The notes under the pieces are model-generated. The model was not told where the DNA came from, ran no database searches, and saw only the letters and a list, made by a program, of their open reading frames with translations. A program made the position numbers and the translations under genes. Positions 1 through 64,000 of a DNA stretch of 64,000 nucleotides are shown here, piece after piece. Position 1 is the stretch's first letter. Every line of letters begins with the position of its first letter. Where the stretch lies: contig NW_026516207.1 of NCBI RefSeq assembly GCF_025602895.1, positions 62,001 through 126,000 on the forward strand, in the 5' to 3' direction. This stretch comes from Polychytrium aggregatum. Lineage: Eukaryota; Chytridiomycota; Chytridiomycetes; Polychytriales.

Positions 1-1780
1 GCGTGATGTTCATATTTGTGTCGATCCTGTTCAATGGTAAGTCGTGCTTGGTGGGGAAACAGCCACCACAGTCCGAAGCGACTTGAGGATATGGCGAAAG
101 GGATTGCCGATGGGCTGCTCGGGTCAGCATCTGCTCATTTCCCACGGGCACCAGCACTCGCCAGCGGCGACAACATCGACGACCCAAGTGCGGGTACGAT
201 GTCATTGGTCTGCACCGATGCACGCCCATTCCTCTAACACTTTGTGCTCGCTGTTGGCCTGTGCATATCTCTGCCCTGATGTATCTGGCAATATAACCGA
301 TCCTCCGTGGGGCCCGCGACTCCAACATCGCCGCATCATCCGGAACGCTCTGCCTCCTGCGATTATTCTTGATTGCTCTCAACCGCCTCTCTTGGACCAC
401 TGCTACCACTCGACCCCGGCACCAACGGCCCCGGTTTGTCCTGCCAGTGGGATTTTTGGGCAGCTCGCGCCAGTACATTGGATTTCGCTACTGGCAGAGT
501 CCCGGTGCCTTCAATGGCGACGCCCCGGCGTTCTTCCATGTCATGATCGCCGCGGCTTTCTCTTTCCAGGGCACCGAGCTACTTGGAATCGTAGCCGGAG
601 AGGCCGAGAATCCGAGCAAGTCGATTCCCAAGGCCATCCGGAGCGGTGAGTGTGCACGATTGTCCCGGGTGTGTGATCCGCTCATATTGCAGCACCCGTC
701 GCTCGGGGGGGGGATTCTGCTTCTGACTCGACGCCTCTGTTTCTGACCTGTGGCTGTTTCCAATGTCGATGGAACGCCGGTCCGGCCACCATTGCCAAAA
801 CATTTGACCTGTGGATAACTGCGACGGCTCCGGATACAGTGCCGTGGCGCATCCTTCTCCTGTACATCTCCGTGATCTTCATGATCGGCATCAACATCCC
901 CTTCAATGACGCCGAGCTCGGCAGCCAGAGCGGCGAGGATCCAAAGTACTCGCCCTTCACCTTGATCCTGTCGCGGGCTGGGTCCAACCTGGGCTCGCAC
1001 TTGGTCAACGCCGTGGTGCTGACTGCCGTGCTTTCGGCCTGCAACTCGGATCTGTACTCGTGCTCGAGGACCTTGCGCACACTCGCCATCGAGGGCAAGG
1101 CGCCAGCGCTCTTTAGTCGGGTTAACGGTCAGGGTGTGCCTATTCTGGCCGTCTTGGCCTCGGGCTTGATCGGAGGCACTGCCATGATCGCCGTTGTGGC
1201 TTCGGGAAGCGCCAGTGCATTTGTTTGGCTACTGAACTTTAGCGGTGTCGTTGGACTGTAAGTGGCCCGGCGTCTGCTCGTCGTATTTGCTGCCGCCGCT
1301 GTTCGTCTTGTTTGAGGAGGGGGAGCGACACCACTTCCTTCGCATCGCCTCATCCGCATTTCCATCTCATTTGTGCATCTTGCCTCGCTGTCTCCCGTCA
1401 GTCTTTCCTGGATGTCGATTGGAATCTCCTCGCTCCGCTTTCGTCTCGCGCATGCCGCCCAAGCCCGCAAGCAGGAGAAGCTGGACCATCGTGCGCCCTT
1501 CTTTCCGCTTCCACACTGCATCACCATCGGCGGCTGTATCTTGCTTGTGATTCTACAGGGCTACTCGACCCTGGCCACCCCGGGCTCCCACGGGAGCGAT
1601 CTGTTCTCTGCCTACTGCGGCATCTTGCCCTTCACGCTGGCCTATCTGGGCTACAAGCTCACCAAAGGCACCAAGCTCGTGGCGCTTGAGGAGGTCGACT
1701 TGGACACCGGCCGGCCCAGGGTCGCTCCCTGGATCAAGAGCAGCTTGGACAGCAGTGCCCGCAGCAACGAGATCATATAG
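1..1780 (+). CDS. Amino-acid permease, 3' part (5' end outside window)
   Basis: This is the C-terminal portion of a fungal amino-ac­id/polyamine permease (APC superfamily, YAT type), a plasma-membrane proton-coupled amino-acid importer. Exons are 1-36, 448-645, 840-1257 and 1402-1780, with donors GTAAGT, GTGAGT and GTAAGT, and phases 1, 1 and 2 agreeing at each junction. The joined protein shows the family block IGFRYWQSPGAF, then TELLGIVAGEAENPSKSIP, a membrane stretch LLLYISVIFMIGINIPFND, the segment ending TLAIEGKAPALFSRVNGQG, and the late block WMSIGISSLRFRLA before two more membrane segments and a hydrophilic tail. The N-terminal membrane segments lie upstream of base 1. The family is clear; the substrate cannot be read from the sequence. 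Confidence 0.9.
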
Positions 1781-2220
1781 CTATCCGCGGGCGTCGGTGC
1801 GGATCGAAGGCACGATGGCATTTGTCAACCTGTCCATTTGGTTCTCTGGTTCATTCAATGCCGTCACTGACTCCCAAGTTGCGCCGATGAATCCAGTGGA
1901 AGTGACCAAGTCAAACCAAAGCCAAAGCCATCAAGTGCAATAAAGCGCCACATTCACACCAATGTCTCTTTGACACAGTCGGCGAATATAAGGTACTCTC
2001 CCAGTGAAGAGCATCATAGAGGGAATGTGTTGGGGAAGGGACGGGCGCATACCCGGAACTGCAGAAGTACGTGCATCTTCATTCCATTGCATCCATTACA
2101 TGGCATTGCATCCAATGGCATCGCAGCTACTCGATGCTTGCCGCAACAGTACTCCGGGATGCTCGTTGCCTCACCACCACCCTCAAGGACGAATGCGCCA
2201 GCACAGGCCAGAGCACGGAC
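1781..2220. other. Convergent intergenic region
   Basis: This 440-base gap separates the 3' ends of the permease (+) and HbrB (-). Apart from the AATAAA at 1939 nothing coding or structured was seen. Confidence 0.6.
1939..1944 (+). terminator. Polyadenylation signal AATAAA
   Basis: A canonical AATAAA lies 159 bases after the permease stop codon, in an otherwise gene-free stretch, so it probably directs 3'-end formation of that transcript. Confidence 0.5.
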
Positions 2221-3649
2221 TCACATTGCCTTGGAGACAAGCGTCCTCAGCGTCACACACACCCCCGACAGGACGCCGTCCATGTCGTCGTTCCGAGGAG
2301 GGAGGGTATCGAGGATGTTGAGCATCTGCAGCAGCTTGAGTGCTGTTTGAAGGCGTCGCGCAGTGCCATCGGCAATCTCTTGGGACAGGACGCCGAAAGA
2401 CTCTGCGGGATTACGGAGGAAGGGATACACCAGTGCGGGAGAGAGAGAGAGAGAGGCTCAGACATGATGGTCGAACAACTAGCGCCGGTCCTCGACGGGT
2501 TGCGTTTGCACAGAAGTATCACGAAGATAGCACTTTTGATGCACATGCAGTCGCCATCGACCATTCGACCATTCGACCATTCGCCATTTGGCCATCGGCA
2601 CTCTCTGCCCTCCATTTTCAAGGCCCTCCTCGTCGGGGTATTACCTTCCAGAGGCGTCCGCATCGGAATCACCACAAAATCCCGAAAGGCATAGAGAATC
2701 ATCTCTCGGATGGCCTTCTTTTCGTTTGGGATGCCCTCAAAGCGACGGATCGGCAGCAAGGCGCCTTGGAGATACGGCAGGATGTTGAAGAAGAAGAAGG
2801 ACCATATCTCGACCATGCGCATGAACAGCTGGTTGTCCTCCTTGGCAGTCGTTTCGAACTCGTCGACCAGCTTGGACATTCCCTGGGCGAGAAGCTCGCG
2901 AATGTCGTCCAGGACACTCTCGATCGAGGTTTCGGCCAGGTGCCCGCTGGAAGTAGCAGATCGATGAGCGAGGCGCACGGTGGTCGTTGAATTGCCGATA
3001 TTCGTCGTGTGCCTGGGCATCCACAGCCCCCCTACTCCCTCCTCGAGCAGAACGCTATTCCCGAATAGAACCAGCACCAGCACCAACACCAGCACCAACA
3101 CCAGCACCAACACCAGCGACAACGACGGCGACAGCAACTAATACGGCGATAGAGGCGGCAATAGAGACGGCGACCTCTCTCCTCTCCAACGCTCATCGTT
3201 CAGGATGGTCGCTCTGGTCGTCGGCCAAGGGCTTACCTGAGCAGCTCGTTCAATTCCTCGACCGGGACCTTGAGTTCTTCTCCATCAAAGAGCGGCATCA
3301 CTCGCAGACAAAAGTGTTGCCAGTAGCTCCTGGACCGCTCCGGGAGCATCGCACCCACCGGCAGCATCGGGTTGGGGTTGGGTCCCCCGACGCCCATTTC
3401 GTAAAGCAGCTCGGCCGGCGCCGGGGCCGAGGCCATGATGTTGGAGCTGGATCCGGCGGGGACCATATACCCCGAGGCGCCCGTGCGGGAGGCCGTTGTC
3501 GAAGGGATCGAGAAGAGACTGCCGCTGAGGTTGTTGGCATGAGGACTCGTGAGGCCGGGGGTCAGAGGCGGGAGTGGATAGCCCGAGCCGGCGCTGCTCG
3601 TGCCGATGAGGCCCGAGTTGGACTTTGTGATATTGGGAGAGGTCGCCAT
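2221..3649 (-). CDS. HbrB/Bit61/PRR5-like TORC2 subunit
   Basis: This 298-aa protein belongs to the HbrB family (yeast Bit61/Bit2, animal PRR5/Protor), a peripheral subunit of target-of-rapamycin complex 2. Exons read on the minus strand are 3649-3237, 2946-2645 and 2402-2221. Phases 2 and 1 match across the two introns, and the donors are GTAAGC and GTAATA. The N-terminal 100 residues are Ser/Pro/Gly-rich. The family core follows: HFCLRVMPLFDGEELKVPVE, then a helix with SIESVLDDIRELLAQGMSKL, then NILPYLQGALLPIRRF and IREMILYAFRDFVVIPM, ending with a LQTALKLLQMLNILDTL helix. The ATG at 3649 follows directly on an in-frame poly-Thr (ACC) repeat, so an upstream start is possible. The family assignment rests on these conserved blocks. 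Confidence 0.87.
3071..3118. repeat. Intronic minisatellite, CAGCACCAACAC-type 12-mer
   Basis: About four copies of a 12-base unit (CAGCACCAACAC with a CAGCACCAGCAC variant) lie inside HbrB intron 1 (2947-3236). Confidence 0.85.
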
Positions 3650-3677
3650 GGTGGTGGTGGTGGTGGTGGTGGTGGTG
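3649..3677. repeat. Trinucleotide microsatellite (TGG)n
   Basis: About nine uninterrupted TGG repeats (ACC on the gene strand) begin immediately upstream of the chosen HbrB ATG, in the same reading frame. They would encode poly-threonine if translation began further upstream. Confidence 0.9.
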
Positions 3678-4339
3678 TCTAATGGGCTGTGGCGGCCGAG
3701 ATGGAGCGGGATGATGGGGGGCAGGAGATCGACGAAGCTGCCCAGAGATGTGCCGGGCACCAGAATCGATCGACAACAGCACAAGGGGCGCGGAGCATTC
3801 TCATGGGTTGGATTGGGTTGCTGTCCTTGGTTTGAGCCAGGGCTGTCGCTTTCCTCTGGGTCCTGAATCCACACCCGCTCATCACCACCATGACCAGGCG
3901 GTTGAGGGCATGCACCACACCCCCACACCGCAACATCAATGTCAGTCGATCGTCGCCACAGGAGATCGACCCGAGGTGTTGAAGACGATGCTCCCGAAAC
4001 CAACGAGCCCCACCGGAAACGATCGCACGGCTGCAAGGTCCACAGCGGCCGACTGCCGATGAGTCGCTGATGCCAGAGAAAAAGGGACACTGTCCCGTTA
4101 TATATTTTCTGGAACAAACTGTACATAGAGGCTGGTCCATTTCGTAAACCCTCGGACGTGACAGCCCGACTGGAATCGACGGGCAGTGGTGATTTGACAA
4201 GGGGTGGAGAGAAGCGGCTGGGCGACGTCGCAACGAGTCTGGTGGTGCGTTGGGGCCGGCCGGTGTGCCGCAGCGATCGAGAGACGCTCGACGCTCGAAT
4301 CCGGAGCGAGCCGCTGGCCCCTACATCGGCCGCAGCTCA
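3650..4339. other. Tandem intergenic region with a palindrome at 4074-4113
   Basis: This gap lies between the bHLH stop codon and the HbrB start, both genes on the minus strand, so it should hold the HbrB promoter. It contains the (TGG)n tract and a 40-base imperfect palindrome at 4074-4113, centred on GGGACACTGTCCC and flanked by CCAGA and TCTGG ends. No gene was recognised. Confidence 0.6.
4074..4113. repeat. Imperfect palindrome similar to the Fanzor-element ends
   Basis: The arms are CCAGAGAAAAAGGGACA and the reverse complement of TGTCCCGTTATATATTTTCTGG. The inner ACGGGACA plus A-run motif recurs in the inverted repeats at 35949 and 39303. It could be a small non-autonomous element, an excision scar or a simple hairpin. 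Confidence 0.5.
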
Positions 4340-7300
4340 TCATCCCATTTGGTGATTCTGTGACTTTGAGCGCCTGGCCTGCTCGATATCCTTCTGGAGC
4401 CTCTCAATCTGTTCGTCGGCCTCACCCTCCTTGGTTTTCAGATGCATGATGAACTCAAATGCTGGATGGCGCAAAAAGAAAGGAAGCGCTCCGTTAGTTG
4501 TCTGCGGCAGCCGGTTCTGAGCTGCACCAGCTGTTGTCTTGTCTGTAACAGACAGATTACACAAGCTCGCAAGGAAGCTCTGCTGCTGTGGGCTCGCACT
4601 CGAGTCGCACGCGTTATGTCAACGGGCATGGTGGCGATGCGGCTGATGCGACCGTCCGCTGTGGGGTTGCGGTTTGGATCCTTACATTTCTTGAGCAGAT
4701 GAACCTTGCTCGGATTTTTCTCGGTGAGGGAGGGTAGGACCTGTCCAAGCTCCTCAAAGCATTGCTTGAGCGAGTCGCGCCGCCGCTGCTCGGCCTGCTT
4801 GTGGTTGTTCTTGCGCACCTCGATTCCTTGACCGAGGTCTGATGCGCCTTGCATTTGCAGCATTCTGGATCGATGGAACGCGAGCCGTTAGCGAAGATGG
4901 CCGTGCGAATCCAGGCAAGCCCAGGAGAGCAGTCGAGTGATGCATAGCTCTCACGGCCTCGCGAGCATACCTTGCATTGGCATCAGAGACGTCTTCCTGC
5001 GATGATTTCTTTGCAGATTTGGATTTGGAATCTGGCACAATCAGCCCGCAAAGAGCGCCCGGGTCAGTTCAGTCACAGTCATTGTCGCGGTGACAATTGT
5101 GGCGACGGTCATGGCCATGGTCATGATCGTGATCATGATCGTGCGTGCACAGCGCTTCCCGTGGCGCGAGCATCCGCGTATGCCACCACATCAACACCGG
5201 CTACAGGGACAATCCGCGACCAGAGAGTGCGTCGATGCACTTCGGCATGTTGGATACCCTCATACCTTTCTGCTCAAGCGAGTTCATGATCTGCGAGGGC
5301 GTCACGGGCGCAATGGGGAGCTTCGGGACCGAGTTCAGTGAGCCGAGCAGGGTATCAGGGGCAGCTCGAGGTGAGTCCATATTGACATCGCTCAGGCTGC
5401 CGCCGGTGCACGACGAGGACGAGCCCGAGTCATGGGGCTTGTCCATACTCCAAGTCCGGGCGCCGGGCCGGTGCGGCCGCTTAAAATCGCTGTCGCTCGT
5501 CTCGGCAATGCCGCTGTCCAGGTGACTGCGCCCCGATGGCTTCTTGAACGGAGGGGCCGAAAAGGTGCCGCCGGGTGAGTCGTCGGATCCTGTTTCGTCG
5601 TCAAGCGCCCCCATAGGGCCTGTCGGAGAGGACGGGTTGGTGCCAAATCCAGTGAGTGCTTCCGGCGACTTGGCCTGCGGCAGCGGCATGCCGTCGTCCT
5701 TGTAGATCATGTGTCCACTGGCATCGCTGCTGCTGCTCCGACTGGTAGACGCTTCGCCTTTCGAGGTTGATGCAGTCGATGCGGACGGGGGTGGCACGCG
5801 CCGCAGGTTACGCTCGCTACGCTTCTTGGACAACGAATACGGGGCCGAGGAGGCCAGGGCCGAGTGAACGCGCCGGGCACGAGCCAAGGCCGAAGGCGAG
5901 CCCACCGGAGCGGGTCCAGCCGAGGAGCTGCTCGGGTCGACCGAAACAACGTTCGAAAGGTTAGACCGGCGATGCTGTGGGAGCTGTGGTGAGGAGCCGG
6001 GCATCAGGGGCGACGGCATCCCGGCGCTGGCCGCGAGAGCATTCGAAAGCGCTCCGACGATCTCAGCATGCATCGCTGTCTGCTGGTGGGGATTGATGAT
6101 CTCGCCATTCGGGAGTCGCACAGGCAGCGCGGGTGAACCAAGGGGCGAGAAGGCGTCGACGCCTTGTAGGTTGATTCGCTGAAAGTCTAGACTCGGCGTC
6201 ATGCCAGGAGTCATGTTGATGGCATTGATGGCAGGGGAGACAAGTGAAAAGTACTGGAGACGAGAGGTATGTCAGGCGATTTGGTCGGGGGCACTGCCCA
6301 TGAAAGATCCAGTGCCAGGGCATCATCGAAGCGGAAGCAGCGAACAGGCAGATGCGGTGACCGGTGTCCCTCGACGACACCAGCGAGAAGGTCCGCGCAG
6401 CACAGAGGAGCTCGTTGCATGGAATCAAACTCACATCTTCTTCTTCAGGATAGTTGCCGGCTCCAGGCATCATGTAGGGCGATAGAAAGGCGTTCATAGC
6501 CGAGTCGTACTCTGCACAACGGGAGATGTCAGCGGCATTCGTTGGAGGGGGCGGGAGAGAGAGAGACAACCGAGACAGCCCTGCCGAGCACACGAGCGGG
6601 TTTATGGTGCAAGGTGCAAGGTGCAAGGTGCAAGGTGCAAGGTGCAAGGTGCAAGTTGCAAGGTGCTTGGGAAGGCAATTCCAATCCCCTCTGCAGCCCG
6701 GCAGCATCCTCGGTCACTCCATGTCGATTTACTCGTACAGACAATCTGCGCCAGCGCCTACCTTTCTTCTCGAGGCGTTCGGCATCGTATGGCATGCATG
6801 GCTGGATATCGGACGACGGGTTGTGGGCTGTGCTCTGGAAGAGGACATCGGCCATGGAGGTGTCCACATGGATGTCAGTGGCGGCCTGGAGCGAGGCAAC
6901 CAGATGCGGCTGGGTGGCCAGCTGAGCCTGGGCATGGGCGAGCGCCTGGGATACTGAGCTTGCCGGCAAGAGAGACTGCTGCTGCGGTTGCTGTGACGAC
7001 GGCAGCGAGGGAGCCGGCGGTGTGTTGTGACGGGAGCCGGTCTGGGGATACACCGGCTGCTGGGAAGCCATCTCCAGCAGCGACAGCCGTTTCAGCGATC
7101 GGTCGTCGGACGAAGCCGACCTGGGCTTGCGATCGGATTTGGAGCGCTTGAGCTGCAGCTGTCGCAGGTTTTCCTCCTGCCGGGCTTGCAGCTCGAGCAT
7201 TTCCCTGCGCTGAGTCTCTCGAAGCATACGAATCTCGTCATCCTCGTCGTGGTGGCTGGCGTCGTCGTCCATGGGATCGTGGGCCGATGAGGCTGTCCGA

Positions 7301-7752
7301 CCTCGGGCGGCGGAGGAGTGCTCTTGGCTGGATGGAGGCGGGGCTGGGATGGAGGCGACAGGTCCCGAGGCCAGCGGAAGAGCCATCTCGACCGTGCTGA
7401 CGACAGGCTGGAGATGAGGGACTGGTGGCGGCACGAACATGGTGTGGATGGGCTGGATCGGAGGCATCGAGGGTTGCGGAGGCTGATATGGGTGGATCGG
7501 ATAGGGCGAGTAGTACGGCGGGATATACTGCGACGGATACATGGGATCGACCGGATGCACGTACGGCGAGGGATATGCCGGCATTGGATGGAAGAGCGAC
7601 GGGCTGGACAGGCCGGTGTCTGGCGGGGGGGCGTATGGGCTCGAGTGGATGTGGGCAGCAGCCGATTGCATCAGCGACACCTGGCCAGGCACGGCCGACT
7701 GATCGTCTGCGGCTGAGTCCTTGGTGCGGGAAGGATCGGCGCCGGGATCCAT
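4340..7752 (-). CDS. bHLH-leucine-zipper transcription factor
   Basis: This 805-aa nuclear DNA-binding protein has exons (minus strand) 7752-6762, 6511-6435, 6253-5266, 5031-4971, 4864-4686 and 4461-4340, with all phases agreeing. The first 700 residues are Ser/Pro/Tyr-rich and include a charged stretch with a short coiled coil (EIRMLRETQRREMLELQARQ). A conserved patch at about 331-375 reads EYDSAMNAFLSPYMMPG and YFSLVSPAINAINMTPG. The bHLH lies at about 720-775. Its basic region VRKNNHKQAEQRRRDSLKQC keeps the His, Glu and Arg that contact E-box DNA, and it is followed by a short zipper (MHLKTKEGEADEQIERLQKD). The layout suggests an Rtg3/GlcD-gamma-like fungal factor, but the subfamily is inferred. 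The first in-frame ATG is at 7752; the codon at 7785 that also opens the frame is TTG. Confidence 0.88.
6606..6667. repeat. Intronic minisatellite, GTGCAAG heptamer
   Basis: Roughly eight to nine near-perfect copies of the 7-base unit GTGCAAG lie inside the first intron (6512-6761) of the bHLH gene. Confidence 0.9.
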
Positions 7753-9451
7753 CGGTTGGGGGCGTGGTAAGACGGGCTCCAGCAAGGAGATACTCGATAA
7801 GCCGGATCGTTCAGAGAACCGACAAAGGTTGATCGGGCAGATGGGGGATTGAAGCCGAGAAGAGCGGCCGACAGTGGCGTGGTGGCTGTTGAAGAGTCGC
7901 TGACGGGTCGTTGACGGGCTGTTGAATGAGTCGCTGACGAGCTGTTGGATGAGTCGGCGAAGGAGTCACCAAAGGAATCGTCGAAGGAATCGCCAAGGGA
8001 ATGGCAAGGCCTGTGTGCGGAGAGCCGCAGAGCGGCCGACGATGGGGCAAGCGAGGCAGCAGGAGATTGGCAGGGCTGAGGACACGCCTCGGTGGTGCTG
8101 CCAGGACAGGGCAGACGGGGAAAGAGTGCCGGTCGGGACGGGGGGGGCAGCGCCGCAGACGCAGACAGGATGCGGATCGAGGCGAAGGCCGAGACGGAGG
8201 CCAAGACGAAGGCCAAGACGGAGAATGCAGGCCGCGCGGCGATCGGAGCGAGCAAAAGGGCGCTGATCCAAGTCCAGATCCAGGCGTTGATTTGGTTTTT
8301 TTTGCGTCTTTGTTGGCCGGGCTCTGAAAAAGAGGCTTGCTGGGAAACGCAGCGAAGCCAGCGGTGGTCTCGCGGGCTGGGGTGGGCCGAGAGGCTTGCT
8401 TGCTGGCTGGCTTGGCTGTCCGCTGCGACTGCTGGACTCTGGGGAGGCCTCTGCAGCTGCGGCCGTCGTCGCCATCGCCGATGACGGTGTTAATTGGCGA
8501 TTAACGACTTGCTGGTTGCTATCGTTCGGCGGGTATCGACTGGAATGCCGAGTTCCGAAACACGCCGAGGCGCCGGCGAGGAGCGCCGCGTGCTTGCCAG
8601 CCACAGCGACAGTGACACCGAGAGGCCAGCGAGAGGCCAGCGAGAGGCACCGAGATGCCCTCGACAAGGCACAGGGCCAAGCCGCCCGCTCGGGCCAAAA
8701 ACGACATCGGCGCAGACCACGACATGTGTCCAGCAGCAAGCGCCGGATGATGGCCGCTCCCGCACCGGTGTGCGCCGGTGTGCGGTGCCATGAGGCTGCC
8801 GCGGTTTCGGATCTTGCCGCTGCCGATCCTGCCTGGATGCATCGCTGCGCTCATCCTGCGCTCGTCCTGCATTCGTCCTGCATTCGTCCTGCATTCGCCT
8901 TGGCTTGCTGTTGCCGGCCCATGCCCGGCCTTGTGTCGGCAGCGGGCCGCCTTCCGTTCATCCATGATCCCACGGTGTCGATTGGCAGCCGCCAGGCCCA
9001 TGTCTCACTGTCCATGGCCGCCAGCGCCATGTTTCAGCCGGCAAGGTTCATGCACCAGACCCGCCACGGTCCGTCATGCCCACCCCATACCCCTCCTGTA
9101 TCTCCCTCCAGCCGATGAACTCACTCGCTCCTTGCTGTCGGCGATAGGGTTTCGTTATGAATCGCATCTGTGGCTTGATGCCGATGTCGTCAACTCCACC
9201 ATCCAGCCCTCGGATGCTGCGCGACTCGCAGTTCCATGCTCGCCAACCATGGCCTGCATCGAGATCGGCTGGGTTGCTGCAAGGTTCCTCCATCCGCAGC
9301 CGATTGCCCCGTCAGTGATTTCATCTCCTGATGCCATCCGGCAGAGCGGATCCAGCTACCAGCCAGGCATCTGTTCCGGTCGACAATCCACATGTATTCG
9401 AGCAGCAGGAGGCTGGCCCCCAGCGTCGCAAGACTCCCGGCCAGCTTGGCT
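7753..9451. other. Long intergenic region upstream of the bHLH gene
   Basis: This 1.7 kb holds the 5' region of the bHLH gene and the 3' flank of separase, both on the minus strand. It has short purine-rich direct repeats at about 8165-8225 (GGCCAAGACG-like) and CTGCATTCGTC repeats at about 8855-8897. Open frames here lack family similarity and look random. No gene could be supported. Confidence 0.5.
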
Positions 9452-12400
9452 TCATTTCTTCTGCCGGCGGGTCCTGGCGGCCTCCTTGCGCATCGGCTTT
9501 GGCTTGTCGCTTCGGTCTCTGCTCTTGATTTCGCCGAGTTTATCCTGAGGGACGCGCATGATCGACACCGGCACACCATAGACCACGGGGGCGGCTCCGG
9601 TGAGATACGGGAGTTGGCAGTCCTCACGCGCTCGCTGCATCGCTTGCGGGAGCGACATCGTATCCTCTTGTGCTGCCTCGGCGTCCTTCCGTGCCAGGCC
9701 CCATCGCTTCAGGAGCGAGGCCGTAAACCGGTCGATATCGCCGTCGGTAACGTCCCACAGATTCGCTGCCAGCGCGGGGCTGCAGCCACGATTTGGTGAG
9801 CACGGTGCGGATCGCTTCTCGGGAACCATGCTGCACCGCTCTCACACCATGCTGCTTCGGTGCGGCGGCAGGCCACCGTGCACAAGGTCCCGACTTACCA
9901 ACCAGCCATGAGATAGGAAACCGCCGCTCCGGAGGGGTCGAATTCACCACAAGTGCTGAGGCGTCCACTGCTGCATCCTATCAGCAGCGTAGTGCAGCAC
10001 TTTTTCAGCTTGCGCACTGATCGGCTGGGAACGTACTGCTCGCCGCTGCCGTGTCCAATGTATCTGCAGAAGAAGAGCCGCCATGTTCAGCGACGAGAAG
10101 AGCCACGGCACGGCGACTTTAGCGACACCGAGCAGTGTGCAGGCGTGCTGCGGACTCGGGCTGCACAATGTGAACGTCGGTCGACAAACATTTGCTGGAT
10201 GGTCACTGCTGGGGACGTACGGGCCCACCGGCATACTCACACAAACAACTCTGACTGCTCGAGGGCCTCGGCAAACTCCTTCTCGGTTGGCGCCCTACCA
10301 ATCACCGACCTCCAGGTCGCGCGGCTGCAGTGGCATCAGAGTCATTAGTTCACTTAGTTGACCGCAACAGTCCTACTGCGCGCCAGGCTGCTGGGCAAAC
10401 AGTGTGTATGCTGCTGGGATGCTTGTCGTCTTTACCTTTGTGCAAAGTCGTTGAACATGTCCTCCGTCTTCTTGAGGTCTTGGCCTGGATTCAGGACAAA
10501 GAAGCTCTCGTCAGAGTCAATGGTCCATGTGCTTGGCTGGATGGGGCTGGGTATTTTGGATGGTGACGTTGCTGCTGCTGCGTCAGATTCGCGTGCCGCC
10601 ACCCCAGAGGAGTGCAGCCGATCCCGCAGAAAGGCGATCGATGGCAGTCGCGAGACCGGGTGGCGTCTGAGGGAAGGCAGGCTCTCCCACGGAAGCGATT
10701 GCAGATGCTTGTCCAAAATCAAAAGAATGTGTTTGGGCTTTGATCCAGATGGCAGTGACGTGGCTGACAGTGTCCGCTCAAGGAGACTCCGAAGCTCGTC
10801 AATCATCTGTGGAAACAGACAGGCAGTTCAGCTCACGACGCCGATGCCAGAGGAACAACACGGCCCAGGCGCAACTCCTCGATGGATCGCAATCTCAAGG
10901 ACCACACCTCTTACCGTTTCGATCTCCAGCTCGTCGTAATCAACATCGATGCCCCCATACTGGCACATGTCCATCAGATAATAGATGATGTCTTCGAGAT
11001 CGGCGGCAGCAGGCTCGTCGCCCAAGCCCAAGCCAAGGATGACCTGGCAAAAGCGGCCGTCAAGCTCGATGCCGTCCTTGGCCTGGTCCCGTGTGTTCGG
11101 TCTGCTCCGTTTGCCAGAGATCCATCGTGCGACGCAGTTGGTCAGCTCGTCTTTGAAGCCTTCCACGAGGCCACTGCTGATGCCTTCTCCAAGCTCTGCT
11201 CCGAGCAGCCCGCGGAATCCGCAAAGCCATTCATTCTCCAGTCGCGCCAGGAGCTCCCGAAGCTGCGTGTCGAGGGCCTTTCGGTCTTCCCACCACTTGC
11301 GCTTCTCTTCGTGGGTGATTTCGCTCGACTTTGCCTTCGCGGCAATCGGTCCTTCCGTGGTCTCGCGACTCTGCTTCAGGATGTGCTCGAGCTCGGCCAC
11401 AACGTCGGCCAGGACCAAGCCAGCCTCTTCGCCTTCGCGGAAAGCTTTCCGCTGCATCGGAAGTCGCAAGACCACCGGTGCCTCGTTGCTCTCGATGCGC
11501 GAGAGATACAAATCATGCCGCTCCTGGTCTACTGACAGCGAGACGACCACCCATTCATCAGGCAGACGCTCCACAATGTCGCTCTGAAACTCAAGTGTGC
11601 CGGCGCTGGCTTCAGAGCGATAGAGGTTGTACAGTTCTCGTACTCGGTCGTCTTCTTGGTCTGCACCTTCGGCATCTCCTCGCGCCTGGGGCTGAGCGCT
11701 CGGCCACAGAATCGTCTGAGAAGAGCCTGCCCTGGTGCCTGTGCTATCCATTTTCTCTCGAAGCACAGTTTCCATTTCACGGCGGTGCGTCAGGCCCTTG
11801 CCAAATTCTGTGAGACGACATGACCACACAGTTGAGTTTGGCGCCGTCTCTGGATAGCTACTGTGATCGTGGTAGTGCATCAGAGTCGCTACAAGTCCCC
11901 CGAACTCACCGAGACAGAATGCAGAGTGCAGCGCAAGCTGGCTTGGGGTCATGGAGTTGTCGCCGGGGGTGAGATGGGCTTTGGCCAGGTTGAGGAGCAC
12001 TCGGTAATGACAGGTGTCCAGGAGCATCTGTGCAGAGCCGTAGGTGTACGCCGATACAAAAGAGTCCTGCAGGAGCTCGTCCGTTTGGATGATGCTCTTC
12101 CGAATCGACTTGGAGAGGCTCATCTCGCGTCCATTGGCCTTGGGCACGCCCCATGGCAGTGCCAGAACTGGATACAGATGCGATCACACATACCGCCATC
12201 AAGATTGGCACAAGGACATCTGGATGGCTGAGGAAGCAGGACACTGTCTACTAGCATCAGCGACCCGTGCTGATGCGTACATACCACTATCTGAGAACAT
12301 GTCCAACAGTGGCGTTCCGCTGAGATATTTCATGAGCTTGCCCACTTGCAGCATACCGAGAGTCGCGTAGAACTCGGCCTGTACAGCACACGGCCAGAAA

Positions 12401-15400
12401 AAGTCATCAGTGCACTGTGGTGGCGATGCGAGCAGCACGACATGGCGACAACATGACCAAACTACTCCACCTGCTCGAATCCAGAGAGATCGACGTCGTC
12501 ACTTTCAATCAGCACTTTCTCTCCCTCCCCTATCTTGCCCAGTCGACCCAAAGCATGTCCTGTGCGGCGCCGGCCAAGCACAAAGGGGGGGGATTAGTAT
12601 CGTATCCCGGCCAACTCTGACTCGTCTGGCAAACGACTCACCAATCTTGGATATCAGCGACGACTTGAGATCCAGAAGCAGGCGGCACTCGTTGATGAGC
12701 TGGCTGTCGAGCTCTGTTTGGTAGACGAACGAGTCAGCCAAGCAGCCTTTCAGCGACAGAAGTCATTGAATCGGCGATCCAGCCAGCACAGACCTTTCGA
12801 TGGCTCGTCGTCGATGAGCATGTCATCGGCCGACTTGGAAATCGCCTTGGCCATCGCCTTTTCGCGCGGGGTTTCAGGCACTCTACAAAGGCCAGAGCGC
12901 AAAGCGTCCGTGAGTATGCGGCCTGCGACTCGGCCGGCAGAAGCACCTACGCAGCGGGGCTGCCCATGACACCAGACTCACTCAAACAGCTTGTTCTCCA
13001 GTCCAGATATCATGGCCGGCGCCATCGAGTCTTGCAGTTGGTTCCGGCTCGTTCTCAGGAGCTTCAAGGCCCCAGTATACTGGCCTGTTCTCAAGAGGAG
13101 ATCGCCCTCGCGTATCTTGGTGAGAACTCCATCCTTGATCGGGACATCGGCCGCAAGCTGGACCGTCGATTCGATCGGGAAGTCCCATGCGCAATGTGAC
13201 GGAGGTTGTCAGTGGCTTGCATGGCAGCACCGCAAAGCCAAGTCTCAAGTATGTCTGTCCCCGGATCCTGTCGCAAACAAACCTCCTGCTGGACCTTGTC
13301 CGTTTGGGCAATGAGCTCCCGGCTCTCGTCAAAGCGCTCTCTCTTGCAGTCCAGCTCGGCAAGCCCGCCCAGAAACTCGACGACAAAGGCCCTGGATTGG
13401 ATCTTCTCGGCCAGCTCCAGTCCGCGCTTGTAGTAGTATTCGGCTTCCGCAACGGAGCCGCGGAGAACATGCAGCCGTCCCAGCCATGAGTATGACTCCA
13501 TGAGCTGTTGCGCAGCATTTTTGCCGTTCCGCAGGTCGCTCTTAGAAAGAGCCTCCTTGAAAATGCTGACGTTGCTGAGCTCATGTGTGCCGTAGAGGCT
13601 GCTGAGCGCCCAGAGGTAGTTGGTCCCATCGTAGAGCGCATCGTTGATTTTGCCCTGGATGCAGGAATGCAGCGTAAGAAGCCCCGATTGGCCAGCACTC
13701 TGACGCAGGTTTCGACACACAGTCATGATATTGTTGTGTCCACTGCGAGCGCTGCAAATACCTCTGCAAAGGCCAAATGTCCCCGAACGAAATACGCAAA
13801 CGATATGATGTTCAGCCGGTGGATCTTGTTGCCGGGCTCGTTGATGAAGGAGACATGCTGAGACTCAATCGTGTCAAAAACAGCGCGACTGTGGAATGCA
13901 AATGATAAATCAGTCGCGCTGTCATCAGGCAGTTGTCTGCCCCGGCCGTCTGTTCCGGCTGTCTGTCCCAGCCGCAGCCGCAATCTCGGATCTGGCAGAT
14001 CGCCCGCCAAGCCTGACCTTTTCTCTGCATTGCCGATGCACACAAGGTAGAAGCAGTAGCACAGCTTCCAGTAAACGACAACAGCCTCGGCGACAGTTCC
14101 TGCATCGACAAGTTCCTTGGCATCTGCAAAAGCTGCACCGGCCCGGCCCGTGTAACCCAGCTCCAGATAGCTGTATCCGATATTGACGAGACACTGGGCG
14201 GCCTCTGCAGTAAGGCCCAGCAAGCATGCAGATCGATATGCAGCCGAGAAGGTGAGTCGTATCGCTCAGGAGCGCTTGCTTTGGCTGGATACACAGAGTT
14301 GCATCGAGGGTCGCTTACCGTTGGCGGATGGGGACGCGCGCAGATTGTTGAGCTTGAGCGCCAGACGCAGTGAGAGGATTCTGCTCAGAGGCTGTTTGAG
14401 GATATCAAAATACTCGGACAGCATATCTAGCCAAGAGGGAGTGGAAGACATTTGAGTGAAGACACGAGCATGAAGGGCAGGTCGCCTTCACTGCGATCAT
14501 CGCCATGTGTTTCGCCGACACTCGCTTTGACGACAGCTGGAGCAGGCGCTTACGGAGGTGTGCATAAGATGCCTCGATATCCCGGAAGGACTGCCCGATT
14601 GCTGTGCACGCTTGCTCTGAAACAAAAACCATTCCAGGAGCGATCGTTCCAATCGACAGAATCAGTATCGCACTGTTTGCCGCTCGCCCAGCGCCGCCGA
14701 TTGTGATCCAGCCGGTAATTGGGCAGCCGTCACCCACCACAGTAGCGTGCAGGAATGGGCTGGAGAAGCTGCTGCCATATTTTCAGGGCTTGCTTGAATG
14801 GCTTGGGTTGGTAGGATGCGCTTTCGAAGAGTAGGACGCCTTTGAAGACATAGGCGCACGCTAGGACATCAGAATGGCTTCGACTCGATGATGTGGCTTC
14901 AACCGGTAACTATGAAAGAGGCCGGCGAGTCAGCGGCATATCGTTGAGCGTCGGCGGTCCATCAATCGCGACTACCGCGTTCCCGTTTGGGATGTGTGCA
15001 AAGCCTGGTGTGCTGTATCATTCAGTCGTCCTTGTAGGACTCAATCGAGCTCAGATGGAACGGCGGCTTACATTACTCTTGAGCAAGTCGATGGCTGATT
15101 CGCATGTCTGCAAGGCGACAGAGACTGAATCCGCCTCGCCCGCGAGACGAATGATCTTGGCGCTTTCGATCAAGCATGCCGCTCGCTGGACCGACGGCGC
15201 AGTGTATTGGCTCAAGAGCCACGATACGACTGCATCACGGCACTGCAATGATCGCAAGCTGGTACCGCTCTCGGGTCGCCGCTGGGGCTTTGGAAGGAAC
15301 TGCAACTCCAGCTCGGCAACTGCAACTCGGTAGCGCTCGCGGAGCTGTGTCAATTTCTGATGGAGCAAATCCGGGTCCTCGATGACATCCGATGACGCAG

Positions 15401-18400
15401 CAGCCTTGGCCTGGATCAAAACCGACTTGGTGTGCTTCTCGACGAGCTTGACGATAAACGCGGTTTCCGGTATCCTCAGAGCCCCACTCAAAGTTGTGGC
15501 AAGGAGGCGCTCATACACCGAGGGGCCGGTGCTCTCGAGAATGCTGGCGATGAGTCCTTGCGCTTGCTGTTGCACCAGAGCGTGTGTGAGTGTTGTGCTT
15601 GGAGATATCGCAGCATACTGGTTCCTGCCAGACACTTACCGCATGATCGGATACCGCCAGGTAACAGGACACCAAAGCGTCGCGCCGCCGTAGCAGTGTC
15701 GACAGCATTTCAGCGTGTGTCGGCGCCTCGGCGTCGGTCTGACGAAGGACGTGCTCGACCAAACTGCAGGACTGCTGGAAATATCTCGCTGCGCAGTCGA
15801 ATTCTCCAGAGTTGTAGAGTTTGCCGCCGAGGTTGTAATATGCGGCCGAGACAGTCATAGTGCTACTCACGAGTCCGTATTTTCTGCACCACTGCTCAGC
15901 CTTTGTCAGGAAGCGTTCGGTCTCCTCGCCTGTCGGTGCTGAGAGACTGGCGATCGAGATGTAGCCTTCCGCTATGCTTGGTGCGACCTTACTAAGCAAG
16001 AGAGTGCGACATCCCGACTTTGGATCGGCCAGATGCATATCAGAGAGAATGAGCGATGATATACTTATCCAGCCAAGGACACAGGTCACTGCCTACCTGG
16101 CTTATCTCGATCCAGCGGTCGCATATCGTCGCAAAGTCGTCAAAGATGGCGACACTTGGCTGTAGCAGCACACTCCGATAGTCCTGAGGCAAGCTTCCAT
16201 CCGGCCACGACTTCAAAAGATCAGCCAGTAGTCTGCGAAGCGCATCGGCTGATCGCATCAGCACCTTGGAGGCATCGAGCGGACCACGCGCCAAGTTTTG
16301 CAGGGGCTCATTGGCCGCCTCTTGGGCTGCGCGGACGGCTCTTTCGACATTTGGGATCGAGTTCAAATTCAGCGAGCGCTTGGGATCTTGCGGAGGTGTT
16401 GACACCGGTGTGAGTTTGTGGCATGATGTAAATTTACTGAACACACGGCTGGTGAACGCACCTGCAGCATCTCGAATCTCGATCACAGCTAGCTCAATGA
16501 GGCTGGAGAGCGAGAGCACGATCCTTGCAGCCTCCGCGGTCCAGAGCTCAGCAAAGTGCAAGTATTGCTCGAGTGCGGCTTGAGTCGTCGACACATCGGA
16601 CAGCTGCGCCGTTTGGTGGAAGTTGGAAGTTGGAAGTTGGAAGCTGGAATCGCCTATCAGCACTGCGACCACCTTGCGTGGGAGGCCACCGACTCATGGC
16701 GAGAGGACAAACCTTTTTGACGACGTATATATAATGCTCTCGCCACAGCAGCGAGGACTGTCGCGACGTGTCGGTATCGTTTGGGAGATCCATATCGCTA
16801 ATTTGACGATAAAAATCCGTGATCCTTCTCAAAGTGTCTTGTGGGTTTGCTGTGAGAGACGGAAGTAGTGAAACTGGGCTCAGATTCCAGGGCGCGACCG
16901 ACTGCGACCGATTGCGACCGATTGCGACCGATTGCGACCGATTGCGACCAAAGCTGCATCAAATTGTTTCGCAATGCTTACAAGTGGCAGCGCGCTCAAA
17001 GTTGGCTCCAAATTTGAATACGTTGTCGTGGAATCGCAGCGGACACGGGTCCTTTGTTCGGACATAGAGCTGAAGTGCTATCGCACGCAGCTGCAGCACA
17101 CCCACGTATCCTTGATCTATAGTCGCAGACGAGAGTGAGTCATACGACAGAATTATCGATGTGCGATTGTACAGCCAATTAGCGCATGAGGGGCGCCTGG
17201 ATACTCTTCGGCATATGTGTCTGGGCTGGTGTCGCCGCGAATGCATTGGCAGGCAGGATGGATGCGCAAGCCGCCAGACGGCATGAGTCAGCGCACGATG
17301 ATGGATGCGTACCAATTTTGAGAGACGAATTGAAGAGCAGCCGATATAGCCCGTCGCATATCCTCTGTCCGGCCGGTAGATCGATCCTTAGCATGGCGTC
17401 ACACACTGCAACACATGATGCCATGTTGAGCAGATCCATCTGGATGAACAACGGGGTATTAGCCACAGCAACGAGCAGGGCTGGACGCATGACGGGTAGT
17501 TTGTGCGGCATGGTCGCTGGGACTGCAAGATTTGCTCGAGGCTTACTCTAGGACGTCTCAATGTGCTGAGCAGTATCTTGGCAGCACCATGCTGAAAGTT
17601 GGATACCAGATTGAGGATGCTCGCATCGCCGCAATTATCGCCTGCGGTGCAACAAAAGTCCAGTAGCCGAGACCACTCGGCCTCCGAGTCTGGTTGGAGG
17701 AGCGCAGAGACATCTTTGGGAGTGACTAGGGGTGTGTCGATGTCCATGGGTCCCTGGGCCGCGACAGTCCCAGGTGGCTCGAGCTCTGGCGATGCACTGC
17801 CGCCAGTCTCAAGCAGAGCGCGGAGCATTGGTTTCACATGCACAAATATTCTTAGGGCAGGCTCTGTCTGGAGAACGATAGACTGGCTTTAGAAACGGTA
17901 CTGAGGCCGAGCGGGCGACGCAGCAACGCAGCGCAGACCAAATCCAGGTGCAAGGACAGCTGGTCAGCCACAAACAAGATGCAGAGTCATCTACCATGTT
18001 CAGGTCCACGAATTTGAGTGCGACGCTAACAAAGGCTTTGAGAAGATCGGCTCGGGCAAGCGACAGCGAGGGCTCGGTCAGCATGAGCACTTGAATCGCA
18101 AGCAGCGTCGTCTCGCCGAGACAGTCCCTCTGCGGATGCCCCTCCTGCTTGAAGCTGCCAAAGATGGCCGAGTCTCGTTCTGATTCCAGACTTGGTACCG
18201 ACAGTAGCTTGGCCGAAGTGCCTGGCTTTCGATTTGCTGCCAATGTGCGCGCATGTGTCCCGGAGGCGATGGCCTTTGCAGTGTTGGCTGTGGAAGATGA
18301 CGATGTCTTGCCCAGATCTCCAGCTGGTTTCGGTGGCTGGACGGACTTTGAAAGATCTGCGAGTGTTCGAGCATTTTGGTTGAGGACATTCATTGCAAAC

Positions 18401-18738
18401 AGACCCATCTTGGCTCTGGACACCTTGAGATCCTCTGACAAGGCAACGGAGCTGGTTGCCGACTTTTTCGGCTGCCGCTGCTGCTTCAGAGTCGGCGCCG
18501 GCTTGGACACGGCGACGGCCTTGCCGCTGGCAATGCGACTGCGCTTAGAGGCAGGCACCTGCAGCAATGACGGCGGCGTGGGCTCGGATTGCGGTGCAGC
18601 ATCCCTCTGCAAGAGCAGCGGCAGCAAGTAGTGCCAGATCCGGGTGGTCAGGGCGATGCCGAGCTGATCTGGCAGGGCAAGCTCCCGGAGCAGATCCTCG
18701 GCAACCGGGTCGAGTCTGTGGGCGCTTGTCTTGGACAT
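9452..18738 (-). CDS. ESP1: Separase (cohesin-cleaving cysteine protease, C50)
   Basis: Separase cleaves the cohesin kleisin Scc1 at anaphase onset. Twenty-six exons on the minus strand run from ATG 18738 (exon 1 18738-17995, exon 2 17867-17547 and so on) to the last four: 10806-10436, 10324-10241, 10063-9899 and 9779-9452. Every junction keeps phase, and the summed coding length of 6522 bases gives 2173 aa, close to animal separases (about 2100). The N-terminal two thirds are helical and repeat-like. The C-terminal protease shows LPDEWVVVSLSVD, HILLILDKHLQSLPWESLPS, the catalytic His in YIGHGSGEQY (about residue 2014, codon 10053-10051), the catalytic Cys in GCSSGRL (about 2040, codon 9975-9973) and PALAANLWDVTDGDIDRF. 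Securin is not in the window. Middle exon boundaries are inferred and individually less certain than the protease end. Confidence 0.93.
16619..16648. repeat. Short tandem repeat, TTGGAAG heptamer
   Basis: About four copies of TTGGAAG lie in the separase intron 16604-16712, just upstream (gene sense) of the exon starting at 16603. Confidence 0.8.
16892..16949. repeat. Intronic minisatellite, GCGACCGATT decamer
   Basis: Five to six copies of the 10-base unit GCGACCGATT lie in the separase intron between the exons ending at 16982 and starting at 16849. Confidence 0.9.
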
Positions 18739-19180
18739 ACGGGCTCTAGCGGCGGTCGGGTGTGCCCTGGGCGGTGGAACAGGCCAGCAGACAGACGGGA
18801 TGGCGAGCGGGTGAGGAGGGACGCTCAGGACCAGATGGCTGCCAGGGAGCGAGCGAGGATGGTGGGCCAGAGCAAGCCATGCGTTGCGCAGCACAACGCC
18901 GGATCGATCCACCCGGCGCACTCGATCCGGCTGCCTTCCAGAAGCCGCGCGAGCGCAGCAGGGCAGCCCCTGACTCAGCATCGGCCATCGTGTCCGCCGG
19001 TGACTCGCCGCCACGCGCAAACAGTCATTGTCGCCACGTCGCGGGTCGGCTCATATAAAATCCCCACCATCTCACACCACCCTCCGTTCCCAGCAAGTAC
19101 TCCTTCCAACTTCCCTCCAAGATCCTATCATCTCTGTCCTCACCAGTCCAGGCTACAGTCCCTTCCTCAGTCTCCCGACA
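18739..19180. promoter_or_regulatory. Divergent promoter region, separase and small gene A
   Basis: These 442 bases separate two divergently transcribed start codons and should drive both genes. A TATA-like TATAAAA stands at 19054-19060, about 120 bases before the small-gene ATG. Confidence 0.55.
19054..19060 (+). promoter_or_regulatory. TATA box (TATAAAA)
   Basis: A consensus TATA element on the plus strand lies 121 bases upstream of the ATG at 19181 and is followed by a pyrimidine-rich, ATG-free leader. This supports that start codon. Confidence 0.5.
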
Positions 19181-19663
19181 ATGCTGCACGAAAAGTACGA
19201 TAGCGCCGCCGACAGCCAGGAGCACGACCATCACCTTGCGTAAGTACCGGCTGCTTCTCAAGCAAGTCTCCTCATTGGAGATATACCGGCATTCGTCCAT
19301 GAAACCACCATTCTGGCCACGCCTCTCACACCCGCTTCTCGCTCGCCAACCCACAGACGCAACAGCCGCACGGATCCACGGGGTCTGCCCAAAAAGTCCG
19401 GCTGCGGTGGTGCCCACAACTGGGGCAGCTTCATGGACGATGTAGACTATATCATGTCACATCCCAATGCGCGCTCGCTGCTACGAGGTCCCCGCACTGT
19501 CCAGACCGTGCAGACGGTCGACGAAAAGACCTTTTGTCGCATGTCCGGCAAGCCCATCCTTCCGCCAAAGGAGCTCCCGCATTTTGACCAACCCACCGTC
19601 GTCAAGGTCCAGCACAAGCGCCATCGCCAACGACGTCACAGCTATCCTCTGGCTGCCCACTGA
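19181..19663 (+). CDS. Small conserved protein A (GGAHNWGS family, paralogue of the 26.3 kb gene)
   Basis: This is a 121-aa protein of unknown function with exons 19181-19239 and 19357-19663 (donor GTAAGT, phase 2). After a short acidic/His N-terminus it has a block DPRGLPKKSGCGGAHNWGSF, then DDVDYIMSHPNARS, then VDEKTFCRMSGKPI and PHFDQPTVVKVQHKRHRQRR. The same blocks, in the same order and with the intron in the same place and phase, recur in the gene at 26301-27034. The lysine/glycine-rich AHNWGS-type motif recalls the short RNA-binding-type motifs of Stm1/SERBP1 and Pdcd4 proteins, but this resemblance is weak and the role is not known. Confidence 0.8.
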
Positions 19664-20160
19664 AGCGCTGGCCGCCGCTTCCCCCCCCCTCTATAATTCT
19701 GCTTGGATCTAAACTGTACTATAATCTCGGCTCACGCCCATCCTCACAACACCTTTCGTTTCATGTTGATACTTTCTTCCGCTGCCCTGATTATATCGCA
19801 CTCAATATATCGACTGCCACATTGGCCTCAAAGTTGGCGTCGTCGTAAATGCGCATCAAGCCGCTCTATTGGAGCTGGCCCCAAACCGCCGCACTCAGGC
19901 ATGACGTCAGGTGCGACCCACCAATCGGGCAGGATCCCTCTGGGAAAGGGCTCGCACAAGCAATGCACCAAACGCAACATAGCTCGGATGAAGAGCGGGG
20001 CGGATCCGTCGGGAGCCAGAACGCTGCGTGCACAGATGGGAGGGAGCGACATGGTTTTGGTCTGTCCATAGTATTGGCACACATACACAGACAGCCCGGG
20101 ACTCTGGCCGGGACGCATGCCCGTCGCGCTGCTCGCCACCACCAATACGATCGAGGTGCC
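19664..20160. other. Convergent intergenic region
   Basis: This 497-base gap lies between the 3' ends of small gene A (+) and ADSL (-). It holds an AT-rich stretch at about 19785-19815 but no recognisable gene. Confidence 0.6.
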
Positions 20161-20737
20161 TTAGACGGTCAGTTCGACCTGCTGGACCTGGCCGAGGATG
20201 GTGTCGTAGGGCTTGAGGGCCAGCAAAACCTCCTCCCGGATAAAGCGATCGACCTGCTGGGGCGCACGGCCAGTAAAGGTCGAGGGATCGAGGAGCTTGT
20301 CCAGCTGCGGGACGATGGGGCTGAAGTAAGGGGTCTGCTTGATACGCTCGATAAGGTCGTTGTCGAGGCCCAACTCCTTGACCTGTCGGGCGGCCTGGTG
20401 AGAGAGGACACGGATCTCTTCGTGGCAGACCTGGCGATCGCCACCGGCCTTGACCATGGCCATGATGATGTTCTCGGTGGCCATGAAGGGGAGCTCCTGC
20501 AGGATGCGGCGGCGGATGACCTGAGGGTAGACAACCATGCCGTCAAAGATGTTCTGCAGCAGCGACAGGAGAATGTCGGTGGTCAGGAAGGCCTCGGGGA
20601 TGCTGACACGGCGGTTGGCCGAGTCGTCGAGGGTGCGCTCGAGCCACTGCACGGCGGCGGTCTGCTGAGTGTTGCCGACAAGGGTCATGAGATGGCGGGC
20701 CAGCGAGCAGACACGCTCCGAGCGCATGGGGTTGCGC

Positions 20738-20768
<31 letters not shown>

Positions 20769-21609
20769 CCTTCTCAAAGGGTTCCTCGAGCTCCTTGAGA
20801 TGGGCCAGCAGGCGGATGTCGGTGGCGATCTTGTGGGCCGAGGCACCAAAGGACGAAAGCGCATTGAGGACATCCAGATCGACCTTGCGGGTGTAGGTCT
20901 GGCCGGTGACCAGGAAGGCCGACGAGAAGCCCGAGAGCTCAGTCACCCGGGCATCGAGCTGCTCGACCTTGTCGTGGTCGCCGTCGAACAGCGCCAGGAA
21001 CGAGCCCTGGGTGCCGGTGGTGCCCTTGACGCCACGGAAGCGCATGTCGGCGCGGGCTCGCTCGATGTTGCGCAGATCCAGGAGCAGGTCCTGGAGCCAG
21101 AGGCAGGCGCGCTTGCCGACGGTGGTCAGCTGTGCGGGCTGGAAGTGGGTGAAGCCGAGGGTGGGCAGGTCCTTGTGAGCGACGGCAAAGTCCGAGAGCT
21201 TCTTGATGCAGCTGGCCAGCTTGGGGATCACAATGTCGAGGCCGTCGCGCATCATAATCAGCTCCGAGTTGTCGGTGACATAGCACGAGGTGGCTCCCAG
21301 ATGGATGATGCCAGCGGCCTTGGGGCAGGCCACGCCGAAGGTGTGGACGTGGGCCATGACATCGTGCCGGCGGCGCTTCTCCTCGGCAGTGGCGAGCTGG
21401 TAGTCGATGTTGTTGACGTTGGCCCGCATCTCCTCGATGGCTTCGTCGGTGACGTCCTTCAGGCCCAGCTCCTTCTCGGCAACGGCCAGGTTGATCCAGA
21501 GCTGTCGCCAGGTGCTGAACTTTTTGTTGTCCGAGAAGTTGTGGGCCATCTCGGGCGAGGCGTACCGGGAGGTCAGGGGGCTCGAGTAGCGGTCGTGCAG
21601 GTCAGCCAT
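20161..21609 (-). CDS. ADE13: Adenylosuccinate lyase
   Basis: This 482-aa intronless enzyme of purine synthesis cleaves SAICAR to AICAR and adenylosuccinate to AMP, releasing fumarate, as a cytosolic homotetramer. The length equals that of the yeast enzyme. The sequence opens with [14 protein letters not shown], has the [20 protein letters not shown] block with the substrate-binding TS, then [20 protein letters not shown] containing the catalytic His, and the fumarase/aspartase signature [20 protein letters not shown] carrying the catalytic Ser. The C-terminal domain is complete ([20 protein letters not shown]). The start at 21609 is the first Met matching family N-termini; the open frame continues upstream to 22218 but that part has no similarity. 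A single-exon gene is notable beside the intron-rich neighbours. Confidence 0.98.
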
Positions 21610-23095
21610 GGTGGACGCAGAAGGGGGCAGGTGCAAGGGCAGATAGCGGTGAGCCGGCGGGCGATGAGGCTGGAGATGCAAGCGAAGGACGCGGCGCGAT
21701 ATGGCGGCTGATCGGCGGAAGAAAAAAAAGTTGGAGCAGGACAGAAACAGCGCCGCAGTCATGTGAGGGTCACAGACTCTGCGCCACGGCCTGTCCAGCC
21801 CGGGCAGCGAACCTGGATGTGTGTGCCCTGGAGCGAGTCTGCCTGGCTGCTGTCCAAGTGGCTCGTCCTGCATGTCGCTCGGGGACGGCGGGCCCAAGGG
21901 GCATTCTGCTGCACGGTCAGATAGACTACGCCGTATTCGATGTGCTCGGTAGCAACAAGAGCTGCACAGACGAACGCGTGCATCCAGCGAACCCGGATGC
22001 CAAACTCTTCGCAGGTCATTTCCAAAGCCGACTGATGGGGAACACAGTCTGCATCTTGTCTCATCTATCAGTGTCATGGGAACCGAGGCGGTGGACTGCC
22101 AATGAGCGGCGTTGAGTCCAAGATCTACAGTTGCAGCGGCCACCCGCCTCCAGCACGGGTGTCCCGCTTCACATATGAGCGCCGTATGACGACAGGCAAT
22201 GCTGCGTTCGTGTACCAAGATTCATACCGCTGGAGGTGTGTGTCAATGAGGTCACTGCAATCAATCGGCGGCGGCATCGGCAGCGCCCTTTTCTTTCCAT
22301 CCCAAGCATCAGAGGATAAGAGGCATATGTACAAATGCCCTGGCGTCAGTCCCGCACATCCCCTACTCACATTCCGCGACAGTTGGTGAGCACGCTGAGA
22401 TCCTCGGATCAATTGCCGTTGGTGTCACTGGCCACATATGGGGACTCTGATTGCGGCTGGCTTCTTTTCTGCTCGTCCAGAGAATGCATCGCCAGTGGGC
22501 TGCGGCCGCCAAAAAAGAAAACTCGCTGCTGCCTGCAATAGACCAGCAGCGGACTGCAGGCGACCCAGCTGCTCTTCGACAGTCGCAATTCGTGCTCGGT
22601 CCAAAGTTTCATCTGCAGCGCTTGCGTTTCCATCTGGCTTTCGTTCGTGCTCGCCAGCACTATCGTCTGACCACTCCCGCCTGTCCGTGGCCACTTGGTC
22701 GCTTGCTCGCGCCGGAGCTCCACATCCAGCCATCACCATCACCCTCGCTTGAGCCACGCCATCCAAACAGCTCGTCGCCGTATTCATACGGGTCTGAGTC
22801 TGGATCTCGTCGCTCGTCCTGCTCGGTCCTTTGCTCCTTCGCCTGTCTCTGTGCTGCACCGGGCATCTCTGTCGCCACTGGTGTCTTGAGGGCAGCCCCC
22901 CGTTTTCCCACGCCTCGTTACCACTCGAGTCCGTTTGAATCTCAGCCAAGCACATCCCCGACAATAGTTTATATCAGACGCCTTTGCTTTCAGGCAGCCT
23001 CCTGTCACGTTTGCCTGTTCTCTGCGTCTGTGGACGCCCACCGCCTTGATAACCAACCCATCGGTACCCACCTGTCTCTCGGTTGTGGTGGAAAA
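21610..23095. promoter_or_regulatory. Divergent intergenic region, ADSL and orphan gene
   Basis: These 1.49 kb lie between two divergent start codons. An open frame continuous with the orphan gene runs from 22451, but it starts with TTG and has no family match, so it is treated as leader. A TATA-like TTTATATC near 22970 would place transcription start just before the ATG at 23096. Confidence 0.45.
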
Positions 23096-25540
23096 ATGGG
23101 CTTTAATCCAGGGGACTCGTCCTGCTCGCTTCCTCTGCAGGCTATCCCCATCCCCATATCCGTTCCTCACCCGCTGACGCCGCAGGAGCGGCAAGTGCAA
23201 GTCATCCGGGCATACACCACCACCGGCGTGCGCATGGCGGCCGCAGCCGCCGGAGCAGCCGGGACCGCCGGGGCTATTGGAGCTGTCCCGAGCTCGTCCC
23301 AAAGTCCGTTCCTGCCTCGACCCCAGACGGGCTTCAAGCCGCTCGAGTTCCGCCGAATCGAGCGCACTTACAAAACATATGGAGCCGCTCCCGCAGCATC
23401 GAGCGAGATCCCACCAGAGACCATTTTGGCGGGCCGGGTCGTCTCGGTCGCCCAGATCATGGCAAACCCACAAATTCCCCAAAACTCGAGCCAAATCTTG
23501 TCAGGATCCAGGATCGAGCCCAGTCGCCGACCGGCCATGCCGCCGCGGACCCTTGTGCTGTCGTCTGCAAGCCTGGTCCGGATCGAAGACGACCTCTTGG
23601 CCGACGATGACGAGCTCGACAGCGACGACGAGCCGGCTTCCGCAAGCGAGATCATCAAGTGCCCGACCGTCAGCGCCAAGGATCTGTACGAGTCCATGTT
23701 CGACCACGACCAGCGGCTCACCGGCTGGTGCTCGTCCCCAGGCGCCGACGACATCTTCTCGCTCATACCCGAGATTGCCACCGCAACCTATCGCTACGTT
23801 ACCCCAGAAACCAGGCCCGAAGACTTGCTCGTCGGGTCTGAGCCGTCTGTGGTCTCGGTCAGTCCAGTCGTAGACTCGAATGCGCAGAAATGGAAGAAGA
23901 AAGCCAACCGCAAGCGAAGCATGCCCATGCCCATCCTGAGAGCCACTCTCGATGACTGTGATGAACCGTGGTCGTCCTCGAGGCCGCAGTCGGCCGAATC
24001 GATTCTGGGCGAGTTGCTTCCAGATGCCAGCGAAGAAAGGTATGATCCAAGCGGCGACAAAGCAAAACAGGACCCTGCCAACACCAATGGACCCACGGAC
24101 GACGCCGGTGCTCTGTTGGAGGACGACACTGCGCTTTCGCAGTCGAGCGAGGTGAGTGTGCTGCTTTCTCCAAGCGAAATCGATCCCAAACAGAAGCCGA
24201 CGCTTCAGCGACACCACGACCGGCCATCTCCGGTGCAGCATCACACATGCGATGTGCCCGCCTCGCAAGCTCGCACGACTAGCCGCCCGCTGACAGCCGG
24301 CAGTCGCCGAGTCGTCATCATGAAAGAAGATGCCCAACAGTCCATCAAACTCGTTCCCCAGATTGGTCCGGGGCTCATCCCGGGCCGCCCTCCAGCACCG
24401 ACCCCGGCTCGGATGCCCTCCGAGGCAGCTCGGTTAGGCTCGGAGCTGTCTCAAGACATCCCGGATCCGGGCAATCCCGAGCACCACACGGCTTCCCAGA
24501 CTCCTCTAGTCCCCGCCATCCCTGTCAGCGAATCCTCTGTCAACAATGCCATTCTCAACGGGCCCTTTGGTCCGACAAAGTCCAAGCGAGCGGGTCCCCG
24601 TTCCAAGATCGATACTTGCTCCAGCTTTCCGGCGGCATCAGAAAACATGGCGAGTCTGCGCAAGCGCCTGATGCTCAGCGGTCTGTCGCTCTCCAAATCT
24701 TCTCGCGGTCGGCTCTCCCAGGACTTTCGGCTCAATCCAGCAACCACGGTCATCACCGGTCGCAAGTACCTGTCCGAAACACATTCGGGCTCGCTCATGG
24801 ACCCAATCTTGGGCAAAGGATCCAAGCACCAGGGCCTGAGCTCTGCCGAGCTGCTCGGCAGCAGCACGAGCGGCATGAACACCCCGAACTCCCGGGGGCT
24901 CCCGATGATCCAGCAGTCCTCGTACACGAACCTGTGTCTATCGTCGGATTCGGGTGCTGAGAGCCGCGATGCCGGTTCTTCCGACTCGTCCGGCTCGCTG
25001 GCGCTATCCATTTCTCGGCCGTCGACGTGCAAGGCTGGACCAACTCCCAGGGACAGCCCTGCTGGTTACAAGTCGCTGTCGGGCCCAGGCGACACTGGCA
25101 GCGCTCTTGACGGTCGCAACTCTCTCCGGGCTCTGAGTCTGGAGCGACTAGTGGGCCCGAGCAAGAAGGGCCATGGCCGCGGAGCCGTTGTCGGTAAGCT
25201 GACTCCTGGGGATCTGCAGTCCTCTCCATCCGTTTTCTATCTCGGCTACGAGCCGACAAAGTTCAAGCATCAGATTCGAAAGCTCTCGCAAAACGGGTTT
25301 GTGCTCTGTCCGCCCCCGCCACCTCCGAACCCCGGGAACACTGCTGGAGCCCTGCGGGTCGATCACCCGCTTCGAGGAGCCGACGTTGACGCCGACGACG
25401 CCGACGACGACAGACACATGGACCAGTTCAAGGAGCTTCGTGCCTTTCTGCAGATGCATGGCGGGCTTTCCACCTCGCCGCCTGACAATCGGCAGTTCCG
25501 GCAGGAGATGCAGCTCAATCGAGTGCGTGCCTGCAACTGA
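23096..25540 (+). CDS. Hypothetical Ser/Pro-rich low-complexity protein
   Basis: This is an 814-aa single-exon protein that I do not recognise. From the ATG at 23096 it shows an Ala/Gly stretch at about 40-65, a conserved-looking segment FKPLEFRRIERTYKTYG, an acidic tract (LLADDDELDSDDEPASASE), many Ser/Pro-rich regions with basic patches (RKRLMLSGLSLSKSSRGRLS), then near the C-terminus SVFYLGYEPTKFKHQIRKLS followed by a PPPPPP run and an Asp-rich stretch. No signal peptide, membrane segment or catalytic motif was seen. The composition suggests a largely disordered regulatory or scaffold protein. The frame is open much further upstream, so the start is uncertain. The long open frame and strong codon bias support that it is real. 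Confidence 0.65.
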   Translation: MGFNPGDSSCSLPLQAIPIPISVPHPLTPQERQVQVIRAYTTTGVRMAAAAAGAAGTAGAIGAVPSSSQSPFLPRPQTGFKPLEFRRIERTYKTYGAAPAASSEIPPETILAGRVVSVAQIMANPQIPQNSSQILSGSRIEPSRRPAMPPRTLVLSSASLVRIEDDLLADDDELDSDDEPASASEIIKCPTVSAKDLYESMFDHDQRLTGWCSSPGADDIFSLIPEIATATYRYVTPETRPEDLLVGSEPSVVSVSPVVDSNAQKWKKKANRKRSMPMPILRATLDDCDEPWSSSRPQSAESILGELLPDASEERYDPSGDKAKQDPANTNGPTDDAGALLEDDTALSQSSEVSVLLSPSEIDPKQKPTLQRHHDRPSPVQHHTCDVPASQARTTSRPLTAGSRRVVIMKEDAQQSIKLVPQIGPGLIPGRPPAPTPARMPSEAARLGSELSQDIPDPGNPEHHTASQTPLVPAIPVSESSVNNAILNGPFGPTKSKRAGPRSKIDTCSSFPAASENMASLRKRLMLSGLSLSKSSRGRLSQDFRLNPATTVITGRKYLSETHSGSLMDPILGKGSKHQGLSSAELLGSSTSGMNTPNSRGLPMIQQSSYTNLCLSSDSGAESRDAGSSDSSGSLALSISRPSTCKAGPTPRDSPAGYKSLSGPGDTGSALDGRNSLRALSLERLVGPSKKGHGRGAVVGKLTPGDLQSSPSVFYLGYEPTKFKHQIRKLSQNGFVLCPPPPPPNPGNTAGALRVDHPLRGADVDADDADDDRHMDQFKELRAFLQMHGGLSTSPPDNRQFRQEMQLNRVRACN

Positions 25541-26300
25541 AGCCATCGCCCGGATGTCCCTGCTCGATTCAGCAACATCTGGTCCTTGCGGATATAGCGA
25601 AACCGACAGCCGCCAAGGAATCTGGTGCTGGCCATATGCTGACACACTCGGGGAGGCAGAGGAGGCCTTCGTTCCAGCTTTGCAGTTTGTATGCAAGTAA
25701 TTCAATGGGGATGGGGAGGGCCGCGGCGCTGCTGAACTTGGGGGTTTCCTGCGACGCTCTCTCCAGCAAACATACTGTGTGGTCTAACTAAGGCGGCGCA
25801 ATTCCGGTCGAGGCAACATTACCAGTGTCGAGGCGAACAGGTCTATATGGCGAAAACATGATGCCCTCCAATTTGGTAGCCTCCCTCGCATCTGTCTCGG
25901 CGGCACATCACACACATACATATACCCTTCGGCGGACACAAAAGATACGGCAGAGGGCGGAGAAGGTCCCCGCAGAGCACTCAAGCCAAAGCCAGAGAAC
26001 ATATTGCTTAGTGTCACCATTGACAGACCATATTCTCGGATTATAATGCTCTCGCTGCAGCAGCTCCCGACGACCGTCGTCCCTCACCATGATCATTTCC
26101 TGCAGCTCTCGGGTATCGGAGGTACTCCCGGAAGTATTATATTCAAAATTCCAAAAATAGGGTACGGCGGACCCAAGCAGGGTCTGTTGGGTGTCATGGA
26201 CATTTCAAACGAATGGTGGTGAAGAAGGATAGCGAAATACAATCAAATAGTCGCAGCATGCTCCAGCCGGCCGTGGACCAATTGACCCCAGCGCGGCGGC
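25541..26300. other. Convergent intergenic region
   Basis: This 760-base gap lies between the ends of the orphan gene (+) and small gene B (-). Its second half is AT-richer than the surroundings. No gene, repeat or RNA was recognised. Confidence 0.6.
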
Positions 26301-27034
26301 TTAGTGAGCGCTGACAGCGGTGTCTGCAGCTGGGATATGCTCCTCCGTATCGTCATGGTCGTCATTGTCGTCATGGTCATCGCTATGGTCGTCGCCGCTA
26401 TGGTCATCGACGACTTGGTCGGCATCGACGGCTGCGGCAGCATCCGCGGCTGGAGCAGCAGCGGCCGGATGTCGTCGTCTGCGATGTCGCTTCTTGTGGG
26501 CCTTGACCACCGTTGGGGTATCAAAGTGCGGTACCTGGACGGGGTTCGGAATGGGCTTTCCGGTCAGCTTGCAGAAGGTTTTCTCATTGACCAGCTGCAC
26601 AGCCGCAGGCGGCAGGTGGTCCTTGGCGATCGATCGGGCATTTGGGTGGTCCATAACGTAGTCAACGTCGTCCTGGAAGCTGCCCCAGTTATGGGCGCCG
26701 CCGGAGCCTCCTTTCTTGGGCAGGCCGCGGGGGTCGGACCCGTTCTTGCTGTGATAGACATAGGAGGAGACGATGCCGGCGGTCAGCCATATGCAGCGGC
26801 GACGGTAGATCGATGGTAATGGCCACGAAGCATTGGCCTCGGCTGGCGCTGTGCCAAACCACATGCAGTCCTCATGGCCGCATGGAAGAATGCACCGCAA
26901 CAGGACCCGCATACACGCCCCCCCCCTCCCAGCATGAGATCCAGCGAACAAGCGTGCCCATGCGGGACTTGATCAGCTTACGAGAGATGTCGGTCCTTGG
27001 GTGGCTCTTGGGGGGCTTGCTTGTCGTGCAGCAT
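26301..27034 (-). CDS. Small conserved protein B (GGAHNWGS family, paralogue of the 19.2 kb gene)
   Basis: This 166-aa protein has exons 27034-26982 and 26748-26301 (minus strand, donor GTAAGC, phase 2). It starts MLHDK, against MLHEK in paralogue A. It carries DPRGLPKKGGSGGAHNWGSF, DDVDYVMDHPNARS, VNEKTFCKLTGKPI and HFDTPTVVKAHKKRHRRRRH. Unlike A it has a C-terminal extension: an Ala-rich stretch, then a run of Asp/His repeats (DDHSGDDHSDDHDDNDDHDD), which could bind metal. The function is unknown. The shared intron position and phase show that the two genes arose by duplication. Confidence 0.8.
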
Positions 27035-27544
27035 GCTGTATGATCTGACAGGCTAGTAGGTGGATATTGCTGACTGGGATATCGCTGTCTCTGGTGTGGG
27101 TGTTGCTGATGATACCGACTACGAATCAAGCCCGAAGCAGCCGATTTATATGGCGGGATGGGGCCTGGGGTGATGCTGGTTGCATCAGGCCACCAGGACG
27201 ATGACCAGGCCTGTGTCATTCCGTCTGATCGGGCGCGAAGACCGCCGGGCTCGGACAGGACCACCCGCCGACGCCGGTGACTCTGGGGGATGCCGACGGG
27301 CGATGGTGCTCGAATGTGATGGTGCCCGAATGCAATGGCGGCACGGCGATGGGCAACGGGTTCGCCGTCGAGATGCAGATGCAGATGCAGATGTAGATGC
27401 TGCCGCTGACAGCATTGCCCAGCGGCGGTCATTTCGCAGGCCAAAGCCATGGCGCGAGCCAGATCACCAGCGTCCCCCAACTCTGTCTACGATCTAGCCC
27501 ACACCCGCCGTCCCTCTGCATCTTGTCCTGCCGGCGACGCTGCT
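27035..27544. promoter_or_regulatory. Divergent promoter region, small gene B and Trax
   Basis: This 510-base region lies between two divergent start codons. It contains a short GCAGAT repeat at about 27374-27396. No specific operator could be defined. Confidence 0.45.
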
Positions 27545-29358
27545 ATGTCCACTCCTGCCCGCCGAGGTGCGTGCCGCAAGCCATGCCCACGGGCACTCGT
27601 CCAGACATGTATCTTGCTGCCGGCGATCCAGCTGCTTGCTCCCGTCACACTCTTACCGAGGACTCACGAATGGATGCCCACAATCCGCGAATCCCTCCAT
27701 ACCCACATATCCCGTGCTCCTCCAGAACTCAGCCCGGAGAAGGAAGGCCAAAACAAGCGGCCAAAGCCTTCGGGCGACAACTCCGCTGGAGATTCGGAGG
27801 CACCCGCTCGAACCAATGCGTCCTCGGATGATCCTGCCCAGTCCGCCTCTGTCAATCGCCCTGGCCAGCGCAACCAACGCAAGCGGGACGGAAACCGACC
27901 GCCGGCCTCTGCTGGTCCAAGGGCGGGCGCTCCAGAGCCACACTTGATGACCGACATCCAGCGGCTCTTCTACGCATGCCGACAAGATCTGGATCAAATG
28001 GTGGGCAATTGGGCCAAGGAACGGTGTCCCAGGGAGGTTATATCCGTTTGTCGGCGCTTGTCTGGATCGCTGACCAACTCTGCTCCATCTCCGCCCCACA
28101 TGCCCCAACGACGACAGTACGACCGGCGCGAGCGCATTGTCAAGGTTTCTCGCGATATCACCAGCCTCAGCAAAAAGCTCATCTTCACGCTGCATAGGTG
28201 CGGGCTCTTGTTATGGTGCTTGGTCGGTGGCAGACAATAGAAGGCATTCTCTGACTGCAACTCCATGACTTTGATCGGTGTATGGATGGTGCCAACAGGA
28301 TTGAGGCCAGCAACCAAGATACCATCTTTGCCGAGGCGCTCGCCAAGAAAGCCGAGATTGTCCAACTCTTCCGACAAGTCTCCCGAGATCTGAAGGGACA
28401 GGATTACTACAGGTCCGTCATCATGCCGGTTGATGGCATGCCCTAGGCTGACACTGACGCCGGTCTTGTTGCTTTGATGAGCGGCAGCTCGTGGCGGGCG
28501 GCGAATCTAACTCCACTTCCGCATCATCTCGCTGCCAGACATCGCCGATCCATCGGTCCCGGCTGTGAAGAGTACATTGAGGCGATATCATTCCTTCACT
28601 TCCTTCAAAACGGCACCATCGTCACAAAATCTGGGCTTGATACCGACTTTTCCGAAGCTGATGGCACTTTGGTGAGGATGAGGGTCGACAATGATCATTG
28701 GACGGGGGTTACAAGACCACATCCGCAATGCAGTATCAGCATTGGCAGTGGGATTTCGAATGCACAGATGGAGGAGGATTGGGATGCTCACTGCCCAATG
28801 CGGCTCATCGTCTAGTTTTTCAGCTTCACATACGAAGAATATGTCCTGGGTCTGGCCGATCTCAGCGGCGAGCTGATGCGGTATGCCATCAACATCGTAG
28901 CAAAGGGTCAGAGTGACAAGGCACAAGAGATCTGTGATCTGCTCCGCAGTCTCAAGACAGGTAGGCTACCGTATTTCCATCCATCCAAGTCGGAGGGTGG
29001 CATGATCGGTCAGGTGTGCGAGCAGCCCATGCTGAGATGAGTCATTGAGCACTCGATGGAACTCCTTCTCGGACAGAATACGAGATCATTGATCTTCCCG
29101 AGGCCACTAAGAAGGTGGAGGTCATGGCCGCAAGCCTCGACAAGGTCGAGAACGGTAAGCGAAGGCATGGCGCTGTGTGGATTCGATGATGAGCTAGAGC
29201 GGAAGCGATGGTCGGTGCGGCGACCATCGCAGTCACTTCGGCCTGCATTAACCCCATCCGACACTCTACCAGCGTGCTACCGGGTCAAGGTGCGAGGAAC
29301 CGAGTTCCCGCAGGGCCTGGCGGGACTGATGGACCTCGATGAGCCAGATCGGGAGTGA
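27545..29358 (+). CDS. Translin-associated factor X (Trax)
   Basis: Trax pairs with translin in the C3PO complex, a nucleic-acid-binding endoribonuclease. Exons are 27545-27566, 27726-28000, 28118-28197, 28299-28412, 28539-28671, 28816-28960, 29077-29154 and 29273-29358. The total is 933 bases, giving 310 aa (the human protein has about 290). Diagnostic segments are YDRRERIVKVSRDITSLSKK, GCEEYIEAISFLHFLQNG, YVLGLADLSGELMRYAINIV and the C-terminal ACYRVKVRGTEFPQ. The acidic residues of the EEYIEA and LADLSGE helices, which line the RNase site in other Trax proteins, are present. The first 90 residues are a charged disordered tail, and the tiny first exon (MSTPARR) is inferred from splice sites only. 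No translin gene is in the window. Confidence 0.9.
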
Positions 29359-29969
29359 ACAGGCGACCTCCTGGATGGAGCGCGACTCCCAGCCGCAGGT
29401 GTCAATAGCATCCGCCGGGCATACCGTATCAACAAAGAACACATGTCTCGGATCCTTGGCTGCCGTGAGCAGTGCTCCCCGCCTGTCGTTGAGGCAGCGA
29501 AGCGGACCAACGGTGCAGCAGCGATGAGGACACTTGGCATTCTCGGCCTGGTTGTTGTCCCGAAGGAAGCCCCAGCCAACCAGCGTCGCTCTCGAGCGCG
29601 TCTGTGGAATGGGGTCGCGTGACCCGTCAAGCCCGCTGACCGAGAAACATCGACTTCTGGATCATCGTTCCAGCGCCGCAGCTCCTGGTGAACCTGCAGG
29701 CTGGGCTTGCCAAAGGGCTGTCCCGCCCGATGCTCACAAGGGCCGCCGTATAGCCACGTTTCCGTTGGGTGCCGTGGAAACAGGGGTGGCTGGGCAAGCG
29801 CAAGCAGGGAAGAAATTGGCTGCGGCGGCACTGCGGCGGCACCGGTCTATATGAGCTTGTGTTCTCTCTCTCCTCGCCGCTTCCCAGCCCAGCCCAGCCC
29901 AGCCCAGTCCAGTCCTGAGATCCAGTCCCGAGATCCAACCCATTCCCAGCACCCAGATCCCGCATTCAC
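29359..29969. other. Intergenic region upstream of the ABC transporter
   Basis: These 611 bases separate Trax from the ABC transporter, both on plus. A (CCCAG)n run lies at about 29884-29905, roughly 65 bases before the transporter ATG, within its likely leader. Nothing else was recognised. Confidence 0.55.
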
Positions 29970-32900
29970 ATGTCCCTCGGCTGGTTCAAGAGGCGCTCTG
30001 GGAACCCAGGCGGCGAGGATCCGTCCTCCAAGGTCGCCCCTCCGCACCACAGCATGAACCCTCTGCAAAAGGGGTTCTATTCGCACATGACCTTTCTCTT
30101 CTCCCACGGCGCCAAGAATACGCTCTCTCTGAAGAACTTTGCCCCCATCGAGTACGCTGCCGTTTCGCTGCCATCCCGCCGCCATTCGCTCTCCGGGGAG
30201 GGATCTCGCGCTGGCTCAGAGCACAGCAAGGCAATGACCCAGCATCGCTCTCTCTGGCCATCGGCTCCGTGATTTAACCTCGTCGGATCGCTTGTGTCGT
30301 CCATCTCCCAGACCCAGCGATGACTGCAACGCCACTTCCGAACGTCTCCTCCGTGAATGGGAGAGGGAGGCCAAGAAGCCGTCGCCCAAGCTCTGGAAAG
30401 TCATGGTAGCCGCCTTGCCCCTTGCATCCGATCGCTGGAGTCGTCTGTCAATGTGCATTGGCCGAGGCCACACCTGCCTCCGATCGCCCTTTGATCCTCG
30501 CCTCGTCTCTCACTTCCTCTCATCCCATGTATCGATTCACCCTGTCTAGATGCGAGTAATGTGGATCGGTTACCGACAATCCGTTTTCCTGGTCTTTGTC
30601 TCCTGTCTCCTCAAAGTCGGAACGGCTCTGCTACTTGGGTGAGTGCTTGCGAGTGTCGACCACGACATCCTCGCCCATGTCGCCGGCGACCGAAACACCA
30701 GCGGTACCGAATGGGCAGCGGCATGCTGCATCAGCCTTCCTGACCCTTCTCCATGTCTCCCTCCGTGTCTCCAGCCAGCTTCTAGTTTGGTTCCAGGACA
30801 TTGGCACCAGTCCCGCATACATGGGCTACGTTTGGGTGATCCTTCTGTCGCTGGGATCAGTATTATCCCAAATAGTATCACACTGGATTATCTTCGCAAC
30901 CACCCGTACGGGCATGAACCTCCGCATCAGCTTCATCGCAACCATGTACCGCAAGTGCCTGAATCTCTCTATCGGCCACACCTCCAGCACCGGTGTGATC
31001 GTCAACATGATCTCGGCCGATGTTCAGCGTCTCGAGGACACCTGTATCTATGCTATCTATCTGATCCTGGCGCCGTTTGAGTTTGCTCTTGTGCTCTACT
31101 GTCTGTGGGAGCAGATCGGCGTCTCGAGCCTGGCAGGCATGCTCGGTCTTGGTGAGTGTTGGCTGGCTGCTAAGTACTTGACGCACAGCCCACAGTTATT
31201 CTCAGACCTGCTTGTTGCTTGCCTTCGAGCTTCTGCCCTCCTCTGCTACGCTCTGCCCTCCTCTGCTATGCCCTCCTCTGCTATGCTCTCGTGCCATGCC
31301 GAGTGGCCAAGGTTCTGGTTGTCCATGTTGCGGCCTGCAGAGATCCCGTTGTGCATCAAGGGCACCGTCCTTCCCACGCATGCTGTTCGATTCGAGTGCC
31401 ACTCTCCCTATTCGCTGTCGCCTTTTCCTGCTCGGCATGGCTATCGCTGCCGCTGCACCGCGCTTGACCATGGTTTCTAACGCTGAGCCTCTGCGGACCA
31501 CACCCCCATCTGGTCTCGATCCGTCCAGCCCTCCTCGTTCCGCTCCAGTCGCAGTTCGGCAAGATGTTTGGTGCAATCCGCCGCGAAACCAACAAGTTCC
31601 GTGATAAGCGCATCAGCAGTCTCTCCGACCTGCTCAGCGGCATCCAGGTCATCAAGCTCTATGCCTGGGAGCGACCGTTTATAGACAACGTCAACGACCT
31701 GCGCTCACACGAAGTCCACCAGATGACCAAGAGCTCGCTTCTCCGTGCCATCAACGACTCGATCTACTTTGTTTCGCCCACCCTGATTGCTCTCCTGGCC
31801 TTTGGAACGACCTATGCCCTCGGCGAAGCCCTTACCCCGGCCAAGATCTTCACGTCCATTCCTTTGTTCAACATCATCCGAATGGATATGACCAATTACA
31901 TTCCCAAGGCCGTGCAGTTTGCTACCGAGGCTCGCGTGTCACTCCAGCGAATCCAGGAGTTCCTGTCTCTGCCTGAGATTGATCGCCTCGCCAGCCACAG
32001 CGCCGATGTGGCCCATCTGGACTCGGTCGACCCCAAGCTGGCGGTCTTGGTCAGCGACGCCTCCCTTGCGTGGGGCACGACTCCCTTGGGTGGTCGGAAA
32101 GCACCGCCAAAGTCTCCGTCCAAAACAGCGACGCCAGTGCCCAGCCTCGAGAAGAAGGAAGACGTGTGCATCCTCAACAGCATCTCGTTCCAGGCCAACA
32201 CCGGTGAGCTCGTGGGCATCGTCGGACCAGTCGGCGCCGGCAAGACCAGTCTGCTGAACGCCCTCCTCGGCGAGATGGAGATCAGAGCCGGAACCATTCA
32301 CACGCGCTCGCGCAAGATGGCCTATGCATCGCAGCAGCCGTGGATCCTCTCCGGCACCATCCGCGACAACATCCTCTTTGGTGCCCCGTATCGAGAGCAG
32401 TGGTTCCGCACCGTCGTCAAGGCCTGCGCCCTCGAGCACGATCTTGGCCGCTTCCCCGAAGGCGAGGAGACTGTGGTCGGCGAACGAGGCGTGACTCTGT
32501 CGGGTGGCCAGCGAGCCCGCATTGCACTGGCCCGTGCGGTCTACGCCGACGCCGACATTATCTTCCTGGACGATCCTCTGAGTGCTGTCGATGCCCGGGT
32601 CGGAAGGTATGTGTCTGAGCACAGTATCGGCTGCATTGTCCCGAGCGAATGAGCGTCCGCGCTGCTATCGATGACGGTCGGGGTCGCCATGGATGCTTAT
32701 CGATAGCAGTCGCATGAATGCTTGTACCGATAGAGGTCGCTGTGATGTCTGTGTCGTCGATATTGTCCATCGTGGAGCCTGGGCACTAGGGCGTATGCTG
32801 CTCGAGTTTCTCATACAGACCATTTTCTCGCTATCGTGCCCCCCACCCAGACATCTATTCAACGAATGCATCCGTGGCGTACTCAAGGGCAAGACGATCT

Positions 32901-35528
32901 TCCTGGCCACGCACCAGCTCCAGTTTGTCAGTCACTGTGACCGTGTCATCTTGCTCGAGCGCGGCAGAGTCGCCGGCTTTGGAAGCTATCGGGAGGTCTG
33001 CCAAGCACCCGACTCGGTCTTTGCCAAGGTGCTTCAGGACTTTGAGGCTGCGGCATCCAACATCCAACAGACAGCAGCCCAAGACCAAGGCGCCAGCGCG
33101 GCCGATGAGGTTCTCGTGATCGAAGACGAGGTGCCCGAGATGAACTTCCAGAAGAAGGAGCTGGCGGCCGAGCAGAGTGAGCAGGGTACGCTCTCAACCC
33201 AGGTCTATGTCGACTACTTCCGCACCGGCGGAGGCGTTTCCTGGACGGTTGTGTGCATCGTCCTGGTGGTGCTGGCCCAGGTGTGCAGTCTGATGACGGA
33301 CTGGTGGCTGTCCCGCTGGTCCTCCGAGACGTTCACGGACCAGCGCAACCCCCAGAACCTGTACATTTACGTCGGCCTTGCGGGATGCGTCCTGGTGCTG
33401 GCCCTGTCGCGAGCCCTGCTGTTCTACTGGATCTGCCTGAACGCCTCGAGGGGTCTCTTCAAGAAGATGCTCAACGCTGTGCTCCGAGCACCAATGACAT
33501 TCTTCCAGAACAACCCGCACGGCCGAATCATGAAGTAGGTATCCCGATGCTTGACCCACGGGGTTCTGGGTGTGTTCCCGGTTTGGTAGTAGGCTCCGCG
33601 TAGTGGTGTACACCACAGTTCCACTCTTGCGATTCAAGGACGGCAGTCAGCGATCCATCGACCGCCTCGGCGACCATTTTCGACTCTGCGGGACACACTG
33701 TGCCGAGCACTGGCTTTCTGACGGATTGTCCATCGACTAACATGCACGTCTGTCTCTGCTGTCATCGTGCTTCTGCTTATCCGCAGCCGCTTCGCCAAGG
33801 ACATCAACCTGATGGACGACAACCTGCCGATGACGTTCTTTGACTTTACCCAGTTCGCATTCATTATCCTGGGCACGCTGGGTGTCACCGGCACGATCCC
33901 GTATCTGCTGCTGTTCATCCCGCCGATCGTCTACGGCTTTGTGCGAATCCAGCGCTTCTACCTGCTGACTGCCCGGCAGATCAAGCGCATGGAGAATGTG
34001 TCGCGGTCGCCCGTGTACTCGTTCATCACAACCTCGCTGGACGGACTGGCCCTCGTCCGAGCCTATGGCCGACAGTCCATGTTCCTCAACGAGTTCATCA
34101 AGCTGCAGAACGACAACACACGACTGTAGGTTGCGCGCCGTTTGCCTGAGAGAGCGTGGCTGGCGTGAGAATTCTTCAGGGACAGCAGAGTCGGAATCGA
34201 GTGAGGGTGAAAGTAGAGTGAGGGCCGATGGTGGCTGGGTGGGATGAAGTGCCGCTTGCTAATGTTGCCGACGGGATCGCTGCGCTCTCCAGGTTCTTTG
34301 CCTATCTCTCGTCGGGGAGATGGCTCGGCATTCGCCTGGACATGTCTGCATCGGCATTCATCTTTGTGCTTGGCCTCCTGTGTGTCGTCCTCAAGTCGAG
34401 CCTGGGTCTGTCTGGGGGCACGGTCGGTCTGATCCTGAGCTATGCCCTGCAGCTGGCCGGCTGTTCGCAATGGACGATCCGACAGAGCACCGAGGTCGAG
34501 AACCTGATGATCAGCTGCGAGCGCATCCTCGAGTACACCCGCCTGGCCCCGGAGGCGGCCGAGTACACCCATGTGCGCCCCGAGAAAGGTTGGCCCAGCA
34601 AGGGCAACGTTGCTATGAAGGATATGACACTGCGATATCCCGGAAGCTCGTGGGACGCACTGAAGGCGATCAGCGTCGACATCCAGGGCGGCACCAAGAT
34701 CGGCGTGGTTGGCCGTACTGGAGCTGGGGTAAGCAGGGCACATGCACGAGTGACGATGGTGCTGGTGCGGTGGGTCGGTGTGGTGGGTCGGTGTGGTTCC
34801 GACCAGTCCGATGCTGGGTACTTGCGGCCAGCACACCGCCAACGACACTGACAATATCGGCAACGCTCCCGCGGTTCCCTCTCCAGAAATCGTCCATCAT
34901 CCAGGCACTCTTCCGCCTGGTGGAGCCAACCCCCGAGAACTCCATCATGGTCGACGGCGTGTCGACGAGTGCCCTGGGACTGGCGGATCTGCGCTCGTCC
35001 ATCTCGATCATCCCGCAGGAGCCCTTCTGCTTCAACGGCACCGTCCGATTCAACCTGGACCCCTTCAACAAGTACACCGACGCCGAGATCTGGTCGGCCC
35101 TCGAGCTCGTCTCGCTCAAGACCCGGGTGGGATCCGACCTCGAGACCCACATCTCCGAGAACGGATCCAACTGGAGCTTTGGCGAGCGGCAGCTCATTTG
35201 CCTGGCTCGCGCGCTGCTCCGGGCCAGCAAGATCATTGTCATGGACGAGGCCACCTCGGCGGTCGACATGCAGACGGACCGGCTGATCCAGGACAGCGTC
35301 CGGACCATCTTCAAGGACTCGACGGTCTTTACGATCGCGCACCGGCTCAACACCATCATCGACTACGACCGGATCCTGGTTCTGGACGAAGGACGGGTGG
35401 TGGAGTACGGCAGCCCGCGCGAGCTGCTGGCGATCGAGGGCCACGGCTGGTTCTGGAAGATGTGCAAGGAGACGGGCGAGCAGTCGTTTGAGCTGCTGAA
35501 GCGAGCAGCGAGCGAGCGAGGCCAGTGA
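29970..35528 (+). CDS. ABC transporter, MRP/ABCC type (full transporter without TMD0)
   Basis: This 1304-aa membrane exporter has exons 29970-30151, 30318-30405, 30550-30638, 30775-31151, 31529-32606, 32851-33534, 33787-34125, 34293-34728 and 34887-35528, all in phase. The order is TMD1-NBD1-TMD2-NBD2. The cytosolic loop LSDLLSGIQVIKLYAWE is typical of ABCC proteins. NBD1 has Walker A GPVGAGKTS, signature LSGGQRARIALARAV and Walker B IIFLDDPLSAVD. TMD2 has GRIMNRFAKDINLMDDNLP. NBD2 has Walker A GRTGAGKSS and Walker B IIVMDEATSAVD, but its signature reads WSFGERQ instead of LSxGQ. The length and lack of an N-terminal TMD0 match ABCC4-like organic-anion or conjugate exporters. The location may be plasma or vacuolar membrane; the substrate is unknown. 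Confidence 0.94.
31234..31283. repeat. Intronic tandem repeat, CCCTCCTCTGCTATG
   Basis: About three copies of a 15-base pyrimidine-rich unit lie in the ABC-transporter intron 31152-31528. Confidence 0.85.
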
Positions 35529-35948
35529 CAAGTGACGGGTAGCGAGTAACGAGCAGGCAGCCGTGCTGCTGAGATGCTGAATACGAGCCCCGGTTGGACT
35601 GCACAATGCATCTGAACAGCGACCCGCGCGAGCGCCGTACCCCGCGAACGATCCACTTGCCCGCATGATGGAGCCGGGGTGTACGGGCTGCCCGACACCA
35701 GCGATGTGATTCAGCTGGAATCACAGTGCGACCACCACGGAGCACCGAGTGACAGCTGCTGCCATGTGTCAACAGCGAATATCGTGCCCGGAGAGCGAAT
35801 ATCGTGTCTCGGGAGCGGATATTGCGCTTCAGCAGCGGAGACAGCACTTCAACAGTCGACATCTGATCTCAACACGCTGTACTTTCCAGCGGCTGGCAAC
35901 AGTTGAACAGTTGAACAGTTGATGTTCTCGCCCCGCTGTACACTTTAT
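35529..35948. other. Intergenic region between the ABC transporter and the Fanzor element
   Basis: These 420 bases contain degenerate direct repeats (GAGCGAATATCGTG-like, about 35773-35825) and three copies of TTGAACAG at 35903-35922, close to the left inverted repeat. No gene was seen. Confidence 0.55.
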
Positions 35949-35966
35949 TCAGAAAAAAACGGGACA
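35949..35966. repeat. Left terminal inverted repeat candidate
   Basis: The sequence TCAGAAAAAAACGGGACA matches the reverse complement of 39303-39320 at 15 of 18 positions. Confidence 0.55.
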
Positions 35967-36038
35967 ATATAGCCGTTTCCATGAACATGTAGTATGTGCT
36001 GTGCTTGCGTCAAGCAAAGCCACAAGAAATAAAACAGA

Positions 36039-38410
36039 TCACTTTGGCAGCCTCCGAGTGAAGACCGCCGGTCGCTCTCCGATCTCCACAATCGACCTGC
36101 ATACTGTGATCATGTTGCGCGCCGCATTGACGTCGCGATTCCACACTGTCCGGCAGCTGGGATTCTTGCAGCTCCTGACAAAGTGGGAATTCGCAACACT
36201 GGGCGCATCGAGTCCTTCCAACCGAACTGGCTCCAGGCACTTGGAGCACACTTGCGAGGTGTTGAACTCGTTCGTCGAGGCCACCTTGACGCTTCCGTGA
36301 GGGTGAGTGGGACGGCGGCGGTGGTGCTCGAATTGCTCAAAGTACCGAGCAAACCGCTGCCTCCGAGGGCTGGATGCATAGCCCTTGCCTTGACGCCATG
36401 ACGCATTGCCAAAGGCGATCACCACATCGGTCCGTATCGGGGCGTGCTTCAGGACGGCCTTGCACATCCTGTCGACGGCCACTTGGCGTCTCTTGTGGCC
36501 CGTGAAGCGATGGTGACGGGCCTTCTTGCCAAGGTGGAAGTCGAGCTGCACTCGCAGCTCCGGTCGCAGGACATGGGTGAGATGGACCTTGAAGGCCTCC
36601 GAGGATGACACCTTGGGCGAGGGGGTGGTCGACATCCAGGTCTCGATATCGAGTCGATACTTCATGATATTGTGCCACTTGGTGTTGGACGTATGGCCAC
36701 ACATGTGCTGGTAGTGACCATTGGAGAATGGGACCACCTCGTCTTGGTGGCCCGGTGCTTGGATGACCGCCGTGAAGATGGAGCCGACTCCAGGATCGAT
36801 GCCAATCCAAGTGGTGCGGTCGGGGTCTGGGTCGCCAATGTGGGCCTGGATACGCTGCTCGGCAGTCGGAGGAGGCTCGATGGTCTCGGTGTGATCGGTT
36901 CGAGGCAGAAACTTGACGAGACCGATGGTGCATCCAATGCCATCGGTGCTGATCTCGTAGTTGAACAGCTCCTTGTTCACGTCCCGCTCTTGGAAGAGGG
37001 AACTACGCAGCTTGAAGCAACTGCGCCAGAGACGATCCTGGTTGTTGACACCGTCCTCACCTTCTTCCTTGAGCATGTCCCAGGTGAGTCCAAGGCGCTT
37101 CTTGGACCCAGGAGATCCCAGAGAGTGACCGTGTCAATCTTGACATACTTGGCCGTGGCAGTGCACAGAGGAACTATCGTGCACACGGCCGGAGGAGTGT
37201 CGAGAGCGAGCTGCTTCAGTGCCCACTTGATCCTGGATGCCAGCTTGTTGATCTTGGACTTGGTGGTGCCGAGCTCAGACTTGGCCGTGGTGAACCTCTT
37301 GTCGTCGGAGGGAATGCCTCGGGCAGTGAGCTCGTCCAGCTTGGCCTGGCGCTGCAGCTCGGTGACTCGGAGGGCGGGCATGTCACAGTCGATCCACTTG
37401 TGGACATTGTCGACCATCTTGTCCCGGGCGAGGATTCCCACATGGTGTGAGAGGCGATGGAGGGCCCGGAAGCGGTCCTGGTCGTTGCTGTACCGAAACT
37501 CGTCCAGGACGTGACCAAACTCGGGATAGAGGAACTCGAGATCGGCCTTGGGTGGAGTCTGCCCTGGTTTCTCGAAGAGCTCGAGACAGGCCTCGATGGC
37601 TTCGTGCTTATGCTTGTTGGCTGGGAAGACGGCAGCGCAGAAGCGGCGAAGGAGTCGCCAGTAGGCCAGGTCGAGGTGGGTGGTGCAGTTGGTGGCATAG
37701 GCATTGACAGCCAGTGTGAGAAGCTGACTGTGAGCACCATCAGGCAGACGAGGGGCCGGAGGCAGGTCTGCGTGCCGAGTGGTCTGGTAGTCGCGAAAGG
37801 AAGCGACCAGATGCTCGTTGTATTTCTCGTTGTCCCCGGTCGGGGAGAGGGCACCGTCCTGGACGATCTTGAAGCATTGGCGGATGAAAGCAGGGGTGGA
37901 CTTGGAGATGACGGGGACGGGAAGATCCTGCTCGATGCACCGGAGGATGTGCAGGTTGAGCAGCCTGGATGCCTCGAACTGGATCTGGGTCATGGCCTCG
38001 ACGGTGGCCTGGATCTTGTCGCGGAGAGCGGGATTGAGACAACAGCCATCCATCGTCTGCTTGAAGCAGCTGAACTGAGGGGCGGATGACCTTCCATCCA
38101 CGAGTGGGACGACAGAGCTCTTGAGGGGCCGGTATTTGGGACATTTGCTGGTGTTGCAACGTTCGTGATCGGTGCCATCGCACTTGGGACATCGCTTGCT
38201 GGTACTCGAGGAAGTAGATGGACCAGGCTCGGTGGGATCGACATCCATTGGATCTGCAGAAGCAGTGGTGGTGAGCGACGGAGCAACAGACGACCAAGCA
38301 TGTGTGGGGTCAGAATACGAACCAGAGACAGGCTCCGACTGTGACTTGGCTTTCTTGGGCCTGGGTGGCCGAGGCTGGCCATCACCGGTACCCTTGCGCT
38401 TCGGAGGCAT
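36039..38410 (-). pseudogene. Fanzor RNA-guided nuclease (TnpB-like), one apparent frameshift
   Basis: Two overlapping minus-strand frames make one protein of about 780 aa. Frame 1 (38410-36977, 477 aa, ATG start) has a basic N-terminus and a CPKC-H-C-C knuckle (RCPKCDGTDHERC). It then has a long helical region and a segment KYVKIDTVTLWDLLG that is followed by an unrelated tail. Frame 2 (ATG 37076, but open from about 37110, to 36039) continues with SKKRLGLTWDMLKEEGEDG. It then gives the Fanzor core: ISTDGIGCTIGL, RuvC-I GIDPGVGSIFTA (Asp94), STNEFNTSQVC (Glu270), zinc ribbon CSKC...CKNPSC, and RuvC-III NRDVNAARN (Asp315). All RuvC acidic residues are present. The frames join if one base is missing near 37100-37112. 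This may be a real mutation or an assembly error, so activity is unclear. Confidence 0.85.
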
Positions 38411-38639
38411 GGGGGCAGAGGATGCTGGATGCCTGCCAGTGGTACTGGTCAGAGCAGAGACGCTTCTTTATCGTACAATGGCGCGATGATCAGATCAAGG
38501 CGAGATGAGGGAAGAAAGCAGCAGGACGAAGGTGTGGCATTTATACCCGAGAGCAGGAGCCCGTCTTTGCGGGTTGGTTGGGGAAGTGACCCTGTTCAAA
38601 AATCGCCGAGAGGTTCAAGCCAGGGATGTGAACGCGAAA

Positions 38640-38722
38640 ATGGCGGCTTGATTGGAGGGACAACCCCAAATTGGAGGAACTCAACCCCAAATCGGTGGGG
38701 ACTCAACCCCAAAGAAGTTCTC
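38640..38722. repeat. Degenerate tandem repeat at the Fanzor/transposase junction
   Basis: On the minus strand, three units beginning TTTGGGGTTG follow one another with 19-22 base spacing. They start exactly where the transposase frame loses similarity after its catalytic Glu. They probably mark a recombination or slippage breakpoint. Confidence 0.7.
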
Positions 38723-39244
38723 GATGGGATTGAAGTCGGGTGAAGCAGGTGGGGTGAAGATCACTGACCATCCTCGGCGCTCGATGCAGTCCAGGACAGC
38801 CATTGTCTTGTGCATGCTGACATTGTCCATCACAATCACAGAGTCGTCTGGGAAGGTCGCTCGCTCAAAGAACTCGACCATCGAGTGTGTCTTGAATGAT
38901 GTGGGGATGTACATGCGATGCAGCACACCAGAGTGGTTGATGGCAAATGCAGCCGAGACAGACTTGTGCTTCATGTGATTGCGCTGGCGAAGCGGAGCAC
39001 CCTTCGGTGAGTATCCGTAGAGAGGGAAAATGGATCTCCTGATCCCTGTCTCATCGACAAAAACGAATCGCCGCGGGTCGATGGAGCGGACCTGGTCCCT
39101 GAACTGTGCCACTCGCTCATCCAGTCGCTTGGACTTGTAGAGGTGTGTTGCCCTCTTGTGTGAGAGACCTGCTCGGTGGATGGCAGTGTGGCAGAGTGAG
39201 AGTGATACTTTCCTCTGGAGAGTGGTTGTGTGGCGAATGGTCAT
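38681..39244 (-). pseudogene. Truncated DD34E (Tc1/mariner-type) transposase
   Basis: This 187-codon frame contains the complete DDE catalytic core: VFVDETG (Asp64), IVMDNVSMHK (Asp140) and SPDFNPIENFF (Glu175). Thirty-four residues separate the last two acids, the Tc1-like DD34E spacing. Only the end of the N-terminal helix-turn-helix region remains (CHTAIHRAGLSHKRA), so about 100 residues that bind the inverted repeats are missing. The C-terminus stops in repeat-derived sequence (GVESPPIWG) soon after the catalytic Glu. It lies about 270 bases upstream of the Fanzor start on the same strand, and its start codon is close to the right inverted repeat. It is unlikely to be active alone. Confidence 0.87.
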
Positions 39245-39302
39245 GGCCAGCGCGCGATAACATTGGGTAACAAAATATTCGATGAATGGTCAAAAACCTG
39301 GG

Positions 39303-39320
39303 TGTCCCGTTTTTTATTGG
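39303..39320. repeat. Right terminal inverted repeat candidate
   Basis: The sequence TGTCCCGTTTTTTATTGG is the partner of the left repeat. It lies 59 bases beyond the truncated transposase start codon (39244). Confidence 0.55.
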
Positions 39321-39855
39321 ATCGCCTGTAACGGTGTCGTTGTTGCACCACTGCGCTTCGTGCCATTGCCCTTCGCCAACTCGTGCTCGCCCTCATCGGC
39401 GCCGACACCCACAAACGCACATCTTGCACGTCCTTGCGCATCCATCGCAGCCGGCCGACCAAGCCCCGCCCCGACTTGCCTCCGTCGTCTCCTGCCCGGA
39501 CTGCCCTCTGCCTCTTCTTTTTGCTCCCGTCGCTGCCGGCCCTGGCCGAGGATCTGCTTGCGCTTCTCGCCCTGCAGTTCCCAGCCGCACCCACCACGCC
39601 TCGCCGATACGCCTCGCCAATACGGCCCTCGATATCATCTCGTCGCCTCGGCGCTTTGGCATCCGCACCGTCCGTCGCTGCAATCCCATGCTGCAACGGA
39701 TATCCTGTTGAGGCCCCCTCTCCTCTAGTTCTTTTCTCTGCCCTGTCCTGTCTTGCCAACTGCCGGACACCGACCGATCAACCAAACATCAGGGCTCACT
39801 CAGCAAGCGTCCCAAACTCCTCTGCTAATCGATACCCCACCTCCGGACTGCCGTC
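39321..39855. promoter_or_regulatory. Upstream region of spastin
   Basis: These 535 bases between the right inverted repeat and the spastin ATG must contain the spastin promoter and leader. Open frames here are short and show no similarity. The mobile element ends right at its distal edge and could influence spastin expression. Confidence 0.45.
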
Positions 39856-42726
39856 ATGTCAACCAAGAGCGCAGACCCCCACGCAGCCTATCGGCTCTGT
39901 ATTCGTTATCTCGCTTCTCCGCAGACCTGTGCCCGCTGGTTCTCCTCGCCGCCGCCGGCACCACCACCACCGCCGCCGACACCGACCATGCCCGCAGCCG
40001 CCCCGTCGCTGTTCTTTGGCTGGGTCCCCTGGCTGGGCTGGCGCCCCAGCAACGCAGCCACGCAGCCTCCTGCTGCAGCCGGCAGCAATCTCTATCTCCA
40101 TGTGCTTCTGCCTGCTCTGATCATGCTGATCTGGATGTACAGCACCTGGCTGCTTCGCTCGTCTCCCCGATCGAGTCGGTCGAAGGGCAGGTCGCTGGCT
40201 GGGCCTGGTGCCGAGGACAGCCGGACTCCCTCTGGGTCGTCAGCTCAGGCCGGTGAGAAGGCATCTGGCAAAAAAGTGCCTCTCTCGTCGCCAACCCCGG
40301 TGTCGTCGGGCCGCTCGCATTCGCGGGGTCGCTCGGCATCTCCTCGACGAGGCCAGCGACCACCACCCACCCAGGGCGAGCCCGAGGGCCGGAGTCGTAG
40401 CAAGAGCGCTCGCCCAACCGTCCGGCGGACGGGGTCGGGGTCGGCCGGCACCAGCTGTTCGTCAGCCCGCGCTAAGCAGCGGCCGGACTGGGCGTCGTTG
40501 TCGTCGTCGTCCTCTGAAGAGACCTTGGCGCCATCGGTCTTTGACACTTCGTTCTCGGACGCCCCATCGCACCCACCCCCCGGCCACCTCGAAATCATCC
40601 GTCCTGCAACTCCCGGCGCCCAACTCACCATGTCGCTCAAGCAGCAGCGGTCGCTTGCCGACCAGGGCGGCAAAGTCGTCTCGAATGCCATCGACCGCGA
40701 AGAAGCCAACGACCCGCTGGGTGCCCTGTCCCTCTACAAGAAGGGCCTGTCTCTCCTCAAGAGCGCAACCACCATGACGTTTTCAACGCAGGAGGAAAGG
40801 TATGTCGCCCCGCCGCTGTCCTATCGGCCGCCCCCCCCCTCGAGCATGTTTCTTCTACTCGGATATATCATGTTGCTGCTCCGGCGTGCTCCTGCTTGGC
40901 CGGCTGTGGTCGTCCGATCGCTGGTCCGCCGTCGAGTCTGTCAATATCCCCTCACTCCTCCGGCCCCTGCGTCTCTCCTCCAATGGCTCCCGCAGAGACC
41001 GAGCCGCCCAGCTGACGGTCAAGATCCGAAAAAACATCTCGTTCGTCGAGGAGCGCATCCTCTGGCTCAATTCAAAGTACAAGGGTAAGCCCGCCGCCGT
41101 CTCCTTCCCTCTGGCAAAGCTCGCTGTTTGTCTGAACATGCCCATTCTGCGTCCGACTTATGCGCTTTGGCCGTTCCTCGATCTTCTTGCTGCTTGTCGG
41201 CGGCTGCTTCCACCCCCCCCCAGCCGACCCTATCCCGCCGCCGCCACCGCCGCTCGGACACCCACCCAAGAGCATCCCAAAGACCAGGGTGCAGGGCAGC
41301 TCCCCAAGCACCCTGCGCAAGTCTCGATCGAGCCCCGGACTCAAAACGCCAGCCAGCAACCCGGCCCTCAAGTCGCTCGACAGCGCAATGGCCAACCACA
41401 TCCTCGACGATGTCGTCGTCAAGAGCCCCTCGGTCAAATGGGACGACATTGTCGGTCTGTCCGTCGCCAAGCAGGCGCTGCGCGAGATTGTCATTCTGCC
41501 GACTCTGCGGCCTGAGCTCTTCACCGGCCTGCGGTCTCCAGCCCGTGGCGTCCTGCTCTTTGGCCCGCCGGGCACTGGCAAGACCATGCTCGCAAAGGTA
41601 AGGCATTGTCGCAAGGGAATCGGTGCATCACGCTGGCCAAGCGACAGACCGATGACAATTGCCCTGAGTGCCAGCCAACAATTCGGCTGATTGCCACCAC
41701 ATTCTACTCCTGCCCTCTGAATGCTGCACGACCCAAGGCCGTCGCTCACGAGTCCAAGGCGACCTTTTTTGCCATCAGTGCTTCGTCGCTCACATCCAAA
41801 TATGTAAGCCCTTGCTGTGGTGAACTTTGGTGGGACTTGTTGGGTGATAGCATAGAGAGATTCCATGCTGCATCTGGCTGACATTTGCGTTGCTGCTGCT
41901 GCTTCCGCCGTAGGTTGGAGAAGGCGAGAAGATGGTCCGCACTCTCTTCGCTCTGGCCCGGGAGATGCAGCCATCGGTGATCTTCATCGGTACGACAGCT
42001 GCGTTTCGATTGTGCCGACGGTGCTGACTGAGCCGCTACAGTCTCCTGACTGCTGGGTAGCTTCCTTACCGCGGTGACCGCAGTTCGACTCACACATTAT
42101 CCTTCTCCAGACGAAATCGACTCGATCCTGACGGAGCGCACCGAGAACGAGCATGAAGCATCGAGACGGCTCAAAACCGAATTCCTCCTCCAGTTCGATG
42201 GCCTCGGAAGCTCGAGCGAAGACAGGCTGCTCGTCCTTGGGGCCACCAACCGACCCGCAGAGCTGGACGAAGCTGCGCTGCGTAGACTCGTCAAGCGGAT
42301 CTACATCCCCTTGCCCGAAGATGTGACCCGCAAGACTCTTCTTGAGCATCTCATCGGCAGCCACAAGACCCAGCTGAGCATCAGGGACATTGAGTGGATT
42401 GTCAAATCAACCGAGGGTGAGTGCTGCAGTTGCAGTGCTGCCGTCTGCAGGAGGAGGGACCGACGCAGGTATCTGGCCTGTGTATTGACGGCTCCCATGC
42501 TGCAGGCTATTCCGGCAGCGATATCACCGCACTTGCACGCGAGGCCTCGCTCGGCCCGATTCGCGAGCTGGGCGAGCGCATCATCACCACCAGCATCCAA
42601 GATATCCGACCGATCCAGCTCATTGACTTCAAAAATGCCCTGGGCACGATCCGCCGCAGTGTCGGCGCAGACTCGATCCAAGCCTACGACGCCTGGAACC
42701 ATAAATACGGGACTGCCGGCTGCTGA
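39856..42726 (+). CDS. Spastin-like microtubule-severing AAA ATPase
   Basis: This 691-aa protein has exons 39856-40799, 40996-41084, 41224-41597, 41738-41803, 41914-41989, 42111-42416 and 42506-42726, all in phase. A hydrophobic segment at about 78-100 ([20 protein letters not shown]) fits the spastin membrane hairpin for ER and lipid-droplet membranes. A Ser/Arg-rich linker follows, then an MIT domain ([15 protein letters not shown]). The AAA core begins [20 protein letters not shown] and has [20 protein letters not shown], Walker [28 protein letters not shown], Walker [23 protein letters not shown] and [16 protein letters not shown]. The spastin C-terminal helices ([17 protein letters not shown]) are complete. 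The hexamer severs microtubules. Spastin is favoured over katanin or VPS4 by the [11 protein letters not shown] block and the N-terminal hairpin. Confidence 0.95.
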
Positions 42727-43878
42727 TCCTGCCCCTGGGGGGAAGAGCCATCCTGTCCACTGCTACATTGTTCTCTCGCACAAGCCCGACTGCCTTCACA
42801 GTGCCTCCACATCCCTTTCTCATAGAGTCTTGCTTGCCAAGGCCGCGATAATCCCTCGCAGTAACCCCGCGACAGCCTCACTCCCCACCTTCACCAAGAA
42901 GCCTCACATTGTACTTGCCCACTCACTCATAATGCCCTGGCATTTCTTGCCCAGGGCCGCCACTCCGTGGCGCATCGATTCCCTCCCCCTGATCGCAAAG
43001 GGTCTATGCAGCCGGACCGCTTCGGCGCAGATCGCGAAGACAGACAGTACAGCAAAGCCCTCTATCCCCGCCTCAGAACACCAGCGCTGTGAATCAAATA
43101 TAGACGCCTGAAAGACCAACCTCTCCTATTGCAATCCGGGAAGACAGCAGCCCGAGCGTGCCTCCGGGCAAACCAGCGGACCAGCGGATCTCGGGTGGCT
43201 CGAGCACGATCGGTGGCAGGGCTAAAGCGGGCGGCCACCGGCCTGCTTGCCGAGTCGCTGTTCTGATGCCTGAGAGGTGGCAGATCAAGAACAATCCGAT
43301 CCGGCCGATCCGATCCGGTGCTCCCCTCGCCCTCTCTGTTGGCTGCCTGAGGCGAGCGGGAATGTAGTGGAATATGGGAGGCGCCACAGCCACGAAGTCG
43401 CTGCACACTGTGACGTACTATGCACCACGTTGTTGTTGGAGGCGACCCTGTCTCTGGACGAGACCGGGAAGACCAGGAAGGGCTCTCGCAGTACGGACAG
43501 GGCAGAACGCTCTCTCCGGCACGAGGCCGGCTGGGGGTCGAGACGTGGTCTCGCCGGCCACCCTTGGATGTCTTCCCGACAGACGGCCACCTCGCGGTTG
43601 AGGCGAAAGAGAGGAGAGCGGGCGCAGACGGCGGTTTTGAGGGCGGCTGCGAGCGGATGGAGTGCGGCTCGATCCGGCTGGACATATGCGCAGCCATCTC
43701 AATCGCGCAGCATCCGTTGGCGATTGCGCTCGAGGACAAGGCCGAGGCAGAAAGCAGAGGACAAAGGGCAGAAACAGGCCCTGGCGACCGACACCCAAGA
43801 CACCAGCAAGAGGCCCGCCCGCTCCCCGCCGCTCGACTTTCTCGGCCATCGCCCTCCCGCACTGCGAGCCTCGCCGCA
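42727..43878. other. Intergenic region, spastin to PPCS
   Basis: These 1.15 kb hold the spastin 3' flank and the PPCS promoter. Both strands have open frames, but none resembles a protein family or shows splice-supported structure. Confidence 0.5.
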
Positions 43879-45751
43879 ATGACAAAAGAGTCCCGAAGAA
43901 TCAGCGCCCTCATGACGCTGCCCGCAGCCGAGCCAGACTCGTACTTCGAGGAAACCGCGCCGCCAAGGACCCTGAGCGACCTCGAGGATAAAGTTGCCAA
44001 ATTCATCCAGATCCATCGACTGATCCCGGGCCGCAAAGTTGTCCTGGTCACCGTGAGTCCTTTTATTCATATGCCTCTTTGCGTTTGCTCTGGTCATGCT
44101 CGAGAATGAGCAGCGGGGCTGGAGAATGAATCGCTGGGCTGTGTCTGCGGATGAGTTCGCCAGAGCCTCGCCGCCAGCGACTCGATTTGAAAGTCAGGCG
44201 CCCCAGAACGGCCAGCGAGGCTGCAGCAAGCATCCAAGACGTGCGCTCGCCTCGATATCCAGCAGCGAGCTCTGCTGCGGAGCGGGCCGCCACGGAGCCG
44301 TCTCAAGCTAACCAGCAGCTTTTGTTTCCCGGCTGCACCAACGCAATTCCTTTCCCTCCCACCGTCTTGGCGCTGACCTCTTGGAACCCAACCCCAGTCT
44401 GGAGGAACCACGGTCCCGCTGGAGACCCAGACGGTGCGGTTCCTGGACAACTTCAGCGCCGGAACCCGAGGCGCAACCTCGGCCGAATATTTCCTTGCGG
44501 CCGGATACGCCGTTATCTTTTTCCACCGCCAGTTCAGTCTCCAGCCCTACAGCCGCCACTACTCGCACTCCACGAATTGTTTCCTGGACTTTATGGACGT
44601 CAATGAAAGCGGGGATTTGACTGGTATGCGGCACGGTCGGGTCGAGAGCATGTTGGCGTCGGCCACGACAGACGCTCGAATGTGTTTGCCTCTGTGTGCC
44701 AGCGCTCACCCCCGAATTTTACCGTTGATCCGCGCCGAGCGGACTCTCTTTCTCGTGCAATTTGTCTGTGTCGCTGAATGCATCGCCATCCGGCGACGCA
44801 CCCGTGTGCCCCGATGCATATCCATGTCATGTGCCGATTTCAGTCAACCACAAGTACACCAGCAAGATGAAGCAGGTTCTGATGCAGTACCGCAAGGCCA
44901 AAGAGGAATCGCTGCTGCTGATGATCAACTTTACAACCGTGCGCGAGTATCTGTTTGGGCTGAGGTCCATTACCCGTATCATGGCGCCGCTGCGACACAA
45001 CGCCATGTTTTACCTGGCCGCTGCCGTCAGTGACTTTTTCATTCCGGAAAACAAGATGGTGTGTACCGGCATCTGTGCGATCAGCCCATAGTCCCGTGCA
45101 GTCAAGACGTGCACGCAGCTTCGCTGATGGGCCGGCTCAAGATACTGATTCCACGTTTCTCCCGGCCGGCCAGGTTGAGCACAAGATCCAGTCCAGCGGC
45201 GGCGGGCTATCTCTGGAGCTCGAGCAAGTGCCCAAGATCATTAGACCGCTCGTGAAGGAGTGGGCACCGGAAGGCTTCATCATCTCGTTCAAGGCAAGAC
45301 CTGCATATATGCTTGGGACAGAATGCAATGTCACAGCTTGGATCGGTCGCTGATTTGCTCGCTCGCCTGGGGCGACAAGCTGGCGAGCCTCGCTTGGCTC
45401 CGCGGTTCGGCCGTACGGGACCTTCACACCAAGCATCGATTCTGACATGCAGCATCGATCGATCGCTCTGCTTCTCCCAAATAGCTCGAAACCGACCCGT
45501 CGCTCTTGTCGGAAAAAGCCACCAAGTCGCTCAACACGTATGGTCACCAGGTCGTCATCGGAAACATCCTTACGACTCGCAAGCGGATCGTTACGCTGTT
45601 CTTCCGGCCCGAAGACGCACCTGGGCCCCTGGACATTGTCATGAGCGATGAGGAGCTGAAGCAGGAGCAAGAGATCGAGATGAAGATCATTCCGGAGCTG
45701 GTCCACTGCCACGACGCGTGGATTACCAAATCGCAGGCTTTCTCGAATTGA
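43879..45751 (+). CDS. CAB2: Phosphopantothenate-cysteine ligase
   Basis: This 333-aa enzyme is the second step of coenzyme A synthesis, joining cysteine to 4'-phosphopantothenate with nucleotide hydrolysis in the cytosol. Exons are 43879-44052, 44398-44623, 44844-45058, 45174-45293 and 45485-45751, phases agreeing. The signature [20 protein letters not shown] with [20 protein letters not shown] forms the Rossmann nucleotide site. [15 protein letters not shown] carries the dimer/substrate region, and [16 protein letters not shown] and [11 protein letters not shown] complete the family core. The intron after ISFK begins with GC (AAG then GCAAGA), a GC-AG intron; no GT alternative keeps the conserved SFKLETD motif. 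The length is similar to human PPCS (311). Confidence 0.95.
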
Positions 45752-46146
45752 ACATGCGCCGCGACCAGATTCGATGAACCGCCAGCAATGAATTGCCATC
45801 GCGGGGTTGCATACCGCTGGCGAAACTAAAAAGTTGGTGATACAACACTAGATTATGTCCGAGTCCGATACGCCGCCTCTGCCGGGCAGCGCTGATCCGC
45901 AAAAGCGAAACTGTGAGCTGAGCACGAGCAGTGGCGATGGATGCCCGTCAAAACTGTCGACAGATTGAGGGGGAGGGGGGCGGATCTGCCAACCCATGGG
46001 GCGATATGGATGCATGATGTGATGGGAGAGGCAACGACCGAGTGAGCCGAATGAGCCGAGTGAGCCGAGTGAACCGAGCGCGAGTGTGGGCGGGCCCGAT
46101 CGCTGACTCGGTATCACCCTGTCGCAAGCCAAATAGATTCGTCTGT
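45752..46146. other. Convergent intergenic region
   Basis: These 395 bases lie between the 3' ends of PPCS (+) and the YecM-like gene (-). A short GAGCCGAATGA-like repeat lies at about 46045-46080. Nothing coding was seen. Confidence 0.6.
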
Positions 46147-46713
46147 TCAGGGTGGTCCTTGGCGCTTCTCGATCTCGATGACCGTTTCCAGGGGCATCTC
46201 ATGAAACTTGACCGAAAATGCAGCCCGCCCGTCTGCAGCCCCGATGGCAAGTCGAGCCTCGCGGTTGAATGTCTTGCGGTATCCGCCAAGGTCCCAGACC
46301 AGATCGGGATGGCGTGAATGCACAAAGTCGTCCAAGCTGCCTGGAACCACAAACTCGGCGTGTTCAAGGCCAGAGGAATATGCGGACCCGGCCTTTGGCG
46401 CTGGGATCTCGATGACATCGACAAGCCGCTCGCCAGCCAAGATGGCAGTCTTCAGCTTGAAGGTGGCAATGCTGCGTCCCCCGACGATGGATTCGACCAG
46501 CAGAGTGGCGATGGGAGGCAGCAGGTCCCAGACGAGCCTGGTATACTCTTGTGGTGTTGAGGTGCGCAGGCAGACATGGTCCAGAAACAGCGACGGAAGT
46601 TCAGGCACCAGCGGGGTGATCCGAGTCTCGATCGTGGCAATAAAGGCGGGCACCTCCTTGACGAGATAACGCTGGAGCTCGTCGGGGGTGGTCCAGATCC
46701 GACAGAGCTCCAT
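46147..46713 (-). CDS. YecM-family protein (VOC/glyoxalase-like fold)
   Basis: This 188-aa intronless protein resembles bacterial YecM in length and along most of its sequence. Visible family features are LFLDHVCLRTSTPQEYTRL with the His of the first metal-site strand, ESIVGGRSIATFKLK, DVIEIPAPKAG, the GLEHAEFVVPG strand with a second His and Glu, and the C-terminal AAFSVKFHEMPLETVIEIEK. YecM is structurally related to isomerase/glyoxalase vicinal-oxygen-chelate folds, but no reaction is established. The start was set at 46713 (MELCRIW) because it gives the usual family length; the frame is open upstream to 46917 but begins there with GTG. Confidence 0.87.
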   Translation of the reverse strand: MELCRIWTTPDELQRYLVKEVPAFIATIETRITPLVPELPSLFLDHVCLRTSTPQEYTRLVWDLLPPIATLLVESIVGGRSIATFKLKTAILAGERLVDVIEIPAPKAGSAYSSGLEHAEFVVPGSLDDFVHSRHPDLVWDLGGYRKTFNREARLAIGAADGRAAFSVKFHEMPLETVIEIEKRQGPP

Positions 46714-47039
46714 GGCGGACAGGGAGACCTGGGATGCTGAGCGGGCTTGCTGCGACCGGATCGATGCGATCAGCGGGCGATCGGCGGGTGAGATGTGGGT
46801 GAGATGCGAGATCGGGCCGACCTGGTGGTGCAAGGGTGTGACGGGATCGCTCCTGGTCTGGACTGCCACAGTGCTGACGTCACGGACTGCGCCACGTTGA
46901 CTAAGCGCCTGTGCCACACGCGCTTTTTTTCACGCAGACGGGCCGTGAATAAAAGGCAAGTGGCGACTGACGCCTGTTTGCATCTCCCTCTCTCCTCTCT
47001 TCGATCTTGGACACCGACTCCGAGTGAAGCCACATCACC
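46714..47039. promoter_or_regulatory. Divergent promoter region, YecM-like gene and eL8
   Basis: This compact 326-base region lies between two divergent start codons. An AT-rich AATAAAAG at about 46948 and the pyrimidine tract at 46982-47003 fit a ribosomal-protein promoter and transcription start. Confidence 0.5.
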
Positions 47040-48544
47040 ATGGTAAGCCGACGCCTGCAACGGATTGTCTGCGATGCACGCTGGACTCGCCCACGGCTCG
47101 TCTGCGCTACAGACTGAGTCTGCGGCTCTTGGGGCACACTGCTGCCGATTTTCGGCTGTATGGCAGACACGACAAGCAGCCTCGTCGCTCGCTGTCGCTG
47201 CCTGGCCTCTCTGCAGACGACCATGTGTGTCGCTGCGACAAGAGAGTCTTGATGCAACTCTGCGCAGTCTCGGCTGCACCAGTCTGGGTACGGCCAGCGA
47301 TCGCTGCGAGCGTATCTGCGTCAGGTGCAGTCGACTGGCTGCGTGGGGCACTCAAGACACCCTCGGTTGATCTCCATTGCGGTGTGATCCGGCGCTGGTT
47401 TGGAGGTGGACAGACAGGCAGCACTTGCCTCGTCACCGTGTTCCAGACCAACGCCGTACGCCTGCATGCGGCAAGCAACGAGGGTGGCCGACCTTTCCCG
47501 ACCTCTGTGCGGGCCGTAGGAGCTCTGGCGATGCCTCTGCTTGCGCACTGGCACCGACAACTCCAATGACATGGACCTGGCCCACTCATCTGCAACTGCC
47601 TGCCTGCACATCTGGTTGCGTCCCCCTCGTGTGCTCTATACAGCCCAAGGCCAAGACTACCACCAAGAAGGTTGCCCCCGCTCCCTATGGCACCAAGCCC
47701 AAGGCTGCCAAGGCCGCCAAGAGCCCTCTCATTGAGAAGAAGCCCCGCAGCTTCGTCATCGGCCAGGACATCCAGCCCGTCCGCAACCTCTCGCGCTTCG
47801 TCAAGTGGCCCGAGTACGTCCGCCTGCAGCGCCAAAAGGCCGTTCTCCGCCAGCGTCTCAAGGTCCCCCCTGCCATCAACCAGTTCTCCAAGACTGCTGA
47901 CAAGAACACTGGTAAGCACCACCGGCTGCACAATGTCAGATGGGATGATATCTCCCTTGCTCCCTGCGCATGCTGTACCCAGCGCCATCCTAACGCAGCA
48001 CCCCCCTACAGCCACCCAGCTGTTCAAGCTCCTCAACAAGTACCGCCCCGAGACCAAGCAGGAGAAGAAGGTTCGTCTGACTGCCGCTGCCGAGGCTGCT
48101 GCCAACGGTAACAAGGTCGACCAGGGCAAGAAGCCCGTCTTTGTCAAGTACGGCATCAACCACATCACCGCCCTTGTCGAGTCCAAGAAGGCCTCGCTCG
48201 TTGTCATTGCCGACGACGTCGACCCCATTGAGATCGTCATCTGGCTCCCCGCCCTCTGCCGCAAGATGGGTGTCCCGTACGCCATCGTCAAGTCCAAGTC
48301 CAGACTCGGCACCGTCGTCCACAAGAAGACCGCCACTGCTCTGGCCATTGTCGATGTCCGCCCCGAGGACAAGCAGGACCTTGCCGCCGTCGTCAGCGCC
48401 GTCAAGACCAACTTCAACGACAAGTTCGAGGATGCTCGCCGTCACTGGGGTGGTGGTATCATGGGAACCAAGTCCCAGCACAAGACTGCTCTCCGCCTCA
48501 AGAAGGCCGGCGAGAAGATTGTTCCCCAGGCTCAGGACGAGTAA
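47040..48544 (+). CDS. RPL8: 60S ribosomal protein eL8 (L7a/L8)
   Basis: This 267-aa large-subunit ribosomal protein has exons 47040-47042 (the ATG alone), 47644-47911 and 48012-48544. The 601-base first intron follows the start codon directly (ATG then GTAAGC). Conserved blocks are [41 protein letters not shown], the eL8/L30-type RNA-binding fold [40 protein letters not shown] and [13 protein letters not shown]. Codon use is strongly biased to C-ending codons, as expected for a highly expressed gene. A search of both introns by eye for box C/D snoRNAs found no convincing paired C and D boxes. Confidence 0.97.
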
Positions 48545-49035
48545 GCAGCGGCCCCCGCTGTGATGTATCTTTTGAATAAAGAGAGCCATCGGTATCATCC
48601 AACCAGCTCGCTCTGTGTTCTGTCTCAGTCCGCGTGGCATCCTCCGTCGCGGGATGCGTTTCCCCTGTAAATATATTGTATAACACATCTCGAGTCAGGG
48701 TTCTTGTCCTCAACACTCACCGCTCCCATACTTCCCGACGCTGATCGCCGATCGCCGATCGCCACAACCTCAGTGTGTTGTGCTAGCCGCCAATCAGCCC
48801 AGAGGATCGAATGCTTGTGTGACTATTGCCGCTCTGGCATCACCAGCCGTCCTGGCTTCGCGCAATGAAAAATTCATATGCGCAGCCACCCAGTCCGCTG
48901 CACAGAGCTCTTTTTTCGCCATGACCGATCGGTCTCTCACCTTTTGCTTTTTCTTCTGGTCGTGGTCATCCAACTGGCTCCGGTACGCTCTCGTCGAACG
49001 ATTCGCCGCCCCAGGGACACTACCGAGCAGCCACA
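48545..49035. other. Intergenic region, eL8 to uL30m
   Basis: These 491 bases hold the eL8 3' UTR and the uL30m promoter. GATCGCC occurs three times in tandem at about 48742-48762. No further gene was seen. Confidence 0.55.
48575..48580 (+). terminator. Polyadenylation signal AATAAA of eL8
   Basis: A canonical AATAAA lies 31 bases after the eL8 stop codon, giving a very short 3' UTR, as is usual for ribosomal-protein genes. Confidence 0.65.
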
Positions 49036-49650
49036 ATGCAGTCTGCCGGTTCAGCATTCCGATCGTGCCTTCGCCAGGTTCAGAGCCGGTCCTTCTCGGT
49101 CTCCACGGCCTGCCAACTGCCCCGCAACGTCAAGCACCTGAATCTCCAGCCCCGCATCCCCAGCGAGGACCAGCTCCTGCGTCCCACGTCCGAAAAGATC
49201 CAGTACCCCTTCTACCCGCCTCCGAGACAGCGCACGCCCGAAGAGCGGCTTGAGCAGAGGCGCCTGCCGAAGCGAACGCTCGCCGAGATCCGCGGAGCAC
49301 CCCTGCCGACCAGCTTCAAGTATGCCGCCGAGGAGCTCGCGCACCAGAACCCAGAACCCATTACCGACATCGGCCACTACAACTACAAGTACTACCAGGT
49401 CTCCCTCGAGCGAGGTCTCATCGGCCTCTCCAAGAAAACTCGGGACTTTGTTCGTGCGCTGGGTCTGCGACATCGGCACCACGTCGTCTGGCTCCGGGTG
49501 GGTCCGCGATCGGCCGGTGCGATCCTCAAGATCCGCGAGCTCCTCAAGGTCGACCTTGTGAACGAGATCCCGAAGCGGGTTAAGGCTCCGTCTGGATACA
49601 AGAAGCTCGGAAACATCATCGGATCGCTTCAGGGCATCCATGGTCTGTGA
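49036..49650 (+). CDS. Mitochondrial large-subunit ribosomal protein uL30m
   Basis: This 204-aa intronless protein has an N-terminus (MQSAGSAFRSCLRQVQSRSF) that is basic and lacks acidic residues, a typical mitochondrial presequence. About 80 residues of extension precede the L30 domain, which shows YYQVSLERGLIGLSKKTRDF, VRALGLRHRHHVVWLRV and GAILKIRELLKVDLVNEI. Bacterial L30 is only about 60 residues; the long N-terminal extension is common in fungal mitochondrial homologues such as yeast Mrpl33-type proteins. It acts in the mitochondrial ribosome. The start is the first ATG of the frame and is supported by the presequence. Confidence 0.9.
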   Translation: MQSAGSAFRSCLRQVQSRSFSVSTACQLPRNVKHLNLQPRIPSEDQLLRPTSEKIQYPFYPPPRQRTPEERLEQRRLPKRTLAEIRGAPLPTSFKYAAEELAHQNPEPITDIGHYNYKYYQVSLERGLIGLSKKTRDFVRALGLRHRHHVVWLRVGPRSAGAILKIRELLKVDLVNEIPKRVKAPSGYKKLGNIIGSLQGIHGL

Positions 49651-50114
49651 TGAGACCGCACTTTGAGCTGTGCTCTGTCGCTGCAAGCAGGCGGAATCAT
49701 ACGCCGCTCCCCAATCCTATGGCCCTCCATGCCATCGTGGCAGCATCGTGGCAGCATCGTGGCAGCATCGTGGCAGCATCGTGGCAGCATCGTGGCAGCA
49801 TCGGTATACCGCTCCTCCCCACGTTGCTCTCCTCCTCATCTGGAGCTGCACACGTCGCACCGACCACAATACACATGCATTTCCACGATTCTTGAGGCTT
49901 TGGATATCCGTACAGTCGATGCTGTGGCAGTATTATCGCTCGTAGCGTTTATTGCGTCTGCTACTCACACCCACCCTCGATATTGTAAACCGCAGCTGCT
50001 CACACAGACAGCCGAAAAGGCCCAATCCACTGGGCCCAGCTTGGCTGGCTGGTAAATGGCTATCCCATGTTCCCGTTGCCTGGCACCGGCTCCCTTGGCC
50101 ACAATCGAACACGC
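49651..50114. other. Convergent intergenic region with an 11-base minisatellite
   Basis: These 464 bases lie between the ends of uL30m (+) and the FERM gene (-). Apart from the tandem repeat at 49734-49803 nothing was recognised. Confidence 0.6.
49734..49803. repeat. Minisatellite, GTGGCAGCATC x about 6
   Basis: Six perfect head-to-tail copies of an 11-base unit start about 85 bases after the uL30m stop codon, probably within its 3' UTR. There are no spacers, so it is not a CRISPR array. Confidence 0.95.
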
Positions 50115-53100
50115 TCACATCGGATGGTCTTGGCCGTCGTCGATCTGGCTGACTGGTCCCATCATGGTGAACTCGAGCTCGTCCTGATTGGCTCGTCGGA
50201 AAGAAGGCTGCTTGAATGCTGCCGAGATAAGAGCTCCGGGTCGTCGAATGGATGGCGATCGGCTCACAGCCGGTGATGAGGTCAGGAGACTCAGTTTGTG
50301 CGGCTCGCCGATGGAGCGTGCTCGGCTGCGGCCCTGTGGGCCTGTCGATGGGATTCCCAGCTGGCCTGCTTGACCAGAGCCTTGCCGATCATCCGGTCGC
50401 GCTGGCGCAAAGGGGTCGACTTCGTCGGCGGAGGAGCTGCCGGATTCAATTGAGAGCGGCCGGTTGTTGCTACTCCTTGGCACTTGCGGCGAATGCGGAG
50501 CAGTGCCAGCCTCGGCCCTGAGAGGGCCGTCCAAGAGGAAGCTGCTCGAGGTCTCCGACGGCAGCAGCGGCAGCGCTGTTTCTGAAGGCTGGGCATTAGC
50601 GGGAGTCATTGATTTGGCCTTGGCCTTGCGTCTCGTGGCCACATACGGCGAGCTGACAAACTCGTCTGGCGGAAGAGCACTCGGTGTGGTTGGCGTGCGA
50701 TCCAGGGTCGACGGTGCCGTCGGCGACCGCTCATGGCCGGGTCGCTCGCCAGTAGTATAGAGCGGCGGAGGTGCAGGTACAGGTGACATGGGGTATGCGT
50801 TTCGGGCCGATCGATTGGAATCGGGCTGCGGCGAGGGAGGCACGGCAGTCTTTGCGGCTTCGTAGATGGCAACGAACTTTGGAGTGGTTTCGGATGCTGG
50901 CGCCGCGGCCTGTCTTGGAGTCGCCATCGGCATAGGCATAGGCATAGGCATACCCATAGACGTCGATGCTACTGCAGAAGGAGCCCGAGCACTCGCGGGC
51001 TCTCCAGAAATCGCTGAGACCATCCCGATCTCGCGTTTCTTGTGGAGGTACTTCATCCTGAGGGCCACGTTGTGGACGAGAGCGGATTGCGGGGACACCA
51101 CCCGAAGTTGATGCACAGTGCCATCTCGCATGTAGTGGAAAACCACTGTGTCAGGAGAGTATTTCCATTTGAGGTCGTTGACGGACTCGACCAGGACATA
51201 TTTCTGGCCAACCCAGAAGAAATACAAATCCGTGAGTATTCCAGGAGTGCTCCTTCTCGTGGAAGCGGCCTGTTTTCACAAATGACCTCGGCAGACGCTG
51301 GTGTGGACAGGCGGATGCAGATCATACCGATTTGTCCTTGTCAATGACGACCAGATGCTCAGACGATATCCCAATGAGCCATCTCTGGATTCGGAACTCG
51401 AAAAAGCCAAACGGTGGTACTTCCTGGGAAACCGGGAAGAACGCACAGCCGTATGCCGGCCATTTGCGCACCACTGCCAAGTACCTGAGCGGGTCCCATC
51501 AGCAGGGGGGCATGGCGGATGTCGTTAGAATAGACTCGAGCAATTTAGTGACGCTCCAGCAACTGCCCATGAAGGTCGCTGGCAAAGTCGCCCTTGATTC
51601 AGTGTTCCCACAGCCGACTGCAATCTGCTGCTACCAGAGTATCTGCTGTGCTTACTTGAGCTGGCCATCCATGACGGAGTTTCCTTTGTGCTTGGCGTAT
51701 TCGGTGCCGATATGCGCCTCCCACTTGGAGTGGCCCATGGCTCGGTGATGTTGGAACGGAATGATTTGCTTCCAAGTGTCATTTTGGCTTTTGTAGGAGC
51801 AAGCGATATCATCGAGAGAGTGGTCAACGTGTCGGTGTGCATCTGGTGCCGCTTGCTCGTTGCGAGTTTATGCCGTGCTCGTTGCAAGTTTATGCGCTGT
51901 TCGCAGCCGGCGATGACCTACGTCAGATATCCATACGGGTGGCGCTCAGGATCAGAGTCGCCCTGCATAATCTGTAGCTGGATACCGGCCAACTGGATTG
52001 CCTCTTGCACGGTGCACGGGAATCGGCCTGTCAGGACGTTCCGTTTAGCCTATTGACGGCCGGAAGCAGCAGTTACGAGACCAGCGATATGCACCCGTCA
52101 GTGATTTCCGGTATCAAGACTTGTTGGCCGAGTTAGTTGAGCAACATGTCACTCGACAGCAATTCTTGACAATGAGACAGAACAGAAACCCACTGCTCTT
52201 GCTACGCTTGGATAAATAGGCTCCCGTGTGATCTTGGCCCCGTGTGATCTTGCTCCTATACGATCTTGCGCCCCCACAGACATCCTACCTCGCCATAGAG
52301 TAGTCGAATACACGCTTCCTCCGTCACAGTCGACTCGATCTGCTTGGTGATGCTGATCTCTCGTCGATAGACAAACCAGTGACGATTGATCGGATGCTGC
52401 GGGACGCCACATTCCGGGTAGTGTGTGTATTTCTCCGTCCTGGCCAAGGCAACAGATTCGAAACGCGACCATCAGCGATCAGGGGTTTCAGACAGAATAG
52501 GCTTTGACCAAGCCGCCAATCGGCGTACCACATCGTCCACCGGAACATCAGTTCAAATATGTCCATCTTGGGGCGGAGCTGTAGCTCTGTTCGATGCGGG
52601 ATTTCGTTCCAGTCCATCATTAATCTGAGGTTGCACGGCGAATGGCTGATTCTTCGGGAGCGAGTCTGCTCACGGGGGGAGGGCTCGCCATATCGACTCT
52701 CCGGTATTGGAGTGAAATCGCTCACCTAAATCGCGGCCGACTACCCACAGTCCGAAAAGCGACTTGTTTTCCGGAGATATGTTCACTCGGGCGGCGACGG
52801 CATCCAATATCATCTGCACGTAGAGGGTTTGGTCTTGCTCAGGCGTCGTGGAAGTGCCCAAAGGCAATGATGATGGTCGGTGGAAAGTCAGCACAGACGG
52901 CATCGGACTCGCATCCGCCGCTGTGGAAGACCAGGCCAAGTCGACGCGGATGTGCTTGCCATAGACGTGCATTCGTACCAGACCCGGCTCGGCCTCTCAG
53001 GGGACCGCCAGATGCAGATTCCGACGCGATATCGCCACCCCTGCACTTACCCCCTGGGAACTTGGTGATATAGTCATGTTCGCTGTCGCCGTCCATAATC

Positions 53101-53273
53101 CGTACTCGCACGGTGACAAAGGCGATGACGCCGCCAGGTAGAGTGTGTCTCTGGAGCGGCGGTCTCCACTCTGCGGCTGCACCTTGGGAGCCTTGGGCAG
53201 ATGCGCCCGCACCATCAGGCGAGAGCTCGACGGCCTGGTTCGTCGGCTGGCGTCGAGTGTTTGGGGACGACAT
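50115..53273 (-). CDS. FERM-domain protein (FRMD8/KRIT1-like) with a disordered tail
   Basis: This 710-aa protein has exons (minus strand) 53273-53051, 52920-52726, 52586-52529, 52439-52289, 52049-51922, 51787-51656, 51484-51328 and 51203-50115, phases agreeing (2133 bases). F1 carries VTVRVRIMDGDSEHDYITKF, VQMILDAVAARVNISPENKS and FGLWVVGRDLELQLRPKMD. F2 has HWFVYRREISITKQ, NVLTGRFPCTVQEAIQLAGI and FQHHRAMGHSKWEAH. F3, the PH/PTB-like lobe, has YLAVVRKWPAYGCAFFPV, LVVIDKDKSKYVLVE and VHQLRVVSPQSALVHN. The last 300 residues are Ser/Pro-rich and disordered, with an MPMPMPM run. FERM modules bind membrane lipids and receptor tails at the cell cortex. The closest look is FRMD8/KRIT1, but the subfamily is inferred. 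Confidence 0.85.
50929..50952. repeat. Coding hexamer repeat GGCATA
   Basis: Four copies of GGCATA, in frame in the FERM gene, encode the Met-Pro repeats that start its disordered tail. Confidence 0.85.
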
Positions 53274-53963
53274 GAGGGTAGCGGCGTCAAGCCTCGTCTT
53301 TCTGGCTGGGGGGGGGGCTTGTTTTGGCCCCTGCGAAGGTCAGAGCTGGTCGGCAATCAGCAATCTTGTGGCCCAAGCCGGCCGTTTGCTGTCGAGAGTC
53401 AAGCGAGTCAGCCGTGAACCCCTGGGCTGCCAATACACCTCGATCGCCCGTGCGAATCAACGCTCGGATCACCTCTGGCTTCTTGTTGGCTGCGATTTGG
53501 GTTTGGTCAGTGACGTCTACTCTAAATTTCCCCAGCCCAGGATCGCTCTTGCCTGGTACGCAAGCAGCAGTGGCAATCGCATCTTTGAGACAGGATCCCG
53601 CCGTTCTCACCGGTTCCTTCGATACTCCCACGCACGCCATCCGTATCCGTCGTATCCATCGTATTTATCGGCCTTACGCGGATCGGCTCCATCCTCAACA
53701 CTATCACCTGCTTCATCAGCCGCCCCATTTGTTGCTCCATATTCTGCACGCTGCTCCCTCGGCGGCTTCCCTCGTGCAGGATAGCCGTTTAGTCTTCCGT
53801 ATCTGCCAATCGCTTCGTTCTCACCGACACATCGCCCGTGTCAATCTGCTCCCCGCCCCCTCCTATATACACCTCCCATTCCAGCCCATCGCTCTTTGAA
53901 TCTCACGAACCCATTTATGAAGTCACTCGCCGTGGTGGCTCGACACTAGCCTACGCAACGAAC
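53274..53963. promoter_or_regulatory. Divergent promoter region, FERM gene and cyclase
   Basis: These 690 bases separate two divergent start codons, so both transcripts must start here. TATTTATC at about 53662 is a possible TATA element. The cyclase frame is open from 53838, but the first in-frame ATG is at 53964. Confidence 0.45.
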
Positions 53964-56900
53964 ATGAGCGGAAACGGACACACATTCAGCGGCGGGCAGT
54001 CGATAGGCAAGACCCAGGGCACCGCGCCCCTAACCTTGAGCCTCTCGGGCTTTCCTAACTTTGGGCTCGAAAACCTTGATGGGATTCAGAACCACTATCA
54101 ACCCGTCCGATTCGAACAAATCGCTCCAAACTTTGTCTCGAAGCACGTTCGGACATTCTGCGACGAGTTATGCCGAGAACACCTTTCTAGGAGAAAGACC
54201 GATCTACCGATGGGCAACAGGCGATCTGTCGGTCACAGGAACTCCCTCAGCGACTCTGCCAAAGCAGGGCTGGCGAGCGATCTCTCACCACCCGACCTGC
54301 CGCCGCTCAAGCCGCTCGCCAGAGAAGGCTTTGGCGTTGTCGTTATGGCTGATGTGAGCGGGTATTCCAAGCTCACTTCGATGCTGGCCGAACGCGGGCC
54401 GATGGGAGCTGAGCTCCTCAGCAAAACGATGAAGGGATATCTGGATCAGGTACTCTGCTCGTCCCCAGTATTATCGCACATCGATCGCCGCCCTCGCGTG
54501 GCATTTGAGATCGACTGCTCAGCGCGGCGGTTGGTCGATCACTATCGATTGCTCCTTGCCGCTGAACCCACCGTCAATCGCCCGTATATGTCTGCTTCAT
54601 TGATCCGACATCACGGCGCTGAGGAAGAGGCAGAGCCGAGCCAAGCCTAGCCCAGTCAATCTCCCGAGCTCACCGCTGTGATTGTTTCCTCGGGCTGCTC
54701 CTCGCACGCCTCTCTCGTTGCGCAGATCATTCAAACGGTCCTGACCCATGGAGGTGATATCGTCAAGTTTGCAGGTCAATATCAAACCTGCATTTATCCT
54801 TCGAGTGGGCGTGGGATGATCCATGTCCAACGCAGCCATAGCGTCCCATATCCCAGACTTGTGGAGTGGAAATGATCTCTATTGATCGCGGACACTGTGT
54901 GGCCCGCCTTGGGTGGCAGACCGCATGCTCCTTCTTGCTCATAGTGCTCCATTACTACTGTGAGCGGCTCTCCGACGGTGCCTGTCTGTTTGTATTCCAA
55001 GGCAGTGCAGCTATGCTGGTTCCGTCTCTCATTCTTACTTTCCCTCCTCCAGGCGACGCCGTCATTGTGTACTGGAAAATCGAAGGGCCATGCGACGGAA
55101 CAAATATCTCGCCGAACGACCCGGTCAGCATAGCTCGAGGAGAGCTCGTCGTGAAGGCGTGCTACTGCTGTCTGGACATGCTCAAGAAACTGGGGCGATA
55201 CAAAATCAACATCCCCGGATGCGAGATCGAGGACTTGCAAATCCATTTGGGCATCGGCTCCGGGCAGCTGTACGATGTACATGTCGGTATGACTGACCGA
55301 TGGGAACACTTCATCGCCGGTGAAGCGGTCAACCAACTCAACCATGTTCTGAATGCAGCAAAGCCTGGTGGGTGCATGTGATTGACATTGAAGCGACAGT
55401 GACATTGGACCGACAGCGAGCGATATTGGACCAGCAGCGAGTGACCCTCTCTCTTGCACCAAGCGCAGCATATCATGTCTGGAGGGCTTTGTCTCAAGCA
55501 TCATGCTCGCTTGATTGCGCTCTGGACTCTATACCCCTCTTATCTGGCTCGGCATTCGGCTCACTGACGCAACTCGCCAAACCATCATGCCAGGCGAGCT
55601 GGCTATCTCCCACCAGGCATTCAAGTGGTTCTCGTTGGTGATCGACATAGAAACCATCACCCTTGGGGCCTACAACAAAAAGTACATTCTCCTGAACGGA
55701 CTGGAAAAAGCCCAGCGAAAGATCCCGCCATCAACTCCAACAGAGAATGACGATCTTGCGTTATGGGAGATTGCCAGTGCGGATCTCAATGTCTGTCTCT
55801 ACCAAAAGTTTATGAACGAGTCTGCGCTCTACAAACTTCAAGCCGATATCAACCAATCACGGCTATTTCGCATCGAGTCGGGGCTGAATGAGCTTCTGTC
55901 CCTCTACGAGCTTCGCCAGGTCACGACGGTGTTCATCCGGATCGGCTCTCTGCAGAACTGGAACGGGAAAACATCACTCGCAGATGCCCAGCAAGCCATG
56001 GCAATCGCTCAAACCGCCCTGAAGAAATACGAAGGATCGCTGCGGCAGTTTCACGTCGATGACAAGGGTGCGGTGATGCTGCTCTTCTTTGGGCTGCCAC
56101 CTTTGGCGCACGAAAACGACGCCATAATGGGGCTGAAGACTGGGCTCGAGATTTGCCAGCAGTACAGCTTCCTGTTCTCGGAGTTTTCGATAGGTATAAC
56201 GACAGGAGTGATCTCGATCGGTGGTGTCGGCAATTCCGTCCGGACAGAATATGCACTGGTAAGTGCTGCATGCGTTTGTGTGCCGATGCATCTGACGGCA
56301 TTCATGACGTCGCATTCGCCAACGCATGTGGCGGTGCAGTCGCCAAGTCAAGGACATCTGTCGAATCACTCGCTTTGAATGCCTGTTGGTACTGATGGCA
56401 CTCATGCTTGCGTCGCCGGATCTATCTGTTTTCTCGCGGCCCCACGCCGTACCACCGCCAGATGGGCGATTCCATCAATATGGCCGCTCGGCTCATGTTC
56501 CTCGATGCCGCGAGTGAGTCTATACTCTGTGACGAAAGAACCTACAACCTCACCGAGCGGGCCTTTGTGTTTGATAGTCTCGGAGAAGTCAAGGTCAAAG
56601 GAAAAGACCACCCGATATCGATATTCCGCCCAAAGGAGATCCGACAGGAGGCTGAGGAATCCAATCGCCGCTTTGCCCACGACGACCAATTGGAGATGAT
56701 TGGCAGGTCCAAGGAAAAATCGACCGTCATCGATGCTATTTCTTCAGTAAAGTCTGGAGGCAGTGAGGCGGCCTCCATTGTCGTGATCGAAACAGAAGGC
56801 GGACAAGGTCTATCGACATTTGTGAAATGGTCCAAGCAAGAAATCAAAAAGCGAAAGTGCTTGGCATGGTATGTAAACACAGTATATCCGCACATGACCA

Positions 56901-59900
56901 CAGCATCGACGGCCTCGAGGCGATTCATATCCACGCTTGGCTCCGTTGTTATATCCCTTTGTCCTTTCCCGACGATTCGCCATGCCTTCTTGGCATCCCC
57001 TCGGTCACCAGGAATGCTGGGTGCCTTCTCCTGCTTGTGCCCGACCGATAGTGCGCATTGCTGAAGCTCAATCGATGGCTCGTCGTGGAAAATGCGCTCA
57101 TCATGCAGCCAGCTGGTGTGTGGCTCGAAGCAACACACTAGCACTAAATCACCACGATCTTCTCTCTCCTGGCAATCCTTTCTACTAGTTGCGGTACAGC
57201 CACCGAAGTTGGAAAGGCTGTGCCTTTTTTCGTCTTTGGTGGAATCGTTCGGGACCTCACAGCGATTCTATGCAGTTCCGAGGTCCTAATCGCTCAAAAC
57301 ACGATATCCGCAGACGAAGCCGTCACAAGCAGTGATCCTACCCAGACGACCACGGATAGCATCGCAGAAAGCTCGGTGGATAGCCCTGCAGTGCGCCCAG
57401 ACTTTAGGAAACGACTCCTTCCAAACACGGGATCGTCGAGCTCTATCGATGTTCGCGGCAGCCCGAATATTCCGCTGCTCAAAGCCTTCCGGCGAATCAA
57501 CGACAATTCGCGGAACAGTCTCAGCACGAACATCATAGGGAGCGACGGCTCGGATGAAAATGAAAGGGAGGAGCAACGCCCGCGTCTCGAGTCAAAAGGG
57601 TCGATTGTTGACAACATATCTGCGAGCCAACGATTTCAGAGCGATTACTTTCAGTCCAGGCTGCAAGACATCCTCCGAAGCTGTGGCGAGGATCCGATGC
57701 AGGCCATTCTGTTCAATCAGATCTTCCCCTCCGAGTTCTCTGACATCGAGCCTATGATTCCTCAGATACAGGCCAAGATGCGCATGAACGAGCTGTCGGA
57801 ACTTCTGAAGCGCCTTCTCGTCAAGCTCTCGGTCGTGGGCACGACCGTGCTCGTGATCCACGAAGCGCAGTGGATGGATATGGCTTCATGGGAGCTGATC
57901 TGGAACATTCTCGAGGGCTGCCCCATGATCTCGATCTTTTTCTACTCAAGGCCGGACCGCAACTATGACAACGAGGACACGCGCAACCAATTTCTCAAGC
58001 TCAAGCGGCTCCCGCGCACCGCCCACCGGATCATGCAAGGCCTGAGTATGGAAGAAACCAAGGCTATGGTGATCAGCTGCTGGTCAGGCTTCCGACTCAA
58101 AAACGTCACCCAAACCATTGTCGAGAACATATTCAAGCGGACAGGCGGAAATCCGCTCTTCATTCGCTCGCTGGTCGTGGCGCTGAAGGAATCTGGCCAG
58201 TGGCGCGTCGGCAACAACGGGGAGCTGACTACCAACAGTACCAACTTTGACTTTGAGCAGATCGTCTTCGGCTACGACCTTCAGAGCATCATCATCGCAC
58301 AGTTTGATCGACTGGATCGGAACTATCAGCTGTTTCTCAAGATTGCCTCGGTTCTGGGACAGCGCTTCCTTGCAGACGATGTACTACACTTCATCAGTGA
58401 CATGCCTCGGTTCGCAGACACCTTCGACACACGGTCAAACAACTCGATGATCAAGAGCATCGAAGGGCTGGACAAATATGGCTTTCTTATCAAGGCCGAT
58501 ATCGAGATAGATGGGCTATACTTCCAATTCAAGTCCGCGGTAGTGCGCAAGTGCATTTACCACATGATGGTTCAGAGCCAGCGGCAGCAGCTCCACCTGA
58601 ACATCGCCTCGTACTATGAGAAGCTCCTCAACGAATCCAATCGCCACAAGCTGCTGATTCCGCTGTACGAACACTATGTTGAGGCTGGCTCACAGCAGCG
58701 GCTGAAGAAACTGCGGTATCTCGAGGCCGTGAGCCACTACTACTACGAGAAACATGCCATGAACGACGCCATAAAGCACTACAGCCTCCTGCTCGAGACG
58801 CTTGCCGAGATCGAAAAGGAGACCGGCCTCACCCTCTACAACAACGTCACCCTCGCTACGTGGCACCGGGAGGTGGGCGAGGCGCACATTCTCCGAGACG
58901 AATGGGAGAAGAGCGAGTTCCACTTGCTCCAGAGCCTCAAGCTCGTCAATCACGAGTTTCCAACCGATTCGCTCTGGATGCGCTTTCGGATCTACAAAGC
59001 CCTGGCCAGATGTATGCATACCTACGTCGAAACTGGAAGCGACGCCGTCTCATCAGATGGCATGTGGGGAGGACCATCGGGCCCGAATGGCCGCAGCCGC
59101 TCCAAGAACCTGTACTTTGCGCGTCCTGGCAGTCGAGTCAACAGCATGATCGGCCCATTGAAACGCGAATCGGTCGTGGCAGTTGGGGCAACAGTGTCGG
59201 TTGCAGATACCCACATTGTTCCACGCCTGACAAAGCGGCCGAGCAGGCACACCCGCGACAGTGAGATGGTTCGGAATGCCATCGTCAAGGGTACACCCGC
59301 CGCTGCCCTCAATATTGCCCGGGAAGTTCTGACGATCCTGGGCCAATTGTACTTTCGGGGCGAAAAGTTCCGGCAGTATCAGTATGCTGTACTGACGGGA
59401 CTCAATCTGTGCACTCAATTTCCGAAAGACATCGTCTACGGTCAGCTGTTGGCTCAGGTGGCATTCATTTACTGGATCCGCGACCGGCGGAAAGTGCTCA
59501 CGCTCCGGCATCTCGAAGCTGCCGACTTTAGCGACTCCCACACCAACATCTACTCGACCTCGCAAATATCATCGCACGTGGCCATCACCCTTTTCATCAT
59601 GGGGCTATGGGAGCCTGCCATCAACCGCTCGGAATACCTATACGAGCTTGGGCTCATCACGGGCGACATGATGGCCCGCGAAGGATCGCTGCGGATTCGA
59701 GGACTAATCTACTACTACCAGGGCCCACGCCACCTCTCGTCCAGTCTCTCGAGGGATCTTTATGCGATTTCGAACCAGGAAGAGTACTGGATCGGCAAGT
59801 TCTGGGGATGTGTTTTGATCATCTCGAATCTGCTCTCTCAATACGGCTCCAATGAGGAGCTTCAAGACATTATCTCCTCCTTCCAGAGCGTCTGGAATAC

Positions 59901-60468
59901 TGGGCCTGAATTCTGGACCAGCAGTGCCGTTCTGCAGATCATCCGCTTTGGAATCTTGACCGAGGCCGACATCCGCTTCGGCGTTGGGTTCTCGCCCGTG
60001 TCCACGGCAAAGGAGATTGAGCGACTGGTCAGCCAACTCAAACCCCACGATTGGAGCGCTGTCCACGGAATCATCCACATCCTGAACGCATTCTTCTCCG
60101 CCTATGACAACGGGTCCATCAACGACTCGGCCAGCAAGCGATCGGTAGAGAAGGTGTGCGCCATGGTTGAGCGAGCCCTCAAGCGCATGAAAGCCATGGT
60201 TTTGGCAGACATGCTGCGCCAGTTATGGAAAGGGTTTCGATGTCTGTGCGGCGGGAAGACCGGACTGGCGGTGGCCGCCTGGAAGAAAGCTTTGCAGCAG
60301 AAAGACAGCGAGATGGTAGGTTATTACCAAGCGCAGCTGCACTGGAAGCTCTCCAAGTACTCGGTCACCGACAAAAACTACGAGATATCGTATCATTCCG
60401 AGGAAGCGCGGCGGCTGTTTCGCAAGATCGGGGCAGTCTATGAGCTAGAAAAGATCGCCTTGAATTGA
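53964..60468 (+). CDS. Soluble-adenylyl-cyclase-like protein (two class III cyclase domains plus a large AAA/NTPase region)
   Basis: This 1733-aa protein has exons 53964-54449, 54726-54774, 55053-55367, 55594-56258, 56462-56868 and 57189-60468, phases agreeing. C1 starts with GFGVVVMADVSGYSKLTSML (metal Asp130) and continues KFAGDAVIVYW (second Asp, 180) and WEHFIAGEAVNQLNHV, as in sAC/ADCY10. C2 (about 430-590) has TTVFIRIGSL, where the first metal Asp is absent, FHVDDKGAVMLLFFGLPPLA and MGDSINMAARLM, as expected of the non-catalytic partner domain. The following NTPase has a P-loop-like IETEGGQGLSTF without the usual Lys, then ISIFFYSRPD and LPRTAHRIMQGLSMEETKAM. A long helical, TPR-like C-terminus follows (VSHYYYEKHAMNDAIKHYSL). 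It should be a soluble cAMP-producing enzyme. Bicarbonate regulation is only an inference from the family. Confidence 0.88.
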
Positions 60469-60849
60469 GTGCGATGACGGGCAATCTATTCATCGCTCTG
60501 CTCGATGAGTGCGTGGTTAAGAATCAAATGCGTTCAAGCGACCCCTGTGCAGCTGTTGGAGCACCGCTTCTCCGCTGCAAAAGTCAACCGGGGTCCTGGG
60601 CCCACCGAACGCACTTGATGCTCGATAGCCGATATCGCGTAAGCTCTGAGGATCGCCGACCAATGTTGTCCGTGTGGATAATGGCGCACACTCAAGCGAT
60701 GTATTCGTGCTCATGTATCAATCACCAACATATATGTACAATACACGCTGGCGACCACGCTATTGGGGCCATGACGCGCCTGGAGGCCATGATGTCCTGC
60801 TTGTGTATCGCAATTTGCTCATCATGAGCATCCGTTGATCAAAATCCGG
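60469..60849. other. Convergent intergenic region
   Basis: These 381 bases lie between the stop codons of the cyclase gene (+) and the EARK-repeat gene (-). No gene or repeat was recognised. Confidence 0.6.
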
Positions 60850-63800
60850 TCACTTCTTCTTAAATATCTTTCCGAATTTGTTGCTTTCGTCTCTGTGGAT
60901 GCTCAAGTGACTGAGAAACACCGAATCGAGGGCTGGACTGTTGATGAAGCCTACAGACGGTTTGGTTGGACAGAGAGTATGGTTTGTCAGAAAGTATTGG
61001 CGATTTGTTTCCGGCATCACAAATGTGGCTTCGCCCAGTCGGAATGAGCAGCGCAAGTCTGGGATTGCAACAGAAACTTACTCTTGATCAGCGTGACTGC
61101 GGCATCGACTGGATCGCGATCACACTGTAGCATGACTGCTCATGGTCGGAATGAAACGACATTCAGTATAAGCTCGGAGACAAGTGCTGCAATGGATCCA
61201 TCGATGCTCCTTTGGGAGGGATGTATTTTGTTTGTCACACTCGATTCTCACTGTGGGTTTCCCGATTACCCCGATATCCATTTCGTACCTGGGTTATCTG
61301 CGTACTGGTTGCGAACGATAATTTGTGCAGCACGGGAGCAAAAGTCATTGTCGACACAAACAATGTTGCTTAGCGTCTTGAAGTTCGCGTCGCTAAAGAT
61401 GTTGTTGACGCTCAGCTCATTGAACGGCGTTGCTAACAGCCACATGTCCGATCGTATGTAGGCCAAGAGTTAGTGCATAGGGTTCAGCCCAGAGTCGTGC
61501 ATTTGATTCTTGCTGGTGTCTTTCCACTCTCATACGGCCCACCTTTGATCTCAAAAGGCTTTGCGACACAATCAAGAACAGGCTTCATGTATCTCTCGAT
61601 GAGCTTGGTGGCCGAGCTGCCCTCGAACTTGTCGACAAGGAATATGACCTTCTTCTTCATAAAATATGGATTCAGGTCTATCGGTGATGTGAAGATGTGT
61701 CAGATGCTGTCTACGGTCATTTGGCGGATCTTGACTCACGAATTGTCTCTACTTAACAATGCGTACCTCCTCCGTAGGCCAAGCGAATCAAGTTGTCGGC
61801 CCAGATTGATGCCTCCATCTCAGAGGCCATCTGAAACTGTACATCTTTGAACTTTGAGCCATCTTGCCCACTTTCACGAGAAGTACAAGCGTAGAAAACG
61901 ACATCGCTCTTGGTCTGCTTTGCGGAGATGATCTTATACATGGGAATCGGGAAGAAGTAGGCTGGGGACTTTCCTGCATTGGTTATGGTTATGGCATGCG
62001 GCGTGAAATGGAATTAGACGCTCCGCATCGCCTGATGGCAGTCGACTCAGCATCATTCTCCATCGCAGCAATCAAGTCTGGGCTTTCGTTGCGGCACCGT
62101 ACACCGCAATAGTCCTCGAATGATCATCAGCGCACTGAAACAGAACCCTTTCCTGACCTTTTCCGGATTCGATGCATGTCAGCTCCATGTTTTCGATGGC
62201 AACATCGCACTTGGTTCCTTTGCCAAACTGAACCTTGGCCTTGAGTTGATCCTGTCAAAGTACATGTTTAGAGCATGCCAAAGCCTAGATGAACTCGAGA
62301 TAAACACCAACCTCCAGTTGTCTGTTGCCAGGAAGCTGTGTTTGAGCAACCGACACGGAGCTTGCAAGCTCGGAAACGGACTCGCGAGCTCTTGGCTGAT
62401 TCAGAGAGTCTCTTGATTTGTTATCCTTCTTTTTAAACAAGTCGCCGATGGACTTCTTGCGCTCACTTTTCTCCTTGGAGAGAGAGGCAACTGATTCCTC
62501 GGTTTTTGAATGTGCAAGCTTTCCCGTGGACTCGGACGGATTGATAGGAGGCCCATGACCACCTTTCTCGATGTTTTGCATGTCAAAGGCGTTGACAAAC
62601 CGACCACGATCAAGAACAGCGGGTTGATCTCGCTCTTCGCTTGAGATGTCAGCTGCGTTGGTATCAGCAGCTGCAGCGACATTGGAAATCGGCTGACTGG
62701 ATTGTTGGTCTGGTTCGGGAGGCGAGCTGATCTTTGTTCGCTTGCTTTGCTCAGCAGTGTATGCAGATGCCAGTACCGGCTGGACCGACGTTGATTCTCC
62801 GGCTTCTTCGATTTTTCTTGCCTCGTTGGCTCTATTTACCGATTCGGCTTTGTTAATTTGGTCGAGACGCTTTGCCTCTTCGACCCGCTTTGTCTCCTCA
62901 ACTTTCCTGACTTCTTCAACCTTCTTTGCTTCCTCGGCTTTTCTCAGCTGCTCGGCATTCCTGGCTTCTTCGGCCTTCTTTGCTTCCTCGGCTCTCTTGG
63001 CTTCTTGGGCTTTCTTGGATTCCTCGGCTTTCCTGGTTTCTTCGGCTTTCTTGGCTTCTTCGGCTTTCCGGACAACCTCGGCTTTGGCAAGCTCCTCAGC
63101 TTTTCGTGCTTCTTCAATCTTTCTTGTTTCTTCAGCCCTTCTTGCTTCTTCAATCTTTCTTGCTTCGTCAGCCCTTCGTGCTTCTTCAATCTTTCGTGCT
63201 TCGTCAGCCCTTCTGGCTTCTTGGGCTTTGGCCAATTCCTCGGCCCTCTTGGCTTCCTCGACCTTCCTGGCTTCCTCAACTTTCCTGGCTTCCTCGGCTT
63301 TTCTAGCTTCTTCGGCTTTCTTGGCTTCTTCAGCCCTTCTTGCTTCTTCAATCTTTCTTGCTTCGTCAGCCCTTCGTGCTTCTTCCACCTTTCTAGCTTC
63401 TTCGGATTTTCTTAGTTGCTCGGCTTTGGCTAGCTCCTCGGCCCTCTTGGCTTCCTCGACCTTCCTGGCTTCCTCAACTTTCCTGGCTTCCTCGGCTTTT
63501 CTAGCTTCTTCAATCTTTCTGGCTTCCTCAACCTTCCTGGCTTCCTCGACTTTCTTTGATTCCTCGGCTTTTCTAGCTTCTTCAATCTTTCGTGCTTCGT
63601 CAGCCCTTCTGGCTTCTTGGGCTTTGGCCAATTCCTCGGCCCTCTTGGCTTCCTCGGTCTTCCTGGCTTCCTCGGCTTTCTTAAGTTCCTCGGTCCTCTG
63701 TGCTTCTTGAGCCTTCCTGGCCTCGTCAGCTTCCTTGGCAACTTGTTCTCTCTTAAAACGATCAACGACCTCTTGATCGACTTCGTTTTCTTCTGCTACA

Positions 63801-64000
63801 GCCTGTATTTCAGCGTCCCCCGATCGCAGTCCACCCATCGAGTAATCCTGGTCAGCACCGAGGGCCTGTTTGGAAATCGATGGTGCCTTGGAATCATCGT
63901 CAGTACGATCAACTTCGCTCTTGCCCTTTTTCTTGAATATCTTCTTGACCTTTCCTGCCAAGGAGCCGTGGGACTTTGTGCTCTTGATGGATCGGGTGTC
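60850..64000 (-). CDS. EARK-repeat coiled-coil protein with a PH-like C-terminal region (5' partial)
   Basis: The protein part in view is 843 aa plus stop. Exons (minus strand) are 64000-62312 (continuing outside), 62251-62158, 61973-61767, 61677-61543, 61432-61289, 61135-61082 and 61058-60850, phases agreeing. It starts with a basic region (GKVKKIFKKKGKSEVDRTDD), then about 300 residues of KAEEARKVEEARK-type repeats predicted as a single charged helix or coiled coil. A Ser/Lys-rich linker follows, then a PH-like segment with FFPIPMYKIISAKQTKSDVV and ASEMEASIWADNLIRLAYGG. The next segment, KKKVIFLVDKFEGSSATKLI with KPVLDCVAKPFEIK, resembles the start of a diacylglycerol/sphingosine-kinase domain but lacks its NPxxG and GGDG motifs. 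I do not recognise the family; a degenerate lipid-kinase-like scaffold is one possibility. Confidence 0.75.
62826..63735 (-). repeat. Coding repeat tract encoding K/R-A-E-E-A-R-K units
   Basis: Over 900 bases of imperfect 15-24 base repeats (TTCCTGGCTTCCTCGGCTTT-like on the plus strand) encode the charged EARK helix. The antisense strand is also open throughout because of the repeat composition. Confidence 0.9.

Follow-up and report, generated by a model that had tools for sequence, protein, structure and literature searches.

A Tc1/mariner-type transposon family in the chytrid Polychytrium aggregatum pairs a DD34E transposase with a Fanzor1 gene and a predicted TTA target-adjacent motif

The element at positions 35941–39328 of the window (the whole 64,000-nt stretch of Polychytrium aggregatum DNA analysed here) is a Tc1/mariner-type transposon that carries the remnant of a DD34E transposase and a frameshifted Fanzor1 gene, both on the minus strand. 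On that strand the order is right end (RE, at 39328), transposase, Fanzor, left end (LE, at 35941). This copy is a degenerate, 3,388-bp member of its family and is broken in both genes; compared with copy L061, its transposase region is approximately 350 bp shorter, with about 245 bp missing at the 5' side and a net of about 105 bp at the 3' side. The original prediction that a mariner-type element of this chytrid carries a Fanzor is borne out by the other copies of the element, by its transposase and by its Fanzor1 motifs. The best explanation of the whole, which we consider reasonably probable, is a DD34E mariner equipped with an RNA-guided nuclease that is restricted by a target-adjacent motif (TAM) and helps to keep or spread the insertions of the element.

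The element is bounded by 26-bp terminal inverted repeats (TIRs), the left-end TIR CACTTTATTCAGAAAAAAACGGGACA on the 3' side of Fanzor (35941–35966, plus strand) and the right-end TIR on the 5' side of the transposase (39303–39328, plus strand). In the family form, counted by eye, the right TIR when inverted matches the left at 19 of 26 bases, with all 7 mismatches within the outer 13 bases; the inner parts, arms 35947–35966 and 39303–39322, are 85% complementary over 20 nt. The inverted repeat pair reported from the window alone is therefore present, although its ends had been placed 8 bp short of 35941 and of 39328. A TA abuts the window element on both sides, at 35939–35940 next to LE and at 39329–39330 next to RE; comparison of copies identifies both as the target-site duplication (TSD), and for the LE side the empty site of copy L022 does so as well. 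The TIRs, together with the TA duplication seen in copy ends and at an empty site, place the element in Tc1/mariner, and a eukaryotic, non-IS607 transposon is the kind of element expected to encode a Fanzor1.

The family is abundant in the assembly examined (P. aggregatum, class Chytridiomycetes; 64.7 Mb in 418 contigs). With the window element as query, at least 36 places match from base 1 to at least base 3,272 (among the best 40 of 1,209 candidates), and we fetched 30 near-full-length copies, representing 28 distinct sites with the window copy included. These measure 3,385–3,388 bp (five, including the window copy), 3,502 bp (one) or 3,625–3,636 bp (24); a longer class of approximately 3,735–3,740 bp is also common, the longest common form of the family being the roughly 3,738 bp of L061. 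Among the matches listed there are 100 exact left ends, at least 66 of which can be paired by position with a listed right end, and the 66 pairs comprise 26 of 3.66–3.8 kb, 26 of 3.1–3.66 kb, four of about 1.1 kb and ten below 0.7 kb. Across the whole assembly, allowing up to three mismatches, left ends with their TA occur at 276 places, right ends with their TA at 396, and a 35-mer of the Fanzor RuvC-I motif at 248; sites are fewer than places, because 15 of 25 sites with matches stand on two contigs.

That the parts form one element, as had been proposed, is supported by ends that are identical in all 30 near-full-length copies from the 28 sites, with a flanking TA at the left end of 29 and at the right end of all 30; the right-end sequence varies in a few of them, such as L006, L009 and L030. 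Fanzor copies with other boundaries, or lacking the inverted repeats, were looked for among the 30 copies and neither was seen. Both genes can be open in one element: L061 encodes a 310-aa transposase and a 790-aa Fanzor, and contains no third gene among its ORFs of at least 150 aa, the remainder of which overlap Fanzor. Of the 30 copies, 19 have an open Fanzor frame of 789–790 aa, and the frame is also open in L062, a member of the long class with a broken transposase frame. The imperfect repeat and the degenerate state of the window copy, taken by itself, would suit a Fanzor copy of separate origin that by chance came to lie beside a piece of a transposase gene between weak repeats, but the copies already refute this, as their ends are equal throughout, the order of transposase and Fanzor ORFs is constant wherever both are listed, and L061 and L062 keep that order with both genes open in the former; we give it practically no credence.

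The transposase remnant (38681–39244, minus strand) is missing its C-terminus and some of its N-terminal region but still matches DDE_3 (PF13358, E 1.1e-21), so the Tc1-like transposase core that had been recognised in the window is real. In the open relative L061 the same domain is found with E 5.3e-24 and the catalytic residues are D145, D221 and E256; 34 residues separate the second aspartate from the glutamate, and the DD34E label given originally is correct. The N-terminal region of this protein scores 18.6 bits against HTH_23, under the cut-off of 24.6 bits for that family.

The window Fanzor consists of two overlapping minus-strand ORFs split by a frameshift near 37.1 kb, an N-terminal part at 36977–38410 and a C-terminal part at 36039–37076. 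The RuvC and zinc-ribbon motifs first noted here are present, albeit in a gene so divided: the C-terminal part contains TDG, IGIDPG, a glutamate before a C4 zinc ribbon, and WNRDVNAARN, and matches PF07282, the zinc-ribbon domain of the TnpB/Cas12f type, with E 1.9e-9. The N-terminal part contains a CxxC...H...C knuckle and the basic stretches PKRKG and PKKAK, which we take to be nuclear-localisation-like; searched by itself, it matched no Pfam family. Motif conservation was judged on an alignment of ten sequences, numbered after L061, whose own zinc ribbon matches PF07282 with E 1.8e-9. Against the marks of Fanzor and Fanzor1 defined in PMC10711439 (E-alt, TDG in the WED domain and the ribbon motifs), T489, D490 and G491 of the TDG motif are invariant in 10 of 10 sequences, as are D539, P540 and G541 of the RuvC-I motif IGIDPG, which starts at 536. 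The E-alt residue E715, six residues ahead of the zinc-finger residue C722, is likewise invariant, together with C722, C725, C748 and C753 of the C4 ribbon, and D760 of RuvC-III is nearly so.

As a single sequence the Fanzor gave no match in the PDB at E 0.01. A profile built from the L061 protein and nine relatives retrieved three solved Fanzor1 proteins, SpuFz1 (2.8e-37), PpFz1 (5.2e-28) and GtFz1 (3.1e-20), and on the strength of this profile search the protein belongs in Fanzor1. Twelve database relatives were found, of which nine are unnamed proteins from outside the Polychytrium genome, 22–34% identical, and three are Polychytrium proteins, 50–65% identical over 8–17% of the query and fused to other domains. 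Since these relatives are only partial or unnamed, the family seems not to have been annotated as such, and as far as seen the Fanzor lineage appears distinct from the relatives found. Viral contigs scanned with one peptide pattern held no relative of this Fanzor, and a literature search of limited scope returned no paper joining Polychytrium and Fanzor.

Both genes show signs of constraint. In a set of 26 copies, obtained by dropping four with an N-terminal transposase deletion and ignoring positions near gaps, variants common to at least two copies have a pN/pS of 0.29 in Fanzor (141 nonsynonymous, including 3 stops, and 150 synonymous) and 0.19 in the transposase (22 nonsynonymous and 37 synonymous), ratios from which it is evident that purifying selection kept both genes during the spread of the family. 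A first test on singletons (variants that are singletons within the sampled copies only) had pointed to faster decay of the transposase (pN/pS 0.86 versus 0.49 for Fanzor), a difference that vanished after filtering, when the values were 0.55 versus 0.43 in 26 copies and 0.50 versus 0.42 in 24 copies (Fisher p 0.58).

Copies at allelic positions differ more than their surroundings. In four allelic pairs the flanks, a few gaps aside, show 7 mismatches over 9,579 aligned bases, whereas the elements differ at 68 of 3,388 positions (L001/L002) and at 16 of 3,631 (L013/L018). In L030/L073 the elements differ at 109 of 3,635 positions and by 103 bp in length, and in L029/L041 at 22 of 1,110, besides a deletion of 2.5 kb. 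The overall allelic divergence of the elements is thus 0.4–3% despite near-identical flanks, and the differences are patchy. Mean identity in the family is 95.9% and the maximum between copies at different sites is 97.1%; L030 and L073 look like unrelated copies, because their 97.0% identity falls within this between-site range. Such mosaic copies could stem from ectopic gene conversion, from homing accompanied by template switching or from crosstalk in the assembly. We regard an assembly artefact, in which reads of similar copies were mixed during correction or polishing, as a serious candidate, if one that we are inclined to doubt slightly: the patchiness of the differences and the mosaicism of a second Fanzor family are what it would produce, but it sits poorly with the large size gaps at paired sites (3,634 versus 1,110 bp and 3,636 versus 3,739 bp) and with a second-family pair that differs only in and beside a GT run. 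That second family was encountered when a repeat picked as a non-Fanzor control for mosaicism turned out to belong to it and was rejected for the purpose; one of the two pairs examined in it has a similar mosaic. It is also conceivable that paired contigs exist because of such element differences, which would bias the sample.

The sequence immediately outside the element is strongly biased at one end. Among exact right ends, 206 run on into TAA and 10 into TAB (allelic or paired-contig places are counted twice here and are not independent). TAA also stands at the right end in 33 of 33 fetched sites, a set without L002, L018 and L041, which duplicate other sites, although no base follows TA less often than A does in the window (140 of 1,272). 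On the LE side, the position just beyond the TA is occupied in 56 sites by G 21 times, by C 18, by A 11 and by T 6 times, and this outer T is at background (169 of 1,272 in the window, p 0.70). L022 is inserted in another repeat, and a single TTA followed by A is found at the empty site in all five paralogs examined among 38 listed, from which it follows that the TA was duplicated and that the A was already there. The empty site of L024 was considered as a second such case and dropped as too diverged. As the outer-base bias is on one side alone, the preference is tied to the orientation of the element, with 5'-TTA on the 5' side of Fanzor. The near-fixed TAA on the RE side predicts a 5'-TTA-3' TAM for the Fanzor, located in the window at 39329–39331 (minus strand, Fanzor orientation) from the RE flank statistics, and hints at a filtering of insertion sites, either by the nuclease or by a transposase of unusual asymmetry.

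Short derivatives that by size lack Fanzor bear on this choice. Among the matches listed, at least 12 of 14 paired ones keep TAA (8 TAA and 2 TAB below 700 bp, 4 TAA at about 1.1 kb), and the four whose sequence was examined (L033, L041, L043 and L059) retain 166–447 bp of the left end, so that Fanzor could act on them in trans. It is possible, though we think it doubtful, that a transposase with unequal ends demands TAA on the RE side and that Fanzor is a passenger as far as target choice is concerned. Derivatives too short for the Fanzor gene do still obey the rule, and the two TIRs do differ, in the outer half that holds all of their mismatches. The target preferences known for Tc1/mariner elements are, however, symmetric around the TA, and an orientation-blind preference would give T at LE as often as A at RE, against an observed 6 of 56 for T and 206 of 216 for A. 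The purifying selection on Fanzor contradicts a mere passenger but is silent on target choice.

A guide RNA can be predicted at the 3' end of Fanzor. The putative omega-RNA scaffold of 149 nt (35939–36087, minus strand) would comprise the last Fanzor codons, the 3' UTR, the TIR and the TSD in three stem-loops. Its closing stem, in which the TIR end and TSD pair with upstream bases, agrees with PMC10711439, which predicts that the guide scaffold of Fanzor1 proteins includes TIR and TSD. The L061 stretch matching the scaffold, TSD included, folds with a z of −2.65, and the 103-nt stretch from the stop codon (35939–36041), identical in the window and L061, with a z of −1.94. The guide portion is predicted in the flanking host DNA at 35919–35938 (minus strand), with a margin added to the 14–15 nt described for the SpuFz1 guide in vivo (PMC10432273). 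No compensatory change was seen at any of 46 consensus pairs in 56 copies, and variation in the 3' UTR (11 of 98 sites, counted in more copies) is no lower than in the intergenic spacer (29 of 250). Of the fourfold sites, 75 of 205 in codons 301–720 vary in at least two copies, against 5 of 37 within the final 70 codons (p 0.007); when any variant is counted the figures are 96 of 205 and 11 of 37 (p 0.07), and low synonymous variation near LE is thus only partly supported. The evidence as a whole is consistent with an omega-RNA at the Fanzor 3' end that would use flanking DNA as its guide, but it does not amount to proof, and the guide-RNA end and target motif that had been anticipated stand as predictions, backed by the fold and by the TTA bias.

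For a DD34E mariner with a TAM-restricted nuclease, the reading that we prefer, we infer a guide RNA, cleavage and homing as follows. The transposase would insert the element at TA sites, as the observed ends and TA duplication suggest, and a transcript of the Fanzor end running through LE into host DNA would give rise to an omega-RNA with the flank as guide. The RNP would then cut element-free copies of the site that carry the adjacent 5'-TTA, and repair from the element-bearing chromosome would spread or keep the insertion, by analogy with TnpB. The occupied site would be spared because, if TTA is the TAM, it is replaced there by the GTA of the element end, which precedes the guide-matching flank. 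PMC10432273 describes the benefit of Fanzors to their transposons as unknown, and the abundance, intact copies and nearly fixed three-base neighbour of this family make a role of Fanzor in transposon life testable. With Fanzor and DD34E transposase both open in one element, many flanks as potential guides, many deletion derivatives and a sharp TAM prediction, the family offers a ready system for tests of homing, retention and guide-RNA use, and it could yield a nuclease of eukaryotic origin whose predicted TAM is short.

A more specific reading makes Fanzor the RNA-guided homing nuclease of a cut-and-paste mariner: it would cut empty TTA-flanked alleles, so that TTA insertions in one orientation are retained or fixed, and multi-copy repair by template switching would yield near-identical flanks around mosaic elements. 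This we consider unlikely, although if true it would mean that a TA-targeting transposon had been turned into a self-fixing drive element. Empty alleles were sought for 26 sites, and in the 25 with listed matches (L021 had none) no uninterrupted allele was found, within the best 40 of 55 candidates and with only a half-site on some second contigs (for example C299, C405, C246 and C379 near 29.6 kb), where a miss is possible. No uninterrupted allele was seen at any of the 15 sites on two contigs, so that no instance of homing was observed, which tells against the preferred reading as well.

The family can be set beside several known systems. IS200/IS605 elements with tnpA and tnpB have an HUH transposase, lack TIRs and a TSD, and derive their guide from the element end. 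Like these TnpB OMEGA systems, the Polychytrium family joins a transposase gene to an RNA-guided nuclease and has an end-derived guide (predicted in Polychytrium), whereas its transposase is of the DD34E type and goes with TIRs and a TA duplication. With the DD34E members of Tc1/mariner it shares the DDE_3 domain, the DD34E spacing, TIRs and TA duplication, and it departs from that superfamily in its Fanzor cargo and orientation-locked TAA outer flank. Spizellomyces punctatus is also a chytrid. Its Spu-1 element, with SpuFz1, resembles the Polychytrium family in its putative TA duplications and its Fanzor1 (PMC10432273, PMC3627910), and has a 3' omega-RNA where ours is predicted (PMC10432273). 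Both have extra conserved bases outside one end that with TA form the TAM, predicted in Polychytrium: in Spu-1 CA is conserved outside the 5' inverted repeat (IR) and makes up the measured TAM CATA, in contrast to the predicted TTA, and the TAM of GtFz1 is given as TTAA(N) (PMC10432273). The authors of PMC10432273 found no transposase within the Spu-1 IRs, whereas the Polychytrium family carries its DD34E transposase. Spu-1 likewise has ghost elements, with 134 ghosts to 42 Fz loci (PMC10432273), whereas 26 of 30 sampled left ends in Polychytrium continue into Fanzor sequence.

Fanzor1 genes together with mariner-like transposases in TA-flanked elements were described by Bao and Jurka in 2013 for PGv-1 and PUl-1 (PMC3627910), and for that reason the Polychytrium family is not a new kind of element. 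The original suggestion of a distinct Fanzor lineage in a mariner holds, as far as seen, for the lineage, given the 22–34% identity of relatives outside the genome, but not for the kind, known since 2013 (PMC3627910). PGv-1 and PUl-1 share with the Polychytrium family a mariner-like transposase, a Fanzor1, TIRs and TA duplications, and PGv-1 has the same order, its transposase occupying the 5' part and its Fanzor the 3' part (PMC3627910). PGv-1 is, however, described as single-copy and virus-borne with an extra GIY-YIG protein (PMC3627910), whereas the Polychytrium family is fungal, has no third gene among the L061 ORFs of at least 150 aa, and shows its Fanzor motif at 248 places.

The Polychytrium aggregatum genome also holds a second, divergent Fanzor family, located in the flanks of the fetched genomic stretches L022 and L024 and in L063-L072 and L074-L078. 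When its Fanzor is compared with that of family 1, the TA-flanked DD34E mariner carrying Fanzor1, two stretches of 37% and 61% identity jointly span family-1 residues 112-790; the second-family frame is broken in the one copy read. One search returned 38 places matching the end region of this family and 35 matching the C-terminal part of its Fanzor, and family-1 copies are nested inside the second-family Fanzor element.

The Fanzor of L061, a family-1 copy in which this 790-aa frame is open, contains an N-terminal CxxC...H...C knuckle (residues ~74-90) that is present in six of the nine relatives aligned with it. The two PDB alignments displayed cover parts of the protein that do not include this knuckle. 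Three Polychytrium aggregatum database proteins (P0007, P0008, and P0010), in which Fanzor-like stretches are fused to unrelated domains, are probably wrong gene models.

On contigs that share one insertion site as allelic pairs, the element copies differ by 0.4-3% and their flanks are nearly identical (L001/L002, L013/L018, L029/L041, and L030/L073). Two left ends (the Fanzor 3' side) face each other across a gap of ~130 bp at 1122796-1122932 of contig C223, apparently forming a palindromic miniature element. Beside the window element is a 5.55-kb stretch (30015-35568), assigned by eye to an ABC transporter, with copies 98-99% identical on contigs C362 and C168.
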